From a sulfur-oxidizing endosymbiont of Gigantopelta aegis (GTDB lineage Bacteria > Pseudomonadota > Gammaproteobacteria > GRL18), in assembly GCF_016097415.1 (NCBI RefSeq), contig NZ_JAEHGE010000001.1, positions 1,513,515-1,577,514 of the forward strand: DNA of 64,000 bases. Reading direction: 5' to 3'. The notes beneath the pieces were generated by a model. It was not told where the DNA came from. It saw only the letters and a program-made list of their open reading frames with translations, and searched no databases. Position numbers and translations under genes: made by a program. Positions 1-64,000 of this stretch are shown piece by piece (position 1 is the stretch's first letter; every line of letters begins with the position of its first letter).

Positions 1-1190
1 AGGGAGCCATTACCGCCGAGACAAGCACCTAAAGCCAATGACCACCAGAGAGGCATTAATGCCTCTGTTCCGCCAAATGCCGGTGCCATGGACTTAATCA
101 TGGGGATCATGGTGGCAACAAAAGGAATGTTGTCTACTAGAGCAGAAATGATGGCTGACATCCATAAGATGGCCAGTGTGGTGGTGTTAAAATCACCCTC
201 GGTTAAGTGCAGCATTTTTTCGGCCAGTAAACTCAGTACACCAGAATGCTCGACACCAGCGACTATAATAAACAGACCGACAAAAAAGAAAATAGTGATC
301 CATTCTGCTTCTTTAAAGCACTTGTCGACATTGATAGTTTGTTCCTCTGAAGTTCGGCCTATATTATCCAGCAACATTAACAGTGCAGCGCCGCCCATGG
401 CAATGGTTGCAGGTTCTAAATTCAGGCTATGGGCATTCATAAACAGTACCAGCACCAGAAATAGAACAAAAAGAGAGCGTTTCAATAATGGAATATCCTG
501 TAAAGCCTTGCGCTCATCAAAGCTCATGACATGCTGGCGTTTGTCGTCAGAGGCAGTTAGTTTTCTTCCCCAGATAAGATAAATCATTCCTAGGTTAATG
601 AGCATGATGAAAATAGTAATAGGTGCCAGATTATAAACAAAATCATTAAAGCCTAAACCAACAGCCGAGCCGATCATTATATTGGGTGGATCGCCAATAA
701 GAGTAGAAGCACCACCAATATTAGAGGCAAAAATTTCAGAAAACAAGAATGGGAAGGGAGGAATCTGAAGTTCCTGAGTGATTAATAGTGTAATGGGTGC
801 GATTAATAAGACGGTGGTGACATTATCAAGCAAGGCTGAAAATATAGCTGTGACCACCGATAACATGAGCATAATGCCCCAGGGGGAGGCTTTGACTTTT
901 TTTGCTGACCAGATGGCAATATACTGAAAAATTCCGCTGCGCTGGGTAATGGCAACAATGACCATCATACCGGTGAGCAAGCCGATGGTATTAAAATCAA
1001 CACCATTAACCGCTGCTTCCTGGGTCAGTACACCGAGCATTATCATCAGAGAAGCACCCAATAGTGCAATAATTGCACGATTTACTTTTTCACTAATGAC
1101 AACTAGGTAAGTACCAATAAAGAGGACCGTTGAAACCCAGAAAGGATCCCAGCCAAAAATAACTTGTGATGCCAGTTCTGTTTGATGCAT
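1..1190 (-). CDS. ArsB/NhaD-superfamily (SLC13-like) ion permease, C-terminus cut by window edge
   Basis: An open minus-strand frame starts at the ATG at 1190 (MHQTELASQV) and runs off the left edge, leaving about 396 residues. It is very hydrophobic and has the duplicated architecture of ArsB/NhaD permeases: each half carries a re-entrant segment with a Ser-Ala-Leu-(Leu/Val)-Asp-Asn motif, SALLDNVTTV in the first half and SALVDNIPFV in the second. SNIGGASTLIGDPPN is also typical of the superfamily. Members move Na+/H+, arsenite or organic anions across the inner membrane; the substrate cannot be told from sequence. Good superfamily call, specificity unknown. Confidence 0.85.
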   Translation of the reverse strand, partial: MHQTELASQVIFGWDPFWVSTVLFIGTYLVVISEKVNRAIIALLGASLMIMLGVLTQEAAVNGVDFNTIGLLTGMMVIVAITQRSGIFQYIAIWSAKKVKASPWGIMLMLSVVTAIFSALLDNVTTVLLIAPITLLITQELQIPPFPFLFSEIFASNIGGASTLIGDPPNIMIGSAVGLGFNDFVYNLAPITIFIMLINLGMIYLIWGRKLTASDDKRQHVMSFDERKALQDIPLLKRSLFVLFLVLVLFMNAHSLNLEPATIAMGGAALLMLLDNIGRTSEEQTINVDKCFKEAEWITIFFFVGLFIIVAGVEHSGVLSLLAEKMLHLTEGDFNTTTLAILWMSAIISALVDNIPFVATMIPMIKSMAPAFGGTEALMPLWWSLALGACLGGNGS

Positions 1191-1260
1191 AGCAATACAA
1201 CTTCTTTTTTTAGAGTTGTTCTAACTATAGGATATTATAGCTAATAATCCTAGAAACCTC

Positions 1261-1310
1261 AGTTGAATCCTAGCGAGAGCGATCAAAGTGCTGGAGGCTT
1301 TTAGTTAAAA
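1261..1310 (-). repeat. Partial copy of the palindromic element seen at 50233-50421
   Basis: The stretch beginning AGTTGAATCCTAGCGAGAGC resembles the reverse complement of the right arm of the fold-back element at 50233-50421 (AGTTGAATCGTAGCGAGAGC there). Similarity fades after about 50 bases. Probably a decayed fragment of a dispersed element; compared only by eye. Confidence 0.4.
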
Positions 1311-1321
1311 TAACGAAGTTT

Positions 1322-1346
1322 GCATTTCCAAGTGTCATGGGTATAG
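1322..1346. repeat. Half-site of the TATACCCGTGA/GCATTTCCAAG palindromic repeat
   Basis: GCATTTCCAAG followed by TGTCATGGGTATAG matches one arm of the hairpin at 52781-52834 with two mismatches. It lies just downstream of the lipoprotein gene that ends at 1349. Likely a half copy of a dispersed intergenic repeat. Confidence 0.55.
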
Positions 1347-1348
1347 AC

Positions 1349-1945
1349 TTAAATTGTCTTCGGTGGCTGAGTCGCTTGTTGTTGTTTTTGTCGTTGTTGC
1401 TCAATTTCCTGATTTAAGTCTTCTAAGGTTTCATTTAAAGAGTGTTCCAATTGTTGTAGTTCATCCTTCACTGATTCGCCCATCACCTTAACGCCTTTAT
1501 CAATGGTTTCGCGCATAGTGTTGGTCAGTTGATCAATGACCGATTGTAGTTCACTGCCCAGCATTGAATCTCGGGTGGCATTAAAATCGACTAGCCACTG
1601 GCCATTTTGATTAAGCAATATCGTGCGCAATGCCGTGGTGTTTTTTTCGGTGCCTTCATGACGGGTTATTTGTGTGAGTATTTCTGCCTTGGAAAGAGTC
1701 AGGCTTTGTTCGCCCAGTTCAACGAAATCTTTAGCATCATGTAAAATGATTTTAAAGCTGGCCATACTTTGGGGGGTAATTAACTGTTTGGCTGCTTCAG
1801 TATCACCTTTTAAACTAGCAGCCCAAAAGGCTTCGGCAACGGTTTGTGGGGTATTGGGTTTAACCGGCGTGCAGGCAGAAAGCAAAAATACTGCAATCAG
1901 GCTAATTAATAATAAAAAATGGCTGAAAATAGCTATTGGTTTCAT
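1349..1945 (-). CDS. Small lipoprotein with DUF4878-like domain and coiled-coil tail
   Basis: The frame is open from 1984, but the ATG at 1945 is preferred. It gives a compact signal peptide (MKPIAIF then a hydrophobic run) with lipobox LLSAC, lipidated Cys at residue 25, and a GAG ribosome-binding core about 10 bases upstream. About 198 residues. The middle (TVAEAFWAASLKGDTEAAKQL, then a QWLVDFNATRDSML-like strand) resembles NTF2-fold DUF4878 lipoproteins. The last 60 residues are a Glu/Gln-rich amphipathic helix, probably a coiled coil. Function unknown. It follows dtd on the same strand. Confidence 0.7.
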   Translation of the reverse strand: MKPIAIFSHFLLLISLIAVFLLSACTPVKPNTPQTVAEAFWAASLKGDTEAAKQLITPQSMASFKIILHDAKDFVELGEQSLTLSKAEILTQITRHEGTEKNTTALRTILLNQNGQWLVDFNATRDSMLGSELQSVIDQLTNTMRETIDKGVKVMGESVKDELQQLEHSLNETLEDLNQEIEQQRQKQQQATQPPKTI

Positions 1946-2008
1946 AAAAAATCTCAAAATAGTTGACGATATAGTGGCTATCATACTACAAAATTTGAGT
2001 ATAAAAAA

Positions 2009-2446
2009 TTAGACAGAGAGGGAAAAGGTGACCGGGCCATCGTTGACTAAGGAGATTTGCATATCAGCACCAAATTGACCGGCTTCTACATGCTCGTATT
2101 GAGTTTTTGCCTGCTTCAATAGATGGTTAAATAAGATTTCAGCTTCAGCAGGTGGTTTTGCAGTACTGAAGCTGGGACGCAGACCTTTTTTGGTATCAGC
2201 GGCCAAGGTGAATTGAGGTACCAGGAGCAAGCCACCCTGAATATCGCTGACGCTTAAATTCATTTTATCGTCTGCATCGGCAAAGAGACGATAATTGAGT
2301 AGGCGATGTAATAACTTGTCAGCTTGTTCAATTTGATCGTTTTTTTGCATGCCGACCAAAACAAGCAGTCCCTGCTCGATTTGGCCAATGCTTTGCTTAT
2401 CGACCTGAACTTCTGCCCGGATAACTCGCTGAATAAGGCCTATCAT
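2009..2446 (-). CDS. dtd: D-aminoacyl-tRNA deacylase
   Basis: 145 residues, the full length of bacterial DTD. The protein removes D-amino acids, and glycine from tRNA-Ala, from mischarged tRNAs in the cytoplasm. Visible signatures are the N-terminal MIGLIQRV strand, the PQFTLAADTKKG active-site loop (usually SQFTL; the Ser is Pro here) and the cross-subunit NDGPVTF motif near the C-terminus. The gene abuts the dynamin C-terminal frame at 2446, so the two are probably co-transcribed. Confidence 0.95.
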   Translation of the reverse strand: MIGLIQRVIRAEVQVDKQSIGQIEQGLLVLVGMQKNDQIEQADKLLHRLLNYRLFADADDKMNLSVSDIQGGLLLVPQFTLAADTKKGLRPSFSTAKPPAEAEILFNHLLKQAKTQYEHVEAGQFGADMQISLVNDGPVTFSLSV

Positions 2447-3051
2447 TATGCGCGTATTGCAGTGACATTATTGGGCATTTCTTTCTTATGAGCAACTGCA
2501 GGCATCGGGCTATTAATGGTGGTGAGCATCTTATTGACATCAAAGATGTTCTTTTGCAATACCTTGGCTTCTTTCTTAAGTCCGCTAACACGATCGGCAA
2601 TCGTATCTCTGGACTGTCCGGCCTTTTTCAGTTGTTCAAGGCGTAATTGCAGCTCTTTTTTATGTGCCTTAACCTGACGAATAAGGGGGGTCAGAGCGCG
2701 CTTGCCCCAGTCATCCGCATCTTTATTAAGCTGGTAGTAAAGGTTTCTTGCCCGGCTAACCAGTGAAATAAAGAATTTCTTGATCACAAAGCTTTGCTCC
2801 GTCATTGTAGAATAAACACTGGTGCGATATTCTTCGGCATCTTCATACAATGTTTCAATTTCCTGCTTATAAGAGGCAATAGAAAATAGCTTGGGTTGCA
2901 CGTCGGCATCTTCATTTTCATTTTGAAAACGATTATAAATAGACTTAACCAGGCGATTAGTGAGTTCTGTTTGTTTGGCCGCTTCGTTCATGGTGTTGCT
3001 GATGCCATCAAACAAAGTTTTCATGGCGCGTTTCATGCCATTGGTGTCCAA
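2446..3051 (-). CDS. Dynamin-like protein, C-terminal helical part (separate frame)
   Basis: About 196-201 residues, highly helical and charged (for example KAHKKELQLRLEQLKKAG), with no GTPase motif. It reads like the missing C-terminal stalk of the dynamin-family GTPase directly upstream: bacterial proteins of this type are, as I recall them, near 650 residues, and 464 + 196 fits. The frame opens with TTG at 3051, but an ATG at 3036 overlaps the upstream TGA as ATGA, so translational re-initiation is possible. Alternatively one gene has been broken by a single-base deletion near 3040. Listed separately because the sequence shows two frames. Confidence 0.6.
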   Translation of the reverse strand: MDTNGMKRAMKTLFDGISNTMNEAAKQTELTNRLVKSIYNRFQNENEDADVQPKLFSIASYKQEIETLYEDAEEYRTSVYSTMTEQSFVIKKFFISLVSRARNLYYQLNKDADDWGKRALTPLIRQVKAHKKELQLRLEQLKKAGQSRDTIADRVSGLKKEAKVLQKNIFDVNKMLTTINSPMPAVAHKKEMPNNVTAIRA

Positions 3052-4427
3052 CTACCTTTCATAGAGTTACGGGCTTCATTGACTTGCTTATCTAAACGAT
3101 CCAAATCAATAATACTTTTCAGACGATTATGCTGCCCCGAGAGAATTTGTCGGCTGGATTGCAGACTTTCAGCATTGCGATGGAAAACAGTTTGTTCAGC
3201 ACGCGTGGCTTCTAATAGCTGTTGAATCACATTCTCATTTTTGCCACCCAGACCACTAAAAGCATTGATGGATTTTTTCTTGGCATTAAATTCACTCAAT
3301 AAAATACTTTTGGATTCCTGCATCATTTCATTGATGTCTGCAATCAGCGTATTGCGCACTAATAATTCTTTTTGCGGCAAAATTTCATTGGAAAGCACAT
3401 TTTCCATAGCCGCTAGATTACTGGCTTTGACTAGTTTGGGATCGTTTCTAACGCGGCCAATTAAGCCTTTCTGTGCTGATACTGCAAATACGCGTTTATC
3501 GGCAATGCCCAGTGTTTTTGCCGTTTCCAGACATTGTCGCTGGATACTGGCTTTGATTTCCTCTTCGCTTTTCAGATCATCCCATAGGGTGTCAATTTTG
3601 TTTAGAGCGACAACCAGACCATTATTATGGTTACGGCGAAAGCTTTTTAAGTGGCGACGCCAGATATCCATATCAGAACGAGTCACACCGGTATCGGCTG
3701 CGAGTACAAAAATAGCTGCCTGAGCATTGGGTAGCATATTCAGGGTGAGTTCCGGCTCGTTACCAAGAGAATTCAGTCCCGGGGTGTCAAGAATTGTTAA
3801 GCCCTGTTCGAGAAAAGGGTGGGGGAAATTAATCAGCGCATGCCGCCACATGGGAATTTCAACAATGGCATCATCGGATATTTCGGTGCCATTATCATCG
3901 GTAATAATGTCATAAAGACCTAGGCGTTTAGCTTCAACGGCTTTGACTTTTTTGGTGTTAGTTATTTGTGCAAAGGAGCTGGCCATGCTGGCTGGTGATG
4001 AAATATCCAGTTGGATATGGGTCCAATTGACGGTATTTTGCTTGTGCTCAGTAATGCTGGCATCTTCCATACGGCTTTCAATCGGCAGGAGACGCATATA
4101 AGAGCGGGGCTCATCAACATCATAAAAGAGTTCGGTGGGACACATGGTGGTGCGACCGGCTTCACTGGGCAATAAACGACGCTTAAACTGAGAGAAAAAG
4201 ATGGCATTAATGAGTTCAGTTTTACCCCGGGAAAATTCGCCGACAAAAGCGAGGGTAATACGGTCGTGTTTGAGTGTTTGTAGCGTTTCATAGATTTTTA
4301 GACTTTGTTCGCTTTCTTCAAGGCCGGTTGTGTCCAGCCAATCCTGAAAGGATTCAATGGCACTGACAAGGTCGCTTTTCCATTTTCCATAGGCGTGGAT
4401 GTTTTCGAAAAAGTTTTCATTGGTCAT
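3033..4427 (-). CDS. Dynamin-family GTPase, N-terminal GTPase part
   Basis: 464 residues with a complete dynamin-type G domain: P-loop GEFSRGKT at residues 63-70, the switch-I Thr region GRTTMCPTE (91-99), DTPG at 214-217 and NKID at 276-279. Bacterial dynamin-like proteins bind membranes and assemble with GTP. The frame ends in TGA at 3033-3035 just after a segment reading NSMKGSW, where related proteins appear to continue into the helical stalk that is found here in the next frame. Start ATG at 4427 is the only sensible one. The neighbours dtd (downstream) and yggT (upstream) give no functional hint. If the split is real, the GTPase may act as a two-subunit protein. Confidence 0.85.
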   Translation of the reverse strand: MTNENFFENIHAYGKWKSDLVSAIESFQDWLDTTGLEESEQSLKIYETLQTLKHDRITLAFVGEFSRGKTELINAIFFSQFKRRLLPSEAGRTTMCPTELFYDVDEPRSYMRLLPIESRMEDASITEHKQNTVNWTHIQLDISSPASMASSFAQITNTKKVKAVEAKRLGLYDIITDDNGTEISDDAIVEIPMWRHALINFPHPFLEQGLTILDTPGLNSLGNEPELTLNMLPNAQAAIFVLAADTGVTRSDMDIWRRHLKSFRRNHNNGLVVALNKIDTLWDDLKSEEEIKASIQRQCLETAKTLGIADKRVFAVSAQKGLIGRVRNDPKLVKASNLAAMENVLSNEILPQKELLVRNTLIADINEMMQESKSILLSEFNAKKKSINAFSGLGGKNENVIQQLLEATRAEQTVFHRNAESLQSSRQILSGQHNRLKSIIDLDRLDKQVNEARNSMKGSWTPMA

Positions 4428-4590
4428 AGTCTTATCTTCGTCTTATCTTTTGGTGAAGTGTTTTAGTTCTTAGTTTAAAGTGTCGGGGTATTGCTGTGCT
4501 AAATCATCACTTTGAACTAATTTATTTAGAATACTCCTTTATCCAAGTCTAGCAAAAATTATCACAAAAAGTGTGATAGGTGTCCAATTG

Positions 4591-5142
4591 TTAACCAAAT
4601 ATAACCGGAACAAACATAATTAATAGGTTTAATACGATAAAAACCAGTATGGGCGACAGGTCAAAGCCGGAAAATGGGGGTAATAAACGTCGTGCCGGAC
4701 GCATAACAGGCTCGGTGATGTGGTGAATCAGTGCTGTAGCCGGGTTATAAGTGCCGGGGTTGATCCAACTTATAATCACTTGCACCAGAATTGCGAAAAA
4801 GTAAATATACAAAACCAACGTCAGCAAGGAGCCGATGCTATACCAAAGTAGAAAAATAGGGTTGACGGCAATACCTTTGATGGCAAAGAGTAATATATTT
4901 TCAATATACTGTAGCGAATAAGCCAGAATAATGGAGGCAACATCAATCCCGAATAAGCCGGGAATCAGTCGACGCATGGGGTTTAGTACCGGCGTAGTGG
5001 CTTTGACAATAAATTGTGACAGCGGATTATAGAAATCAGCACGCACTAATTGTAATAGAAAACGCAGCAATATGATGATGATATACAACCCAAAAACGGT
5101 ACTGATGACATAAGCACCGGCACTGACTAGAAAATTATCCAT
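4591..5142 (-). CDS. yggT: YggT-family integral membrane protein
   Basis: 183 residues with two copies of the YGGT repeat. Each has a hydrophobic pair of helices followed by a conserved Asn-Pro plus Arg-rich loop: NPLSQFIVKATTPVLNPMRRLIP near residues 38-60 and NPATALIHHITEPVMRPARRLLP near 133-155. The family is found beside proC/yggS or in division loci of many bacteria and is linked to membrane or osmotic homeostasis; the molecular role is unsettled. Only two bases separate it from proC, so the two are one transcription unit. Confidence 0.9.
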   Translation of the reverse strand: MDNFLVSAGAYVISTVFGLYIIIILLRFLLQLVRADFYNPLSQFIVKATTPVLNPMRRLIPGLFGIDVASIILAYSLQYIENILLFAIKGIAVNPIFLLWYSIGSLLTLVLYIYFFAILVQVIISWINPGTYNPATALIHHITEPVMRPARRLLPPFSGFDLSPILVFIVLNLLIMFVPVIFG

Positions 5143-5144
5143 CG

Positions 5145-5984
5145 TTAATTACCTAATATTTTAGCGAGTTCAATCGAGCGATCCCGTGCACCCTCAAGTG
5201 CCTTAGCAAAAAGAGTTTCTAACTGACCTTCTTGTAGGATGCCAATGGCTTTTTCAGTCGTGCCGCCGGGAGAGGTGACTTTTTTGCGCAAGGTTTCTGG
5301 GGAATCATCACTTTCTAAGGCCATTTTAGAAGCACCAAAAGCGGTTTGAATGGCTAATAGGTGTGCGGTTTTTTCATCCAAACCCAACTGAACCCCGGCT
5401 TTTTCCATGGCATCGATGACTAAAAAGAAATAAGCGGGGCCACTGCCGGATAAAGCTGTGACCGCATCCATATCATTCTCATTGTCCAGCCATAGTGTTA
5501 GTCCCGCTGCGCGTAAAATGGACTCTGCCAGAGTTTTTTGCTCATCACTGACATGACTATTCGCATAGAGCGCTGTAGCACCACTTTGTACTAAAGAGGG
5601 AGTGTTGGGCATACACCGAACCAATGCTAATGCGTTATTTATGGAGTCGTTATTAAGCCAGATTTCAATATCCTTGCTCAATACCCCAGCTGCAATTGAG
5701 ATCATAAGTGGCTTGTTCTGCTGTACATCCTCGGATATATCTTTGCAGACCTGTGCTAATTGCTGAGGCTTGACTGCGAGTATGACAATATCGACGGATT
5801 GCACTAATGCATTATTACTCTGGCAGACATTGACGCCAAAGTTATCAGCCATTTGGGTCATTTTATCGGCACTGGGATCACTGACCCAGATATTTTCCCC
5901 AGAGACACCCGTTGCAGTGAGCCCTCCGACTAGACTATAAGCCATATTACCAGCGCCAATAAAGCCAATTTTTTTGTTAATCAT
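5145..5984 (-). CDS. proC: Pyrroline-5-carboxylate reductase
   Basis: 279 residues, family-typical. It catalyses the last step of proline synthesis, reducing 1-pyrroline-5-carboxylate with NAD(P)H. N-terminal Rossmann motif GFIGAGNMA (residues 8-16), then AVKPQQ, RCMPNTP, and the C-terminal signature near residues 215-250 (SPETLRKKVTSPGGTTEKAI). The order yggS-proC-yggT is conserved in gammaproteobacteria. Start ATG at 5984. Confidence 0.97.
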   Translation of the reverse strand: MINKKIGFIGAGNMAYSLVGGLTATGVSGENIWVSDPSADKMTQMADNFGVNVCQSNNALVQSVDIVILAVKPQQLAQVCKDISEDVQQNKPLMISIAAGVLSKDIEIWLNNDSINNALALVRCMPNTPSLVQSGATALYANSHVSDEQKTLAESILRAAGLTLWLDNENDMDAVTALSGSGPAYFFLVIDAMEKAGVQLGLDEKTAHLLAIQTAFGASKMALESDDSPETLRKKVTSPGGTTEKAIGILQEGQLETLFAKALEGARDRSIELAKILGN

Positions 5985-6068
5985 TAATTTCCCTATCCCA
6001 AGAATTTAATTACATTGTGTTTCTAAGATGAAACTATTATACCCCAGTTTAGAGCTTGCCATAAGCCA

Positions 6069-6770
6069 CTAATATTCTCGTGGACCAAAAAGTGCCGTAC
6101 CAATACGAATAATGCTTGCACCCTCAGCAATGGCTGCTTCTAAATCACCGGACATGCCCATTGAAAGTGTATCCATCTGGAGATTAAATCGTTGATTTAA
6201 TTGCTGCATCAACTCCCGTAATTGTTTAAAAGCCAACTTTTGTTCTGCAGGAGCTTTACTCGGCTTGGGGATGGCCATGAGGCCGCGAAGCTTTAAATGG
6301 GGCAATGTCATTATTTCTGCTATGGCAGTAAAAATTTCATCAGTGGAAAAACCTGATTTTTGTGGCTCCTGACTAATATTGATTTGTAGACAGATATTCA
6401 ATGGTTTACTTAGTGTCTCATGCGTTGTTCTCTGTGCACTTAGGCGGCGGGCAATTTTAAGCCGATCAACTGAATGTACCCAGTGAAAATTAGGGGCAAT
6501 ATCCTTGGTTTTATTGGATTGAATAGGGCCAATAAAATGCCAGATAATGTCCTTATGGGGTGATTGCTTCATTTTTTCCAGTGCTTCTTGCACATAACTC
6601 TCACCAAATTCCCGCTGTCCCAACTCATAGAGGGCTTGAATTTTGTCCCATGAATGACGCTTACTGACAGCTAATAATGTCACAGGAGAGTCAGCAGAGC
6701 GCTGACTATTTTGCATTGCCTCAGCTATACGTTGATTAATGTGATCGAATCGCTTTCTTGTCATGCTCAT
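6069..6770 (-). CDS. yggS: PLP-binding homeostasis protein, YggS/PROSC family
   Basis: 233 residues. It binds pyridoxal phosphate on the Lys of LLAVSKRHSWDKI (about residue 37) and buffers cellular PLP; no substrate reaction is established for the family. Other signatures are FGESYVQEALEK, WHFIGPIQSNK, and SMGMSGDLEAAIAEGASIIRIGTALFG near the C-terminus, which makes the phosphate site. An ATG two codons in (6764) is an equally good start. It is the first gene of the yggS-proC-yggT unit and is divergent from pilT. Confidence 0.95.
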   Translation of the reverse strand: MSMTRKRFDHINQRIAEAMQNSQRSADSPVTLLAVSKRHSWDKIQALYELGQREFGESYVQEALEKMKQSPHKDIIWHFIGPIQSNKTKDIAPNFHWVHSVDRLKIARRLSAQRTTHETLSKPLNICLQINISQEPQKSGFSTDEIFTAIAEIMTLPHLKLRGLMAIPKPSKAPAEQKLAFKQLRELMQQLNQRFNLQMDTLSMGMSGDLEAAIAEGASIIRIGTALFGPREY

Positions 6771-6947
6771 TTTAGTCTATACTGATTATAAATCGTTGGA
6801 AGCACTGGGAAAATCATCAAAAGCTTATATTTCTTTGCAGTAGTAATTGATGCTTTGCCAGACATTATAACAATTGTACTTTTTTAAGCTATTTTCAAGT
6901 AGATAAGTATAACTTTATCTTTTAAAAATAGCGTTTAAATAAAACCT

Positions 6948-6978
6948 GAATTTAAGTAAAGTTTGAATTTAAGTAAAA
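6948..6978. repeat. Short direct repeat upstream of pilT
   Basis: TGAATTTAAGTAAA occurs twice with a 3-base gap, 34 bases before the pilT start, in the AT-rich yggS/pilT divergent region. It could be a protein-binding site or a slippage product. No convincing promoter hexamers were identified nearby. Confidence 0.4.
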
Positions 6979-7011
6979 AGCACAACATAAAAATAGAGAA
7001 TAGCGATAAAC

Positions 7012-8049
7012 ATGGATATAACAGAACTGCTTGCTTTTAGTGCCAAAAATAATGCCTCGGACTTACACCTGTCAGCTGGTTTACCACCGATGATCCGGGT
7101 TGATGGTGATATTCGTCGAATCAATGTGCCGCCACTGGAACATCGTGAAGTGCATGACATGGTGTATGACATCATGAACGATAAGCAACGCAAAGACTAT
7201 GAAGAATTTCTAGAAACTGATTTCTCGTTTGAAGTCCCCGGCCTTGCCCGTTTTCGTGTGAATGCTTTTAACCAGAACCGGGGTGCGGGTGCAGTATTTC
7301 GTACCATTCCATCAAATGTTTTATCTCTGGAAGAACTCGGTTGTCCGTCTATTTTTAAAGAAATTTGTGAAAATAAACGTGGCATTGTGTTGGTCACAGG
7401 ACCAACAGGCTCAGGTAAGTCAACCACATTAGCCGCCATGATGGATCATTTAAACGATACCATTTACGAACATATCCTCACCGTTGAAGACCCTATCGAA
7501 TTCGTACATGAAAGTAAAAAATGTCTGGTCAACCAACGTGAAGTGCATCGTGATACGCTAGGCTTCAATGAAGCATTACGCTCTGCACTACGTGAAGATC
7601 CGGATATTATTCTCGTGGGTGAATTACGTGATTTAGAAACCATTCGTTTAGCGCTGACTGCAGCAGAAACAGGTCACTTAGTTTTCGGTACTCTACATAC
7701 CAGTTCTGCGGCCAAAACCATTGACCGGATCATCGACGTATTCCCCGCCGCAGAAAAAGATATGGTGCGGGCAATGTTATCAGAATCATTGCGTGCAGTT
7801 ATTTCCCAGACACTATTAAAGAAAAATGGCGGCGGTCGTATTGCAGCGCATGAAATTATGATTGGTACACCGGCGATTCGAAATCTGATCCGTGAGGCTA
7901 AGATTGCGCAAATGTATTCCGCTATTCAGACCGGCCAAAATATTGGTATGCAGACATTGGATCAAAACCTGAAAGTACTGCTCTCTCAGGGCATGATTTC
8001 AAAAGCTGATGCCATAAGTTATGCTGCTCAGAAAGAAGATTTCCTATAA
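7012..8049 (+). CDS. pilT: Type IV pilus retraction ATPase PilT
   Basis: 345 residues. Hexameric cytoplasmic ATPase that depolymerises the type IV pilus and powers twitching. Walker A GPTGSGKST begins at residue 130 (Lys136). Walker B lies in DPDIILVGELRD, with the His/Asp boxes typical of secretion ATPases. The C-terminal AIRNLIRE motif is diagnostic for PilT rather than PilB. pilU follows after 69 bases, as in Pseudomonas. The ribosome site is weak (AGCGAT), but alignment of the N-terminus (MDITELLAFSAKNNASDLHL) fixes the start. Confidence 0.98.
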   Translation: MDITELLAFSAKNNASDLHLSAGLPPMIRVDGDIRRINVPPLEHREVHDMVYDIMNDKQRKDYEEFLETDFSFEVPGLARFRVNAFNQNRGAGAVFRTIPSNVLSLEELGCPSIFKEICENKRGIVLVTGPTGSGKSTTLAAMMDHLNDTIYEHILTVEDPIEFVHESKKCLVNQREVHRDTLGFNEALRSALREDPDIILVGELRDLETIRLALTAAETGHLVFGTLHTSSAAKTIDRIIDVFPAAEKDMVRAMLSESLRAVISQTLLKKNGGGRIAAHEIMIGTPAIRNLIREAKIAQMYSAIQTGQNIGMQTLDQNLKVLLSQGMISKADAISYAAQKEDFL

Positions 8050-8118
8050 GGGCAAGCTATTTAATCGAATCGGTTAATTACACTGAACAGCGACTAATAT
8101 AACAAGGTAAAAAATAAG

Positions 8119-9279
8119 ATGGACTTTGATTCATTACTGAAATTAATGGTGCACAAAAAAGCATCAGATTTATTTATTACTGTTGGTACTGCGCCATCCA
8201 TGAAAGTGAATGGTAAAATATCACCAGTAACCAAAAAAGCACTCAACTCAACGCAGGTACATCAAATTGTCACCGGCGTCATGACAGATAAATTGCGTGC
8301 CGAATTTGAAGAGGCTCATGAATGTAATTTTGCTATCAGCCGCTCAGGTGTGGGTCGTTTTCGTGTCAGTGCTTTTATGCAACGCAGTCAAGTGGGGATG
8401 GTTTTACGCCGTATTGAAACGACTATTCCGACCTATAAGGAATTAAAATTACCAGAAACCATCAAAGATTTGGCGATGACTAAACGTGGTTTAATTATCT
8501 TTGTTGGTGCGACGGGATCCGGCAAATCAACCTCATTGGCATCAATGATTGGCTATCGCAATCAAAATGGTAGTGGCCATATTATTACTATCGAAGACCC
8601 GATCGAATTTGTGCATAACCATGATGGTTGTATTATTACTCAGCGAGAAGTGGGCATTGATACGGATTCATTTGAAGTGGCACTAAAAAATAGCCTGCGC
8701 CAAGCGCCAGATGTTATTTTGATTGGCGAAATTCGTACCCGCGAAACCATGGATCATGCTATCGCTTTTGCTGAAACGGGACATTTATGTTTGGCGACCT
8801 TGCATGCCAACAATGCTAACCAAGCATTGGATCGTATTATCAACTTCTTCCCTGAAGATCGTAAACGCCAACTATTAATGGATTTATCCTTAAACGTGCG
8901 CGCTTTGGTTGCTCAACAATTAATCCCAACGCCTGATGGTAAGGGGCGCAGAGCCGCAGTAGAAATTCTCCTGAATAGCCCGTTGATTTCAGACTATATT
9001 CGTGAAGGTGAAGTACATAAGCTCAAAGAAATCATGAAAAAATCCCGAGAAGAAGGTATGCAGACGTTTGATCAGGCGCTCTATGATCTCTATCGCACCG
9101 AAGCCATTACCTATGAAGATGCGTTACACCATGCAGACTCACCCAATGACTTGCGCCTGATGATCAAACTCGGTGATGAAGAAGCATCAGAATCGATGGG
9201 CTCATCACTTGAAGGGGTAAGTTTTACTAATACCAATGATGACCGGGATGGTGGTTTTGGTAGTATGGGACTCCGATAA
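8119..9279 (+). CDS. pilU: PilT-like accessory retraction ATPase PilU
   Basis: 386 residues. PilT paralogue that supports retraction under load. Walker A GATGSGKST with Lys136; Walker B within PDVILIGEIRTRETM. It lacks the AIRNLIRE motif of PilT and instead has LISDYIREGEVHKLKEIM, as PilU proteins do. The Gly/Ser/Asp-rich tail (residues 355-386) is typical of PilU. Start MDFDSLLKLMV is preceded by an AGG-rich ribosome site (AACAAGGTAAAA). Confidence 0.97.
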   Translation: MDFDSLLKLMVHKKASDLFITVGTAPSMKVNGKISPVTKKALNSTQVHQIVTGVMTDKLRAEFEEAHECNFAISRSGVGRFRVSAFMQRSQVGMVLRRIETTIPTYKELKLPETIKDLAMTKRGLIIFVGATGSGKSTSLASMIGYRNQNGSGHIITIEDPIEFVHNHDGCIITQREVGIDTDSFEVALKNSLRQAPDVILIGEIRTRETMDHAIAFAETGHLCLATLHANNANQALDRIINFFPEDRKRQLLMDLSLNVRALVAQQLIPTPDGKGRRAAVEILLNSPLISDYIREGEVHKLKEIMKKSREEGMQTFDQALYDLYRTEAITYEDALHHADSPNDLRLMIKLGDEEASESMGSSLEGVSFTNTNDDRDGGFGSMGLR

Positions 9280-9338
9280 AGCATTAATTATGTAGGAAGA
9301 ATGTGCGTAGGCTGCGGATTGAGGCACCAAGCGCACTA

Positions 9339-10670
9339 TCAATCCACCAAGGTTTCAGTAGCAAACACCACTTCACCTGACTTAATAGTATAAGTCACCT
9401 TACCTTTGAGTTCCCAACCGTGGAAAGGGGTATTTTTCCCCTGACTCAAGAGCTTTTCACGATCAACCACCCAATACGCTTCCGGATCAAAAATACAGAC
9501 ATCAGCATCAGCACCGAGACCTAAAGTCCCTTCGGGTAGATTGAGGGTGTTTGCTGGCTGAACGGTTAAACGTGTAATGACTTCACTCAGACTCATATCA
9601 TGTGAATCAATCATCTTTAAGGCCAGTGGCAGTAAGGTTTCCACACCACTAATACCAGCCTCTGTTTCTGCGAAGGGGGCAAGTTTAGCATCACTGCTAT
9701 GAGGCTGGTGATCAGAGACGATACTACTGATAACACCGGACTTAACCGCTTGTCGCAAAGCCTCTTGATCACGCTGAGTTCTAAGTGGGGGCATGACATG
9801 ACAATTACTGTCAAAATAACCGATATCCATTTCCGTGAGATGCAAGTGATGTGCGGTCACATCCGCACTGACGGGTAAGCCATCTTGTTGAGCTTGCTGA
9901 ATGAGTTGTACTGCCTTAGCACTGGAAAGCTGGCAAAAATGTGCCTTAGCACCGCTTAATTCAATGAGTTGTAAATCTCTGGCAATGGCAATTGTTTCAG
10001 CACTGACGGGGATTCCAGCGAGTCCTAAACGGGTGCTGACAGCGCCCTCATGGGCGCAACCATCACTGAGCCAGGGATCAAAAGCCTGAATAAAGACGGT
10101 AATGTCATGACTGGCGGCATATTCCAAAGCGCGGCGCATGACTAGGGTGCTTTTGACTGGCTTTAAGGCATTGGTGGTGCCCACACAGCCAGCATCTTTT
10201 AACTCCCGCATTTCACTGAGCTTTTCGCCTTTTAATTGCTGGGTTAAAGCACTTAGGGTATAAACTTTCGCAACCCCTTCGGTTTCAGCCTTAAGACGAA
10301 TGAGCTTAACCATTGCGGCATTATCAATGATCGGATCGGTATCGGGTGGACAACATAAAGCGGTTACACCACCGGCAACCGCAGCACGGGTTTCTGTGGC
10401 AATCGTGCCCCGGGTTTCATAACCCGGCTCGCGCAGGCGAAAGCGCAGATCAATTAAGCCGGGGCAGACAACTTTCCCTTTGGCATCGATCACCTGCTCG
10501 GCAATAAAATCATCGGGGGCATTGCCCAGTGCAACAATTTTGCCATTTTTTAGGTGTAGATCCATGTTTTGATCAATGTCATTGGCCGGATCAATCAAGC
10601 GGCCATTAATAATGCTGATAGCCGGACTCTTGGCTGCTAAGATAGAGGAAATCTGGTTAATATCAGACAT
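9339..10670 (-). CDS. pyrC': Dihydroorotase-like protein lacking metal ligands (PyrC'/PyrX type)
   Basis: 443 residues of the amidohydrolase fold, with strong class I dihydroorotase similarity (VCPGLID, RGTIATETRAAVAGGVT, GISGVETLLPL). The metal-binding His-x-His after the first strand is Arg-Phe-Arg here (DLRFRLREPG instead of DLHVHLREPG), and the later metal His region reads VFIQAFDP. The late Asp (SDHQPH) and one His (VTAHHLHLTE) are kept. This is the pattern of the non-catalytic DHOase subunit that Pseudomonas-type aspartate carbamoyltransferase needs for assembly. The start overlaps the pyrB stop by one base (TAATG), so the pair is coupled. A real DHOase must be elsewhere in the genome. 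Confidence 0.93.
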   Translation of the reverse strand: MSDINQISSILAAKSPAISIINGRLIDPANDIDQNMDLHLKNGKIVALGNAPDDFIAEQVIDAKGKVVCPGLIDLRFRLREPGYETRGTIATETRAAVAGGVTALCCPPDTDPIIDNAAMVKLIRLKAETEGVAKVYTLSALTQQLKGEKLSEMRELKDAGCVGTTNALKPVKSTLVMRRALEYAASHDITVFIQAFDPWLSDGCAHEGAVSTRLGLAGIPVSAETIAIARDLQLIELSGAKAHFCQLSSAKAVQLIQQAQQDGLPVSADVTAHHLHLTEMDIGYFDSNCHVMPPLRTQRDQEALRQAVKSGVISSIVSDHQPHSSDAKLAPFAETEAGISGVETLLPLALKMIDSHDMSLSEVITRLTVQPANTLNLPEGTLGLGADADVCIFDPEAYWVVDREKLLSQGKNTPFHGWELKGKVTYTIKSGEVVFATETLVD

Positions 10671-11641
10671 TATGCTGTACCTCCACTGGCGCGACCTAGG
10701 GTTTGAGACATGATCGCCATGCGTACAGCGATACCATTGGTGACTTGTTCCAGAATCACGGATTGTGGGCCATCGGCAATACTGGAGGCAATTTCAACAC
10801 CCCGATTAATCGGTCCTGGATGCATCACAATGGCGTCGGGTTTTGCCAGTGTTAGCTTTTGCTCGGTTAGGCCATACTGATGATAATATTCACTTTCACT
10901 GGGTAGCAATGCACCTTGCATACGTTCTTTTTGCAAGCGCAACATGATGATCACATCTGCACCGATAAGTGCGGCACTTAAATCATGATAGACATGCACA
11001 CCCAAGGTTTCAATTTGAGTGGGAATTAAGGTTTTCGGACCCACCACTCTGACTTCACTGACTCCCAGAGTGGTGAGTGCATGAATTTGTGAACGGGCGA
11101 CGCGAGAATGTAAAATATCACCGACAATAACGACTTTTAAATCCGCAAAATCTTTTTTATGGCGGCGAATAGTAAACATATCCAACATCGCCTGAGTAGG
11201 ATGTGAATGGCAACCGTCACCGGCATTAATCACACTGATATGCGGTGATACGTGCTGAGCAATCAAGTGTGCCGCACCACTTTGCTTATGACGCACAATA
11301 AACATATCACAGTGCATGGCTTCTAAGTTGTGCAACATATCGAGCAGACTTTCACCCTTAGTGGTGGCTGAGGTATTGATATTAATATTTAACACATCAG
11401 CCGAAAGACGTTTAGCGGCGAGTTCAAAGGTGGTGCGGGTTCGGGTACTTGCTTCAAAAAATAAATTAACAATCGTTTTGCCCCGTAGCAAGGGGACTTT
11501 TTTTACAGCTTGTTCATGCACATTGGCAAAGGGTTCAGCGGCATCGAGCAAGTTAACCAAATCTTGACGCTTAAAACCTTCAATGGAAAGAAAATGTCTT
11601 AAGCGACCCTGCTCGTCAAGTTGAATGTTTTTTGCAATCAT
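10670..11641 (-). CDS. pyrB: Aspartate carbamoyltransferase catalytic subunit
   Basis: 323 residues. Condenses carbamoyl phosphate and aspartate, the committed step of pyrimidine synthesis. Carbamoyl-phosphate site [13 protein letters not shown] (about residues 62-74), [10 protein letters not shown], then [12 protein letters not shown] and [10 protein letters not shown] near the end. It lies between pyrR and the inactive dihydroorotase and is coupled to the latter, which points to the class A dodecameric ATCase with pseudo-DHOase subunits. No pyrI is present. Start ATG at 11641. Confidence 0.97.
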
Positions 11642-11693
11642 GGCTTGGCCTTTATTTTTGTGTAATAAGTGCTGAGAGTATGATGAGTGCTAT

Positions 11694-12236
11694 TTAGCAT
11701 CGATTTTTTACCAGTTTTAATGGCTCAGGGCCACAGAGCTTGATTTGTTGTCCTGCATCTAAAGTAATTTTTTGCCCAATGATTTCTGCGTGCACAGGTA
11801 ATTCACGGCCGCCTCGATCCAATAATACCGCAAGGGTGACGGATGCGGGTCGTCCATAATCAAAAATTTCATTTAAGGCGGCACGCACCGTGCGCCCGGT
11901 GTAAAGCACATCATCAATTAGAATAATATGCTTATCATCTAGGGCGGTGGGTAAGTGTGAGGGTTTTACTTCAGGGTGCAGACCTATTTTAGTAAAGTCA
12001 TCACGGTAAAATGAAATGTTCAGACTCCCCAGCGGTGATGGGATATTAAGTCGCTGATAGAGTTTTTCTGCCACCCAGAAACCGCCGGTATGAATGCCGA
12101 TGACAATCACATCATCTTTGTTCAAGCCCTGAATTTTTCGCGCAATGGCCTGATACATCGTATCCAGTAATTGCTGTAAATCAATTGCGGGAGTGAACTC
12201 TTGCGAGCCTGATTCAACGCTACTAGTCGTCGTCAT
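11694..12236 (-). CDS. pyrR: PyrR pyrimidine regulator / uracil phosphoribosyltransferase
   Basis: 180 residues. Type I phosphoribosyltransferase fold with the PRPP loop IILIDDVLYTGRTVRAAL (about residues 105-122). PyrR proteins bind pyr mRNA in response to UMP/UTP and some also convert uracil to UMP. It precedes pyrB by 52 bases on the same strand, consistent with control of the pyrB-pyrC' unit. I saw no clear PyrR-type anti-antiterminator in the short gap, so the mode of action here is open. Confidence 0.93.
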   Translation of the reverse strand: MTTTSSVESGSQEFTPAIDLQQLLDTMYQAIARKIQGLNKDDVIVIGIHTGGFWVAEKLYQRLNIPSPLGSLNISFYRDDFTKIGLHPEVKPSHLPTALDDKHIILIDDVLYTGRTVRAALNEIFDYGRPASVTLAVLLDRGGRELPVHAEIIGQKITLDAGQQIKLCGPEPLKLVKNRC

Positions 12237-12277
12237 TTATTTGTTTACCTGTATTCGTGCTAAAAATAAGAATATTC

Positions 12278-12751
12278 TTAAATATTTTCATTCAGCCAGC
12301 TCTGTAATATAAGCTGTGCTGCTACCTGATCAATGTCATGACCCTGTTGTTTCTTTTTTTTCACTTTTTTCCCCGGCTTGCTATGTCGTCGAGGAGAAGT
12401 CAGACCATCATAGCCCAGTAAATAACTGGCTTCACGGGAAGTCAGTCGTTCATCCATATAATGGATAGGAAGATTGTAACGTTCATTGAGCTGTTTGCCA
12501 AAAATTTTTACCGCTGCGGTGGTTTCCTGTTCTTCGCCATCCATGGTTAAAGGTAGACCCACAATAAAAGCCACCGGACGCCATTGTTTTAATAGTTCTT
12601 CTATGCCGACCCAGTCAATTTTTTTATTACGAGAAATTAGTGTAGTCAATGAGCTGGCGGTACCCGTTAGACGTTGACCAACGGCGATGCCAATTTTATT
12701 TTGACTATAGTCAAAGCCCAGAAAAGTGCTGGCTAAAGGGTAATCAGGCAT
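12278..12751 (-). CDS. ruvX: YqgF/RuvX pre-16S rRNA nuclease (putative Holliday junction resolvase)
   Basis: 157 residues. RNase H-like fold with first catalytic Asp in GFDYSQNKIGIAVG, central VGLPLTMDGEEQE, and YMDERLTSREASYLLG. The family processes the 5' end of 16S rRNA in E. coli and was earlier called a Holliday junction resolvase. The stretch KKVKKKKQQGHDIDQVAAQLIL carries an unusually lysine-rich loop before the last catalytic Asp. It overlaps the algH end by 8 bases, the conserved algH-yqgF pairing. Confidence 0.94.
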   Translation of the reverse strand: MPDYPLASTFLGFDYSQNKIGIAVGQRLTGTASSLTTLISRNKKIDWVGIEELLKQWRPVAFIVGLPLTMDGEEQETTAAVKIFGKQLNERYNLPIHYMDERLTSREASYLLGYDGLTSPRRHSKPGKKVKKKKQQGHDIDQVAAQLILQSWLNENI

Positions 12752-13304
12752 GACCTACATCACCGGAGATTAAATTAATATCAATACCGAGTTTCATGGC
12801 AGCACTTTCCCAACGTAGCTCGTTAGGTGTATGAAAAATAATGTCATCATCGGCCAGTACATTAAGCCAGGAGTTTTCAGTCATCTCATGTTCAATTTGC
12901 CCCTTGCTCCAACCGGCATAACCCAGAGTGATGAGAAAGTTGGACGGACCCTCACCATTGGCAATGGCAATTAAAATATCTTTTGAAGAACTGAGGGATA
13001 AATTATCATTAATTTTCAGGGTTTGTGACCAGCGAGCAGCGTCACCATCATTTGAATGCAAGATAAAACCATGGCCTATTTCCATTGGACCACCCTGATA
13101 CACAGGCAGTGAAGCCAAGCTTTTAAGTTGTAAAGGAATGTCGAGCTGTTCGAGTAATTCGGCAAAACTGATGTTTGTTGGACGATTAATGGTCAGACCC
13201 ATAGCGCCATGTTCATTATGCTGGCAGATATAACTGACGCTTTTTTCAAACAGGGGATCAGCGAGTCCGGGCATGGCAATAATTAAGTTGTTGGTCAGAT
13301 TCAT
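12744..13304 (-). CDS. algH: AlgH / YqgE-family protein
   Basis: About 186 residues from the ATG at 13304 (MNLTNNLIIAMPGLADPLFEKSV), which has a GGAAAG ribosome site six bases upstream and matches the family N-terminus. An in-frame GTG at 13340 would add 12 residues without family support. The DUF179 signature spans GAMGLTINRPT and YQGGPMEIGHGFILHS. The role is not established; in Pseudomonas AlgH affects alginate production and it almost always sits beside ruvX. Confidence 0.93.
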   Translation of the reverse strand: MNLTNNLIIAMPGLADPLFEKSVSYICQHNEHGAMGLTINRPTNISFAELLEQLDIPLQLKSLASLPVYQGGPMEIGHGFILHSNDGDAARWSQTLKINDNLSLSSSKDILIAIANGEGPSNFLITLGYAGWSKGQIEHEMTENSWLNVLADDDIIFHTPNELRWESAAMKLGIDINLISGDVGHA

Positions 13305-13342
13305 GGTTTCTTTCCAGCCTGATAAAAATTTTTTAGGCACAT

Positions 13343-14272
13343 TTATTTATGTGAAAAGCCCTTGCCTGTATGGTGTGAAAACTGCCAGGTTCGGGTGATC
13401 ACTAAGCGATTATTACCCTGTAATACATCCTTGGGAATAGCGGCAAAAGGGGCTGCTAGTTTTACAATACGGATAGCGGCATCATCGAGAATTTTGTGTC
13501 CTGATGAAGTCCCGATATGGATATCAATAATATAGCCTTCAGGATTGAGGGCAACGGATAGCACTAATTGGCCTTCTAATTTCCCACGTCGCGCTTTATC
13601 CGGGTAGTTGAGATTACCAAAGCGTTCGATTTTCTTTGTCCAGGATTTGAGGTACATGGCATCGGGTGTACGCCGGGTTGATGCGGTAATATAAGTCGCC
13701 TTAGGACGCTTGGCATACATTTTGGTTTGTTCATCAAATTCTGCTTCCATATCAATAATCTGCTGTTGCAAATTAGCAATATAATCAGCCGCCATGATGG
13801 GGGCTTTTTTCTTCTTCGGTGGTTTTTTCTTGGTGAGCTTTTGGGCTTTATGCTCACTGGGTTTTTGCGCAGATAAGATAGATTTTTTTTCTTTTACTTC
13901 AGGCTCGGGCAGGGGGGTTACTTCGGGCTTGTTTTCCAAAGCATTGCCTTCTGTGGGTGTTTCACCGGGATTTTTACTGGTGGGTTTGGCCTTTTCTTTT
14001 AAGTTACCACCGCCCATTTGGTCAGCCTGAGCTAGATAATCGGGATCTTCTGGGGCTTTTTCAGCTTCTGTTTTGACTAAAACAATATCTAAAGTTTGTT
14101 GACTGGCTGGTTTGGGTGGTGTTGGAATGCCAAAGGTGACACCAAAAATGATGGCACTATGTACCAGCACGGTAATAAAAAATGCAGTGATAAGGCTTTC
14201 ATTACTCTGCAGTGATGTGGGTGGCATCCTGGTATTGATCGAGTGAGATGTTTGTTTGCTACGTTTTGCCAT
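13343..14272 (-). CDS. tonB: TonB-family energy transducer
   Basis: 309 residues. A short cytoplasmic N-terminus precedes one membrane helix (about residues 27-50). A long Pro/Lys/Glu-rich periplasmic linker (residues 55-165, including runs such as KKKPPKKKKAP) leads to a TonB C-terminal domain (LNYPDKARRGKLEGQLVLSV to RLVITRTWQFS). TonB transmits proton-motive force to outer-membrane receptors. Its place between gshB and algH matches Pseudomonas tonB3, which is linked there to twitching. No exbBD is adjacent. Confidence 0.92.
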   Translation of the reverse strand: MAKRSKQTSHSINTRMPPTSLQSNESLITAFFITVLVHSAIIFGVTFGIPTPPKPASQQTLDIVLVKTEAEKAPEDPDYLAQADQMGGGNLKEKAKPTSKNPGETPTEGNALENKPEVTPLPEPEVKEKKSILSAQKPSEHKAQKLTKKKPPKKKKAPIMAADYIANLQQQIIDMEAEFDEQTKMYAKRPKATYITASTRRTPDAMYLKSWTKKIERFGNLNYPDKARRGKLEGQLVLSVALNPEGYIIDIHIGTSSGHKILDDAAIRIVKLAAPFAAIPKDVLQGNNRLVITRTWQFSHHTGKGFSHK

Positions 14273-14292
14273 AGGGCCTTATTATTCCAAAA

Positions 14293-14934
14293 TCACTTGC
14301 GAGCATTATCACTTGAGTATCCATTGTTTGTTGATAGTGAATCTGATGATAACGGGCTCGATGATAATTGCTTGATTGTTAGTTGGGTGATTATACCGCT
14401 AACAATACCAAGTATCACGGCAAAAGTGATGAAAATGGGCAATAGTTTGAATATTCCCGGATGTGGGATAAAAAAGTACCAGGCGACAATGAATTGTCCC
14501 ATCATGTGACTCATGGCAGCAATGATTGCATAACCGATTGCTCCGGGTTCATAGTTGTTACGATGGCCTGTTGGCTTATGGGTTAATAGGCTAAGTAAAT
14601 AGCTTGATAAAGGCTCTCCAATACGAAAAATCTGCTGAACAAAGATAAGGCTAGCCAAACTGAGTAATGCGCCACTGAGACTGAGTAAGAAAGTAGGTGA
14701 TAAAAACGTACCCAGCAATAAACTGCTGATCACGACTCTCAATAAACTCACTTGTAAGGCTGTTCGCCAGCCATATTGTATAAAGCAAAACAAGGTGATG
14801 ACATTAGCCAAGCCGGGTTTCACTCCGGGCAGAGGGCTGGGAAAGGCCGATTCAAGGATATGAATACTGATAGCTAAAGCAGCCAATAAAGCGACTTTAT
14901 GATCTTCTGAGGTGGTCTTAAAGTGAATTTTCAT
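14293..14934 (-). CDS. Gx transporter-family membrane protein (Hpre_diP_synt_I)
   Basis: 213 residues with about six membrane helices. The diagnostic stretch PLPGVKPGLANVITLF (about residues 34-49) is that of the Gx transporter family, long annotated as heptaprenyl diphosphate synthase component I. The substrate is unknown. Its start overlaps the stop of the NusG-II gene by four bases (ATGA), and apbE lies upstream, an association I know from flavin-dependent membrane redox loci. A role in moving a flavin or quinone precursor is inference. Confidence 0.85.
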   Translation of the reverse strand: MKIHFKTTSEDHKVALLAALAISIHILESAFPSPLPGVKPGLANVITLFCFIQYGWRTALQVSLLRVVISSLLLGTFLSPTFLLSLSGALLSLASLIFVQQIFRIGEPLSSYLLSLLTHKPTGHRNNYEPGAIGYAIIAAMSHMMGQFIVAWYFFIPHPGIFKLLPIFITFAVILGIVSGIITQLTIKQLSSSPLSSDSLSTNNGYSSDNARK

Positions 14935-15341
14935 TGCCCACCTGCGATGGCATCATAAGTATTGTTCGAGCCTTTTAATGTCATGCTGATCCGGTTAGGT
15001 AAACAGGCTGTGGTATCACCTGTGAGCGTGAGCCAACCATGAAATACACAGAGTTGATTACGACAGGATGAATGGATAAAACGGGCTTTACCCTGTTTGA
15101 TTTCAATGATACTGGGGCCAAGATGACCATCAATGGTGATGCTTTTACCTTCATCAAGTTCATATTCTGTGGGAGGATTATCTGCATACTGTATCAGTAA
15201 GCGTTCCGCTGTACCTTGTTGGGAATTATCAAACCACAATAGAGTATATAGCCAGATGGAAAGGGTGCTGGCGAGTACTAAGATCACAATATCGGCGGGA
15301 TTAAATAAGGTCGATATTGTTGTTTTGAATTTTTGATTCAT
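14931..15341 (-). CDS. NusG domain II-containing membrane-anchored protein
   Basis: 136 residues. One N-terminal membrane helix (about residues 17-36) is followed by an extracytoplasmic NusG domain II-like module. The conserved Cys pattern is visible: SSCRNQLCVFHGWL and then ACLPNRISM. The family commonly neighbours apbE and Gx transporter genes and lacks any transcription role despite its name. It is coupled to the Gx gene by an ATGA overlap. Biochemical function is not established. Confidence 0.85.
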   Translation of the reverse strand: MNQKFKTTISTLFNPADIVILVLASTLSIWLYTLLWFDNSQQGTAERLLIQYADNPPTEYELDEGKSITIDGHLGPSIIEIKQGKARFIHSSCRNQLCVFHGWLTLTGDTTACLPNRISMTLKGSNNTYDAIAGGQ

Positions 15342-15450
15342 GATTTATTTTTAGGGTTTGGTCGTGTCATGTTTCTCTCTAGTGGTAGAAAATCAAAAGA
15401 TAAAAGCAGCCTTGTTGTTTTTTCTTTTCTCTTACGTGAGATACATACTA

Positions 15451-15578
15451 CTGGTAAGAGGGTGATGAGGTAGTTATTGCTTGTTATGGGGGCTTTTCGA
15501 GGCATGGATGCCGAGGGTAGAGCGAGCCCCTTGAAGCGTCCCCTAGAAGAAGTAATAACTATCTCATTAGCCTCTGGA
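15451..15578. repeat. Palindromic (MITE-like) element between apbE and the NusG-II gene
   Basis: TGATGAGGTAGTTATTGCTT at 15463-15482 is an inverted match of AAGTAATAACTATCTCATTA at 15550-15569, with the similarity extending further outward. The roughly 65-base core contains GGGGGCT and AGCCCC arms around GGCATGGATGCC. Such terminal inverted repeats without an open frame suggest a miniature mobile element or a large RNA hairpin in the operon. Only one copy was seen in this window. Confidence 0.6.
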
Positions 15579-15633
15579 TTAAAAAACTCTAATTTGATGA
15601 TACAAGCCTGTGCTAATTCTGTAAATGAAATCC

Positions 15634-16743
15634 TTACTCTACAATAATCGGCCTTATATCCGTCAATAACTCAATCCGTTCAGCCATAGCCGGTGTTAAG
15701 TAGATTTTATTATCATCCGTCATAAGCATCACATATTGAATGTGCATTTTTTTAGCAATTTCTGACCATAACTCGGGACCAGCAATGAATAGCGCCGTAG
15801 AAGCAGCATCTGCCAAAGCGGCATCTTCGCTAAGTACGGTAACAGAGAGTGTACCTTGTGCCGGGTAGCCTGTGCGAGGGTCGATAATATGGTGGTAGTG
15901 TTTACCCTGAAACTCAAAAAAACGTTCGTAGCTACCGGAGGTAAATAGTGCTTCATTATTTTTTAATTCAATAGCAGCAATAATCGCTTTAGTGCTTGAA
16001 TCTTGAGTTTTTAAAGGATTTTTTATGCCGATCCGCCAAGGCTTGCCATTTTTATCACCTAGCACTTTCAGGTCGCCACCGGCATTGATTAAAGCATTTT
16101 TTATGGAATTTTTTTTCAATAATTTAATGGCTTTTTCAATGGCCACCCCTTTTGCAAAAGCACCAAAATCCAGTGCGATTTCCATCTTAGTCGCACTGAC
16201 CTCATTATTGTGAATTTGAATGTTCTGCATTTGAGGTTTGACTGAGACTAATTGTTGTATGGCTTGTGGGTCAGGTAGTTTAAATGCGTGTTTCTCATCT
16301 TCAAGTTGATCAAATTGCCAGAGCTGAATCAGTCGGCCAATGGCAGGGTTAAATAAGCCATTACTTTGCTCAGATAATAATTGGCTGTCTTGAATAAGCT
16401 TTATAATATCAGGTGTTGTTTGGCTATTGGCTGATTGACTGAAATGTTGATTGAGCAGAGCCAAAGCGCCATAATTCCAAGGATGCCATCGCGTATGTAA
16501 CTGCTCAAATTCACGACTAATGTCAGCAATGGCTTGTTTGGCATGGTGCTTATCATTGCTGAGAATATTGATGTCAATGAGCGTCCCAAAGCTAAACAGT
16601 TGCTGTTGGTACATGGACTGTTGCGGGGTATTAGACGATGGCTGGCAAGCGCTGAGCAAGATGACACTGAGCAGGGCAAAGAGTGGCAATAATAAATACT
16701 TGCAATAAAAATCACCATGCAATAAATGAAGTCGCCTGTTCAA
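15634..16743 (-). CDS. apbE: FAD:protein FMN transferase (ApbE lipoprotein)
   Basis: 369 residues. Transfers FMN from FAD onto Thr/Ser of extracytoplasmic redox proteins such as NqrC/RnfG or FMN-binding domains. Lipobox LLSAC places the lipidated Cys at residue 33. The catalytic fold is recognisable in LDFGAFAKGVAIEKA, NALINAGGDLKVLG, HIIDPRTGYPA and DAASTALFIAG. It starts two bases after gshB ends, so it shares that transcript. No flavinylation target (FMN_bind domain) is encoded in this window. Confidence 0.95.
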   Translation of the reverse strand: MNRRLHLLHGDFYCKYLLLPLFALLSVILLSACQPSSNTPQQSMYQQQLFSFGTLIDINILSNDKHHAKQAIADISREFEQLHTRWHPWNYGALALLNQHFSQSANSQTTPDIIKLIQDSQLLSEQSNGLFNPAIGRLIQLWQFDQLEDEKHAFKLPDPQAIQQLVSVKPQMQNIQIHNNEVSATKMEIALDFGAFAKGVAIEKAIKLLKKNSIKNALINAGGDLKVLGDKNGKPWRIGIKNPLKTQDSSTKAIIAAIELKNNEALFTSGSYERFFEFQGKHYHHIIDPRTGYPAQGTLSVTVLSEDAALADAASTALFIAGPELWSEIAKKMHIQYVMLMTDDNKIYLTPAMAERIELLTDIRPIIVE

Positions 16744-16745
16744 AC

Positions 16746-17723
16746 TTAATTTGACTTGTTATCGTGAATAATTGCTTCAATACTATCCATTAATAAAGCA
16801 CTGATATTCAAGTCATAAAGCGAATCTAATTCTCTGATACAGGTTGGGCTGGTGACATTGATTTCTGTAATATAGTCACCGATCACATCCATGCCAACAA
16901 AAATAAGCCCCATTGCTTTTAATTTGGGGGCAACTTGTTCACATAACCAATAATCCCGTTCTGTGAGAGGAATACCGACTCCCTTACCTCCGGCAGCTAA
17001 GTTACCCCGTGTTTCGCCTTTGGGTGGAATTCTCGCCAAAGCATAATCAACGGGTATGCCATTAATGATTAAAATACGTTTATCGCCCTGAGTAATTTCC
17101 GGGATAAAGCGTTGTGCCATAATATACAGCGTGCCATGTTCAGTCATGGTTTCTAGAATGACGTTTAAATTGGGGTCATTCTCTTTGATACGGAAAATAG
17201 AATGACCGCCCATGCCACCCAAAGGTTTGACAATAATATCCTTATGACGAATTAAAAATTGCTTAAATTGTTTAATGTTACGGCTGACTAAAGTGGGTGT
17301 TGTGCAATTCGGAAATTGATGGGTAAAGAGTTTTTCATTAGCATCGCGTAGAGAACGTGGCTTATTAACGACCAAAGTACCGGATTGATCGGCCAGTTCC
17401 AGAATATAAGTGGCGTAAATATATTCCATATCAAAGGGCGGATCTTTGCGCATTAAAATAACATCAAGATCAGCTAAAAATATTTCTGTTGGTGCTGAGT
17501 CACTCACATCAATAAATTCATACCAGTGGGCAGATTTATCAGATACTTTTAATTGTCTGGTATAGGCTTTTGCCTGATTATCATCAATGAATAAATCAGC
17601 CATTTCCATATAATACAGTTCATAATTTCTACTTTGTGCTTCAAGCAACATTGCAAAACTACTGTCTTTTTTGATATTTATGGATTGGATAGGATCCATA
17701 ACAATGCCAAGTTTTAGAGCCAT
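16746..17723 (-). CDS. gshB: Glutathione synthetase
   Basis: 325 residues. ATP-grasp ligase joining gamma-glutamylcysteine and glycine. N-terminal KLGIVMDPIQSINIKKDSS is the family signature. It continues with FDMEYIYATYILE, VNKPRSLRDANEKLF, the ATP-binding KPLGGMGGHSIFRI and RIPPKGETRGNLAAGGKG, ending EINVTSPTCIRELD. It is the first gene of the long minus-strand run that reaches pyrC', and it is divergent from pilG. Confidence 0.97.
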   Translation of the reverse strand: MALKLGIVMDPIQSINIKKDSSFAMLLEAQSRNYELYYMEMADLFIDDNQAKAYTRQLKVSDKSAHWYEFIDVSDSAPTEIFLADLDVILMRKDPPFDMEYIYATYILELADQSGTLVVNKPRSLRDANEKLFTHQFPNCTTPTLVSRNIKQFKQFLIRHKDIIVKPLGGMGGHSIFRIKENDPNLNVILETMTEHGTLYIMAQRFIPEITQGDKRILIINGIPVDYALARIPPKGETRGNLAAGGKGVGIPLTERDYWLCEQVAPKLKAMGLIFVGMDVIGDYITEINVTSPTCIRELDSLYDLNISALLMDSIEAIIHDNKSN

Positions 17724-18298
17724 TTTATTCTCGGTTGAATGATATTAATTCGTTTATTATAGCGGTTTAATCGTTTAAATGAAGCAAATTAAAGAGTGAA
17801 AGAAAAAGATAATAGTTAAATATAAGAATGTAGTGAAATATTGATATTCAGAGTGCTTTAAATTAAGCACAAAAATTAAAGTCAATATTTTTTATATGAT
17901 TATTGTTATTTTATAATGTGTTACACAAATTTGTTAAAATAATCATTAAAATGGGTGGTATGTGTGCGAAAGTTATGCTAAAAATACGATCTAATTGTAT
18001 TTTTTATAGTTTGAGCTAAAGTATATATATTAAAGTATAGATTGTGTAAGTGCTTTAATAAATTATTTAGAATAAAACTGTATTAATTACAAGAGTAAGC
18101 TATAAGTGAGTTAACAGGGATGTGGTAAAAAAGGCTATAAAATGAGTAAGATTGATGGAATCAAATCTGCTTAAATTTATGATTAAAAAATAAGCCTAAC
18201 AAATTATTCACACACATTATTTACCTGTCTGCTTGAGGAATTGTCTACCCGACGAAATTTCCTCTGCTTTGGCAACTATCATTTTTTTTGGGGGATAA
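17724..18298. other. AT-rich divergent intergenic region, gshB / pilG
   Basis: 575 bases without a supported gene. Very AT-rich. It must hold promoters for gshB (minus) and the pil-chp operon (plus). A short palindrome TGTGTTACACA lies at 17927-17937. A good ribosome site (GGGGATAA) precedes the GTG start of pilG. No riboswitch, small RNA or terminator could be identified by eye. Confidence 0.6.
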
Positions 18299-18700
18299 GT
18301 GGGAAATTCAGATTCAACTATTTTAGATGGCTTAAAAGTAATGGTCATCGATGACAGTAAAACTATTCGTCGTACTGCTGAAACACTATTAAAAAAATCC
18401 GGTTGCGAAGTTGTGACGGCAACAGATGGTTTTGAAGCACTGTCAAAAATACTGGAGCACCGTCCCAATATTATTTTTGTCGATATTATGATGCCTCGAT
18501 TAGATGGCTATCAAACCTGTGCGCTGATCAAAAATAACAAAATGTTTAAAGAGACCCCCGTTATCATGCTATCCAGCAAAGACGGCTTATTTGATCGTGC
18601 TCGTGGCAGAATAGTGGGCTCAGAACAATACCTGACCAAACCTTTTACTAAAGATGAACTACTTGGTGCAATTACAAAATACGTTACTAAAACAGCTTAA
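18299..18700 (+). CDS. pilG: Twitching motility response regulator PilG
   Basis: 133 residues, a stand-alone CheY-like receiver. Acidic pair in VMVIDDSKTIRRT, phospho-acceptor Asp in IIFVDIMMPRLDG, conserved Thr/Ser region VIMLSSKDGLFD, and Lys in YLTKPFTKDEL. In Pil-Chp systems PilG stimulates pilus extension and the adenylate cyclase CyaB. Start is GTG at 18299, five bases after GGGGAT. First gene of pilGHIJK-chpABC. Confidence 0.97.
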   Translation: MGNSDSTILDGLKVMVIDDSKTIRRTAETLLKKSGCEVVTATDGFEALSKILEHRPNIIFVDIMMPRLDGYQTCALIKNNKMFKETPVIMLSSKDGLFDRARGRIVGSEQYLTKPFTKDELLGAITKYVTKTA

Positions 18701-18827
18701 CCCAGACTGTTGATTCATTGCCTTATAAAATGATATTTAAGTTTTCATAGTATTTTAAAAACGCATTTTTAAGAAGAACAAATAAAAATAACTATAATAA
18801 TTACTGCGATAAAGAGAGATTTTTAAC

Positions 18828-19193
18828 ATGGCACATATACTCGTTGTTGATGATTCACCCACAGAAACACACATTATATCAACTGCACTAGAAAAACAGG
18901 GACACCGCGTTTCTGTTGCGGTTGATGGTAAAGATGGTGTAGAAAAGGCCACACAAACATTGCCTGATTTAATTTTAATGGATGTTGTGATGCCAGAGTT
19001 GAATGGCTTTCAAGCTACACGTCAACTCACCAAACAAACTGAAGCTGAGAATATTCCTGTCATTATGGTGACCACTAAAGATCAGAAGACCGATAGAATG
19101 TGGGCCGAACGTCAGGGAGCCAAGGGTTATATTACCAAGCCCTTCGTTGAAGATGAACTGATTCAGGAAGTGAATCGTTTGTTATTGGCATAA
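18828..19193 (+). CDS. pilH: Twitching motility response regulator PilH
   Basis: 121 residues, single receiver domain. Acidic pair in ILVVDDSPTETH, phospho-acceptor Asp in LILMDVVMPELNG, TKDQKTDRMWAERQGAKGYITKPF near the end. The DRMWAERQGAKGY stretch is typical of PilH as distinct from PilG. PilH opposes PilG signalling or acts as a phosphate sink. GAGAG ribosome site upstream of the ATG. Confidence 0.97.
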   Translation: MAHILVVDDSPTETHIISTALEKQGHRVSVAVDGKDGVEKATQTLPDLILMDVVMPELNGFQATRQLTKQTEAENIPVIMVTTKDQKTDRMWAERQGAKGYITKPFVEDELIQEVNRLLLA

Positions 19194-19236
19194 GTCAATA
19201 ATACTTAATTGTTAGCCTTATGTCTCAGGAAATAAA

Positions 19237-19785
19237 ATGAGTTTTGAACCACAAAATTCACTACAAATTGTCCAGTTGCTACAACAGATGGAGGATTACA
19301 GCAGAAAAAATGCTGCGCCTCTACCCATGGAAGAGCGGATCAAATCATTATGGTCTGGCATTGGTTTTCGCATTGCCAAACACAAATTTGTTGTGCCAAT
19401 GGGCTTTGTTCGTGAAATAATGAAATACCCCAGCACTTCGCAAGTGCCCGGAAGTAAGGACTGGGTACGTGGAATCGCTAATGTTCGCGGTAATTTATTG
19501 CCCGTTTTTGATCTGCAAGGGTTTCTGGGGAAAAAAACAACACCCATCAGACGCGAAACACGTGTTTTATCTATAGCGAAAGATAAACTCAGTGCTGGTT
19601 TGATTGTTGATGAAATCTACGGCATGAAATATTTTGATCAGACTCATTTTGATGCAAAAATGGGCCATGACGTAAAATGGAAGAATTATTTTAGTGGCGG
19701 ATATGAGTTAGATGGCGAAAATTGGGTGGTCTTTAATATGCAACAGCTCGTTGAGAGTAGGGAGTTTCTTAATGTTGCCAATTAA
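19237..19785 (+). CDS. pilI: CheW-like adaptor PilI
   Basis: 182 residues. CheW-fold coupling protein that bridges the PilJ receptor and the ChpA kinase. The CheW domain spans about residues 30-175: RIAKHKFVVPMGFVREIM, SKDWVRGIANVRGNLLPVFDL, then AGLIVDEIYGMKYF. Position directly before pilJ fixes the identity as PilI rather than ChpC. Confidence 0.95.
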   Translation: MSFEPQNSLQIVQLLQQMEDYSRKNAAPLPMEERIKSLWSGIGFRIAKHKFVVPMGFVREIMKYPSTSQVPGSKDWVRGIANVRGNLLPVFDLQGFLGKKTTPIRRETRVLSIAKDKLSAGLIVDEIYGMKYFDQTHFDAKMGHDVKWKNYFSGGYELDGENWVVFNMQQLVESREFLNVAN

Positions 19786-19830
19786 TAGAAAGTACCAGAT
19801 GAAGTGCTAATACTGTCAATAAATACTGGG

Positions 19831-19865
19831 CTTTAACTTTGTGCGGATGACAAGCAAAGTTAAGG
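19831..19865 (+). other. Stem-loop between pilI and pilJ
   Basis: CTTTAACTTTG pairs with CAAAGTTAAGG across a 13-base loop. No T-tract follows, so it is not a simple terminator. It may affect mRNA processing or the ratio of adaptor to receptor, or may be a remnant repeat. Confidence 0.5.
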
Positions 19866-19948
19866 ATTTGCGTTTAATCAATTTTTATACGAAATAATAA
19901 AAAATAACATAAAATCTCTGCAAGTGATGATTTAGGAGCTTATAAAAA

Positions 19949-21979
19949 ATGCAAGGTGAAACTACTAACAAAAAGAGCGTCTACCTGCCCTTTACACTTC
20001 TGATAATATTCGTGGTCGCCATGGTTGTCGTTTATTGGTTGGCCTTTACGAAAGAAAATCATGATACCCAGTATTTGTCCCTGGTTGTTGAACAACGTGT
20101 CTTGTCACAGGGTTTGGCCAAGTCAGCAACCTTGGCTGCTGCAGGTAATGAGGATGCTTTTACTACCCTGAAACAATACCAGAAAGAATTTGGTCGGAAC
20201 ATGCTCGCACTGGCAGAAATTGACCCAGTGAGCAACGAAAGTATCCTGCCGGAAAGTGCCCAAAATGTTTATAATATTCTCAATAATAGTTGGAAAGAAT
20301 ATAACGAGCACATTAAAATTATTTTGGACAGTCAGGAAACTATTCTGATTTTATCCGAAGACATTAAAGTCATTAATGAACAGATGCCTGACATGTTAAA
20401 TGCATCCAATGAAGTGGCTGAAATTTTAGTAGACAGCAACTCACCGACTCGTCAGGTTTACTTGGCCACACAGCAGTTGATGTTTATTGAGCGAATTACC
20501 GGCAATATTTCTGTCATGATGTCAGGTAATAATGATGCAGCACAAAGTGCGCAACGATTTGGTTTAGACACGGCAACCTTCAAACGGGTATTAGACTCCC
20601 TAATCAATGGTAGTAAAATGTTGGGTGTAGGCAAGGTGGAAGACCCAGATGCCTCAGAATTATTGAGTGAAATTGCGCAAATTTATGATGGTATCAAAAC
20701 CAAAATAGCGGATATTTTAGAGCGTTCACCTGAAACCTTTGAAATTAATAATAGTGCCATGTCTCTGTACAATAAATCAGAAATTTTACTGCAACAAATT
20801 GGTTCACTGGGCAACACTTATCAAGAAGCAGTTGCAGATGATACCACTCTCTCTCTGACAGGTAATGCCTTAGCGGGTGCGACCGTAGTGATGTTCTTTA
20901 TGATTGGTGCTTTACTGATTTCTCAAGAAAAACGGGTTGCGCGTGAAACCGAAGAACAACGTAATGAAGTTGAAGCTCAGAACAACAAAAACGAAGCGGC
21001 CATTATGCGCCTACTGGATGAAATGGGCGCACTGGCAGACGGTGACTTAACCGCCCACGCAACGGTGACAGAAGATATTACTGGCGCTATTGCTGATTCC
21101 ATTAACTATACCATTGATGCTTTACGTAATCTGGTCACCCAGATTAATGATACTACCGTTCAAGTATCCTCGGCAGCTCATGAAACACAGGCAACAGCAA
21201 TGCATCTTGCTGAAGCGAGTGATCAGCAAGCGACTCAGATTACCACGGCAAGTACTGCGGTCAATCAAATGGCAACATCGATTGAAGAAGTCTCCGCCAA
21301 TGCGAATGACCTTGCAAACGAAGCAAGTACATCGGTTGAAATTGCTAATAAAGGTTCCATGATTGTACAGGATGCCATTAGCGGAATGGATACCATTCGT
21401 GAGCAGATTCAAGAAACATCAAAGCGCATCAAGCGACTGGGTGAATCATCACAGGAAATTGGTGATATCGTTGAAATTATTAACGACATCTCAGAACAAA
21501 CCAATATTTTAGCATTAAACGCGGCCATTCAGGCGGCCATGGCCGGTGATGCAGGTCGTGGTTTCGCGGTGGTTGCGGATGAAGTTCAGCGTCTTGCAGA
21601 ACGTTCAGGTAATGCAACCAAGCAGATTGAAGCGCTGGTTAAAACCATTCAGGCAGATACCAATGAAGCGGTTATCTCCATGGAACGAAGCACTTCAGAA
21701 GTGGTACAAGGTGCGCGCCTAGCACAAAATGCGGGTGGTGCTTTGGAAGAAATCGAGCATGTATCCTCCTCTCTGGCAAAATTAATTCAGGCCATTTCAG
21801 ACACCACCAAGCAGCAATCGATTGCTGCGGTGAGCATTTCGGATTCAATGAATGTGGTACAGGAAATTACCACGCAGACTTCTGCAGGTACTAACGAAAC
21901 AGCAGCATCTATTGGTAATCTGGCTGAATTAGCAAATGACTTGAGACAGTCGGTTGCTGGTTTTACCTTGCCTGAATAA
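19949..21979 (+). CDS. pilJ: Methyl-accepting chemotaxis protein PilJ
   Basis: 676 residues. Membrane helix at about residues 11-31, a helical periplasmic PilJ domain with two repeated modules ([16 protein letters not shown] and [14 protein letters not shown]), second helix near 305-325, HAMP, then the signalling domain. The hairpin tip [20 protein letters not shown] and [19 protein letters not shown] lies around residues 510-545. It senses pilus retraction or surface contact and controls ChpA autophosphorylation. The C-terminus has no CheR/CheB docking pentapeptide. Confidence 0.97.
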
Positions 21980-22032
21980 TACAAGTATAGAAACAGTAAT
22001 ACTCTATCGGTTTTAAAGGGATTTCTAAACTA

Positions 22033-22920
22033 ATGGCTGTACTCAATGGCTCCCTCTCATGCTTTGAGCAAATGGATGATGTCCAATTTAGTCATTGGAC
22101 TTCTTTGCTGGAACAAAGAACGGGTATGCACTTACCCCGGGAAAGACGTTCATTTCTTGAGACTAGCTTGGGCTTAAGAATGAAGGAAATAGGCATACCA
22201 GACTTTACCGCCTATTATCATCATTTACAATCTGAGAAAAATGGTCAGCAAGAATGGTTGACGCTAGTTGATCGTTTAACGATTCATGAAACACGATTTT
22301 TTCGCCATCAGCCATCATTGGACTTTTTAGAAGAAATTATTTTACCTGAGTTGTTCAAATCTGAACCGGATAGAAAGAAATTACAAATATGGAGTGCTGG
22401 TTGTTCGACAGGAGAAGAAGTTTACACCCTGGGCATGTTATGCCAGCAGTTTTTAAAACAGCATAATAATCGTGCTGTTAGTAAACCCTGTTATTTAGCG
22501 ATCACAGGAATGGACATTAGTGTGCCGGCCTTAGTGACTGCACGTAAAGCACTCTATGACCAATATAAGGTGCGCCATGTGCCAGAGCAATATCTTGAAG
22601 AATATTTTGTTGCGCAACACAATGGCCGTTATCAGATTGTTGAGGCATTGAAAAAAAGAGTGTGTTTTGTTCCGTTTAATATTATTGATATGAAGAAAAC
22701 ACTGCTGGAACCAATGGATATTATCTTTTGCCAGAACGTGCTGATTTATTTCAATCGTGATAGACGTAAACAAATTATACAGCATCTGGTTAAACGTCTA
22801 AAACCGGGTGGATTTCTGGTTTTAGGGGCGGGGGAATCGTTAAATAATCCCCATCCTGAGTTGGAACAAATAAGTTATCCTAATGCACTGGCTTTTAGAC
22901 GCAGTGAGTTAGTCAGTTAG
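22033..22920 (+). CDS. pilK: Chemotaxis methyltransferase PilK (CheR family)
   Basis: 295 residues. Predicted to methylate PilJ glutamates with S-adenosylmethionine. CheR N-terminal helices, then ETRFFRHQPSLDFL, the SAM motif IWSAGCSTGEEVYTL (about residues 118-132), and DIIFCQNVLIYFNRDRRKQI near residue 235. It lies 53 bases after pilJ. A tandem repeat tract follows before chpA. Confidence 0.96.
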   Translation: MAVLNGSLSCFEQMDDVQFSHWTSLLEQRTGMHLPRERRSFLETSLGLRMKEIGIPDFTAYYHHLQSEKNGQQEWLTLVDRLTIHETRFFRHQPSLDFLEEIILPELFKSEPDRKKLQIWSAGCSTGEEVYTLGMLCQQFLKQHNNRAVSKPCYLAITGMDISVPALVTARKALYDQYKVRHVPEQYLEEYFVAQHNGRYQIVEALKKRVCFVPFNIIDMKKTLLEPMDIIFCQNVLIYFNRDRRKQIIQHLVKRLKPGGFLVLGAGESLNNPHPELEQISYPNALAFRRSELVS

Positions 22921-22939
22921 CGCATTGATAAATTACTAC

Positions 22940-23040
22940 GATATACAAGCTCTATGATTTACAGCTCTAGGATTTACAGTTCTAGGATTTACAGTTCTAG
23001 GATTTACAGTTCTAGGATTTACAGTTCTACGATATACAGT
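22940..23040. repeat. 15-bp tandem repeat between pilK and chpA
   Basis: About seven copies of GATTTACAGTTCTAG in head-to-tail order. Copies at 22971-23015 are identical and the outer ones diverge (GATATACA..., GCTCTAG). No spacers exist between copies, so it is not CRISPR. Noncoding; 15 bp is close to one and a half helical turns. Likely a slippage-prone minisatellite. Confidence 0.95.
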
Positions 23041-23163
23041 AAGACAGCATAAAGAGAGTTAAGTGGCCTTAGACATTTTATCGGGCTTTGCAACGCTCAG
23101 TGAAAATAAAAAATGATACGTAAGCCAAATTGATGTATCAAAGAATAAGACTGTGGAGAAAAA

Positions 23164-26100
23164 ATGGCGACCAATTTTGAACATGGCGGCCTGAAATGGG
23201 TAATTGAAGAGATATACGAAACTCTCAAGCAGGCACGTATACATTTTGAATCCTTTGTTGAGGATGAAGAAGATAGTTCACAATTACAATTTTGTACCAG
23301 TTACTTACACCAAGTAGCAGGTAGCCTTAATATGCTGGAACTTGGGGGAGCAACCTTGCTCGCCGAAGAAATGGAATTATTGGCGCAAGCCATTTATGAC
23401 GATAATGTCGTCCAGCGTCAAGAGAGCTTTGAAGTCCTGATGAGGGCCTTAATACAGCTACCGGACTATCTCGAACGATTGAACCGTGGTGCGCGTGATT
23501 TACCTATGGTTCTGCTGCCTTTACTCAATGATTTACGCGCCACTCGTGGTGAAAAATTACTCACAGAAGGTGCGGTATTTTCTGTTGATTTGACTGCCGA
23601 TGATATTGTGCCTGAGTCTGATAATGGTATTGATCCGGGACAACTAGCAGCTAAAATTCGCCATCATTATCACTTGGGTTTACTAGGCTGGTATCGTAAT
23701 AGTGAGAGTATTAGTAGCCTTAATAAAATCAAAAAAGTTGTTTTCAAACTAAAAGAAAGTGTTAAAACAGCTAATTTCTACCAGCTCTTTAGCTTAATGG
23801 AAGCTTTTATTGAAGGGCTTATGGATCAGTGCATTGATTCCAGTGCATCCACTAAATTATTACTCGGACAGGCGGATCGCTATTTAAAGCAGTTAATTGA
23901 CACGGGTGAATCGACTGAGCTTTATTCACAAAATGATGAGCAAGAACTACAGAGCTTAAAGAAAAATTTATTATTTTATATCGCTTATAGTCAGAATTCG
24001 GATGCACTTGAAAATTCCGCTATTAGTCAGGTTAAATCTTTGTACAAGCTTTCCAGTATTATTCCTGATGAAAACGAACTTGAAGATGCACGTGCCAGTA
24101 TGGGTGGCGCTAATGCCGATTTAATGGAAACAGTGACGGGTGTTATTTTAGGTGATTTAGGAAATATAAAAGAACAATTAGATGTGTTTGTTCGTAATAT
24201 AAGTGAAAGCTCGAACGGTGATTCACTAGCTGAAGGCTCCTTACTCGCTGAAGGCTCCGCACACAGAGAAAGTCTACAAGCAATCATTGATACCATGACT
24301 CAGGTTTCTGATACTCTGGCGATGCTGGGGCAAAATGTGCCAAGAGGAGTTTTGCAGGAAAATATTGAACAATTAAAGGCGGGTTTAACCGGCTCAGAAG
24401 CACTTGAACGTCACATGTTAATGGATGTGGCCAGTGCTCTATTATATGTCGAGTCAGCGGTTTCTAAACTGGCTCATGGTGGTTTGTTTAATCATACGGA
24501 TGAAGACGAAAATTTTGATTTATCAAAAATCAAAATGACCGATCAAGAGCAAAAAGAACTCCTATATGATGTTATTTCTGAAGCTAAAAAAGAATTACTG
24601 AAAGCTAAAGAAGGTATCGTTACCCTCATTGATGTCTTTGCTAATAATATTCAAAATCCGGAACAAAATAAACAAAGTATGCAGCAAGTACAAAATAGCT
24701 TGCACAGTATCAGTGGCGTTTTGGAGATTCTTAATAAAGATCAGGGTGCCGAAATTGTAAAAGATTGTACGCTTTTTGTGAGTCAGGACATTATTGTTGA
24801 TAATGTCTTAGTGGATGAAACAAGTTTGCATTATCTTGCTGATACCATTACCGCTTTAGAATATTATTTAGATGCTATCGCGCAAAACCAGCAAGACCTG
24901 TCCATTATTGAAAGTGTGGCGCAGTCAAGTGTTGACCAATTACTTGGGCGCGAAAGCAATGTACCAAGCTATGACTCTGAACTGAGTGAGGCATTGGCAA
25001 TCTGGATGCAGGATGTATCGGTATCAGCTGCTAAGGATAATTTACTGAAAGTAGTTGTTTCAGTGGCGGAGCAAGTTAAGCTAATTCGAAATGAAAAGGC
25101 AGAAGAAATTGCTCATCAGATGAAATCAATGATTAGTCTGGTTGGCGATCAGCAAGATTCCCTGAGTAGTGATATCTCCAGCACCCTGCGTTGGGCGACT
25201 GAAACCATTAATCGTATTATCTGTAGCACAATAGAATTAAACAATGCTACTGAAACGCTTGAATTAGAACAAGAACTGCCTCAGATTGAACCGGCTGCTG
25301 TAGACGATGTAGAGAGCGCGTTAAGTCATGATAATAATTCGCCTGCTGTTGAAGATGCTAGCAGTGAAGCTGAAACGTTAGAAGTAGAGCCCTTAGAAAC
25401 GCAGTCTCAAGCGCAAAGTGAAAGTCATGCAGAAGAAGTATTAAGTGTTCCAATAAGTGGTTATCCTGATATCAAAAGGCTGGAAACATCAGATGATGTC
25501 GATCCGGAAATCATGGAAATTTTTATTGAAGAAGCCCAGGAAGAAATTGGCAAAGTAGCGACTTTATTTCCACAATGGCAATCCAACACCAACTCCAACA
25601 CCAATAGCGTAGAAATATTGACCGAAATGCGTCGTTCGTTTCATACCTTAAAAGGAAGTGGACGACTAGTAGGTGCAATTGAAATGGGTGAGTTCTCATG
25701 GGCTTTTGAGAACATGCTCAATCGTATCATTGATGAGACGATTATCGCTGTTGAAGCACATTACGCGATTGTTGAAAAAGCCTTAGAACTACTGCCGGAA
25801 ATCATCAAAGCATTTGAAGAACAACGGTTGTCCGATGTGGATTCCTCTATTGTTGCAGCGTATGCCGAACTTTTAAGTCGGGGTGAATTATTTGATCCGC
25901 TTCTGCTGACACTGATTGGAACGGATGAAGGAGAGACTTCTTCAGAAGAGAGTTTAGAGATTGATTCATTATCTGATTTAGATGATGAAGATTCAGCTTC
26001 TAGTGAAGATGTGTTAGAAATTGAAGGGGCTTCATCCGCTGAAGACTCTTTACAAGTTGAGGATTCTTTGCCCGCTGAGGACTCTTTACAAGTTGAGGAC

Positions 26101-29100
26101 TCTTTACAAGTTGAGGACTCTTTACAAGTTGAGGACTCTTTACAAGTTGAGGACTCCTCACTTGCTGAAGGCTCTATACCCGCCGAAAGCTCTTCCACTC
26201 AAGAAGAAAACGAATCCGAGCTGGAAGAAGGGATTGATCCTATCTTATTGGATATTTTTACCAATGAGGCCAATGGACATATTGACAACATAGATCAATA
26301 TTTAGAGCAATGCCAGGCTCAGGAAGAAGCTTGTACTCCGGATGATATTTTAATCAGAAGCCTGCATACCCTGCGTGGCAGTTCACACATGGCTAATATT
26401 CATGCACTGGGTAATGTCAGTGAACAGATGGAACGATTGGTTAAAGTCGTTGCTGAAAAGGGACAGACTTTGGATGCAGAGGTGCTTGAGCTAATACAAG
26501 CGCTGACAATTTATAGTTCAGTAGTACTGAAAGAACTCAATGAAAGCAGCGAACTACCGGCTGAAAATATTGAATTACAAGATGCTATTTTAGAAAAACA
26601 TGAACAGATTTTGCAGCTTGAAAATCTACTGGATGCAGGAGAACTCAGTGAAGAAATTAGCATCAGTGAGGAACGTCTTAATGAAGAAATGCTCTCTGAA
26701 GCAGCTCTCAATGAGGATGATGCAAATACTTTAATTGCAGAACAAAATGATTCAGAGAGTAGTGACTATGACGATGAATTATTACAAATCTTTGTTGAAG
26801 AGGGTGAAGAATTACTAGAGTCCAGTGACCATGCATTACAAAAACTAAAAGATGATATTACGGATTCGGATGCATTGAATCGTTTATTGAGAGACATGCA
26901 TACACTTAAAGGTGGTGCCAGAATGGCAGGTGTTAATGCCATCGGTGATCTGACTCATAGTTTTGAAACAAAGCTGGAACAATTTACCCAAAATGAAATT
27001 ATTTTTAACCAGAGCCATGTAGACTTATTGATGCAAGTGCAAGATGTACTTTCATCAATGATTGAAAACTTAAAAAATGGTAAGGCAGTAAATGACAGCC
27101 CGGATGTTATTAGTCAAATAGAAAACATCAGTACTGATGACTCGATGCTAGCACCTGATGTAGAGCAATCAGCTATCGATGACTCAGTTGTCGTTGAGTC
27201 CGATAACATTGAGTTAGATACAGATGTAACAGAATCAATCACTGGGCAGAATGAAGTAGAAGAAAGCGCCAATAGTGAAGCAGAGTCTGAGCAATACGAT
27301 GATGATTTGATGGAAATTTTCCTGGAAGAAGCTCAGGAATTAATGGATTCAAGTGATGCAGCGCTGTCCAAATTAAAAATTGACCCCGATAATTCAGAAC
27401 AACTTAATCAACTCCTAAGGGATTTACACACTATCAAAGGTGGTGCCAGAATGGCTGGTATTAATCCTATTGGTGATTTGACTCATAGTCTGGAAACACA
27501 GCTCGAACAACTGACCGATCTCAATCAAACCCCGAGTCCGCAATTTTTTGATTTACTTCATCAGTCGCATGATACGCTCAATGACATGCTCGATGATCTT
27601 AAATCTGGAAAGACAGTAAGGACTGCAGAAGCGCTTATTTCTCAAGCAGATAACCTGCGTCTTGATAGTGATTCAGAGCAATTAACTGAAGAATCCGAAG
27701 TAGATGTAGTCGAAGCAGAAATAGAGAATGACGAGCAAGCTGAGCTGGTCGAAGATGAACTTGTTGATGAGCAAACCGGATTAGAATCGGAATCGGAACC
27801 AGAAACAGATATAACAGCAGATATCGGGTCTGTTGTAGATGCACCTGAGCCTGAGCCTGAGCCAAATGAGCTTGAAAGCATTGCTCCTGAACAGACGGTC
27901 GCAGGAACAGAGCCAGAAGAAATAGTACCTGAAGAGTTACCACAGACCGTGGTTGCCGAAGAGCCCCAAGCCACTGCTAGAAAAACAGAGCGAGTTCGCG
28001 TCAGTGCCAACATACTGGATGAACTGGTTAACTATGCAGGTGAAGTCAGTATTTATCGCTCACGGCTTGATCAAGGCAGTAATGAATTCCAATTGTCACT
28101 GGCAGAAATGAATACCACCATTCTTCGTTTGCGCGAACAATTACGCCGCTTTGAAATGGAGACTGAGGCACAAATACAATCACGACGGGATCAGGCTGAA
28201 TCATTAGGCTATGAGCGTTATGAAGAATTTGATCCATTGGAATTTGACCGCTTTTCCAATATGCAGCAAATTACCCGAGCTATGGCCGAGACAGTAGCTG
28301 ATTTGGATAGCATCGAAAGCACCATGAATAACCTGAATAGTGAATCAGATACGCTACTGATCCAACAGGGACGAGTAAATACTGATTTACAAGAAGGATT
28401 GATGCGTACACGTATGGTGCCTTTTAGAAGTCAACTAGCACGTTTTAGACGTATTATTCGCCAGACATCCCAAGAACTGCATAAACAAGTTAGTTTTGAA
28501 ATGCATGGTGGTGATCATGAGATTGATCGCAGAGTGCTGGAAAAAATGATGGCTCCATTGGAACACATGCTACGAAATGCCGTCGCCCATGGTATTGAAA
28601 CTCCGACTGAACGTGAAGCCTTAGGCAAAAAACCAAGCGGTAAGATTAAACTACTCATTGGCCGGGAAGGCTCTGAGATAGAAATTAAAGTAATCGATGA
28701 TGGTTCCGGTATTAATATCGAAGCAGTGCGAAAAAAAGCCGTAGAACATAATTTAATAAACAATGATGCCAAATTAAGCGAACAAGATATTATCCAATTT
28801 ATTCTGGAATCAGGCTTTAGTACCGCAACAGAAGTCAGTCAGATTGCAGGCCGTGGTGTGGGTATGGATGTTGTTAATGCTGAAATCAAACAGCTAAACG
28901 GTGTACTTGAAATTGATTCTCATGAAGGCGAAGGCTCAATATTTAAAGTCTTAATGCCTTTAACAATGTCTGTGAGTCGCGCATTAATGGTCGAAGTGGG
29001 TGAAGAAATATTTGCGATTCCATTGGTTGGTATCGAAAATATTATTCGTGAAACGCATGATGTGTTGGAACGATTAACTGCAAGTAATGATACCTATTAT

Positions 29101-29808
29101 CAATGGCATGACGAAGAATACCAGTTTATGCACCTTGGTACAGCATTAGGCATTAATAATCCCTCCTTACCGGATGAAAAAAGCAAAGCGCCTATTTTAT
29201 TAGCTCGCTCGGGTGAGCATCGTGTGGCACTCTTTGTTGATGGCTTGCTCGGTAGTCGGGAAATTGTTGTTAAATCTGTTGGCCCTCAGTTAAGCACTGT
29301 TAAGGGTGTGACCGGTGCAACCATTTTAGGTGATGGAAAAATTTCATTGATTCTGGATCTGGGCGTGCTTGCTCGTGAAGGCGCAATGATGAAAATTGCC
29401 GCAGAACAAGGCGTGAAGATTGATAGCACTGAAAATGTTGTACCGACTGTCATGGTTGTTGATGATTCCATCACGGTAAGAAAAGTAACGCAACGCCTAT
29501 TGCAGCGTTATGACTATGAAGTAATTACCGCTAAAGATGGTGTTGATGCTATAGCCACCTTACATGAAACCATACCTGATGTGATGTTGCTGGATGTAGA
29601 AATGCCGCGTATGGACGGTTTTGAATTAGCCACTCATATGCGTGACGATGAAAAGTTTAAAGATATTCCAATCATTATGATCACCTCAAGAACGGGTGAT
29701 AAGCACAGAGATCGAGCAATGAAGATTGGAGTGAATGAGTACATGGGCAAGCCTTATCAGGAGCATGATCTCATTAGTAATATTAAAAAGCTAACTGAAG
29801 ACTCCTAG
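23164..29808 (+). CDS. chpA: Hybrid chemotaxis kinase ChpA with multiple Hpt domains
   Basis: 2214 residues, somewhat shorter than the Pseudomonas protein (about 2470). Four clear Hpt sites: HTLKGSG (His827), HTLRGSS (His1068), HTLKGGA (His1246) and HTIKGGA (His1422), preceded by about 700 residues of degenerate Hpt-like helical modules. The CheA core has the dimerisation/H-box region from about 1610, N-box LEHMLRNAVAHG near 1799, DDGSG near 1844, GRGVGMDVV near 1896, a CheW-like domain, and a C-terminal receiver with Asp2144 (MLLDVEMPRMDG). Acidic low-complexity linkers separate the Hpts. ChpA phosphorylates PilG and PilH. Ribosome site GGAG upstream of the ATG. Confidence 0.97.
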   Translation: MATNFEHGGLKWVIEEIYETLKQARIHFESFVEDEEDSSQLQFCTSYLHQVAGSLNMLELGGATLLAEEMELLAQAIYDDNVVQRQESFEVLMRALIQLPDYLERLNRGARDLPMVLLPLLNDLRATRGEKLLTEGAVFSVDLTADDIVPESDNGIDPGQLAAKIRHHYHLGLLGWYRNSESISSLNKIKKVVFKLKESVKTANFYQLFSLMEAFIEGLMDQCIDSSASTKLLLGQADRYLKQLIDTGESTELYSQNDEQELQSLKKNLLFYIAYSQNSDALENSAISQVKSLYKLSSIIPDENELEDARASMGGANADLMETVTGVILGDLGNIKEQLDVFVRNISESSNGDSLAEGSLLAEGSAHRESLQAIIDTMTQVSDTLAMLGQNVPRGVLQENIEQLKAGLTGSEALERHMLMDVASALLYVESAVSKLAHGGLFNHTDEDENFDLSKIKMTDQEQKELLYDVISEAKKELLKAKEGIVTLIDVFANNIQNPEQNKQSMQQVQNSLHSISGVLEILNKDQGAEIVKDCTLFVSQDIIVDNVLVDETSLHYLADTITALEYYLDAIAQNQQDLSIIESVAQSSVDQLLGRESNVPSYDSELSEALAIWMQDVSVSAAKDNLLKVVVSVAEQVKLIRNEKAEEIAHQMKSMISLVGDQQDSLSSDISSTLRWATETINRIICSTIELNNATETLELEQELPQIEPAAVDDVESALSHDNNSPAVEDASSEAETLEVEPLETQSQAQSESHAEEVLSVPISGYPDIKRLETSDDVDPEIMEIFIEEAQEEIGKVATLFPQWQSNTNSNTNSVEILTEMRRSFHTLKGSGRLVGAIEMGEFSWAFENMLNRIIDETIIAVEAHYAIVEKALELLPEIIKAFEEQRLSDVDSSIVAAYAELLSRGELFDPLLLTLIGTDEGETSSEESLEIDSLSDLDDEDSASSEDVLEIEGASSAEDSLQVEDSLPAEDSLQVEDSLQVEDSLQVEDSLQVEDSSLAEGSIPAESSSTQEENESELEEGIDPILLDIFTNEANGHIDNIDQYLEQCQAQEEACTPDDILIRSLHTLRGSSHMANIHALGNVSEQMERLVKVVAEKGQTLDAEVLELIQALTIYSSVVLKELNESSELPAENIELQDAILEKHEQILQLENLLDAGELSEEISISEERLNEEMLSEAALNEDDANTLIAEQNDSESSDYDDELLQIFVEEGEELLESSDHALQKLKDDITDSDALNRLLRDMHTLKGGARMAGVNAIGDLTHSFETKLEQFTQNEIIFNQSHVDLLMQVQDVLSSMIENLKNGKAVNDSPDVISQIENISTDDSMLAPDVEQSAIDDSVVVESDNIELDTDVTESITGQNEVEESANSEAESEQYDDDLMEIFLEEAQELMDSSDAALSKLKIDPDNSEQLNQLLRDLHTIKGGARMAGINPIGDLTHSLETQLEQLTDLNQTPSPQFFDLLHQSHDTLNDMLDDLKSGKTVRTAEALISQADNLRLDSDSEQLTEESEVDVVEAEIENDEQAELVEDELVDEQTGLESESEPETDITADIGSVVDAPEPEPEPNELESIAPEQTVAGTEPEEIVPEELPQTVVAEEPQATARKTERVRVSANILDELVNYAGEVSIYRSRLDQGSNEFQLSLAEMNTTILRLREQLRRFEMETEAQIQSRRDQAESLGYERYEEFDPLEFDRFSNMQQITRAMAETVADLDSIESTMNNLNSESDTLLIQQGRVNTDLQEGLMRTRMVPFRSQLARFRRIIRQTSQELHKQVSFEMHGGDHEIDRRVLEKMMAPLEHMLRNAVAHGIETPTEREALGKKPSGKIKLLIGREGSEIEIKVIDDGSGINIEAVRKKAVEHNLINNDAKLSEQDIIQFILESGFSTATEVSQIAGRGVGMDVVNAEIKQLNGVLEIDSHEGEGSIFKVLMPLTMSVSRALMVEVGEEIFAIPLVGIENIIRETHDVLERLTASNDTYYQWHDEEYQFMHLGTALGINNPSLPDEKSKAPILLARSGEHRVALFVDGLLGSREIVVKSVGPQLSTVKGVTGATILGDGKISLILDLGVLAREGAMMKIAAEQGVKIDSTENVVPTVMVVDDSITVRKVTQRLLQRYDYEVITAKDGVDAIATLHETIPDVMLLDVEMPRMDGFELATHMRDDEKFKDIPIIMITSRTGDKHRDRAMKIGVNEYMGKPYQEHDLISNIKKLTEDS
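26044..26178 (+). repeat. 18-bp tandem repeat inside chpA (DSLQVE units)
   Basis: The unit GACTCTTTACAAGTTGAG, encoding Asp-Ser-Leu-Gln-Val-Glu, occurs four times in an identical row after 26080, with diverged flanking copies (DSLPAE, SSLAEG). Nucleotide identity of copies indicates recent expansion. Because 18 is a multiple of three, copy changes keep the frame and only change the length of the linker before the His1068 domain. Confidence 0.93.
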
Positions 29809-29837
29809 TGCTAATGACAGCCTGAGATAAAATTCAG

Positions 29838-31163
29838 ATGCAAAAACTTAAAAATATCAATCTTGTCATTGCTTCTGGATCTGAAATGATTCAGCAAAGC
29901 ATGCATGAAATGTTTGTACAACATGGTGCAACTATCACTCTTTGTGGCTTTCTAAACCTTGAGTTTGTCGCTCGATTAGAAAACGATGTCAGCGCAGATG
30001 TGATTTTGATCGACATGAATGATGCTTATGAAGAAGATGACGATGCTCTGGATCGTTTATTAGAAAAAATTGATCTGCCCATTCTTTTTCATGACAATGA
30101 TTTTGATGAGCAGGATGCCTCGAGTGTCGAAGGTGAAATTTCTACTGCGATTGTTGATAAACTGGCTGTTAAGTTAGCAGAATTGGCGAAAGTAAAAGTC
30201 AAAGAGGTTGTTGAAGAGGCTGTCGAAGATAGTACATCTGCTGAAGAGATGTTAAGTGATGAAGCCCTGGAAACTGTTCAACAAAAATTATCCGGTGATA
30301 TAGCACGTCTTAAAGACAAAAAAGCAAATAATGATACAGCTAGCTTAGTTGAAGGTGCAGTCGCTTTAGCCACAGTCGATCAAGTTGCTATTGCTAAACG
30401 AGATGCACTTCAAGATGCTGGCAGTTCAGTTGTAGCATCAATCATTAAACAAAAGCAGACAGAAAATAATCAGCCAACGGAGCAAATCACTGAGCAACAA
30501 ACAACTGAATTAACAGCTGCCCTAACAACAGCCCTAACAACAGCCCTAACAACAGGTTCAATATCAGAGCCTACTGACTTACTTAATATTTGGGTTTTGG
30601 GAGCGTCAATCGGTGGTCCTGAAGCGGTAAAACGTTTTTTAGCGAGAGTCCCCAGAGAGTTACCGGTGGCTTTTGTCTTGGCTCAGCACCTGGGTGATGG
30701 CTTTGTTTCGTTACTGGCCAATCAACTGGATAGAATCAGTAGTTTTTATGTGAAAGAGGCGATAGAGGGCGATAGTATAAGCCATGGTGAAGTGATTGTC
30801 GTGCCGGTAAATAATCGTATGAGTGTCAATGAAAAAGGCCAGATAGTTTTTTTTGATAAACCCTGGAAAGGGCACTATAAGCCATCAATTGACAGTGTTA
30901 TTAGCGATGTAACAAAAACCTTTGAAAAAAAATCCGGTGTCATTATTTTTAGTGGAATGGGAGCTGATGGCGTATTGGCGAGTCAACAGTTTGTCGAGAA
31001 ATATCAGGGTAATATCTGGGCGCAAAGCTCGGACACCTGTGTGATCAGTAGTATGCCAGATTCGGTACGTAAGGCGAATTTGGTGAGTTATTCCGGTTCA
31101 CCAGAAGCGTTGGCACTGAAAATTGCGGTAAAATATATGGGTAAAGACTCTTATATTGTATAA
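29838..31163 (+). CDS. chpB: Chemotaxis methylesterase ChpB (CheB family)
   Basis: 441 residues. The C-terminal CheB domain (about 250-435) keeps the catalytic triad: Ser257 in ASIGGP, His284 in AQHLGDG, Asp377 in FSGMGADG. The N-terminal 100 residues look like a degenerate receiver (VILIDMND retains an Asp), followed by a 120-residue low-complexity linker holding an exact 12-bp repeat. Predicted to demethylate PilJ in opposition to PilK. Start 29 bases after the chpA stop. Confidence 0.93.
   Translation: MQKLKNINLVIASGSEMIQQSMHEMFVQHGATITLCGFLNLEFVARLENDVSADVILIDMNDAYEEDDDALDRLLEKIDLPILFHDNDFDEQDASSVEGEISTAIVDKLAVKLAELAKVKVKEVVEEAVEDSTSAEEMLSDEALETVQQKLSGDIARLKDKKANNDTASLVEGAVALATVDQVAIAKRDALQDAGSSVVASIIKQKQTENNQPTEQITEQQTTELTAALTTALTTALTTGSISEPTDLLNIWVLGASIGGPEAVKRFLARVPRELPVAFVLAQHLGDGFVSLLANQLDRISSFYVKEAIEGDSISHGEVIVVPVNNRMSVNEKGQIVFFDKPWKGHYKPSIDSVISDVTKTFEKKSGVIIFSGMGADGVLASQQFVEKYQGNIWAQSSDTCVISSMPDSVRKANLVSYSGSPEALALKIAVKYMGKDSYIV
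30519..30554 (+). repeat. 12-bp tandem repeat in the chpB linker
   Basis: GCCCTAACAACA occurs three times exactly, encoding Ala-Leu-Thr-Thr units in the linker between the N-terminal domain and the methylesterase domain. In-frame, so copy changes would alter linker length only. Confidence 0.92.
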
Positions 31164-31170
31164 GCTCTAA

Positions 31171-31230
31171 ACACTTGAAAAAATAATACTTGAACACCAA
31201 CACTTGAACAACACTACTTGAAAAAATTGG
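31171..31230. repeat. Degenerate ACTTGAA repeat between chpB and chpC
   Basis: ACTTGAA recurs four times at intervals of about 14-18 bases in the 74-base gap, with AT-rich filler. It may be a degenerate minisatellite. Together with 22940-23040 and the two in-gene repeats it continues a pattern confined to this cluster. Confidence 0.6.
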
Positions 31231-31237
31231 ACTAACA

Positions 31238-31747
31238 ATGAACCAAAACAGTAATATTATTCATGGAATTGAAGCTCACAAGACAAGGCATGTTACTGGT
31301 CAGGATGACCGAGTACGTTGCCTGACACTTAACTTTTTTAGTTACAAAATGCTCATTCCAAATGCCTGTGTTGCTGAAGTGACCGAGGTTTCATCCATTG
31401 AGCCCAAATTAGGCGCACCTGAATGGTTTGGTGGCATAATGAAATGGCGTGAGCAGGATGTTCCGGTGGTAATTTTTGAAAAAATTATGAATAGTGAAGC
31501 CTCAAAACCACAACAATACCGTCGTTTATTAATTTTAAATGCACCTGATAATAAGGGCGGTACTCCTTTTATCGCACTGGGCTGTCAGTCCATTCCTAGT
31601 TTGACCATAATAGATGAGTCGCGGGTTGCACCATCTGAAGAAAAAAGTGAGCAAGTGACACATATCATGTTGGATGGCGAAGAATACATTATCCCCACAG
31701 TGTCATATTTAGAGAAAATGGTGAGTGAGGTAATGACTGATCATTAG
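31238..31747 (+). CDS. chpC: CheW-like protein ChpC
   Basis: 169 residues, CheW fold: LTLNFFSYKMLIPNACVAEV, APEWFGGIMKWREQDVPVVIFE, then RLLILNAPDNKGG and FIALGCQSIPSL. The gene order after chpB identifies it as ChpC, a second adaptor thought to link other receptors to ChpA. chpD and chpE, which follow chpC in Pseudomonas, are absent; rsmE comes next on the opposite strand. Confidence 0.9.
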   Translation: MNQNSNIIHGIEAHKTRHVTGQDDRVRCLTLNFFSYKMLIPNACVAEVTEVSSIEPKLGAPEWFGGIMKWREQDVPVVIFEKIMNSEASKPQQYRRLLILNAPDNKGGTPFIALGCQSIPSLTIIDESRVAPSEEKSEQVTHIMLDGEEYIIPTVSYLEKMVSEVMTDH

Positions 31748-31785
31748 CTGGCTTCTTAAATTTAAGGGGGGATTTAAATCTATCC

Positions 31786-32529
31786 TTAAGAAAAGTCACC
31801 CCATAAAAACTGCATGACACTTAATATTGCCAGTCCTGCCGTTTCTGTTCTTAAAATACGCTGTCCAAGACGCAACTCCAGATAACCCCGTTCTTTCGCC
31901 CAGGCTATTTCCTCAGCATTCAGACCACCCTCAGGGCCAATAAAAATATTTACATTCTTAGGTGTTTCTTGGGGTAAATCCTTTAGGCTGGTTGCTGCAT
32001 CAGGTGCTAATATTAGGCTAATGCTCTTATTCTGAGCCGTGATTTGCTTGACTGTTATAGGCTGATTTATCTTCACCAACTGAGTGCGTCCTGATTGTTC
32101 ACAGGCACTGATCGCAACGCCCTGCCAATGCAGTATTTTTTTTCCCAGACGTTTGTCATCTAATTTTCCGGCATTTGAACGTTGGGTAAAAACAGGGGTA
32201 ATTGATGTGATGCCCAGCTCAATTGACTTTTGAATGGTGAAGTCCATTTTATCACCCTTGGAAATGCCCTGGTACAAGTGTACCGCAATGAGTGGTTCTG
32301 TTTTGGTTGCAGTGAAGCCTAAAATACATACAGAGACATGGCGTTTGGATGCGTCAATGAGTTGGGCTGTAAATTCACCTTCAATGTTATTGTCAGCATT
32401 AAACAGGACAATTTCTGCGCCCTTTTTAAGGCGTAACACATTAACGATATAATTGACCAGGTGAGCGGGTAGATCGATGACTTGCTCTGGTTGGAGTGAG
32501 GCTTCAATATAAAAACGGGATATGCGCAT
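31786..32529 (-). CDS. rsmE: 16S rRNA m3U1498 methyltransferase RsmE
   Basis: 247 residues. SPOUT methyltransferase that methylates N3 of U1498 in 16S rRNA. N-terminal PUA-like MRISRFYIEASLQ; SPOUT knot signatures IFIGPEGGLNAEEIAWAKERG and LRLGQRILRTETAGLAILSVMQ at the C-terminus. Convergent with chpC, 38 bases apart. The 11-bp repeat and the ubiT terminator lie just upstream of its start. Confidence 0.97.
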   Translation of the reverse strand: MRISRFYIEASLQPEQVIDLPAHLVNYIVNVLRLKKGAEIVLFNADNNIEGEFTAQLIDASKRHVSVCILGFTATKTEPLIAVHLYQGISKGDKMDFTIQKSIELGITSITPVFTQRSNAGKLDDKRLGKKILHWQGVAISACEQSGRTQLVKINQPITVKQITAQNKSISLILAPDAATSLKDLPQETPKNVNIFIGPEGGLNAEEIAWAKERGYLELRLGQRILRTETAGLAILSVMQFLWGDFS

Positions 32530-32544
32530 AAGACAGTTAGCTAT

Positions 32545-32577
32545 GGTCAGTAAAAGGTCAGTAAAAGGTCAGTAAAA
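32545..32577. repeat. 11-bp tandem repeat upstream of rsmE
   Basis: GGTCAGTAAAA occurs three times exactly, directly beside the ubiT terminator hairpin and 16 bases before the rsmE start codon. It may lie in the rsmE promoter or leader. Confidence 0.9.
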
Positions 32578-32606
32578 AAGGTAGAATTTATAAAACGATT
32601 CTACCT
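32574..32606 (-). terminator. Rho-independent terminator downstream of ubiT
   Basis: On the minus strand AGGTAGAAT pairs perfectly with ATTCTACCT (9 bp, 10-base loop) and is followed by six T residues. It lies 132 bases beyond the ubiT stop and upstream of rsmE, so it would insulate rsmE from ubiT transcription. Confidence 0.75.
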
Positions 32607-32737
32607 GATATAGCCTACAATTTAAATGAGGTGATGAATTTAATGCTGCTCCAAGCATTTTGTTCAAATTGATCTAGCATCCGATCTTTTCAGTTGGGGA
32701 ATGGGTAGGTAGAATACAATTTAATTCGCGTGCCTCA

Positions 32738-33340
32738 TTAATGAGGCTGGCTAGAGGTCATTGCTTGCAGTTTAGATTCATCGTCTGAAATAAACCGACT
32801 GATATTCTGGATAATTCGATTGAGCCATGTGGGCCATTGCTCAAAATCAATACCATCAATGGTATTTTTTATCTCCAGACCCAGCTCAGTATCACCCTCA
32901 ATAGTCAGTCGGCGTTGAAAAAATAAGGTGTCCGGATCTTCCTTGCGACTCGCCAATAAAACAAATTCCTTGACATTACCACTGAAAATGACGTCAGCTT
33001 GAGCAATATCTTCCCCAAGGATTAAATGCTCATCTTTAAAACTGAGAAAAAAATTCAAATCGGCATCATTGATATGAATGTGTAACCATCGATCCTCCAG
33101 ACAGTCAAAATCACCCATTTCAACGGGTTCTGCCAGCAATGATTGTAATATGCTTTCACCGATTTTTTTTTGGATAAAAAAAGGTGGCTCAGGTAAATGT
33201 TTAACAATACTAGGCAACGTTGTAGTGAGTTGTCGGGCGAATCGATGGCTCATTTTCGAGAATAGAGCATCAGGTCTTGGGGGAGTAGGGGTTGTATTTT
33301 TCATAAGGCTAATAGTGCAATAAATCACTCGGTTATTCAT
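32738..33340 (-). CDS. ubiT: UbiT, SCP2-domain lipid-binding factor for O2-independent ubiquinone synthesis
   Basis: 200 residues from the ATG at 33340. An internal ATG at 33304 would give 188 residues starting MKNTTPTP. SCP2 domain (about residues 45-150) with DFDCLEDRWLHIHINDADLNFFLSF and ADVIFSGNVKEFVLLASRKEDPDTLFFQRRLTIEGDTELGL, the typical YhbT/UbiT segment. UbiT binds isoprenoid lipids and works with UbiU and UbiV under anoxia. It is divergent from ubiUV across a perfect FNR box that touches the upstream start codon; if the downstream ATG is used, an FNR-spaced transcript would begin near it. Confidence 0.9.
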   Translation of the reverse strand: MNNRVIYCTISLMKNTTPTPPRPDALFSKMSHRFARQLTTTLPSIVKHLPEPPFFIQKKIGESILQSLLAEPVEMGDFDCLEDRWLHIHINDADLNFFLSFKDEHLILGEDIAQADVIFSGNVKEFVLLASRKEDPDTLFFQRRLTIEGDTELGLEIKNTIDGIDFEQWPTWLNRIIQNISRFISDDESKLQAMTSSQPH

Positions 33341-33381
33341 TGATCACCATCAATTCAATTTCAATGATGAAATGATAACAT
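33340..33381 (+). promoter_or_regulatory. FNR/Anr box and class II promoter for ubiUV
   Basis: TTGATCACCATCAA at 33340-33353 is a perfect TTGAT-N4-ATCAA FNR consensus. Placing its centre at -41.5 puts the start site near 33388 and the -10 hexamer at 33376-33381, where the sequence is TAACAT, a four-of-six match to TATAAT at exactly the class II spacing. The ubiU start codon at 33410 would have a leader of about 22 bases. E. coli ubiUV is FNR-activated, so this fits known regulation. Promoter activity itself is predicted. Confidence 0.85.
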
Positions 33382-33409
33382 CAGTTTTTTATCAAATGCA
33401 TAGTGACAT

Positions 33410-34408
33410 ATGATTGAACTTGTTTGCCCCGCAGGTAATTTTCCTGCCCTAAAAGAAGCAGTGAATAATGGTGCCGATGCGGTCTATATTGGTTTTAAAG
33501 ACGATACCAATGCTCGACACTTTGCCGGATTAAACTTTAACGAAAAAAATCTCCCCCGTGCTATTGATTATGCTCATCAGGCTGGGACAAAAGTTTTTGT
33601 CGCAATCAATACCTATCCGCAACCTTCGGGTTGGTCTCGTTGGCAAAAAGCCGTGGATATGGCGGCAGATTTGGGCGTGGATACGGTCATTATTGCCGAT
33701 ATCAGTATTCTTGATTATGCCGCTAATAAGCACCCCCAAATGACCCGACACTTATCCGTGCAAGGCTCAGCAACCAGCTATGAATCACTGCGTTATTATC
33801 AGCAAAATTTTGGTATCAAACGTGCTGTTTTACCCCGGGTCTTATCACTGTCACAAGTGGCAAATCTAGCACAGCAATCCCCCGTCGAATTGGAAGTGTT
33901 TGGCTTTGGTAGCTTATGTATTATGGCTGAAGGGCGCTGTCACTTATCATCTTATGTCACCGGCGAATCCCCTAATACCTGTGGTGCTTGCTCACCGGCA
34001 AAGTCCGTGCGTTGGGAGAAAACCCCACAGGGACTAGAATCACGTTTAAATGATGTGCTAATCGATCGCTATGACGACAATGAAAATGCCGGCTATCCAA
34101 CCCTATGCAAGGGACGTTTTTCAGTGGGCAATGATACCTTTCATGTCTTGGAAGAGCCAACCAGCTTGAATACGATTGCCATCTTGCCAGATTTAGATCG
34201 CATTGGTATCAAAGCAATAAAAATTGAAGGGAGACAGCGCAGCCCTGCTTACACCCAACAAGTCACTCAAGTATGGCGTGAGGCAATTGATAGTTACTAT
34301 GCTCAACCGGAAAATTACCAAACACAGGCGCATTGGTCAGCAGCATTGGACAAGGTTTCTGAAGGCTCACAAACGACTTTAGGCGCCTATAGCCGGCCAT
34401 GGCAATGA
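33410..34408 (+). CDS. ubiU: UbiU, 4Fe-4S peptidase U32-family protein for O2-independent ubiquinone hydroxylation
   Basis: 332 residues. With UbiV it hydroxylates the ubiquinone ring without O2, using prephenate as oxygen donor in E. coli. Peptidase U32 fold (MIELVCPAGNFPALKEAV, EVFGFGSLCIMAEGRC). Four Cys at 170, 177, 194 and 233 are spaced as the E. coli [4Fe-4S] ligands; Cys191 is extra. An FNR-type promoter lies directly upstream. ubiV follows after 10 bases. Confidence 0.95.
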   Translation: MIELVCPAGNFPALKEAVNNGADAVYIGFKDDTNARHFAGLNFNEKNLPRAIDYAHQAGTKVFVAINTYPQPSGWSRWQKAVDMAADLGVDTVIIADISILDYAANKHPQMTRHLSVQGSATSYESLRYYQQNFGIKRAVLPRVLSLSQVANLAQQSPVELEVFGFGSLCIMAEGRCHLSSYVTGESPNTCGACSPAKSVRWEKTPQGLESRLNDVLIDRYDDNENAGYPTLCKGRFSVGNDTFHVLEEPTSLNTIAILPDLDRIGIKAIKIEGRQRSPAYTQQVTQVWREAIDSYYAQPENYQTQAHWSAALDKVSEGSQTTLGAYSRPWQ

Positions 34409-34418
34409 GAGAAAAACA

Positions 34419-35309
34419 ATGAAATTATCCCTGGGCCCTCTACTTTATTTCTGGTCGCATGATGATATCACTGACTTTTATCAGAAAATGCTAGCAACGC
34501 CAGTCGATATCCTCTATCTGGGCGAAACAGTCTGTTCAAAACGTCGTGCTTTAGGTTTTGAACAATGGCTAGAATTGGCAAGAGAGTTGGGTAAAAGCAA
34601 AGAAGTGGTATTATCAACCTTATCATTAATCGAAGCCGAGTCAGAGCTCAAAACCCTAAGGCGATACTGTGATAATGGTGAGTTCACCATTGAAGCCAAT
34701 GATATGGCCGCAGTACAAATGCTAAGTGAAAAGAATATTCCCTTCACGATTGGTCCGACGATCAATGTCTATAATGCACAAACGCTAGCAATCTTGCACC
34801 GTCAGGGTCTACAACGCTGGGTGATGCCAGTAGAACTATCACAACAGACATTATTGGAAATACTGCAAGCACTGGAAACTCTTGGTATTAAAGATAAAAT
34901 AGAAACTGAAATCTTTAGCTATGGTTATATGCCCTTAGCATTATCCGCACGTTGCTTCACGGCCAGAGCCAATAATTTACCCAAGGATCAATGTGAATTA
35001 AAATGCCTTGATTATCCCGGTGGGATGTTGGTAAAAAGTCAGGAAGAGCAAAATATCTTTACCTTAAATGGTATTCAAACACTTTCAGGCTCACCTTATG
35101 ATTTGTATCATGAGCTAAATGCAATGCAAGAGATGGGCGTTGATATTGTGCGTATCAGTCCGGAAAAAACGAACACGGCAAAAATCATTGAAGCCTATCA
35201 AGCAAAAATAAATAATGCTAATCCGACAATTTCTTATAAACTAGATGATCACTGCAATGGTTATTGGCATGGTGAACCGGGGATGCTACAGCATAGTGAA
35301 CAAGCTTAA
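34419..35309 (+). CDS. ubiV: UbiV, 4Fe-4S partner of UbiU
   Basis: 296 residues, U32-family. Cys39 (ETVCSKRR), Cys179, Cys192 and Cys196 (ARCFTARANNLPKDQCELKC) match the cluster ligands known for UbiV. It forms a heterodimer with UbiU for anaerobic ring hydroxylation. It is co-transcribed with ubiU and convergent with the kinase gene ending at 35439; a palindromic element lies between them. Confidence 0.95.
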   Translation: MKLSLGPLLYFWSHDDITDFYQKMLATPVDILYLGETVCSKRRALGFEQWLELARELGKSKEVVLSTLSLIEAESELKTLRRYCDNGEFTIEANDMAAVQMLSEKNIPFTIGPTINVYNAQTLAILHRQGLQRWVMPVELSQQTLLEILQALETLGIKDKIETEIFSYGYMPLALSARCFTARANNLPKDQCELKCLDYPGGMLVKSQEEQNIFTLNGIQTLSGSPYDLYHELNAMQEMGVDIVRISPEKTNTAKIIEAYQAKINNANPTISYKLDDHCNGYWHGEPGMLQHSEQA

Positions 35310-35334
35310 TTTTAACCTGCTTGCCACTTCAAAA

Positions 35335-35425
35335 GTAGGATGCGGTGAGGCACGAATCGCATCATTGATGTCTATTTAAAACCATTTGTTTGCATTGATG
35401 CGGTTCGTGCCTCACCACATCCTAC
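35335..35425. repeat. Palindromic repeat (29-bp arms) between convergent ubiV and the InaA-type kinase gene
   Basis: The left arm begins GTAGGATGCGGTGAGGCACG (35335-35363) and is the inverse of the right arm ending CGTGCCTCACCACATCCTAC (35397-35425), with a 33-base AT-rich loop. The arms differ at a few positions. No open frame. REP/MITE-type; it would form a strong hairpin in either transcript and could end both. Confidence 0.85.
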
Positions 35426-35438
35426 CAATGTGCCAGCT

Positions 35439-36224
35439 TTACGTGTTCTCCAAGAGCAAATAGAGTTTCTTTGCTAAAGCACTATGACTTAAATCTTCAC
35501 CCTGTTTAAGATAAGCAGCAATTAAAATTTTTATAGCCTCTTTATCAACCGGTGTACGGCGGCGGATAATACGTGAGAGATCATTAAAGCGTACCAGATA
35601 ACGAAAGGGATACCACTTGAGTTTTTCTAAATCAATGAGACGTACATCAGCCTGATTAGCCTCTAATTTAGCAAAAAAATGCTTAGGATAAAGACTGCCA
35701 TGACGATAATTGGCATCATGTAAAAGCCGTGTATTACGCCCCGCTGCTTGCATGATCAAGCGAGTATCTTCAAACGAAACAGCTTCTTCATTAGAGCTAT
35801 CTTCGGAATTATTGTTAAACTTCTCTTCAAAACTTTCATAGCCTTCCAAGGACTGAGTAATCAAAATACTTTGCGCTTTATCATTCTCCATGCGCTCCCC
35901 ATAATACAAACAATTCAGCGTTGGAATATTTCTATCATTGAGCCGTTTTAAATTGATAAACTCACGGCGAAAAGTGGGGATGCCTTTAATGGGATGTAAT
36001 AGAGTTTTAAAATTATGGTTTTCCTGACGCTTAATAAAGACCGGATGACTGACACCATTAGCATCCTTCAAGACAAACTTCGTCACGCCACTCCAGCCAT
36101 TGCGACGATAATTAGGTGCTTCAAACCAGGGCGACTCCAGATCCCATAATTGTGCAAAGTCAGCTAAATTATTTTGCTTAAATAAATGTTCAGTATCACT
36201 ATTATCAAACTGGTGAAATTTCAT
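35439..36224 (-). CDS. InaA/WaaP-type lipopolysaccharide kinase family protein
   Basis: 261 residues. Kinase-like fold: HPVFIKRQENHNF near residue 65 (ATP-Lys region), then HGSLYPKHFFAKL near 170 (the degenerate catalytic loop of Kdo/WaaP kinases) and VRLIDLEKLKW in place of the metal-binding DFG. Likely phosphorylates a lipid A-core sugar. Its start overlaps the acyltransferase stop by four bases (ATGA), and LPS genes continue beyond, which supports the role. Exact acceptor unknown. Confidence 0.8.
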   Translation of the reverse strand: MKFHQFDNSDTEHLFKQNNLADFAQLWDLESPWFEAPNYRRNGWSGVTKFVLKDANGVSHPVFIKRQENHNFKTLLHPIKGIPTFRREFINLKRLNDRNIPTLNCLYYGERMENDKAQSILITQSLEGYESFEEKFNNNSEDSSNEEAVSFEDTRLIMQAAGRNTRLLHDANYRHGSLYPKHFFAKLEANQADVRLIDLEKLKWYPFRYLVRFNDLSRIIRRRTPVDKEAIKILIAAYLKQGEDLSHSALAKKLYLLLENT

Positions 36225-37168
36225 TTTTTTGTTATTCTTCGAGGTTTTTTGCGATAAAGTTTTGCCATGCCTTCAGGGCGTGTTTTGAAACGACGATGTA
36301 CCCATAAATATTGCTCAGGCGCTTTGCGGATTTGTTCTTCAATCAATAAATTAGTGCAGAGTGCATCGGCTTCTAAAGACTCACTAGGGAAATTTTCTAC
36401 AGGGGGGAAAAATTCAATTTCATAACCCCGGGCATTATCAAGGCGGCGGGAAATATAGGGAATAATCGGTGCTTTAGTGATTTTTGCCATGCGTGATGGC
36501 ACCGTTTGAGTCGCGGCTATATGCCCCATAAAAGGCACAAAAACACTATTCTCTATACCGACATCCTGATCGGCGGCAATCCACATTAAATGATTTTGTT
36601 TAATATAACGAAAACTGGCACGGATTTCATCACGGGCAAACACCCGGTGCAACATTCGTTTACGGGCATTATAAGTGACTGCATTGAATAAGGGGTTTCT
36701 TAGCTTTTGATAACTCACCGCTAAATCATGATCCAAAGCAATGAGCCGACCACTGATTTCCATCGTGGTATAATGCGCACCTAACATAATGGCTCCGGTT
36801 CCGGCTTGCAAGGCATTATCAACATACTCAAAGCCTTTGAAAGTGACTAACTTTCGCAGTTTCTTCTCGTTTCCCCACCAACTCATTGTGGTTTCGGCAA
36901 TGCTGATCCCCAGAGAGTGAAAATGATCCACGACTAATTTGGCTTGTTGTTCTGTGGACAACTCAGGAAAACATAGGGCGATATTGATTTGTACTATCTC
37001 ACGGCGGTACTTGGCAATGCGATAAAATAAATGGCCAATAAACTTGCCTATCAGCAATTGCAGTCGATAAGGTAGTAGGGGTAAAATGCGCATGGCTGCC
37101 AAACCCAACCATGACGGCCAGAATTTTGGGGCAAGAAAATCTCGCCAGGGAAAAGAAACTTTAGACAC
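36221..37168 (-). CDS. Lipid A biosynthesis (lauroyl/myristoyl) acyltransferase, LpxL/HtrB family
   Basis: 315 residues. Secondary acyl transfer from acyl-ACP to Kdo2-lipid IVA at the inner membrane. One N-terminal hydrophobic segment, catalytic HX4E motif as GAHYTTME (about residues 130-137), AADQDVGIENSVFVPFMG near 205, and YLWVHRRFKTRPEG near the end. LpxL or LpxM cannot be told apart from sequence. Coupled to the downstream kinase gene. Confidence 0.92.
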   Translation of the reverse strand: MSKVSFPWRDFLAPKFWPSWLGLAAMRILPLLPYRLQLLIGKFIGHLFYRIAKYRREIVQINIALCFPELSTEQQAKLVVDHFHSLGISIAETTMSWWGNEKKLRKLVTFKGFEYVDNALQAGTGAIMLGAHYTTMEISGRLIALDHDLAVSYQKLRNPLFNAVTYNARKRMLHRVFARDEIRASFRYIKQNHLMWIAADQDVGIENSVFVPFMGHIAATQTVPSRMAKITKAPIIPYISRRLDNARGYEIEFFPPVENFPSESLEADALCTNLLIEEQIRKAPEQYLWVHRRFKTRPEGMAKLYRKKPRRITKK

Positions 37169-37350
37169 GGTTCATCTCAATACTCATACTCAATGCTTAT
37201 TATAAGGTTTTCAATATTGTACTGTTAAGTGATAAAATTTCAATCGACAATACCGAGAATTTAGTTTCATTTTCCTATTGTGGTATTATAACGGACTAAT
37301 AAATGTCTTTTTTTCCAGAATTATACCTGATAGAGATTTTAAACCGAGCT

Positions 37351-38826
37351 ATGCAACTTATCATACCTGATTTTTCAAACGCAAAAATTTTAGTCGTCGG
37401 CGATTTAATGTTGGATCGTTATTGGCATGGACCTACGTCCCGAATTTCCCCCGAAGCACCCGTGCCTGTGGTCAAGATAGAAGAATCAGAAGAACGTGCC
37501 GGGGGCGCGGGTAATGTGGCCTTAAATATTGCCGCATTGAATGGTCAACCATCATTAGTCGGGCTGACCGGACAGGACGAAGCTGCCGGAATTTTAAAAA
37601 CTCGCCTGACCCAGCAGGGGGTTAATTGTCAATTTGTCGAATTAGCCAATTGTACCACCATCACCAAGTTACGCGTGCTCAGCCGTCATCAACAACTGAT
37701 TCGTCTGGATTTTGAAGATGGCTTTCTTATGGGCGAAGGTGAAGGCTCAGACAGTGCGACGGCCTTGCTTCAAGCCTATGAAACACAATTAGATTTACAC
37801 GATGTTATTCTCTTTTCAGATTATCAAAAAGGCACCTTACGCGACTTGCCCAAACTGATAGCATTAGCAAAAGCGCGTGGCAAAAGCATTATTATTGATC
37901 CCAAGGGCAATGACTTTGACATCTACCGTGGTGCGAGTCTACTAACACCAAATTTATCAGAATTCGAAGCCATTGTGGGTGCTTGTGATAATGATGAGCA
38001 ATTAGTCGAAAAAGCAGAAGCATTACGTCAGGAATTAGAATTAGATGCGCTATTAATCACCCGTAGCGAAAAAGGTATGACCTTAATTCGTGCGGGGCAA
38101 AGCGCCGTACACCTGCCGACCCGTGCCCGAGATGTTTTTGATGTGACGGGAGCGGGGGATACCGTGATTGCGACTCTGGCAGCGGCAATTGCGGCAGGCA
38201 TGGATATGGTTGATGCCACTAAGCTAGCCAATCTAGCGGCCAGCGTGGTGGTCAGTAAAGTGGGAACAGCCACCGTGACCGTGCATGAGTTACGCACAGC
38301 CATGCGTCAGCTCAGTGATGTTGAGCAGGGTATTATTTCAGAACAACGTCTGATAGCCTTAGTAAAAGACGCCAAAGAACATGGTGAAAAAGTCATCATG
38401 ACCAATGGTTGTTTTGATATTCTCCATGCCGGCCATGTCACCTACTTAGAACAAGCAAAAAGCTTGGGTGATCGCCTCATTGTCGCAGTCAATGATGATG
38501 CCTCGGTGAAGCGAATTAAAGGCCCGGAAAGACCCGTCAATAGCATGAATTTACGGATGCAAGTGTTGGCTGGCCTGAGCTGTGTGGATTGGGTAGTACC
38601 CTTCTATGAAGATACACCGACACGTCTGATCTGTGATGTTTCTCCCTCAGCCTTAGTGAAAGGTGGAGACAATGACGTGGAAAAAATTCCCGGCGGTGAT
38701 TGTGTGCGTGAGCAGGGTGGTGAAGTCTTGATAATGGAATACGTTGATAATTGCTCAACTACCGGATTAATACGCTCCATTCGTTCAGCTGACGATTCGG
38801 TTGAAAATAAAACCGATGGTGAATAA
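37351..38826 (+). CDS. hldE: Bifunctional heptose kinase / adenylyltransferase HldE
   Basis: About 491 residues from ATG 37351 (MQLIIPDFSNAKILVVGDLMLDRYW), which matches the family N-terminus. An ATG at 37303 would add 16 unaligned residues although a GGA lies upstream of it. The N-terminal PfkB kinase phosphorylates D-beta-D-heptose 7-phosphate (GGAGNVALN near 67; DVTGAGDTV near 265). The C-terminal cytidylyltransferase-type domain adds AMP (TNGCFDILHAGHV). Makes ADP-heptose for inner-core LPS. Overlaps the next gene by 11 bases. Confidence 0.96.
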   Translation: MQLIIPDFSNAKILVVGDLMLDRYWHGPTSRISPEAPVPVVKIEESEERAGGAGNVALNIAALNGQPSLVGLTGQDEAAGILKTRLTQQGVNCQFVELANCTTITKLRVLSRHQQLIRLDFEDGFLMGEGEGSDSATALLQAYETQLDLHDVILFSDYQKGTLRDLPKLIALAKARGKSIIIDPKGNDFDIYRGASLLTPNLSEFEAIVGACDNDEQLVEKAEALRQELELDALLITRSEKGMTLIRAGQSAVHLPTRARDVFDVTGAGDTVIATLAAAIAAGMDMVDATKLANLAASVVVSKVGTATVTVHELRTAMRQLSDVEQGIISEQRLIALVKDAKEHGEKVIMTNGCFDILHAGHVTYLEQAKSLGDRLIVAVNDDASVKRIKGPERPVNSMNLRMQVLAGLSCVDWVVPFYEDTPTRLICDVSPSALVKGGDNDVEKIPGGDCVREQGGEVLIMEYVDNCSTTGLIRSIRSADDSVENKTDGE

Positions 38827-40078
38827 AGCACGCCAGACAGAGGCTGTTGATATCGCCATTATCGGCGGGGGAATAGCCGGTTTATGGACACTGGCTCGTT
38901 TGCGGCACAGCGGTTATCAGGCCTTTTTACTCGAAGCCGATCAGCTCGGTGGGGTGCAAAGTAATGCCTCTCAAGGGATTATTCATGGCGGTACTAAATA
39001 TGCCTTAACCGGCAAGCTAACGCACTCTTCACAAGCCATACAACAAATGCCCAAGCGCTGGCAAGATTGTCTCAATGGTCAGGGCGAAGTTGATCTCTCG
39101 CAGGCGAGGGTGTTATCAGAGCACCAATTTCTCTGGTCAAATAAAAGCCTGGCGACAAAAATAACAGGTTTTTTTGCCAGCAAGGTCATGAGTAGCAGAA
39201 TGAAAAAACTGCCCATAGATGATTTTGTTGCCCCCTTTAATCAGAAAAACTTTAAGGGTGACTTATACCAATTGGATGAGCCTGTCTTGGATATCCAGAG
39301 CGTTATTGACACCTTGCGCAAACAATATTCCGAGGTGATTTTTCAAGCGGACATACAGGGGCTAGCTCGAATAAGCACTGCACAAAAATCTAATGATGAT
39401 CATGTTTACAATATAGCGCTAAGTTATGAAAATGATGCCAGTAAAAAATTACTAGCAAAGGTGGTTGTTTTAACGTCAGGGTCAGGTAATGAATGTTTGT
39501 TGTCAAGCCTAAAGCAAAGCCAGCCGGAAATGCAACGCCGGCCATTGTATATGCCGATGTTAAAAGCTTCTGAAAATATTTTGCCAAAAATGTATGCCCA
39601 TTGCTTAGGCGCAAGTGCTTTACCGAAAATGACCATTACCTCTCATACACTCGATGTTCAAGAAACAAATGCCAAGCAAACAGTCTGGTATCTGGGCGGA
39701 GAAATTGCAGAGCAGGGAGTAGGAAGAAGTCTTGAGGAACAGGTGAATATCGCCAAAAAAGAATTGGCTAGCCTAATGCCCTGGATGGATTTTTCCACCT
39801 GCCAATGGTCAGCCTTAGCAATTGATCGGGCTGAACCTAAAATGCCCGATGGCAGTCGCCCTGTAGAACCTTGGGTGTCTTATGAGCAAGATATTATTAG
39901 CGCATGGCCAGTTAAATTAGCCATGGCACCGGTCATGGTTGATAAAATCATCCTGCAATTAGAAGCATTGGCGATAGACAAAAACTCCTCTGCAAGGGCA
40001 AGCGAAGCAAGCCTTTTGGATTTGCCCAAGGCTAAAACAAGTCCATTACCCTGGGAAAAGGTACAACACTGGATATGA
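38816..40078 (+). CDS. FAD-dependent oxidoreductase (DAO family)
   Basis: About 420 residues from ATG 38816; the frame also runs back to a TTG at 38801. N-terminal dinucleotide motif IAIIGGGIAGLWTLARL and the substrate-side SQGIIHGGTKYALTGK mark a glycerol-3-phosphate dehydrogenase/D-amino-acid oxidase-type fold. Substrate unknown. It overlaps the hldE stop, and its own stop overlaps the aldo/keto reductase start by four bases. Pseudomonas has a similar pair near waaA and hldE as I recall, so this looks like a conserved LPS-linked redox pair. Confidence 0.8.
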   Translation: MVNKARQTEAVDIAIIGGGIAGLWTLARLRHSGYQAFLLEADQLGGVQSNASQGIIHGGTKYALTGKLTHSSQAIQQMPKRWQDCLNGQGEVDLSQARVLSEHQFLWSNKSLATKITGFFASKVMSSRMKKLPIDDFVAPFNQKNFKGDLYQLDEPVLDIQSVIDTLRKQYSEVIFQADIQGLARISTAQKSNDDHVYNIALSYENDASKKLLAKVVVLTSGSGNECLLSSLKQSQPEMQRRPLYMPMLKASENILPKMYAHCLGASALPKMTITSHTLDVQETNAKQTVWYLGGEIAEQGVGRSLEEQVNIAKKELASLMPWMDFSTCQWSALAIDRAEPKMPDGSRPVEPWVSYEQDIISAWPVKLAMAPVMVDKIILQLEALAIDKNSSARASEASLLDLPKAKTSPLPWEKVQHWI

Positions 40079-40881
40079 TGCAACTTATGATGAAACCGCG
40101 AGAACTGGGACAAACTGGTATAAAAGTGAGCCCCTTAGGATTAGGGACGGTCAAATTTGGTCGAGATCAACAAGTAAAATACCCTTGGTCATTTGAAATT
40201 CCTGACGACAATGCGGTACGTGAACTTTTGGCCTTGAGTAGAGACTTGGGAATCAACGTATTAGATACTGCACCAGCCTATGGCAGCAGCGAGCAAAGAC
40301 TGGGACAATTATTAACTCAGCGCCATGATTGGGTCATAGTCTCAAAGGTGGGAGAAGCCTTTGAAAACGGTCAATCACGTTTTGACTTTAGTGCCCAGAC
40401 TACACGCCAAACCATTGAACGTAGCTTAAAAAAACTCAATACTGATTATCTTGATGTGGTATTGGTGCATTCCGATGGTGACGATCAGCGAGTCATTGAG
40501 CAGGAAGATGTGCTAGAAAGCCTACAACAGCTTAAACAGGCAGGACTCATCAGAGCAATTGGCATGTCAACCAAAACCACTACCGGTGGTCTTTGGTGCG
40601 TTGAACATACGGATGTTATTATGGCGACCCGTAATAGTAGTGATCATACCGATGATCCGGTATTAGATCGAGCGCTAGAATTAAACAAAGGCGTGGTGAT
40701 CAAAAAAGGCTTACAAAGTGGTCATGTCGATACCAAAGCTGGTGGCAGCGGTATTGAAGAGGCTTTAAATTATGTCTTTTCCCATGATGCCGTTAATTGC
40801 TTAATTGCGGGCACAATCAACCCTAAGCATTTAACTCAGAACGCCCATCTTGTAAGTCAATTGACTGATTCGGCAGATTAA
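40075..40881 (+). CDS. Aldo/keto reductase
   Basis: 268 residues. (beta/alpha)8 NAD(P)H reductase. Catalytic tetrad visible: Asp and Tyr in VLDTAPAYGSSEQRLG, Lys in WVIVSKVG, His in LVHSDG. NADPH-binding region IAGTINPKHLTQN. Coupled (ATGA) to the FAD oxidoreductase and one base from waaA, so it is part of the hldE-waaA transcript. Substrate unknown. The first ATG may give way to MMKPRELGQTG five codons in. Confidence 0.9.
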   Translation: MMQLMMKPRELGQTGIKVSPLGLGTVKFGRDQQVKYPWSFEIPDDNAVRELLALSRDLGINVLDTAPAYGSSEQRLGQLLTQRHDWVIVSKVGEAFENGQSRFDFSAQTTRQTIERSLKKLNTDYLDVVLVHSDGDDQRVIEQEDVLESLQQLKQAGLIRAIGMSTKTTTGGLWCVEHTDVIMATRNSSDHTDDPVLDRALELNKGVVIKKGLQSGHVDTKAGGSGIEEALNYVFSHDAVNCLIAGTINPKHLTQNAHLVSQLTDSAD

Positions 40882-40882
40882 T

Positions 40883-42187
40883 ATGCCTCGCTTCTTTTAT
40901 ACCTTAGTCTACTATAGCTTAGTGCCGTTCTTATTCTTGCGTTTGCTGTTGAAACATCAAAAAAGTAATGACTATAAAGATCAACGTCAGGCATTACGCT
41001 TAGCAGAGCGTTTAGGCTTTTTTAGGCCTCCAGTTTTTATAGAGCGACCTATCTGGATTCATACCGTATCCGTTGGTGAGTTTCTTGCGACCCTACCCCT
41101 GCTCAAACAACTGCAAGAGAAATACAATCATTACCCCATCGTGATCACCTGTACCACCACCACGGGCTCGGCACAGATTTGCAAAACCTTTGCCCAAGAA
41201 ATACAACAGGGTCGTGTTTTTCATGTCTACTTGCCTTATGACCTGCCAGGAGCTATGCGGCGTTTTATGCAAGCGCTTAAACCACGCTTGGCTATTATTA
41301 TGGAAACTGAAATCTGGCCTAATTTACTGACTGTTGCGGAACAGCAAGAAATTCCGGTGTGTCTGCTAAATGCACGTATGTCCCCACGCTCGGCAAAGGG
41401 GTATGCACGAATTAAACGCTTAATAGCACCTAGCCTAAAGCAACTTTCATTTATTGCCGCACAAGATAGCATGGATGCTAAGCGTTTAATCAACTTAGGT
41501 GCAGAAGAAAGCCACCTAGCGATCACGGGTAGTATTAAATATGATTTAAAACTCAATAGTGATGATATTGCATACGGGAAATCACTGAGAGAACAGCTCA
41601 ATTGGCAAGATAGAAAAGTCTTAATTGCCGCCAGTACCCATCAGGGTGAAGATGAAATGTTATTGAGTGTTTATCGGCAATTAAAAAAACAGTACGATAA
41701 TTTAAGCCTGATTATCGTACCTCGACACCCAGAACGTTTTCAGTCTGTTTATCAACTATTAAATGTCGATGCTTTAAACGTACTCAAACGCTCACAAATG
41801 AATGCTGCTTTTGACCTACCTGTGGATATTCTTTTAGGGGATAGTATGGGTGAAATGATACGTTACTTTGCCTGTGCAGATATAGTTTTTATGGGTGGCA
41901 CACTGGTAAAAACGGGTGGCCATAATATCCTTGAACCTGCGGCACTGGGCTTGCCAATTATTTATGGCCCCCACATGTTTAACTTTAATGCCATCAATGC
42001 ACTTTTTTTACAGCATCAGGCGGTACAACAAGTCGCAGATGAGCAACAATTAAAAGCAGGCTTAGAAGAGATGTTGTTAGATGAAACACAGGCTCATGAA
42101 ATGGGCGCTAGAGCCAAAGAATTAATGGCGAAAAATGCCGGAGCAGTCGATAAAATGATGCAGTCAATACAGATTTTTTTAACTTAA
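40883..42187 (+). CDS. waaA: Kdo transferase
   Basis: 434 residues. Adds Kdo to lipid IVA at the inner membrane face. N-terminal membrane anchor (residues 5-25), RLAERLGF, IWIHTVSVGEFLATLPL with the catalytic Glu of this family, METEIWPNLL, SARMSPRSAKGY, and the CMP-binding TLVKTGGHNILEPAALGLPIIYGPHMFN. End of the hldE-FAD-AKR-waaA run. A palindromic element follows. Confidence 0.96.
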   Translation: MPRFFYTLVYYSLVPFLFLRLLLKHQKSNDYKDQRQALRLAERLGFFRPPVFIERPIWIHTVSVGEFLATLPLLKQLQEKYNHYPIVITCTTTTGSAQICKTFAQEIQQGRVFHVYLPYDLPGAMRRFMQALKPRLAIIMETEIWPNLLTVAEQQEIPVCLLNARMSPRSAKGYARIKRLIAPSLKQLSFIAAQDSMDAKRLINLGAEESHLAITGSIKYDLKLNSDDIAYGKSLREQLNWQDRKVLIAASTHQGEDEMLLSVYRQLKKQYDNLSLIIVPRHPERFQSVYQLLNVDALNVLKRSQMNAAFDLPVDILLGDSMGEMIRYFACADIVFMGGTLVKTGGHNILEPAALGLPIIYGPHMFNFNAINALFLQHQAVQQVADEQQLKAGLEEMLLDETQAHEMGARAKELMAKNAGAVDKMMQSIQIFLT

Positions 42188-42212
42188 ATCTTAGTTTTTT
42201 AACTCAGTGACC

Positions 42213-42302
42213 GTAGGGTGGGCACGCTTTTTGTGCCCACGCTGAATGTGTGAATACAAGATGTTGAATCAGCGTGGGCAGATAAACCCATGCCCACCCT
42301 AC
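42213..42302. repeat. Palindromic GTAGGGTGGGCA repeat between convergent waaA and hemerythrin genes
   Basis: GTAGGGTGGGCA at the left end inverts to TGCCCACCCTAC at the right end, and an inner pair CCCACGCTGA / TCAGCGTGGG extends the fold. About 90 bases, no open frame. Typical of dispersed REP/MITE repeats; may act as a two-way terminator. Confidence 0.85.
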
Positions 42303-42306
42303 TATT

Positions 42307-42870
42307 TCACTCCATCTTTACGCCACGACGTTTAGCAATACTCAGACCAATTGCTTTTAAAATCTCATCACTCATATTGGCCTTGGCATAAGGAAAAATT
42401 TGTTCATTTTCTATGTCTGCATGAGTATGCATCTCACGTTTAAAATCAGCGGATAATTTTCCCAGTCGAGCAAAATCATTCGAACGTTCTGCCAATAAGC
42501 CGTCTAAACTTTCCCAGAGGCTATCCGATTCAACATGCTCTTTAATCAGACGATGAATGAGTTGTACTATTGCTAAGGATTGTGGTTTTTTTAATTCTGG
42601 ATCAAGTGCAATAATGGCAGGAAATAGATGCTCTTCTTCGTCCAGATGGTGCTCAGGTGCGGCGACATTAAAATAGCGTCGTATCTGATCGGATGAAGCA
42701 ACTAACTGCTCATTCCAGCCTTCTTTTTTGAGTGCTAGGCTTAACGTCACTAGCGCTGAAGAGAAATGCTTGACCTTATCATGACAACTTAATAATAGTG
42801 TCAGTGGATGTTCAAAGCTGACACCTTCCTGAGCATCAGCAGAACCACCTTGTGGACTGATTTGCAGCAT
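42307..42870 (-). CDS. Hemerythrin-like HHE domain protein
   Basis: 187 residues of four-helix HHE fold. Candidate Fe ligands: His in LLSCHDKVKHF, HHLDEEEHLF (about residues 74-83), His in LIKEHVES and HTHADIENEQIFP. Such proteins bind O2, NO or ROS, or repair iron centres. It is followed on the same strand by nothing close and preceded by the methyltransferase gene 13 bases away, so the two may form a stress-response pair. Ligand identity is inferred. Confidence 0.85.
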   Translation of the reverse strand: MLQISPQGGSADAQEGVSFEHPLTLLLSCHDKVKHFSSALVTLSLALKKEGWNEQLVASSDQIRRYFNVAAPEHHLDEEEHLFPAIIALDPELKKPQSLAIVQLIHRLIKEHVESDSLWESLDGLLAERSNDFARLGKLSADFKREMHTHADIENEQIFPYAKANMSDEILKAIGLSIAKRRGVKME

Positions 42871-42882
42871 TATTCGACCTAC

Positions 42883-43557
42883 TTAAAATTCAAATGCATT
42901 TTCTTCAAGCATATTTTCCAGGGCTGGAATGACTGTCTCGAATAAAACCTCACAAGCATATTGACTATTGGAAACACGTGTGATTAAAGTGGCTTCCATT
43001 GATGGTGCTGTACCAATCACAGCAAATAAGCGACCACCTACTTTAAGGTTTTGCTTATACATCTCGGGCAATTGCGCCACAGAACCGGTCAGGACAATCA
43101 CATCATAAGGACCTTGTTGTGTAATCTCAGCACTGGCTGAATTATCCTTATCATCAAGCAAGAAGCTAACATTATCAAAGCCTTCACTTTGTAGTATTTG
43201 TTGCGCTTGCTGACTTAAATTATCATAAATTTCAACACTACAGACCTTGGCTGATAAATGTGCCAGTAAAGCCGTCATATAACCACTGCCGGTGCCAATT
43301 TCTAGGACATTGTCCGTCTTTTTCAATTGTACTGTTTGCAGAATTCTCGCTTCAATTTTAGGAAAAAGCATCACTTGATCCTGACCGATGGGCAGCTCAA
43401 CATCAGAAAAGGCTGATTTCTTCAAATTCTCAGCGACATAATTTTCTCTGGGAACGGCTTCGAGAGCGTCAAGAGCAATTGGATCGATAACATTCCAGGG
43501 TCTGATTTGCTGTTCGATCATATTATGACGGGCTGTTTCGAAGTTCATTTCAATCAT
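42883..43557 (-). CDS. pcm: Protein-L-isoaspartate O-methyltransferase-type enzyme
   Basis: About 224 residues from ATG 43557 (MIEMNFETARHNMIEQQIRPW), with AGGA eight bases upstream. The frame is open further upstream to 43836 without supporting similarity. SAM motif I NVLEIGTGSGYMTALLAHL; PIGQDQVMLFPKIEARI is the family segment that normally reads PIGQGQTISQP. RPWNV near the start is typical of the PCMT-like branch in gammaproteobacteria. It may repair isoaspartate, or methylate another target in this branch. Confidence 0.88.
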   Translation of the reverse strand: MIEMNFETARHNMIEQQIRPWNVIDPIALDALEAVPRENYVAENLKKSAFSDVELPIGQDQVMLFPKIEARILQTVQLKKTDNVLEIGTGSGYMTALLAHLSAKVCSVEIYDNLSQQAQQILQSEGFDNVSFLLDDKDNSASAEITQQGPYDVIVLTGSVAQLPEMYKQNLKVGGRLFAVIGTAPSMEATLITRVSNSQYACEVLFETVIPALENMLEENAFEF

Positions 43558-43883
43558 TAATCGTATCCTTGTTTCTCGACTTATTTCACAGAGTATCATG
43601 AGTATAGTTTGGTATTTATACTCGATTATAGAGGAATCTATTGTCGAAAGGTAGCCTCTATATATTAGTGTTTTGTTGTATTGTGCAATTTTTTGGATGC
43701 ATATTGCATAATGCAAATACAGAAATAAGATCCTATTATTTGCAAAAAATGAGCTGATATAGTGGATTACCACAATACAGACTGTTGATAACGCCATGAT
43801 ATTAGAACGAAATCTATAGTACTCAGAAGATGGCACATAAGTTGCTTCTAATAAACGAATTTATTAAATTTGAGGGAAGATTT

Positions 43884-45161
43884 ATGCTGTTTGAATCATT
43901 TTCGGCTGCGCAGTCAACACTGCTTTGGTCCGTATTCGGTGTGGCTTTTTTTATGGGAGCCATTGTCAACAAAACCAATTTCTGTACCATGGGTGCAGTC
44001 TCCGATATGGTGAACATGGGTGATTACAGCCGCTTTCGTGCCTGGTTACTCGCCATCGCTGTTGCTGTTATCGGTATGTTGATTTTTGAATCAGCCGGCA
44101 TGGTTAATCCTGATGGTAGTTTTCCTCCTTATCGTGCCACTCAACTCATTTGGGCTGAAAACCTTCTGGGTGGCTTTTTATTCGGTATCGGTATGACCCT
44201 GGCCAGTGGTTGTGGTAATAAAACCCTGATTCGAATCGGCGGCGGTAATATCAAATCTATTTTTGTGTTCTTGATTGTTGGCGTCATTGCTTATTTCATG
44301 ACCACACCTTTTCCCGGTAGTGACCAGACACTTTTCTCGGTATTGTTTTATGACTGGATTCGTCCTTTGGCCATTGACCTCGATACTAAGCAGGATTTAG
44401 GTGCAATTGTTGCGGGCATAGCCGGCAGTGAAAGTCCCATGCAGATGAGAATGATTATGGGCGGTATTTTTGCCGTGCTATTACTGATTTACATCCTAAA
44501 AGGTAAATCTTTCCGTGGTAATTCAGAGCATTGGGTTGCGGGTATCGCTGTGGGATTAGCCGTATTAGCGGGTTGGTATCTGAGTAGTTCAATGCTGGTC
44601 GATATCCCCGATGAAGGTGAGCAATACACCTTGGTAGAATATTATGACAACTGGGACATGGTCAGTGAAACAGAAGAAGGCAAGCCGGCTCAGGGTAGTA
44701 CATTATCCGCACAGTCATTTACCTTTGTTAATCCTATGGGGCAAACCATTGGCTATGCTAGCTCAGGCCTGAACAGTGCCTTGCTGACCTTTGGTATTGT
44801 CTCTGTCTTCGGTATAATTCTAGGTTCATTTATCTGGTCATTGATCAGCAAGAGTTTCAGAATTGAATGGTTCTTTAATGTCAAAGATTTTGTCACTCAT
44901 GTGATTGGTGCTGTCTTAATGGGCTTTGGTGGTGTTTTGGCATTAGGTTGTACCATTGGGCAGGGCATTACCGGGCTGTCGACCATGGCGGCAGGTTCTT
45001 TCATTGCCTTCATGGCCATTATTTTTGGCAGTGCCTTGACCATGAAGATTCAATACTATCAGATGCTCTATGAAGATGCGTCTTTCTTTGCGGCATTAAT
45101 AACCGCTTTAGTTGAGCTAAAGCTATTACCTGCCAGCATGAGAAAATTAGAAGTGCTGTAA
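43884..45161 (+). CDS. YeeE/YedE-family sulfur-type membrane transporter
   Basis: About 425 residues from ATG 43884, preceded by GAGGGAAG at the right distance; an upstream ATG at 43830 lacks this. About ten membrane helices. Duplicated sulfur-transport motifs with Cys: NKTNFCTMGAVSD, ASGCGNKTLIRIGGGN, and LALGCTIGQGITGLSTMAAGS. Relatives take up thiosulfate or other reduced sulfur compounds. A 55-residue hydrophilic insert (about 240-295) separates the halves. Substrate not proven; no sulfur genes adjoin. Confidence 0.87.
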   Translation: MLFESFSAAQSTLLWSVFGVAFFMGAIVNKTNFCTMGAVSDMVNMGDYSRFRAWLLAIAVAVIGMLIFESAGMVNPDGSFPPYRATQLIWAENLLGGFLFGIGMTLASGCGNKTLIRIGGGNIKSIFVFLIVGVIAYFMTTPFPGSDQTLFSVLFYDWIRPLAIDLDTKQDLGAIVAGIAGSESPMQMRMIMGGIFAVLLLIYILKGKSFRGNSEHWVAGIAVGLAVLAGWYLSSSMLVDIPDEGEQYTLVEYYDNWDMVSETEEGKPAQGSTLSAQSFTFVNPMGQTIGYASSGLNSALLTFGIVSVFGIILGSFIWSLISKSFRIEWFFNVKDFVTHVIGAVLMGFGGVLALGCTIGQGITGLSTMAAGSFIAFMAIIFGSALTMKIQYYQMLYEDASFFAALITALVELKLLPASMRKLEVL

Positions 45162-45186
45162 AAAGTATCAAACAGTCAGCATCTAT

Positions 45187-45217
45187 AAAAAAGCCCCTTT
45201 TGAAGGGGCTTTTTTTT
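45187..45217. terminator. Strong bidirectional Rho-independent terminator
   Basis: AGCCCCTT pairs with AAGGGGCT around a 3-base loop, flanked by an A-run on the left and seven T on the right. It lies between two convergent genes (yeeE-type and ndvB-like) and can serve both. Confidence 0.95.
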
Positions 45218-45233
45218 GCTCAAAAGAAATATT

Positions 45234-47834
45234 CTAAGAGACAATAACTTTTGCTTGTCGGGCAATCAGTGCGCTGGGTAACTTAGGAAATGCACTGATC
45301 ACCGACATAAGCAATGCCGCCACATAAGGAAGTGATTGTACTAATAAGACGATAAACCACAACAATAAATCTAAATCATCTAAGGACAAATAAAAATAGA
45401 CACTTGCGGCGGCCGACCAGAGTAGAATCAGAATCAAGCTTTCTTCTGAAGCTGTTCTAATGGCCTGTAACAATGCCGTAGACTGTTCCATTTTAGGTGT
45501 GCGCAGGAACGGACGGCCAGTGGTCAGCCAGCCTAGCCACATTGCCTTAGCTATCGTATGTGACAAGGCAAGGCCAGAAATAGCAGCAGAAAAAGTCTGG
45601 CGAAATGTCTGCACAATATTGATCCCTCGATAAAGATAAAACAGCTTTAATATTTTAAATACAAATAATGACAGAGGCAAAACCGAAAAAATCACCAGAG
45701 GTGGTGCAACTCGTTCAGGAATAAGCACTATGGCAACTGTCCAGGCTAAAGCCATTAGGTTAAAGATCAAATTAATGCCATCAGCAATCCAGGGTAGCCA
45801 ACCGGCAATAAAATGATAGCGCTGTCCAGAGGATAACTGGCTTTTGCTTTTCCCCGATAATTCAGCCCAATGGTGACGCATAATCTGCATAGCACCATAG
45901 GCCCAGCGAAAACGTTGATTTTTATAATCAATAAAAGTGTCTGGCATCAGTCCCTTGCCATAACTTTTAGAATGATAAACTGCTTCATGACCGGCAGAAA
46001 AAATCATCAGGCCTAATTCAGCATCTTCAGTGATCGTATTCTCACTCCAGCCCCCCACTTCCTCCAAAACACGACGTCTAACCAAAGTCATCGTGCCATG
46101 TTGAATAATCGCATTACGCTCATTGCGTGTGACCATACCGATATGAAAAAAGCCTCGATATTCTGAGAAGCACATAGCCTTGAAAGCATTTTCCTGAGCA
46201 TCACGATAATCCTGGGGGGCTTGTACAATAGCGATTTCAGGGTGGGAAAACTGCGGAACTAAATCTTTTAACCAATCAGTTTGTACGCAATAATCACTAT
46301 CAATGACGGCAATAATCTGTGCCTGATGAGCGGTTTTATCTAAGGCATAATTTAATGCGCCGGATTTAAAGCCGGAAAGTGGGTCAACGTGATAAAATCT
46401 GAATCGCTCCCCTAAATGCTGGCAATGTGCTTCAACTGGACGCCAAACGAGAGGATCATGGGTATTATTATCAATGACAATGACTTCATAATTAGCATAG
46501 TCTAATTGCTTAAGCGCATTAAGTGTCTCAATGAGCATCTCAGGTGGCTCGTTATAAGCCGGTACGTGAATGGAGACAAAAGGAAGTTCTTCAGGTGGAA
46601 CATTAATGATAGCGAGTTCCCGACGGCGTTCTTTTAACCATAGGGTTTCAGCCCATTCGTGGGCTTCGATTAAAAGTACAACCGCCACGCCCACCATCGC
46701 CAATATAAGCACAATACCAATGAGTATTACCTGTAATGTCATATATTGATTCACATAATCATAAATAATCCAAACAATGACAGTTGCTAGTGAAAAAGCC
46801 ACAAAAGCCAGAAAACTACGACCTGAATGGCTGAGATTTTTGGCATCAATGGATAATAGGGTAAAGAAGATAATGGCAAATAACACTGACAAACCGGCGA
46901 GAAAATCCCACTTTGGAATTTCAATAATGGCCTTTGACAACTCAAATTTAGCTTGTCGATGAACGTCATAGACACCCCAATAGGCACCGGTAGCTCCTTC
47001 AATCGCTTGTTTCCAAGGCTGGTCGAAAGCTTCCATCAAATAATAAATATAATTATTCTGTTGTGCATGGTGTAAAAAACGGCGTAAAAAAGTGGCTTCA
47101 TTGGCGGCTGATGCCACTGCTTCCTTTTGTGTGCGCCCATGGCTGGGCCAGCCGACTTCAGTAATAACGATGGGCTTATTCGGGTACAATTTTTTTAGGT
47201 GTTGCATACGGTTTTCAATATGACCGATAGCATTATCTAAATGAATGCCTTCCCAGAAGGGCAACATATGAACGGCAATATAATCCACATGCTTCACCAG
47301 TTCTGGATTTTTAGTCCAGATATGCCAAGGTTCGGCGGTACTGACAGGCATTCCCACTTCAGAGCGAACTCGATCGATATGAGCAATAAGTTGATCAATT
47401 GACAGATCCTTTCTTAATAGCACCTCGTTTCCAACCAGCACGCGTATCACGTTACGACGGTTTTTATCTGCGAGCCTGATTAAAGCGTCAATTTCCTCAG
47501 TGTTTTTCCCTTGGTTCTTATCAAGCCAAGCCCCTAGAGCGACATTGAGCCCGTGCTGACTAGCGATTTTTGGAATACTTGCCAATGTAGCCTGTACACT
47601 ATAAGTGCGAATGGCATGTGTTTTCCCCGCCAGCAAAACAATGTCAGCGGTAATTTCTTTCTTATCCGGATATTGATTTTTAGCAGGGTTTTGCTGCTCC
47701 CTCATGGGAGAAAAAGAAAATCCCTGAATGGTATCAGGCCAGGGGGGCTCCATTTCAGGTTGATTGGCTAAGGCCCATAGGCTAATGGTCAATACTGAAA
47801 TAATCAGTATGATAATAATATTGGAAACTCTCAT
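45234..47834 (-). CDS. ndvB: GH17-GT2 fusion, NdvB-like beta-1,3-glucan synthase
   Basis: About 866 residues from ATG 47834 (MRVSNIII); the upstream extension begins with TTG and is unlikely. N-terminal helix, then a periplasmic GH17 domain with acid/base Glu in VGNEVLLR and nucleophile Glu in TEVGWPSHG. Membrane helices follow. The GT2 domain has DSDYCVQTDW (DxD), TEDAELGLMIF (catalytic Asp) and QRFRWAYGAM (QxxRW), then several C-terminal helices. This matches the Pseudomonas NdvB type that makes cyclic beta-1,3-glucans in biofilms. No other glucan gene is near. Product unproven. Confidence 0.85.
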   Translation of the reverse strand: MRVSNIIIILIISVLTISLWALANQPEMEPPWPDTIQGFSFSPMREQQNPAKNQYPDKKEITADIVLLAGKTHAIRTYSVQATLASIPKIASQHGLNVALGAWLDKNQGKNTEEIDALIRLADKNRRNVIRVLVGNEVLLRKDLSIDQLIAHIDRVRSEVGMPVSTAEPWHIWTKNPELVKHVDYIAVHMLPFWEGIHLDNAIGHIENRMQHLKKLYPNKPIVITEVGWPSHGRTQKEAVASAANEATFLRRFLHHAQQNNYIYYLMEAFDQPWKQAIEGATGAYWGVYDVHRQAKFELSKAIIEIPKWDFLAGLSVLFAIIFFTLLSIDAKNLSHSGRSFLAFVAFSLATVIVWIIYDYVNQYMTLQVILIGIVLILAMVGVAVVLLIEAHEWAETLWLKERRRELAIINVPPEELPFVSIHVPAYNEPPEMLIETLNALKQLDYANYEVIVIDNNTHDPLVWRPVEAHCQHLGERFRFYHVDPLSGFKSGALNYALDKTAHQAQIIAVIDSDYCVQTDWLKDLVPQFSHPEIAIVQAPQDYRDAQENAFKAMCFSEYRGFFHIGMVTRNERNAIIQHGTMTLVRRRVLEEVGGWSENTITEDAELGLMIFSAGHEAVYHSKSYGKGLMPDTFIDYKNQRFRWAYGAMQIMRHHWAELSGKSKSQLSSGQRYHFIAGWLPWIADGINLIFNLMALAWTVAIVLIPERVAPPLVIFSVLPLSLFVFKILKLFYLYRGINIVQTFRQTFSAAISGLALSHTIAKAMWLGWLTTGRPFLRTPKMEQSTALLQAIRTASEESLILILLWSAAASVYFYLSLDDLDLLLWFIVLLVQSLPYVAALLMSVISAFPKLPSALIARQAKVIVS

Positions 47835-48028
47835 CGAATTGAATGTCCGTATAAACTGATGAAGTGGCGCACTGTAGCACTCCTGTTTGGTCAATTCTGG
47901 ACACTGTTCCCAAAAAAACAATATCAGTCAGTATTTCGAGTGAAAATGACTTGCTATCGATTCAGCATCATTCATTGAATAATAACATTTTACCTTGAAA
48001 TTTTAGCCGAATTCGGTTACTTTCAACT

Positions 48029-48121
48029 GGCTAGGGGTCCTTATGTTTACTTTTTAAACTGCTCATAAGGCGAGAAACACCCTTTGAACCTGATCCGCTT
48101 AACACCGGCGTAGGAAAGCAC
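48029..48121 (+). ncRNA. TPP riboswitch (THI box)
   Basis: Contains the conserved pyrophosphate- and pyrimidine-sensor elements: AGGGGTCC at the start, GGCGAGAAACACCCTTTGAACCTGATC with the P4/P5 consensus, and AACACCGGCGTAGGAAAGC near the end. It precedes thiC by about 130 bases. TPP binding would lower thiC expression, by transcription or translation; no clear terminator stem is visible after it. Confidence 0.95.
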
Positions 48122-48215
48122 TTGAGTTGTTGATGCAAAACAGACTGATCATCAAATCGTGCCATATTCCCCTACCTTGTGTTTAAGATATTTCTATCCA
48201 TGAAGAAACCATTAA

Positions 48216-50138
<1,923 letters not shown>

Positions 50139-50232
50139 TTTTTCTTTTCTACCGCTAGTGAGGGATAGGGTACGGCTAAGAAAGAGGTAGGCTATGGCTT
50201 AGGCTGACTCTTTCTGACTTTAATATTCAATC

Positions 50233-50421
50233 ATTTAACCTAAAAAAATCAGTAGAACCTACTGCGACCGCCTTATGCACTGAATCTTAAGGATTTTCCA
50301 GAACATTTTGACTTCACCCGTAGGGTGACTACGAATAAAGCCAAAATAACCTGTAAAACCCTTAATCTTCAGCACCATAAGTCGCTCTCGCTACGATTCA
50401 ACTGATTATTTTAGGTTTAAA
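50233..50421. repeat. About 190-base imperfect palindromic element downstream of thiC
   Basis: The left end (TTTAACCTAAAAAAATCAGT) and right end (ACTGATTATTTTAGGTTTAA) are inverted copies, and the inner arms remain alignable: CTTATGCACTGAATCTTAAGG versus the inverse of CCCTTAATCTTCAGCACCATAAG. The centre is a small hairpin, CACCC-GTA-GGGTG (50315-50327). No open frame. MITE-like; a fragment of the same family may lie at 1261-1310. Confidence 0.8.
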
Positions 50422-50887
50422 AAAAGCCCGGAATACTCTCCGACCAACCCACTTCATTAAATAGAATCAAATACAATTTCTCATCCCATTCATGTCCCCA
50501 TGGCCCCGTCTTGGTCAAATGCTTACTATAGCCTCGTTGTGCCCCTGGGGGGATAAAGCCAAAAGGAATACCATTGATCAATAGGGCAACAGAGCGCCCA
50601 TCAGGACTCCATTTGAGCTCAAAAACGTCAGATAAAAGGGGGGTGAATTCTGCATGAGAATGCGCATAACTGGCGACAGCAGGTGGGGAAGACGTTTTGA
50701 ATTGGGATATTTCAGATTCTTTCGGGGCTTTAATTCGATTATAAATCCAGCAATCAGCAACCACCACAGGACTATTAGGCATCGTTAGATATAACCAAGC
50801 AGAATGACCATGATCCTCAAAACGCGCTTCTTTCTGGGAGCGTGGGTGCTTCTCACAAATGAGTGTGTTGGTATTCATTTTAGACAT
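50417..50887 (-). CDS. Conserved-looking hypothetical protein
   Basis: 156 residues, no signal peptide or membrane segment. Begins MSKMNTNTLICEKHPRS; residues 25-50 form strands (SAWLYLTMPNSPVVVADCWIYNR) and residues 95-115 (FELKWSPDGRSVALLINGIPFGFI) look like a beta-propeller-type WSPDG strand pair. I do not recognise the family. Normal codon use for the window and a plausible start support a real gene. Its 3' end touches the palindromic element. Convergent with thiC. Confidence 0.65.
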   Translation of the reverse strand: MSKMNTNTLICEKHPRSQKEARFEDHGHSAWLYLTMPNSPVVVADCWIYNRIKAPKESEISQFKTSSPPAVASYAHSHAEFTPLLSDVFELKWSPDGRSVALLINGIPFGFIPPGAQRGYSKHLTKTGPWGHEWDEKLYLILFNEVGWSESIPGFF

Positions 50888-51006
50888 TGTTTGTCCGAGT
50901 GCTTATTGACCACCAAAAACTGCTCATAAAACGTTTAACTTACCCAAACTGATATTCATTATAATCCTTTATTTTCTGAATTTTTTAACAAACTTTCTTA
51001 TAAAAC

Positions 51007-51486
51007 CTATTCACTCATAAGCCAATGCCCTGATTTACCACCTTCCTTTTCCAGCAGGCGAACATTGCCCATTACCATACCACGATCAACGGCCTTACAC
51101 ATATCATAGATTGTTAGCAAGGCGATTTGTGTGGCAGTCAGTGCTTCCATTTCCACCCCGGTTTTACCATCCGTTTCCACCGTACATAAACAAGTGACTT
51201 TACTTTCGGCTTCATTTACCTTTAATTGTAAATCAACATGGGTTAAAGCCAGAGGATGACAAAGCGGAATTAAATTTGAGGTTTGCTTAGCAGCCATAAT
51301 ACCCGCGATACGAGCAATACCCAGTACATCGCCTTTCTTATGCGTGCCAGCTATGATCAAGGCCAGCGTATCGGCCAACATGGTAATTTCACCCTCAGTC
51401 ACCGCACGACGATGGGTAATGTCTTTACTACCGACATCAACCATATGGGCTTCACCCTGAGTATTAAAATGTGTGAGTTTATTCAT
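51007..51486 (-). CDS. moaC: Cyclic pyranopterin monophosphate synthase MoaC
   Basis: About 159 residues from ATG 51486 ([21 protein letters not shown]), matching the family; the longer frame back to 51570 is unsupported. Converts 3',8-cyclo-GTP product into cyclic pyranopterin monophosphate for molybdopterin. [19 protein letters not shown] and [16 protein letters not shown] and [14 protein letters not shown] are diagnostic. Divergent from moaD. moaA is not in the window. Confidence 0.97.
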
Positions 51487-51577
51487 AAAAAACTGAGCCT
51501 GATCAAGTAAAAAAACCGTTGGAAAATTTTTAAGCGTCCAAAGTATCGTATAATTAGAAGTATATATCAATTAATTC

Positions 51578-51590
51578 CTATACCCGTGAC
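51578..51590. repeat. Short TATACCCGTGAC repeat fragment in moaD leader
   Basis: CTATACCCGTGAC equals the outer end of the hairpin element at 52781-52834. It lies 13 bases before the moaD start codon. Possibly a fragment of the repeat or a chance match. Confidence 0.4.
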
Positions 51591-51603
51591 TAATGAGGTA
51601 AGT

Positions 51604-51849
51604 ATGTCCATTCACGTTAAATTTTTTGCCAGCATGAGAGATCTAATGGGTGATGACCGCGATATTGATGCCGCAACCATTAAAGAGCATGATATCGATA
51701 CAGTTGATGTCCTATGGAACTACTGCGCAGCAGGCAAAGAGCGTCCAGCGAATGTGCTAATTGCCGTCAATATGGATTATGTTGATGCCCAAAGCGCTAT
51801 TAAAGAGGGTGACGAAGTGGCCTTTTTTCCACCTGTGACAGGCGGTTAA
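51604..51849 (+). CDS. moaD: Molybdopterin synthase small subunit MoaD
   Basis: 81 residues from ATG 51604 (MSIHVKFFASMRDLMG), preceded by GAGGTAAGT. An earlier GTG at 51586 is unneeded. Ubiquitin-like sulfur carrier ending in the required Gly-Gly (PPVTGG), which is thiocarboxylated and feeds sulfur to MoaE. Two bases from moaE. Confidence 0.95.
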   Translation: MSIHVKFFASMRDLMGDDRDIDAATIKEHDIDTVDVLWNYCAAGKERPANVLIAVNMDYVDAQSAIKEGDEVAFFPPVTGG

Positions 51850-51851
51850 AT

Positions 51852-52295
51852 ATGACTGTCTTAATAGAACCCAATTCCTTTGATCCCTGGAAAATATTAG
51901 ACGAATACCAAAAAAACAGGCCTGACTTTGCTGGAAAATATGGCGCAACCGCCGTCTTTGTCGGTACTATGCGTGACTTTAATGAAGGTGATAATGTCTC
52001 AGAGATGTTTTTAGAACATTATTCGGGCATGACAGAACGCCACCTGGAAAATATTTGTCAGCAGGCAACAGGCGAATATCAGCTATTAGAAAGTTTGGTT
52101 GTGCATCGAGTGGGCGCTATCAAACCCAATGACCCGATAGTACTGGTTGCCGTATGGACCGCACATCGAAAACAGGCCTTCGAAGCCTGTCGAGAAATAA
52201 TGGAAGACCTTAAATCAAAAGCACCGTTCTGGAAAAAGGAACAAATCACTGACGGCGAAAACCGCTGGGTAGCCAAAAATACCAAAGGTTACTAG
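51852..52295 (+). CDS. moaE: Molybdopterin synthase catalytic subunit MoaE
   Basis: 147 residues. Adds two sulfurs from MoaD to cPMP. FVGTMRDFNEGDNVSEMFLEHYSGM, VVHRVGAIKPNDPIVLVAVWTAHR, and KSKAPFWKKEQ with the catalytic Lys are intact. Pairs with moaD. N-terminal extension of about 25 residues relative to the shortest homologues. Confidence 0.97.
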   Translation: MTVLIEPNSFDPWKILDEYQKNRPDFAGKYGATAVFVGTMRDFNEGDNVSEMFLEHYSGMTERHLENICQQATGEYQLLESLVVHRVGAIKPNDPIVLVAVWTAHRKQAFEACREIMEDLKSKAPFWKKEQITDGENRWVAKNTKGY

Positions 52296-52306
52296 AAAAC
52301 CAGCGA

Positions 52307-52723
52307 CTATAAGTAATGCCGCCAAGATTCCGGACGTTGATCTCGGCAATCACATAAGCTTTTCTTTTTCGGGCGTAAATACACGACTTCGCCTACGTGT
52401 TTTTCCTGTACTTCGGCAATCATTCGCTCTTGCTTCATATTTTCCCGTGATGCTTCTTCACAGTAAAAGACAATGCTGCGCTTTATTTTAGCCAAAATAG
52501 AGTTATTTAAATGAAAACCTTCATTGCACAATACCCCTTCGATTTCTTCGAGAGTGATTTTGTTCAGGTCGTAGGTTAATTTGATATGGTATTGATCCAG
52601 TGCATGGGAAATAAGTACCCCATGAAGATCATTAATGATAAAAACGGCTGAATGCGCCTGATCAGGATTGTCGTGTAATGAACAGAAATGGATTTCTCGA
52701 TGCTTGATGACTTGCTGATTCAT
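52307..52723 (-). CDS. Hypothetical protein with HMA-like fold lacking CxxC
   Basis: 138 residues. Residues 25-75 (SAVFIINDLHGVLISHALDQYHIKLTYDLNKITLEEIEGVL) have the beta-alpha-beta rhythm of a heavy-metal-associated domain, but the metal CxxC position reads LHGVLIS, without cysteines. His-rich N-terminus (HREIHFCSLHDN) and Cys-rich tail (SLCDCRD). Function unknown. Convergent with moaE, 12 bases apart. Could be a metal or cofactor accessory protein, by inference only. Confidence 0.6.
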   Translation of the reverse strand: MNQQVIKHREIHFCSLHDNPDQAHSAVFIINDLHGVLISHALDQYHIKLTYDLNKITLEEIEGVLCNEGFHLNNSILAKIKRSIVFYCEEASRENMKQERMIAEVQEKHVGEVVYLRPKKKSLCDCRDQRPESWRHYL

Positions 52724-52780
52724 CTATGCCCCCGGATTAAAACCAAAATTGAAACCAAAAAACTATCAATCATATTATTA

Positions 52781-52834
52781 TATACCCGTGACACTTGGAA
52801 ATGCCTCGCTGCATTTCCAAGTATCACGGGTATA
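52781..52834. repeat. 54-base hairpin repeat (TATACCCGTGA ... TCACGGGTATA)
   Basis: TATACCCGTGACACTTGG and GAAATGC on the left are the inverse of GCATTTCC and AAGTATCACGGGTATA on the right, forming a near-perfect long stem with a loop of a few bases. A half copy sits at 1322-1346 and fragments at 51578-51590 and 55018-55041. Part of a 261-base gene-free gap between the hypothetical gene and prmC. Confidence 0.9.
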
Positions 52835-52984
52835 TTGAGCATTCGCTCTGTTATTAAAGATTAATCACTTTGTAAGCAAAAGTACAGTACTGATTAACAT
52901 TCTATGCTTTGATGAAAGACAAAAATATAGAAAGTAACCCTTGGAATCATAATGGAATACCCAAGTAAATCCTTCTTAACAACA

Positions 52985-53860
52985 TCAGGTTTCTCTGTTT
53001 TGCGCCAGAGTAACACGCGCCAATCGATTGATATCATTTAAGGTTTCTATGTTATCGAAACCAGCATCAGATAATAGTTGCTGCACAGCCGGTGCTTGTT
53101 CAAAACCATGTTCAAAGAGTAGCCAGCCCTTTGACTTAAGATAAGGCTGACACTGTGCAATGATCAAAGCAATATCCGCCAAACCATCTTGTTCTGCAAT
53201 GAGGGCGCTTAAAGGCTCATAGTCTTTCACATTGGCATCCAAGTGCGGATCGTTTTGCGCAATATAAGGCGGGTTAGAAACAATGAACTCAAAGCCTTTA
53301 GACGGAATATCATCAAACCAATGAGACCGACAAAATGACACATGATTTAAGCCCAACATCGAGGCATTGTTTTTCGCCATAGCCAATGCGGCCTGACTAA
53401 AATCTGTTGCGAGTACCGACACATTCGGACGTTCCGAAGCGATAGCCAAAGCAATGGCTCCACTGCCCGTGCCTAAATCTAAAATGGACTCATGACTGTC
53501 AATCGCCACTTTTTCCAAGACACACTCAACCAAAAGTTCTGTTTCAGGGCGTGGGATCAGTGTGTCTGGGGAAACCTGTAATGAAAAAGACCAAAAATCT
53601 TTATTGCCAGTAATATAAGCTATCGGCATTCCCTGTGAACGCAAGGCCAGATACGCATCAAATTGTTGGCTTTGCTCAGGTGTTAAAAGTGTTTCAGGCC
53701 AGGTGAGTAGCCAGGTTTTAGTATGAATTTTTTCAGAATGCTCGTTTAAAACCTTAAGCAAGAGTATTTCACAATCAAGCTTAGGGCTGTCACTGGTACC
53801 AAGCTGCTGGCAAGCCATTTTTAATTGTTCAGCGATTGTTAAAGGCATTTCACGTTTCAT
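52985..53860 (-). CDS. prmC: Release factor glutamine methyltransferase PrmC
   Basis: About 291 residues from ATG 53860 (MKREMPLTIAEQLK); the frame opens earlier inside prfA. Methylates the Gln of the GGQ motif of RF1 and RF2. SAM site SILDLGTGSGAIALAIA and the catalytic NPPY at about residues 196-199 (FIVSNPPYIA). Directly downstream of prfA, its substrate. Confidence 0.96.
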   Translation of the reverse strand: MKREMPLTIAEQLKMACQQLGTSDSPKLDCEILLLKVLNEHSEKIHTKTWLLTWPETLLTPEQSQQFDAYLALRSQGMPIAYITGNKDFWSFSLQVSPDTLIPRPETELLVECVLEKVAIDSHESILDLGTGSGAIALAIASERPNVSVLATDFSQAALAMAKNNASMLGLNHVSFCRSHWFDDIPSKGFEFIVSNPPYIAQNDPHLDANVKDYEPLSALIAEQDGLADIALIIAQCQPYLKSKGWLLFEHGFEQAPAVQQLLSDAGFDNIETLNDINRLARVTLAQNRET

Positions 53861-53879
53861 TTTGGAGCTTATAATTTGT

Positions 53880-54965
53880 TTACTCTTCCGCCATAGAAGC
53901 CAGCAACTCAGCCTGATATTCACTTAATAAGGGATCAATAATCGCACCCAAATCACCATTCATTACCTCTTCCAACTTATACAAAGTCAAATTGATACGA
54001 TGATCCGTTACCCGTCCCTGAGGATAATTATAGGTACGGATACGCTCACTGCGATCGCCACTACCGACCTGCAATTTACGTTCAGCCGCTTGTTCAGACT
54101 GTTGCTTATCCCGTTCAGCTGCGGTAATGCGCGAAGATAACATCGACATCGCCTTAGCTTTATTTTTATGCTGTGAACGCTCTTCCTGACATTCCACCAC
54201 CACACCCGTGGGTAAATGGGTCAGACGAATGGCTGAGTCAGTCTTGTTAACGTGCTGACCACCCGCCCCCGAGGCCCTAAAAGTATCAATACGCAAGTCC
54301 TTGGCATTGATCTCAATGGCCTCAACCTCATCCACTTCAGGAATAATCGCTACAGTACAAGCCGAAGTATGAACGCGCCCCTGAGATTCAGTTTCCGGGA
54401 CACGTTGAACACGGTGCGCGCCAGATTCAAATTTAAGTTTAGAAAAAGCCCCTTGGCCGACAACTCTAGCCACAATTTCCTTATAACCCCCATGATCACC
54501 GGTATTTTCCGACATGATCTCAATCGTCCATTTCTGTGATTCAGCATAGCGGCTATACATTTTAAATAAATCACCGGAAAAAATAGCCGCTTCATCACCA
54601 CCGGTGCCTGCACGCACTTCAAGGTAAATATTATTGGCATCATTGGGATCTTTAGGCAATAACATCTTTTGCAACTCAAGGGACAAACGCTCTTTTTGTG
54701 CCTTGCCTTCCTTAAGCTCATCCTCAGCCATTTCCTTCATTTCAGGATCGCTATCACCCATCATTTCTGTGGCTGATGCCATCGTTTCAAGCGCTTCCTG
54801 ATACTGAGCAAAACACTCAACCAGTGGCCTAAGTTCAGCATATTCCATCGATAGCTCGCGAAACTGATTTTGATCCGCCATTACTTCCGGCTGAGAAAGC
54901 AATACGGCAATTTCTTCATAACGTTCAGACAGGGTTTCAAGTTTGTTTTGTATTGAGGCTTTCAC
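53880..54965 (-). CDS. prfA: Peptide chain release factor 1
   Basis: 361 residues. Terminates translation at UAA and UAG. GGQ at residues 235-237 ([13 protein letters not shown]) for peptidyl-tRNA hydrolysis. The stop-codon recognition tripeptide lies in the [16 protein letters not shown] region as PET/PxT-type. hemA-prfA-prmC order is standard in gammaproteobacteria. Confidence 0.98.
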
Positions 54966-55017
54966 GGAATGACTCGCTAGTGGTTAAAGAGATAGAAATT
55001 AAATTGGCGATGATGAT

Positions 55018-55041
55018 TATACCCAAGTATCACGGGTTATA
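55018..55041. repeat. TATACCC...CACGGGTTATA short palindrome between hemA and prfA
   Basis: A short inverted sequence built from the outer ends of the 52781-52834 hairpin, without its middle. In a 96-base gap between co-directional genes. Probably a deleted copy of that repeat. Confidence 0.5.
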
Positions 55042-55061
55042 GAATGGCTTGAAAAACTTAG

Positions 55062-56342
55062 CTAAGGCTCATCAGTAGGTAAATCAAATAATTCAATGGC
55101 AGCATCAACCAGCTCAGTTCGACCATCCATACCTGCTTGTTTGATTTGCACGCAAGGTTTATGAATTAACTTATTCGTCAATTGACGGGCAACATCATTC
55201 AGCACCTGTTCAACGGGCTTGCCATTGTTAATTTGCTTTTTAGCGTTGGCCAGCACGGCATCACGAATGGATTCCGCCTGTTCTCTATATTGGCGAACCG
55301 TTGCAATAGAATTCAGGGAGCGTAACCAGTTCATAAAATGACTGACTTCCACTTCAATAATATCTTCTGCTTTAAGGGCTGCTTCCTGACGTGATTTTAA
55401 GCCCTCATCGATAATTTCTTTGAAATCATCAACCGTATATAAAAATACATCTTCTAAGTCGCCGACTTGCTCTTCAATGTCTCGAGGAACAGCAATATCC
55501 ACCATAAAAATAGGCGCATGTTTACGCTTTTTAATGGCCGCCTCTACCGTGCCCTTGCCTAAAATAGGTAATTGACTTCCAGTAGAACTAATCACAATAT
55601 CCGCTTCAGCCAGATGATTGGGAATTTCATTTAAGGCAATGGCATAGCCATTAAATTCCTGCGCTAAAGTATGGGCTTTTTCCATGGTACGGTTAGCAAT
55701 AATAATACGCCCAATACCGGACTCATGCAGGTGTCGGGCAACCAGCTCAACCGTTTCCCCTGCACCGATTAAAAGTGCAGTATGATCCTGAAAATCACTG
55801 AAAATTTGTTTCGCCAGACTGACCGAAGCAAAGGCTACCGACACCGGGCTGGCACCAATGGCCGTGTCAGTACGAACCTGTTTGGCACAACTGAAAGTAT
55901 GTTGAAATAATTTATGTAAAAACTGCCCAATCGAGCCACTATCTTTGGCAACGGAAAATGCCGTTTTTAACTGTCCGAGAATTTGTGGCTCACCCAGCAC
56001 TAAAGAATCCAGGCCACTGGCAACGCGTAACATATGCTTCACGGCCTTTTTATCGGGGTGCAAATAAAGGTATTGGGAAATATCGGTATTAACTAAATCA
56101 TGGTGATTTTTTAGCCACTCAATGAGAGACTGCGTTGCTGCTTCAGCGTCGTCGTCATGGCAATTGAGCTGGCAATAAAGCTCGGTACGGTTACAGGTTG
56201 ATAAAATAACGGCTTCATCCACCGCATCCTGAGCGGTTAGATCTTTTAAGGCGTCAGGAATCGTATCCTGAGCAAAAGACAACTGCTCCCTGATTTTAAC
56301 CGGTGCAGTTTTATGATTAATTCCTAGTGCAAGCAACGACAT
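55062..56342 (-). CDS. hemA: Glutamyl-tRNA reductase
   Basis: 426 residues. First step of C5-pathway heme synthesis: NADPH reduction of Glu-tRNA to glutamate-1-semialdehyde. Catalytic Cys50 in LSTCNRTELY; GLDSLVLGEPQILGQ; Rossmann LLIGAGETVELVARHL; the C-terminal helical dimerisation domain is complete. Divergent from the TPR lipoprotein gene. Confidence 0.98.
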   Translation of the reverse strand: MSLLALGINHKTAPVKIREQLSFAQDTIPDALKDLTAQDAVDEAVILSTCNRTELYCQLNCHDDDAEAATQSLIEWLKNHHDLVNTDISQYLYLHPDKKAVKHMLRVASGLDSLVLGEPQILGQLKTAFSVAKDSGSIGQFLHKLFQHTFSCAKQVRTDTAIGASPVSVAFASVSLAKQIFSDFQDHTALLIGAGETVELVARHLHESGIGRIIIANRTMEKAHTLAQEFNGYAIALNEIPNHLAEADIVISSTGSQLPILGKGTVEAAIKKRKHAPIFMVDIAVPRDIEEQVGDLEDVFLYTVDDFKEIIDEGLKSRQEAALKAEDIIEVEVSHFMNWLRSLNSIATVRQYREQAESIRDAVLANAKKQINNGKPVEQVLNDVARQLTNKLIHKPCVQIKQAGMDGRTELVDAAIELFDLPTDEP

Positions 56343-56618
56343 AAAATAAGTTTTATAAAACCTTGGTCATCATCAGAAGTTATTTAGAATTTGCTAATTA
56401 AACACGGCATTTTGCGCAAAATTCACCCAAAACTCAAGCAATCTCTCATTATTCTTAGAATTTCCACTATAATTATAGAGATTATGGTATAAATATGACA
56501 GTTGAAGAATGAGCTATGGCTGTTAAAAATTAAGTGTGAATGGGAACTTATGTGCTTATATTGGTTCTAAATCTATACATTTAAAAAACGACTGAAGCCT
56601 GTGACAATCGGAGAAAAA
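56343..56618. other. Divergent intergenic region hemA / TPR lipoprotein gene
   Basis: 276 bases, AT-rich, no supported gene. Holds promoters for hemA (minus) and the TPR-lolB-ispE run (plus). No hexamer pair was convincing enough to call. Confidence 0.5.
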
Positions 56619-58400
56619 ATGCACAATAAGCAATTACTAAGCACTGGAAATAATCGCCCTGGATTAGTCTTTTTAGGCCTATTTCTGAGTTTGGCAATGA
56701 GTGGTTGTGCGAGCAATACGCAGCTTGAAAAAGCTGAACAGCAAACGACAACAGCACAAACGGATACAACTAGCTCTCAGCAAGTCAAAACCAAAGCTAA
56801 TAAAGTAACGTCACCTGCTCAAGAGCTAACACCAGAATTGCTTTATGATCTCATGCTGGCAGAAATTGCCCTGCAACGAAATGATTATGCCTTGGCCTTT
56901 GACAAATATTACGCCGCCGCCGCGCAAACTCGGGACAGTCGTTTAGCCAAAAAGGCCACCCGTGTCACCTTGTTTTCTAAAGACGATGCACAAACCTTCA
57001 AAGCCGTTAAACTCTGGTCAGAAATTCAGCCGGAGAATATCGATGTCCAACAAATTTACGCCTCTTCTCTTATTTCACAAAATAAGGACGAACAAGCCCT
57101 AATTTACTTACAAAAAGTCATTAATCTCAGTGATAGTTTTGAAGTGGGTTTTAGGAAAACCGTATCTATTCTGGACACCATTGATGATCAGCAACGGGTT
57201 AACCGTCTTTTTGAACGCCTAACAAAACATCAACAAGATGAGCCCATCGTACAATTATATCGGGCCAAGCTAGCCTTTAAATTTGTAGATTATCCAGCGA
57301 CAGAAAAGCACTTGAAAGCCTTGCTGGCGATAAAACCGGATTATCTTGAAGCATTGGTGCTCAATGTTGAATTGCTAAAAAAACAGCACAAAGAGTCTCA
57401 GGCAATCGAAGCGTTGCAACAAGTACTGAGAAAATTACCGAAAAACACGGCACTCAGACTAGAACTGGCTAGAATGCTGGTAAAAGCCAAACAATATAAA
57501 CAGGCTAAAACGCACATCAAGCGTTTGGCTAAAAATGACCTAGCTCCCGAAGTCTTATTTGCCATTAGTCTGCTGTCCATCGAAATGGAACAGTTAGATA
57601 GCGCCAAACAATATTTAGAACGCCTACACAAACACCGCCTCTATGCCAGTGAAGCCGCCTATTTTATTGCTCAGCTAGAAGCAGGACGAGAAAATTACGC
57701 CGAAGCAGAAGGCTGGTTTAAACGGGTCAGGAGCGGTAAATACACCTTTGAAGCCTATCTGGGCTTAGTCATGGTCTATTCACAACAGAAAAAATTCGAT
57801 GCAGCCTTCAAATTACTTGAACACTCAGCCGGCGTCAATGACCAACAAAGCACTGAAATCCTGCAAATTAAAGCCGAAGTCTACGCGCAGGCCAAAGATT
57901 ATACCAAGGCCTATGAAATTTATACTCAGGCCGTTAAATTGGCACCTGACAATCACGATATTCTTTATGGCAGAGCCATGCTGGCAGAAAAATTTGGCCG
58001 CATTGACTTATTGGAAAAGGACTTAAAAAAGATTCTCGCCAGCAATCCCAAAGATAATCAGGCCTTGAATGCTCTGGGTTATACTTTGGCTGATCGAACC
58101 ACGCGTTACCAAGAGGCGCGACAATATATTGAGCGAGCACTAGCAATTAGCCCCAATGACGTGGCCACACTGGACAGCATGGGTTGGGTGCTCTACAAAA
58201 TGGGTGATCATAGTGGGGCACTTAAATACATGAAACGTGCCTATGATAAAGAGCCCGATCCAGAAATTGCCGCTCACTATGGCGAAATACTCTGGGTGTC
58301 AGGGCAAACACAAAAAGCCAAACTCATTTGGGATAAAGCCCTGAAAACCGATCCCGAACACCGTGTTCTAATCGGTACTCGGACACGGTACATAAAATAA
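56619..58400 (+). CDS. TPR-repeat outer-membrane-type lipoprotein
   Basis: About 593 residues from ATG 56619, which has GGAG eight bases upstream; the upstream GTG at 56601 is unlikely. Lipobox MSGC with Cys at residue 30. At least ten TPR-like helices; the clearest are DYTKAYEIYTQAVKLAPDNHDIL and RYQEARQYIERALAISPNDVATL. Conserved gene between hemA and lolB. It probably scaffolds envelope complexes; function not known. Confidence 0.9.
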   Translation: MHNKQLLSTGNNRPGLVFLGLFLSLAMSGCASNTQLEKAEQQTTTAQTDTTSSQQVKTKANKVTSPAQELTPELLYDLMLAEIALQRNDYALAFDKYYAAAAQTRDSRLAKKATRVTLFSKDDAQTFKAVKLWSEIQPENIDVQQIYASSLISQNKDEQALIYLQKVINLSDSFEVGFRKTVSILDTIDDQQRVNRLFERLTKHQQDEPIVQLYRAKLAFKFVDYPATEKHLKALLAIKPDYLEALVLNVELLKKQHKESQAIEALQQVLRKLPKNTALRLELARMLVKAKQYKQAKTHIKRLAKNDLAPEVLFAISLLSIEMEQLDSAKQYLERLHKHRLYASEAAYFIAQLEAGRENYAEAEGWFKRVRSGKYTFEAYLGLVMVYSQQKKFDAAFKLLEHSAGVNDQQSTEILQIKAEVYAQAKDYTKAYEIYTQAVKLAPDNHDILYGRAMLAEKFGRIDLLEKDLKKILASNPKDNQALNALGYTLADRTTRYQEARQYIERALAISPNDVATLDSMGWVLYKMGDHSGALKYMKRAYDKEPDPEIAAHYGEILWVSGQTQKAKLIWDKALKTDPEHRVLIGTRTRYIK

Positions 58401-58422
58401 ACCGAAACGATTACCATACAAT

Positions 58423-58450
58423 GTAGGGTGGCTAAGCTTAGGCATCCACC
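58423..58450. repeat. GTAGGGTGG small hairpin before lolB
   Basis: GTAGGGTGG inverts to CCACC 14 bases later, resembling the end of the element at 42213-42302. It lies between the TPR protein and lolB. Probably a short relic of that repeat family. Confidence 0.45.
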
Positions 58451-58486
58451 TTCAAAGCCAAACCACTCCAGGTTCTAAAAAATAAA

Positions 58487-59119
58487 ATGCATCGCGCTCT
58501 CATTATTCTCTTCTCTTTTTTGCTACTGATTGTTTTAAGCGCCTGTTCCAGCAACCCGAAAAGCACTGAAGTACCAAGCAAGCAATTGGCTGCCAACATA
58601 CTGCCCGATAACTGGCTTATTACCGGCCGCATCAGCCTCAGCAAAGAACAAGAAAACTGGTACGCAAAATTCATTTGGATACAAAAAAATCAAGACTTCC
58701 AGCTCAGTTTTACCGGCCCTTTAGGCGAGACAGCATTACAAATCAGTCAGCGTGGTCAACAAGTAAGCATAAAAACACCATCAGGAGAACGTAGTGGTCA
58801 TAATTTAGAACAAATGATTGCTCAGGAAACCGGTTTAAACTTACCAATCAGCTCGCTACGCTACTGGCTACAAGCCAATCCTAATCCCAACACGCCAGCC
58901 AAAATCACTTACACCGAACAGCAACAAATTAGCACTATCGAGCAGGCACAATGGCGTATTCAATACCCTAAACGAATGCTAGTAGAACTAGCATCAGGGG
59001 GAAATCTATTACTACCTAAAAAAATAGTGGCAAAAAAGCAGGATACAAAAATAAAACTAATCATCACTCGCTGGCAATTAGGTGAAGCTGTGTCAGGTGA
59101 GAATACTAATGCTCAATAA
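58487..59119 (+). CDS. lolB: Outer-membrane lipoprotein receptor LolB
   Basis: 210 residues. Accepts lipoproteins from LolA and inserts them in the outer membrane. Lipobox VLSAC with Cys at residue 20. NWLITGRISLSKEQENWYAKFIW and FTGPLGETALQISQRG are the beta-strand signatures. The stop overlaps ispE by 11 bases, the usual lolB-ispE arrangement. Confidence 0.93.
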   Translation: MHRALIILFSFLLLIVLSACSSNPKSTEVPSKQLAANILPDNWLITGRISLSKEQENWYAKFIWIQKNQDFQLSFTGPLGETALQISQRGQQVSIKTPSGERSGHNLEQMIAQETGLNLPISSLRYWLQANPNPNTPAKITYTEQQQISTIEQAQWRIQYPKRMLVELASGGNLLLPKKIVAKKQDTKIKLIITRWQLGEAVSGENTNAQ

Positions 59120-59945
59120 GCCAAACAAAATCTGGTTAGCCCCAGCTAAAATTAATCGTTTTCTGCACATTACAGGTCAGCGTGAAGATGGCTATCATGA
59201 ACTACAAACCGTTTTTCAATTTTTAGACCATTGTGATGAACTGAGTTTTACAATTCGCTCAGATAATAAAATATTACACCAAAACCCATTAGCGGGAGTA
59301 AAGCCAGAAGACGATTTAACGGTCAGGGCAGCCAAACTATTGCAACACGATGCCAGTGCTACTCAGGGAGTGGAAATTAGCATCAATAAACGCCTGCCTA
59401 TGGGCGGTGGCTTAGGTGGTGGCAGTAGTGATGCTGCCACCACGCTCGTGGCCCTAAACGAACTCTGGCAGCTTAATCGGAGCACGGATGAACTGGCAAA
59501 ATTGGGCGTGCAACTCGGTGCAGATGTCCCTATCTTCGTGCATGGCTACGCAGCATGGGCTGAGGGTGTCGGCGAAAGACTCAGTGAGATTGAATTAGAC
59601 GAACCCTGGTTCGTTGTGGTTGTACCCTCCGTATCGGTTTCAACAGCGGCAATTTTTTCCCACCCAGATTTGCCACGTCATTGCGCGCTAATTACCCAAA
59701 ATGAGTTTTTGTCAGGCAAAGGCACTAATGTCTGTGAACTCATAGTGAGAGAAAAATACCCCCAAGTTGAACAAGCGATACAATTTTTAGCACAATTCTC
59801 GCCTGCTCGAATGACCGGAACCGGCGCTTGCGTCTTTGCTGCGCTTGATTCAGAACAAAAAGCGAAGAAAATTCTAGGTCAAATACCAGCGAAAATGACC
59901 GGCTTTATTGCTCGCGGTAAAAATAAATCGCCATTATATTCATAG
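59109..59945 (+). CDS. ispE: 4-diphosphocytidyl-2-C-methyl-D-erythritol kinase
   Basis: About 278 residues from ATG 59109 (MLNKPNKIWLAPAKINRFLHI), with AGGTGAG upstream; the longer frame from 59082 is inside lolB. GHMP kinase of the MEP isoprenoid pathway: PAKINRFLHITGQREDGYHELQ, the ATP loop LPMGGGLGGGSSDAATTL, and ARMTGTGACVFA. Confidence 0.97.
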   Translation: MLNKPNKIWLAPAKINRFLHITGQREDGYHELQTVFQFLDHCDELSFTIRSDNKILHQNPLAGVKPEDDLTVRAAKLLQHDASATQGVEISINKRLPMGGGLGGGSSDAATTLVALNELWQLNRSTDELAKLGVQLGADVPIFVHGYAAWAEGVGERLSEIELDEPWFVVVVPSVSVSTAAIFSHPDLPRHCALITQNEFLSGKGTNVCELIVREKYPQVEQAIQFLAQFSPARMTGTGACVFAALDSEQKAKKILGQIPAKMTGFIARGKNKSPLYS

Positions 59946-60037
59946 TCTTATGTTGCTATTGAATGGTGGGGATGGGTGCGATAAATCATGCCTATTAATG
60001 CAATTAATAAGAAAAATAAAAAAAATGAACTTTTGGT

Positions 60038-60066
60038 GTGACAATTGAAAATTTTCATCGTATAAT
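60038..60066 (+). promoter_or_regulatory. Sigma-70 promoter for tRNA-Gln
   Basis: GTGACA (five of six to TTGACA) at 60038-60043, a 17-base spacer, and a perfect TATAAT at 60061-60066. Start site expected near 60073, about 105 bases before the tRNA. Confidence 0.8.
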
Positions 60067-60177
60067 CTCCCCCACATTTTTGGTAAGCATCTTCTTTATG
60101 TTTTCTTAACATTATTTTTCAGGTTAGGAAAAAGTAACATAAGAAAAAGCAAACAAAAAATGTTCGTTAATTATTGT

Positions 60178-60252
60178 TGGGCCGTCGCCAAGCGGTAAGG
60201 CACCAGGTTTTGATCCTGGCATGCGCAGGTTCGAATCCTGCCGGCCCAGCCA
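60178..60252 (+). tRNA. glnU: tRNA-Gln (anticodon UUG)
   Basis: 75 bases. Acceptor stem TGGGCCG pairs with CGGCCCA, CCA is encoded, anticodon arm CCAGG-TTTTGAT-CCTGG gives anticodon TTG, T arm contains GGTTCGAATCC. Located between ispE and prs as in many gammaproteobacteria. Confidence 0.97.
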
Positions 60253-60351
60253 CTTCAATTGACCGCACCTGTTACACGTATACAAAATAAGTTTACAAAA
60301 CTATCCATATAAATCGTTTTTTTATAAGATATTGCATCTGGGGAACACACA

Positions 60352-61305
60352 GTGTCCGATTCCGACATGATGGTTTTTGCGGGAAATGCTAACCCGAAAC
60401 TTGCACAAGACATTGTTAGACACCTGAATATGCCATTGGGTAAAGCCTTTGTTGATAAATTCAGTGACTCTGAAATTATGGTTGAGTTGATGGAAAATGT
60501 ACGCGGCAAAGACGTCTTTATCGTCCAGCCGACCTGTCAACCAGCCAACGATCATCTCATGGAATTGATGGTGATGGCCGATGCCATACGTCGCGCATCA
60601 GTTCGACGAATTACTGCAGTCGTACCCTATTTTGGTTACGCCCGTCAGGATAGAAGACCACGCTCAGCCCGCGTTGCCATTACGGCCAAAGTGGTTGCTA
60701 ATATGATTTCCGGCGTAGGCATTGATAGAATGCTCACCGTTGACTTACACGCCGATCAAATACAGGGCTTTTTTGATATCCCTGTCGATAATGTTTACGC
60801 ATCACCTATCTTATTAGGTGATATCTGGCGCCAAAAATATCCCGATTTGATGGTAGTATCACCGGATGTCGGCGGCGTAGTCCGGGCAAGAGCCCTGGCC
60901 AAGCGTCTTGATGATGCAGATTTAGCGATTATTGATAAACGTAGGCCTAAAGCTAATGTTGCCAAGGTGATGAACATCATCGGTGACGTTGAAGGACGCT
61001 CCTGTTTATTGATTGATGATTTAGTTGATACTGCTGGCACCTTATGTAAAGCGGCCAAAGCCCTGAAAGAACATGGGGCTGCAAAAGTAATGGCCTATAT
61101 TACCCATCCGGTATTATCCGGACCGGCAATAGATAATTTGAACAACTCTGAACTCGATCACCTGGTCGTCACTGACACCATTCCCTTGAGCCCAGAAGCC
61201 GAACAATGTGATAAAATTCGCCAGTTGAGCAGTGCCATGATTTTGGCTGAAACCATGAACCGAATTAATCGAGAAGAATCCGTTAGCTCGCTTTACATGG
61301 ACTAA
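60352..61305 (+). CDS. prs: Ribose-phosphate pyrophosphokinase
   Basis: 317 residues. Makes PRPP. GTG start at 60352 preceded by [40 protein letters not shown] with the flexible catalytic region, [13 protein letters not shown], and the PRPP loop [11 protein letters not shown]. Follows the tRNA and shares the usual ispE-prs neighbourhood. Confidence 0.98.
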
Positions 61306-61315
61306 TATTTTACCT

Positions 61316-61440
61316 CCTCCTTCCTACGAAGGGGGATTGAAAGCGTTGTCAATCAACACTTTCAGGAATACTCATAAAGTATTCCATTCACTCTGTTATT
61401 GGTCGCGATGACAGGAAATAATCGTCTGTTCAAAACAGAC
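61316..61440 (+). promoter_or_regulatory. Structured multi-hairpin leader of rplY
   Basis: Four consecutive hairpins in the 164-base prs-rplY gap: CCTCCTTC/GAAGGGGG (61316-61335), GAAAGcGTTG/CAACaCTTTC (61339-61363), GGAATAC/GTATTCC (61365-61385) and GTCTGTT/AACAGAC (61424-61440). None is followed by a T-run. Autogenous control of rplY by L25 is known in E. coli, so an L25-binding leader is a reasonable reading. Confidence 0.55.
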
Positions 61441-61469
61441 AACAACTATACTATTTTGGAGAAACAACA

Positions 61470-62114
61470 ATGAGTGCAACTTTTACTCTTGCTGCAGAAC
61501 TGCGAACTGACACAGGGAAAGGTGCGAGCCGCCGCCTGCGTTATGCGAACAGAGTCCCTGCAATTATCTATGGCTTGGATCAAGAACCAAGCATGCTAAC
61601 CTTTAAACATGATGATATTATGCATGCCTGTGAAGATGAAGCTTTCTTCTCACATATTCTAAACATTGAATATGATGGCAAATCAGAGCAAGTCATTATT
61701 AAAGACATGCAACGTCACCCTGCAAAAATGCAAATTATGCATGCTGACTTCCAACGTATTGATGCGACTCATGCATTACACGTTAACGTACCATTACACT
61801 TCATCAATGAAGAGGAATGTGTCGGCGTTAAAGGTGGTGGTTTAATTGCTCACTTGATGTCAGAGCTGGAAATTAGCTGTTTACCTGCTAATTTGCCTGA
61901 GTACATTGAAGTGGATATGGAAAACCTGGATGTGGGCGAATCAATTCACTTAAAAGATATTAAATTACCTGAAGGTGCTAGCAGTGTATTATTAATACAA
62001 GGCGGCGATCAAGATCAGGCCATTGCTTCAATTCACATGCCACGCGGTGAAAAATTAGATGAAGAAGGTGAAGACGACGAAGCTGCAACGACTGAAGAAA
62101 CACCTGCAGAATAA
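61470..62114 (+). CDS. rplY: 50S ribosomal protein L25/general stress protein Ctc
   Basis: 214 residues, long form. N-terminal L25 domain binding 5S rRNA (LRTDTGKGASRRLRYANRVPAIIYG) and a TL5-type C-terminal domain, ending in an acidic tail (EGEDDEAATTEETPAE). GGAG ribosome site ahead of the ATG. Structured leader upstream. Confidence 0.97.
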   Translation: MSATFTLAAELRTDTGKGASRRLRYANRVPAIIYGLDQEPSMLTFKHDDIMHACEDEAFFSHILNIEYDGKSEQVIIKDMQRHPAKMQIMHADFQRIDATHALHVNVPLHFINEEECVGVKGGGLIAHLMSELEISCLPANLPEYIEVDMENLDVGESIHLKDIKLPEGASSVLLIQGGDQDQAIASIHMPRGEKLDEEGEDDEAATTEETPAE

Positions 62115-62157
62115 GTTTTTTCTGTAAACATTGTAAGCAAAAAACAGAAGCCCACAA

Positions 62158-62742
62158 ATGAGTAGCGAGACAAATAATATTCAAATGATCGTTGGATTAG
62201 GTAATCCCGGTAACGAATATGAAAAAACGCGTCATAATGTGGGTTTTTGGTTTATAGACCAATTACTCAACAAATATAACCTGACACTTAAGACCGAAGC
62301 CAAATTTTTTGGTGAAGTGGCCAAATTCAACTCGCCTTCCGGCAACGTCTGGTTACTCAAACCAACCACATTTATGAATCGCAGTGGCCAAGCCATTAGC
62401 AAATTGGCACAATTCTACAAAATAAAACCCGAACAAATTTTAGTTGTCCATGATGAACTGGATCTATCACCCGGCAATGTAAAATTAAAACAGGGCGGCG
62501 GTCATGGTGGTCACAATGGTTTACGAGATACTATTGCACAACTGGGAAAAAACTTTTACCGTTTACGCTTAGGCATCGGACACCCCGGTAGCAAAGAACA
62601 AGTTGTTGGCTTCGTGCTGGGCAAAGCCCCACAAAGTGAACGCATACTCATAGAATCCGCATTGGAAAAATCCATGGATTCAATCGAACTGATCTTATGT
62701 GGTGATATGCAAAAAGCCATGAATCAGTTGCACAGTAAATAA
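62158..62742 (+). CDS. pth: Peptidyl-tRNA hydrolase
   Basis: 194 residues. Recycles peptidyl-tRNA. GLGNPGNEYEKTRHNVGF with the catalytic His, KPTTFMNRSG, VVHDELDLSPGNVKLKQGGGHGGHNGLRD and RLRLGIGHPG. Follows rplY by 43 bases in the usual rplY-pth-ychF order. Confidence 0.98.
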   Translation: MSSETNNIQMIVGLGNPGNEYEKTRHNVGFWFIDQLLNKYNLTLKTEAKFFGEVAKFNSPSGNVWLLKPTTFMNRSGQAISKLAQFYKIKPEQILVVHDELDLSPGNVKLKQGGGHGGHNGLRDTIAQLGKNFYRLRLGIGHPGSKEQVVGFVLGKAPQSERILIESALEKSMDSIELILCGDMQKAMNQLHSK

Positions 62743-62780
62743 GGTAACTATTCGTAATAAACCCGTAATAAACCCGTACC

Positions 62781-62884
62781 AGGTTAAGCTGTTTGCCTTT
62801 ACAGGGGCGCTCAAGCACATCCATGTGACGCTTTATGAAAACATCCTTGTTTTCAAAACCCTGCAAAGGCAAACAGCTCAACCT
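62781..62884. repeat. Palindromic element between pth and ychF
   Basis: AGGTTAAGCTGTTTGCCTTT with ACAGGG at 62781-62806 is the inverse of CCCTG and CAAAGGCAAACAGCTCAACCT ending at 62884. Loop of about 60 bases holds a smaller pair (AAAACATCCTTG / TTTTCAAAA). Two copies of AATAAACCCGT precede it. MITE/REP-like. Confidence 0.8.
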
Positions 62885-62957
62885 GATACCCAAAGGGTGC
62901 TTTACCATCTTACTGAATAGTTATGCACAACTAACCCTAATAAACAGAGAAAACATC

Positions 62958-64000
62958 ATGGGATTCAAATGTGGCATAGTCGGCTTACCCAATGTCGGTA
63001 AATCAACCCTTTTCAACGCCTTAACCAAGGCTGGTATTCAGGCAGAAAACTACCCCTTTTGTACTATCGAACCCAACGTTGGCATCGTTCCCATGCCCGA
63101 TCCGCGCTTAGATGTGCTGGCTGAGATCGTGAACCCAGAACGCATATTGCCAACCTCAATGGAATTCGTTGATATTGCGGGCTTAGTGGCGGGCGCATCA
63201 AAGGGTGAAGGTCTGGGCAATAAATTTCTCGCCAATATTCGCGAAACAGAAGCTATTGCTCATGTAGTAAGATGCTTCGAAAATGACGACATTATTCATG
63301 TCTCAGGAAAAATAGATCCCATAGACGACATAGAAATCATTAATACTGAGCTGACCCTAGCAGACTTAGACAGCGTAGAAAAAGCCCATCACAAAGCCGT
63401 CAAAAACTCCAAAAGTGGTAACAAAGAAGCGCTGGCCAGAAAAATACTGCTGGAAAAAGTCATGGAACACCTAGATAAAGGTGAAACCGCCAGAACACTC
63501 GGCCTCAATGATGACGAAAAATTGGAAATCCGTGACTTACAGTTGCTTACCCTGAAACCCACCGTCTATGTGGCCAATGTAGACGAAGATGGCTTTGAAA
63601 ATAATCCCTTCCTCGACAAAGTACAGCAATTTGCTGATCAGGAAGGCTCAGAAGTCGTCAGCGTCTGTGCCGCCATCGAGTCAGAAATGGTTGAATTAGA
63701 TGCCGAAGAACTCAAAGAGTTTTTAGACGACCTAGGCCTAGAAGAACCTGGCTTAAACCGCGTTATCCGCGCTGGTTACAAATTACTTGACCTGCAAACT
63801 TACTTCACCGCCGGTGTCAAAGAAGTGCGTGCCTGGACTATCCCGGTTGGCGCAACAGCCCCTAAAGCGGCTGCAGTCATCCACACCGACTTTGAACGTG
63901 GCTTTATCCGCGCAGAAGTCATCGCCTACGAAGACTTCGCAGCGTTCAAAGGCGAGGCAGGTGCCAAAGAAAAAGGCAAGCTTCGAGTAGAAGGCAAAGA
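62958..64000 (+). CDS. ychF: Ribosome-associated ATPase YchF (3' end beyond window)
   Basis: 347 complete residues in frame; about 16 more are expected, beyond the right edge. OBG-family ATPase that associates with ribosomes and affects stress translation. P-loop [26 protein letters not shown], and the nucleotide-specific NVDE site (YVANVDEDG) that favours ATP; C-terminal TGS domain with [13 protein letters not shown] and [13 protein letters not shown]. Confidence 0.97.

Follow-up and report, generated by a model that had tools for sequence, protein, structure and literature searches.

A single FNR-type box, lying in the gap between the divergent genes ubiT and ubiUV, probably serves two class II promoters that are mirror images of one another, and the two arms of the oxygen-independent ubiquinone pathway would then be induced jointly once oxygen is lost. 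We place the probability of this reading, which is drawn from sequence, at roughly three in four. It is carried less by the box itself than by what surrounds it: a promoter slot on either side, each at the distance expected of class II activation, and the preservation of this arrangement among related genomes whose flanking sequence has diverged. A more specific and more tentative proposal, developed below, is that in the present genome the ubiT message has no leader, its start codon coinciding with the start of transcription.

The ubiTUV locus

The window, by which we mean the whole stretch of 64,000 nucleotides that was analysed, belongs to a genome of 4.91 Mb in 11 contigs (99.91% complete). 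All three genes of the set for oxygen-independent ubiquinone synthesis are found there as neighbours. On the minus strand, ubiT (32738..33304) encodes 188 residues when read from its shorter start, MKNTT. On the plus strand, ubiU (33410..34408) is followed by ubiV (34419..35309). Each passes its NCBIfam equivalog cut-off (NF047962, with the longer form of UbiT as the query, NF047963 and NF047965 respectively). Two ubiquinone hydroxylases also score above cut-off in the genome. An aerobic route to ubiquinone exists, then, and UbiTUV would provide the molecule without oxygen. Profile searches of the genome gave no match above cut-off for MenD (three weaker matches were found) and none whatsoever for MqnA/D, so that ubiquinone may be the sole quinone available here for anaerobic respiration.

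One box with a predicted promoter slot on either side

A preliminary description of this DNA had pointed to an exact FNR/Anr consensus between the divergent ubiT and ubiUV. It is indeed present: the box TTGATCACCATCAA occupies positions 33340..33353 and agrees with the consensus at 10/10 positions, while TTGATnnnnATCAA has one exact match only in the 64-kb window, namely 33340-33353. As the centre of the box is at 33346.5, class II spacing places the +1 of ubiUV at 33388 on the plus strand, with a predicted leader of 22 nt, and the -12..-7 slot at 33376-33381. This slot reads TAACAT, and the TGA found at 33373-33375 extends it into a candidate extended -10 element, TGA-TAACAT (33373..33381, plus strand). 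Both the start at 33388 and the presence of TAACAT in the -10 slot had been proposed beforehand, and the arithmetic is correct.

The same spacing can be laid out on the other strand. As had also been rightly calculated, a distance of -41.5 then gives a ubiT +1 near 33305, next to the shorter ubiT ATG, the A of which is at 33304. The predicted start region of ubiT on the minus strand is thus 33304..33305, with a leader of 0-1 nt. What had gone without mention is that the mirror slot, 33312..33317 on the minus strand, holds CACTAT, a putative -10 element at equal spacing from the box. The two predicted starts are 83 bp apart. Both predicted +1 bases, at 33388 and at 33305, are non-purine, the one on the ubiT side being followed by the A of the ATG. 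A consensus scan of 33200-33480 detected no sigma-70-type promoter endowed with a -35 element of its own.

Conservation of the arrangement within the family

Twenty-four genomes of the same family were searched, that of the window included. UbiU has a strong match in 17 of them (86-100% identity), one of these matches (L101) being cut at residue 306 by a contig end; the other seven have a distant U32 paralogue only. In two loci (L088 and L090) the contig extends no more than 167 and 97 nt ahead of ubiU, and their exclusion leaves an assessable set of 15 genomes: our own and 14 relatives. In the wider screen of 101 loci, 43 had a near divergent ubiT, comprising these 15, four duplicates (L005-L008, apparently the same contigs as L089, L092, L096 and L098 to judge by equal lengths and matching positions, and counted once) and 24 others. 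The 15 family genomes are related, and they must therefore not be taken as independent observations.

Alignment of the ubiT-ubiU gap in relatives had been suggested as a check, and it finds the box kept in all 15 assessable genomes (10/10 positions in 11 of them, 9/10 in the other four), no close relative in the set lacking it. The spacing from box to slot is identical in the 15 genomes on both sides. The slot facing ubiU invariably fits TGATAnnAT, and the slot facing ubiT, at the mirror distance, invariably fits CAnnAT. Mean pairwise identity is 0.86 in the ubiU slot and 0.78 in the ubiT slot; it is 0.60 (ubiU side) and 0.75 (ubiT side) in the spacers that separate box and slot, and it drops to 0.32-0.39 in the 26 bases beyond each slot. 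Across the family the predicted ubiU leaders range from 22 to 211 nt, with the box-to-slot spacing constant throughout. The conserved block thus spans one -10 slot, the box and the other -10 slot, and then ends, as two class II promoters arranged round one site predict. At the level of sequence, this mirror-image footprint, invariant in 15/15 assessable family genomes, speaks for the earlier suggestion that one site could drive both arms.

The two halves are not of equal quality. On the ubiT side all 15 genomes have a C at -12, at odds with the sigma-70 consensus, and by motif this half is therefore the weaker one. On that side, moreover, the interval 33312-33323 (minus strand) reads TTAnnGCAnnAT without variation in our genome and its 14 relatives, and both the invariant C at -12 and the G at -13 are outside what the -10 consensus explains. 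We also note that two of the long ubiU leaders, those of L095 (151 nt) and L101 (115 nt), both hold GCCATTTGACTCCGACCCCTTTT together with an upstream stretch complementary to its first part; this is perhaps an inverted-repeat element.

The ubiT start codon and its leader

The residues that follow the shorter start, MKNTT, are comparable in all 15 genomes. Counted from this start, the predicted ubiT leader has 0-1 nt here, 1 nt if the +1 is at 33305, versus 25-40 nt in the other 14, the relatives' starts having been assigned by the analyst from a comparison of frames. In five relatives (L086, L087, L092, L093 and L096) another ATG is found in frame 9-12 nt before the assigned one, and its use would reduce their leaders to 17-18 nt; in L089 and L095 in-frame ATGs are found further upstream. 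Inspected by eye, the leaders of the relatives display no strong ribosome-binding motif. These comparisons are most simply explained if this lineage lost some 25 nt from the stretch that separates the ubiT -10 from the ATG. The predicted +1 at 33305 would be a T, directly followed by the A of the ATG; a message beginning with its AUG is therefore plausible, and the ubiT mRNA is probably leaderless in this genome, a suggestion made beforehand that the comparison of leaders backs indirectly.

Chance level and other boxes in the genome

How much weight can be given to the box as such? When the window was shuffled with its dinucleotides preserved, exact boxes appeared at a mean of 0.3 per shuffle, at least one being present in 57 of 200 shuffles. 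An exact box in 64 kb is not rare, therefore, and the box alone is weak evidence; its placement and its conservation carry the weight. The whole genome contains 40 exact boxes, split by a simple ORF caller written for this analysis into 17 outside and 23 inside ORFs.

Around the 17 boxes outside ORFs, hexamers resembling a -10 element peak at offset 22, the class II position, where they occupy 6/28 gene-facing flanks, versus 0-4 of 28 at other offsets. In five-base windows the figures are 12/28 around the class II offset versus 3-8 elsewhere. Of these 28 flanks, some come from three adjacent boxes that precede a single gene, one belongs to the ubiT/ubiU locus and two belong to another locus. 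Among the 23 boxes inside ORFs, used as a control, 1/46 flanks has such a hexamer at offset 22, but 9/46 have one at offset 39, a peak due in part to repeated copies. The within-genome test of offsets is accordingly modest and noisy, and peaks at a lone offset can be noise or repeats.

Several of these other boxes deserve a description of their own. A second perfect box (G000:C1:3375500-3375513, within L143, G000:C1:3374000-3377000) has TATAAT and TATCAT at its two class II slots. It is flanked by arfB (NF006718 above cut-off) and by a gene resembling an ABC-transporter substrate-binding protein (below cut-offs), its centre being 99.5 and 97.5 bp from the start codons. At another locus (L134, G000:C1:2415400-2418600), three perfect FNR boxes are grouped in some 200 bp ahead of a cytochrome gene, taken here to be nirS-like, its protein, which is cut, matching cytochrome c models only, all below cut-off; the divergent gene resembles a c-type cytochrome. 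A perfect box also precedes a nosZ-type gene, 190 bp before the start codon; the assignment comes from 300 submitted residues with a score of 362 bits, the cut-off for the whole protein being 625.

The arrangement outside the family

Among the 24 divergent ubiT-ubiU loci found outside the family, the mirror layout is absent in most. In eight loci of enterobacterial type, a site with 7-8/10 positions is accompanied by TAnnAT exactly where class II spacing puts the -10 of ubiU. None of the nine Aeromonas loci has a site with a class II hexamer under the criteria of this analysis. Hexamers near both slots round one site were seen at 2/24 loci. In the first, from Proteus faecis (L060), a 7/10 box upstream of ubiU has its two slots filled, at the exact distance, by TACAAT and TAAAAT, and this may be an independent instance of the mirror layout at ubiT/ubiU. 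In the second (L083), the box has 9/10 positions, the right hexamer being exact and the left one 1 nt off.

Mirror-image class II FNR boxes were also considered as a general rule, and the idea was rejected. Class-wide, the strict mirror pattern occurs in 7/369 genomes (8 sites, 2 of them at the ubiT/ubiU locus in two genomes), versus 4/369 genomes (4 sites) for a control in which the spacing was made 5 nt shorter on each side; a second control, with the pattern read backwards, was unfair and was set aside. The mirror pattern being little above its spacing control, we claim no general enrichment. On present sequence comparisons, the mirror layout would be a trait of the family studied here, and is not shown as a general rule. 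One site in another family (L155, G115:C45:5241-5310) is worth recording nonetheless: its slots, in mirror arrangement round the box, contain TATGAT on one side and TATAAT on the other. A gene on the TATAAT side, presumably coding for a cytochrome bd oxidase subunit-like protein, begins at 233 bp from the centre of the box; on the other side no long ORF is found close by.

Candidate regulators and rival explanations

The genome encodes FNR (306.7 bits for NF008365, whose cut-off is 228), and the FNR gene itself has a perfect box upstream. Near its N-terminus the protein has a C-x2-C-x5-C motif, followed by a later cysteine, residues that we assume to be the ligands of an Fe-S cluster. A second protein of the same kind (G000:C1:2057521, L162) resembles DNR: its best match among solved structures is 3dkw (DNR), with an E value of 4.2e-41, and it passes no NCBIfam cut-off. 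This DNR-like protein might use the same box at ubiT/ubiU.

It is conceivable, then, that the main regulator is this nitric-oxide-responsive DNR-type paralogue, alone or with FNR, and that ubiquinone synthesis is tied to denitrification rather than to oxygen alone. Such a view is favoured by the match to 3dkw, though this comes from a protein below the NCBIfam cut-offs, and by the precedent of Dinoroseobacter shibae, where the site shared by nirS and nosR2 has DnrD as its main regulator and FnrL as co-regulator (PMC5398030). Against it, transcription of ubiUVT depends on Fnr in Escherichia coli and on Anr in Pseudomonas aeruginosa, and we regard the paralogue as an unlikely candidate for the leading role. 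Another possibility concerns the division of labour between the two sides: the box would drive ubiUV only, as a class II site, the conserved block on the ubiT side being the site of another regulator or an upstream contact of the polymerase, with ubiT expressed otherwise. In its favour are the ubiT-side CAnnAT with its off-consensus C at -12, the invariance of TTA (-18..-16) and of a G (-13), bases that a -10 consensus leaves unexplained, the better conservation of the ubiT-side spacer (0.75 vs 0.60) and the FNR-independent ubiT promoter known in E. coli (PMC10470549). Yet the mirror slot is precisely where the conserved hexamer is found, conservation falls right past its last base just as it does on the ubiU side, and the scan of 33200-33480 for sigma-70-type consensus promoters gave no other candidate. 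We consider this restricted role of the box improbable.

Two further explanations fare worse still. UbiT could be translated in its longer form, the ATG of which, at 33340, touches the box, if transcription began upstream of the box. In our genome this frame is open, and a GGTGA stretch directly precedes that ATG; this longer form is, however, open and in frame in 3/15 genomes only (our own, L089 and L095), as against the 15/15 in which the residues following the shorter start are comparable. We rejected it as very unlikely. Finally, the box could be a chance palindrome, the true promoters being elsewhere. That 57/200 shuffled windows contain an exact box, and that 23/40 boxes of the genome are inside ORFs, speaks for this view, but chance hardly accounts for a box and two slots kept in 15/15 genomes when the bases beyond the slots have diverged, and we give this explanation next to no credence.

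A proposed model for a shared site

Retaining the reading of one site serving two promoters, we may sketch how the locus would work. Loss of oxygen would activate FNR, which would bind the box at 33340-33353. The dimer, centred at -41.5 with respect to either start, would contact RNA polymerase and recruit it to one side or the other. Because the starts are only 83 bp apart, two polymerases would overlap at the box, and one dimer would probably act in one direction at a time. The ubiT and ubiUV arms would then be coupled, and may compete. In this genome only, some 25 nt would have been lost, bringing the ATG of ubiT to the start point. Put together, the proposal is that throughout this gammaproteobacterial family one FNR dimer commands two mirror class II promoters with one polymerase engaged at once, that competition fixes the ratio of UbiT to UbiUV, and that ubiT is leaderless here, its start codon being the transcription start. 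So composite a picture is somewhat doubtful as a whole, and we advance it tentatively.

The locus would be a compact test case in which one pathway has its two divergent operons tied together by a single oxygen-sensor site. The 15 genomes constitute a natural series in which the promoter halves are kept and the sequence beyond them has diverged. And the presumed loss of the ubiT leader would be a natural event for which close relatives are available as controls.

Comparison with known systems

A possible precedent for the sharing of a regulatory box by divergent genes is an ANR box common to nirS and nirQ in Pseudomonas, of which the literature that we consulted gave no confirmation.

The closest functional parallel is in E. 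coli, where ubiT and ubiUV are likewise divergent and both activated by Fnr in anaerobiosis (PMC10470549). This activation involves two separate sites, F1 and F2, and mutating one spares the other arm; ubiT has in addition an aerobic, FNR-independent promoter (PMC10470549). The eight loci of enterobacterial type mentioned above, with their TAnnAT at the exact ubiU slot, carry a site that resembles F1. The locus studied here differs in that a single perfect palindrome lies between both predicted promoters, with no second promoter detected in our scan. As for the geometry, 19 of 23 FNR-activated promoters of E. coli with known starts are reported to have their site at -41.5 plus or minus 4. In a broader survey of Pseudomonadota, 96% of the cases of ubiTUV architecture 3 are predicted to have an FNR site in the gap where ubiU and ubiT diverge (PMC11707229); its main text deals with counts of sites and distances to start codons, and not with leader loss, the sharing of one site or the pairing of -10 elements.

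The closest structural parallel is in the alphaproteobacterium D. shibae, where the nirS/nosR2 and hemA3/dnrE pairs have shared Fnr/Dnr sites, 39.5 and 41.5 bp from the two starts (PMC5398030). Reporters for either direction of nirS/nosR2 required the regulators, and nirS was no longer expressed once the site had been mutated (PMC5398030). There as here, one palindrome lies between divergent genes, at a similar distance from the starts in D. shibae and from the predicted starts at ubiT/ubiUV; the D. shibae case concerns other genes and was tested, whereas that of ubiT/ubiUV is drawn from sequence. The mostly open-access literature that we consulted, including PMC10470549, PMC11707229, PMC12825309, PMC5398030, PMC3688515, PMC10247376 and PMC3299288, yielded no description of ubiT and ubiU sharing one site with -10 elements paired round it.

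Competition between polymerases has been described at bidirectional promoters of E. coli, which transcribe divergently from symmetric DNA (PMC12825309). The symmetry is there inside the promoter elements, whereas here it would be that of back-to-back promoters arranged round an activator site, with predicted starts 83 bp apart. When synthetic CRP sites were added at an unrelated bidirectional promoter of E. coli, one direction was raised and the other repressed (PMC12825309), which indicates that such competition is possible in principle, not that it happens at ubiT/ubiUV. Control of ubiTUV by FNR and the sharing of one site by divergent genes were thus both known already; what the present analysis would add is their combination at ubiT/ubiUV, kept across a family, together with the loss of a leader in one of its members.
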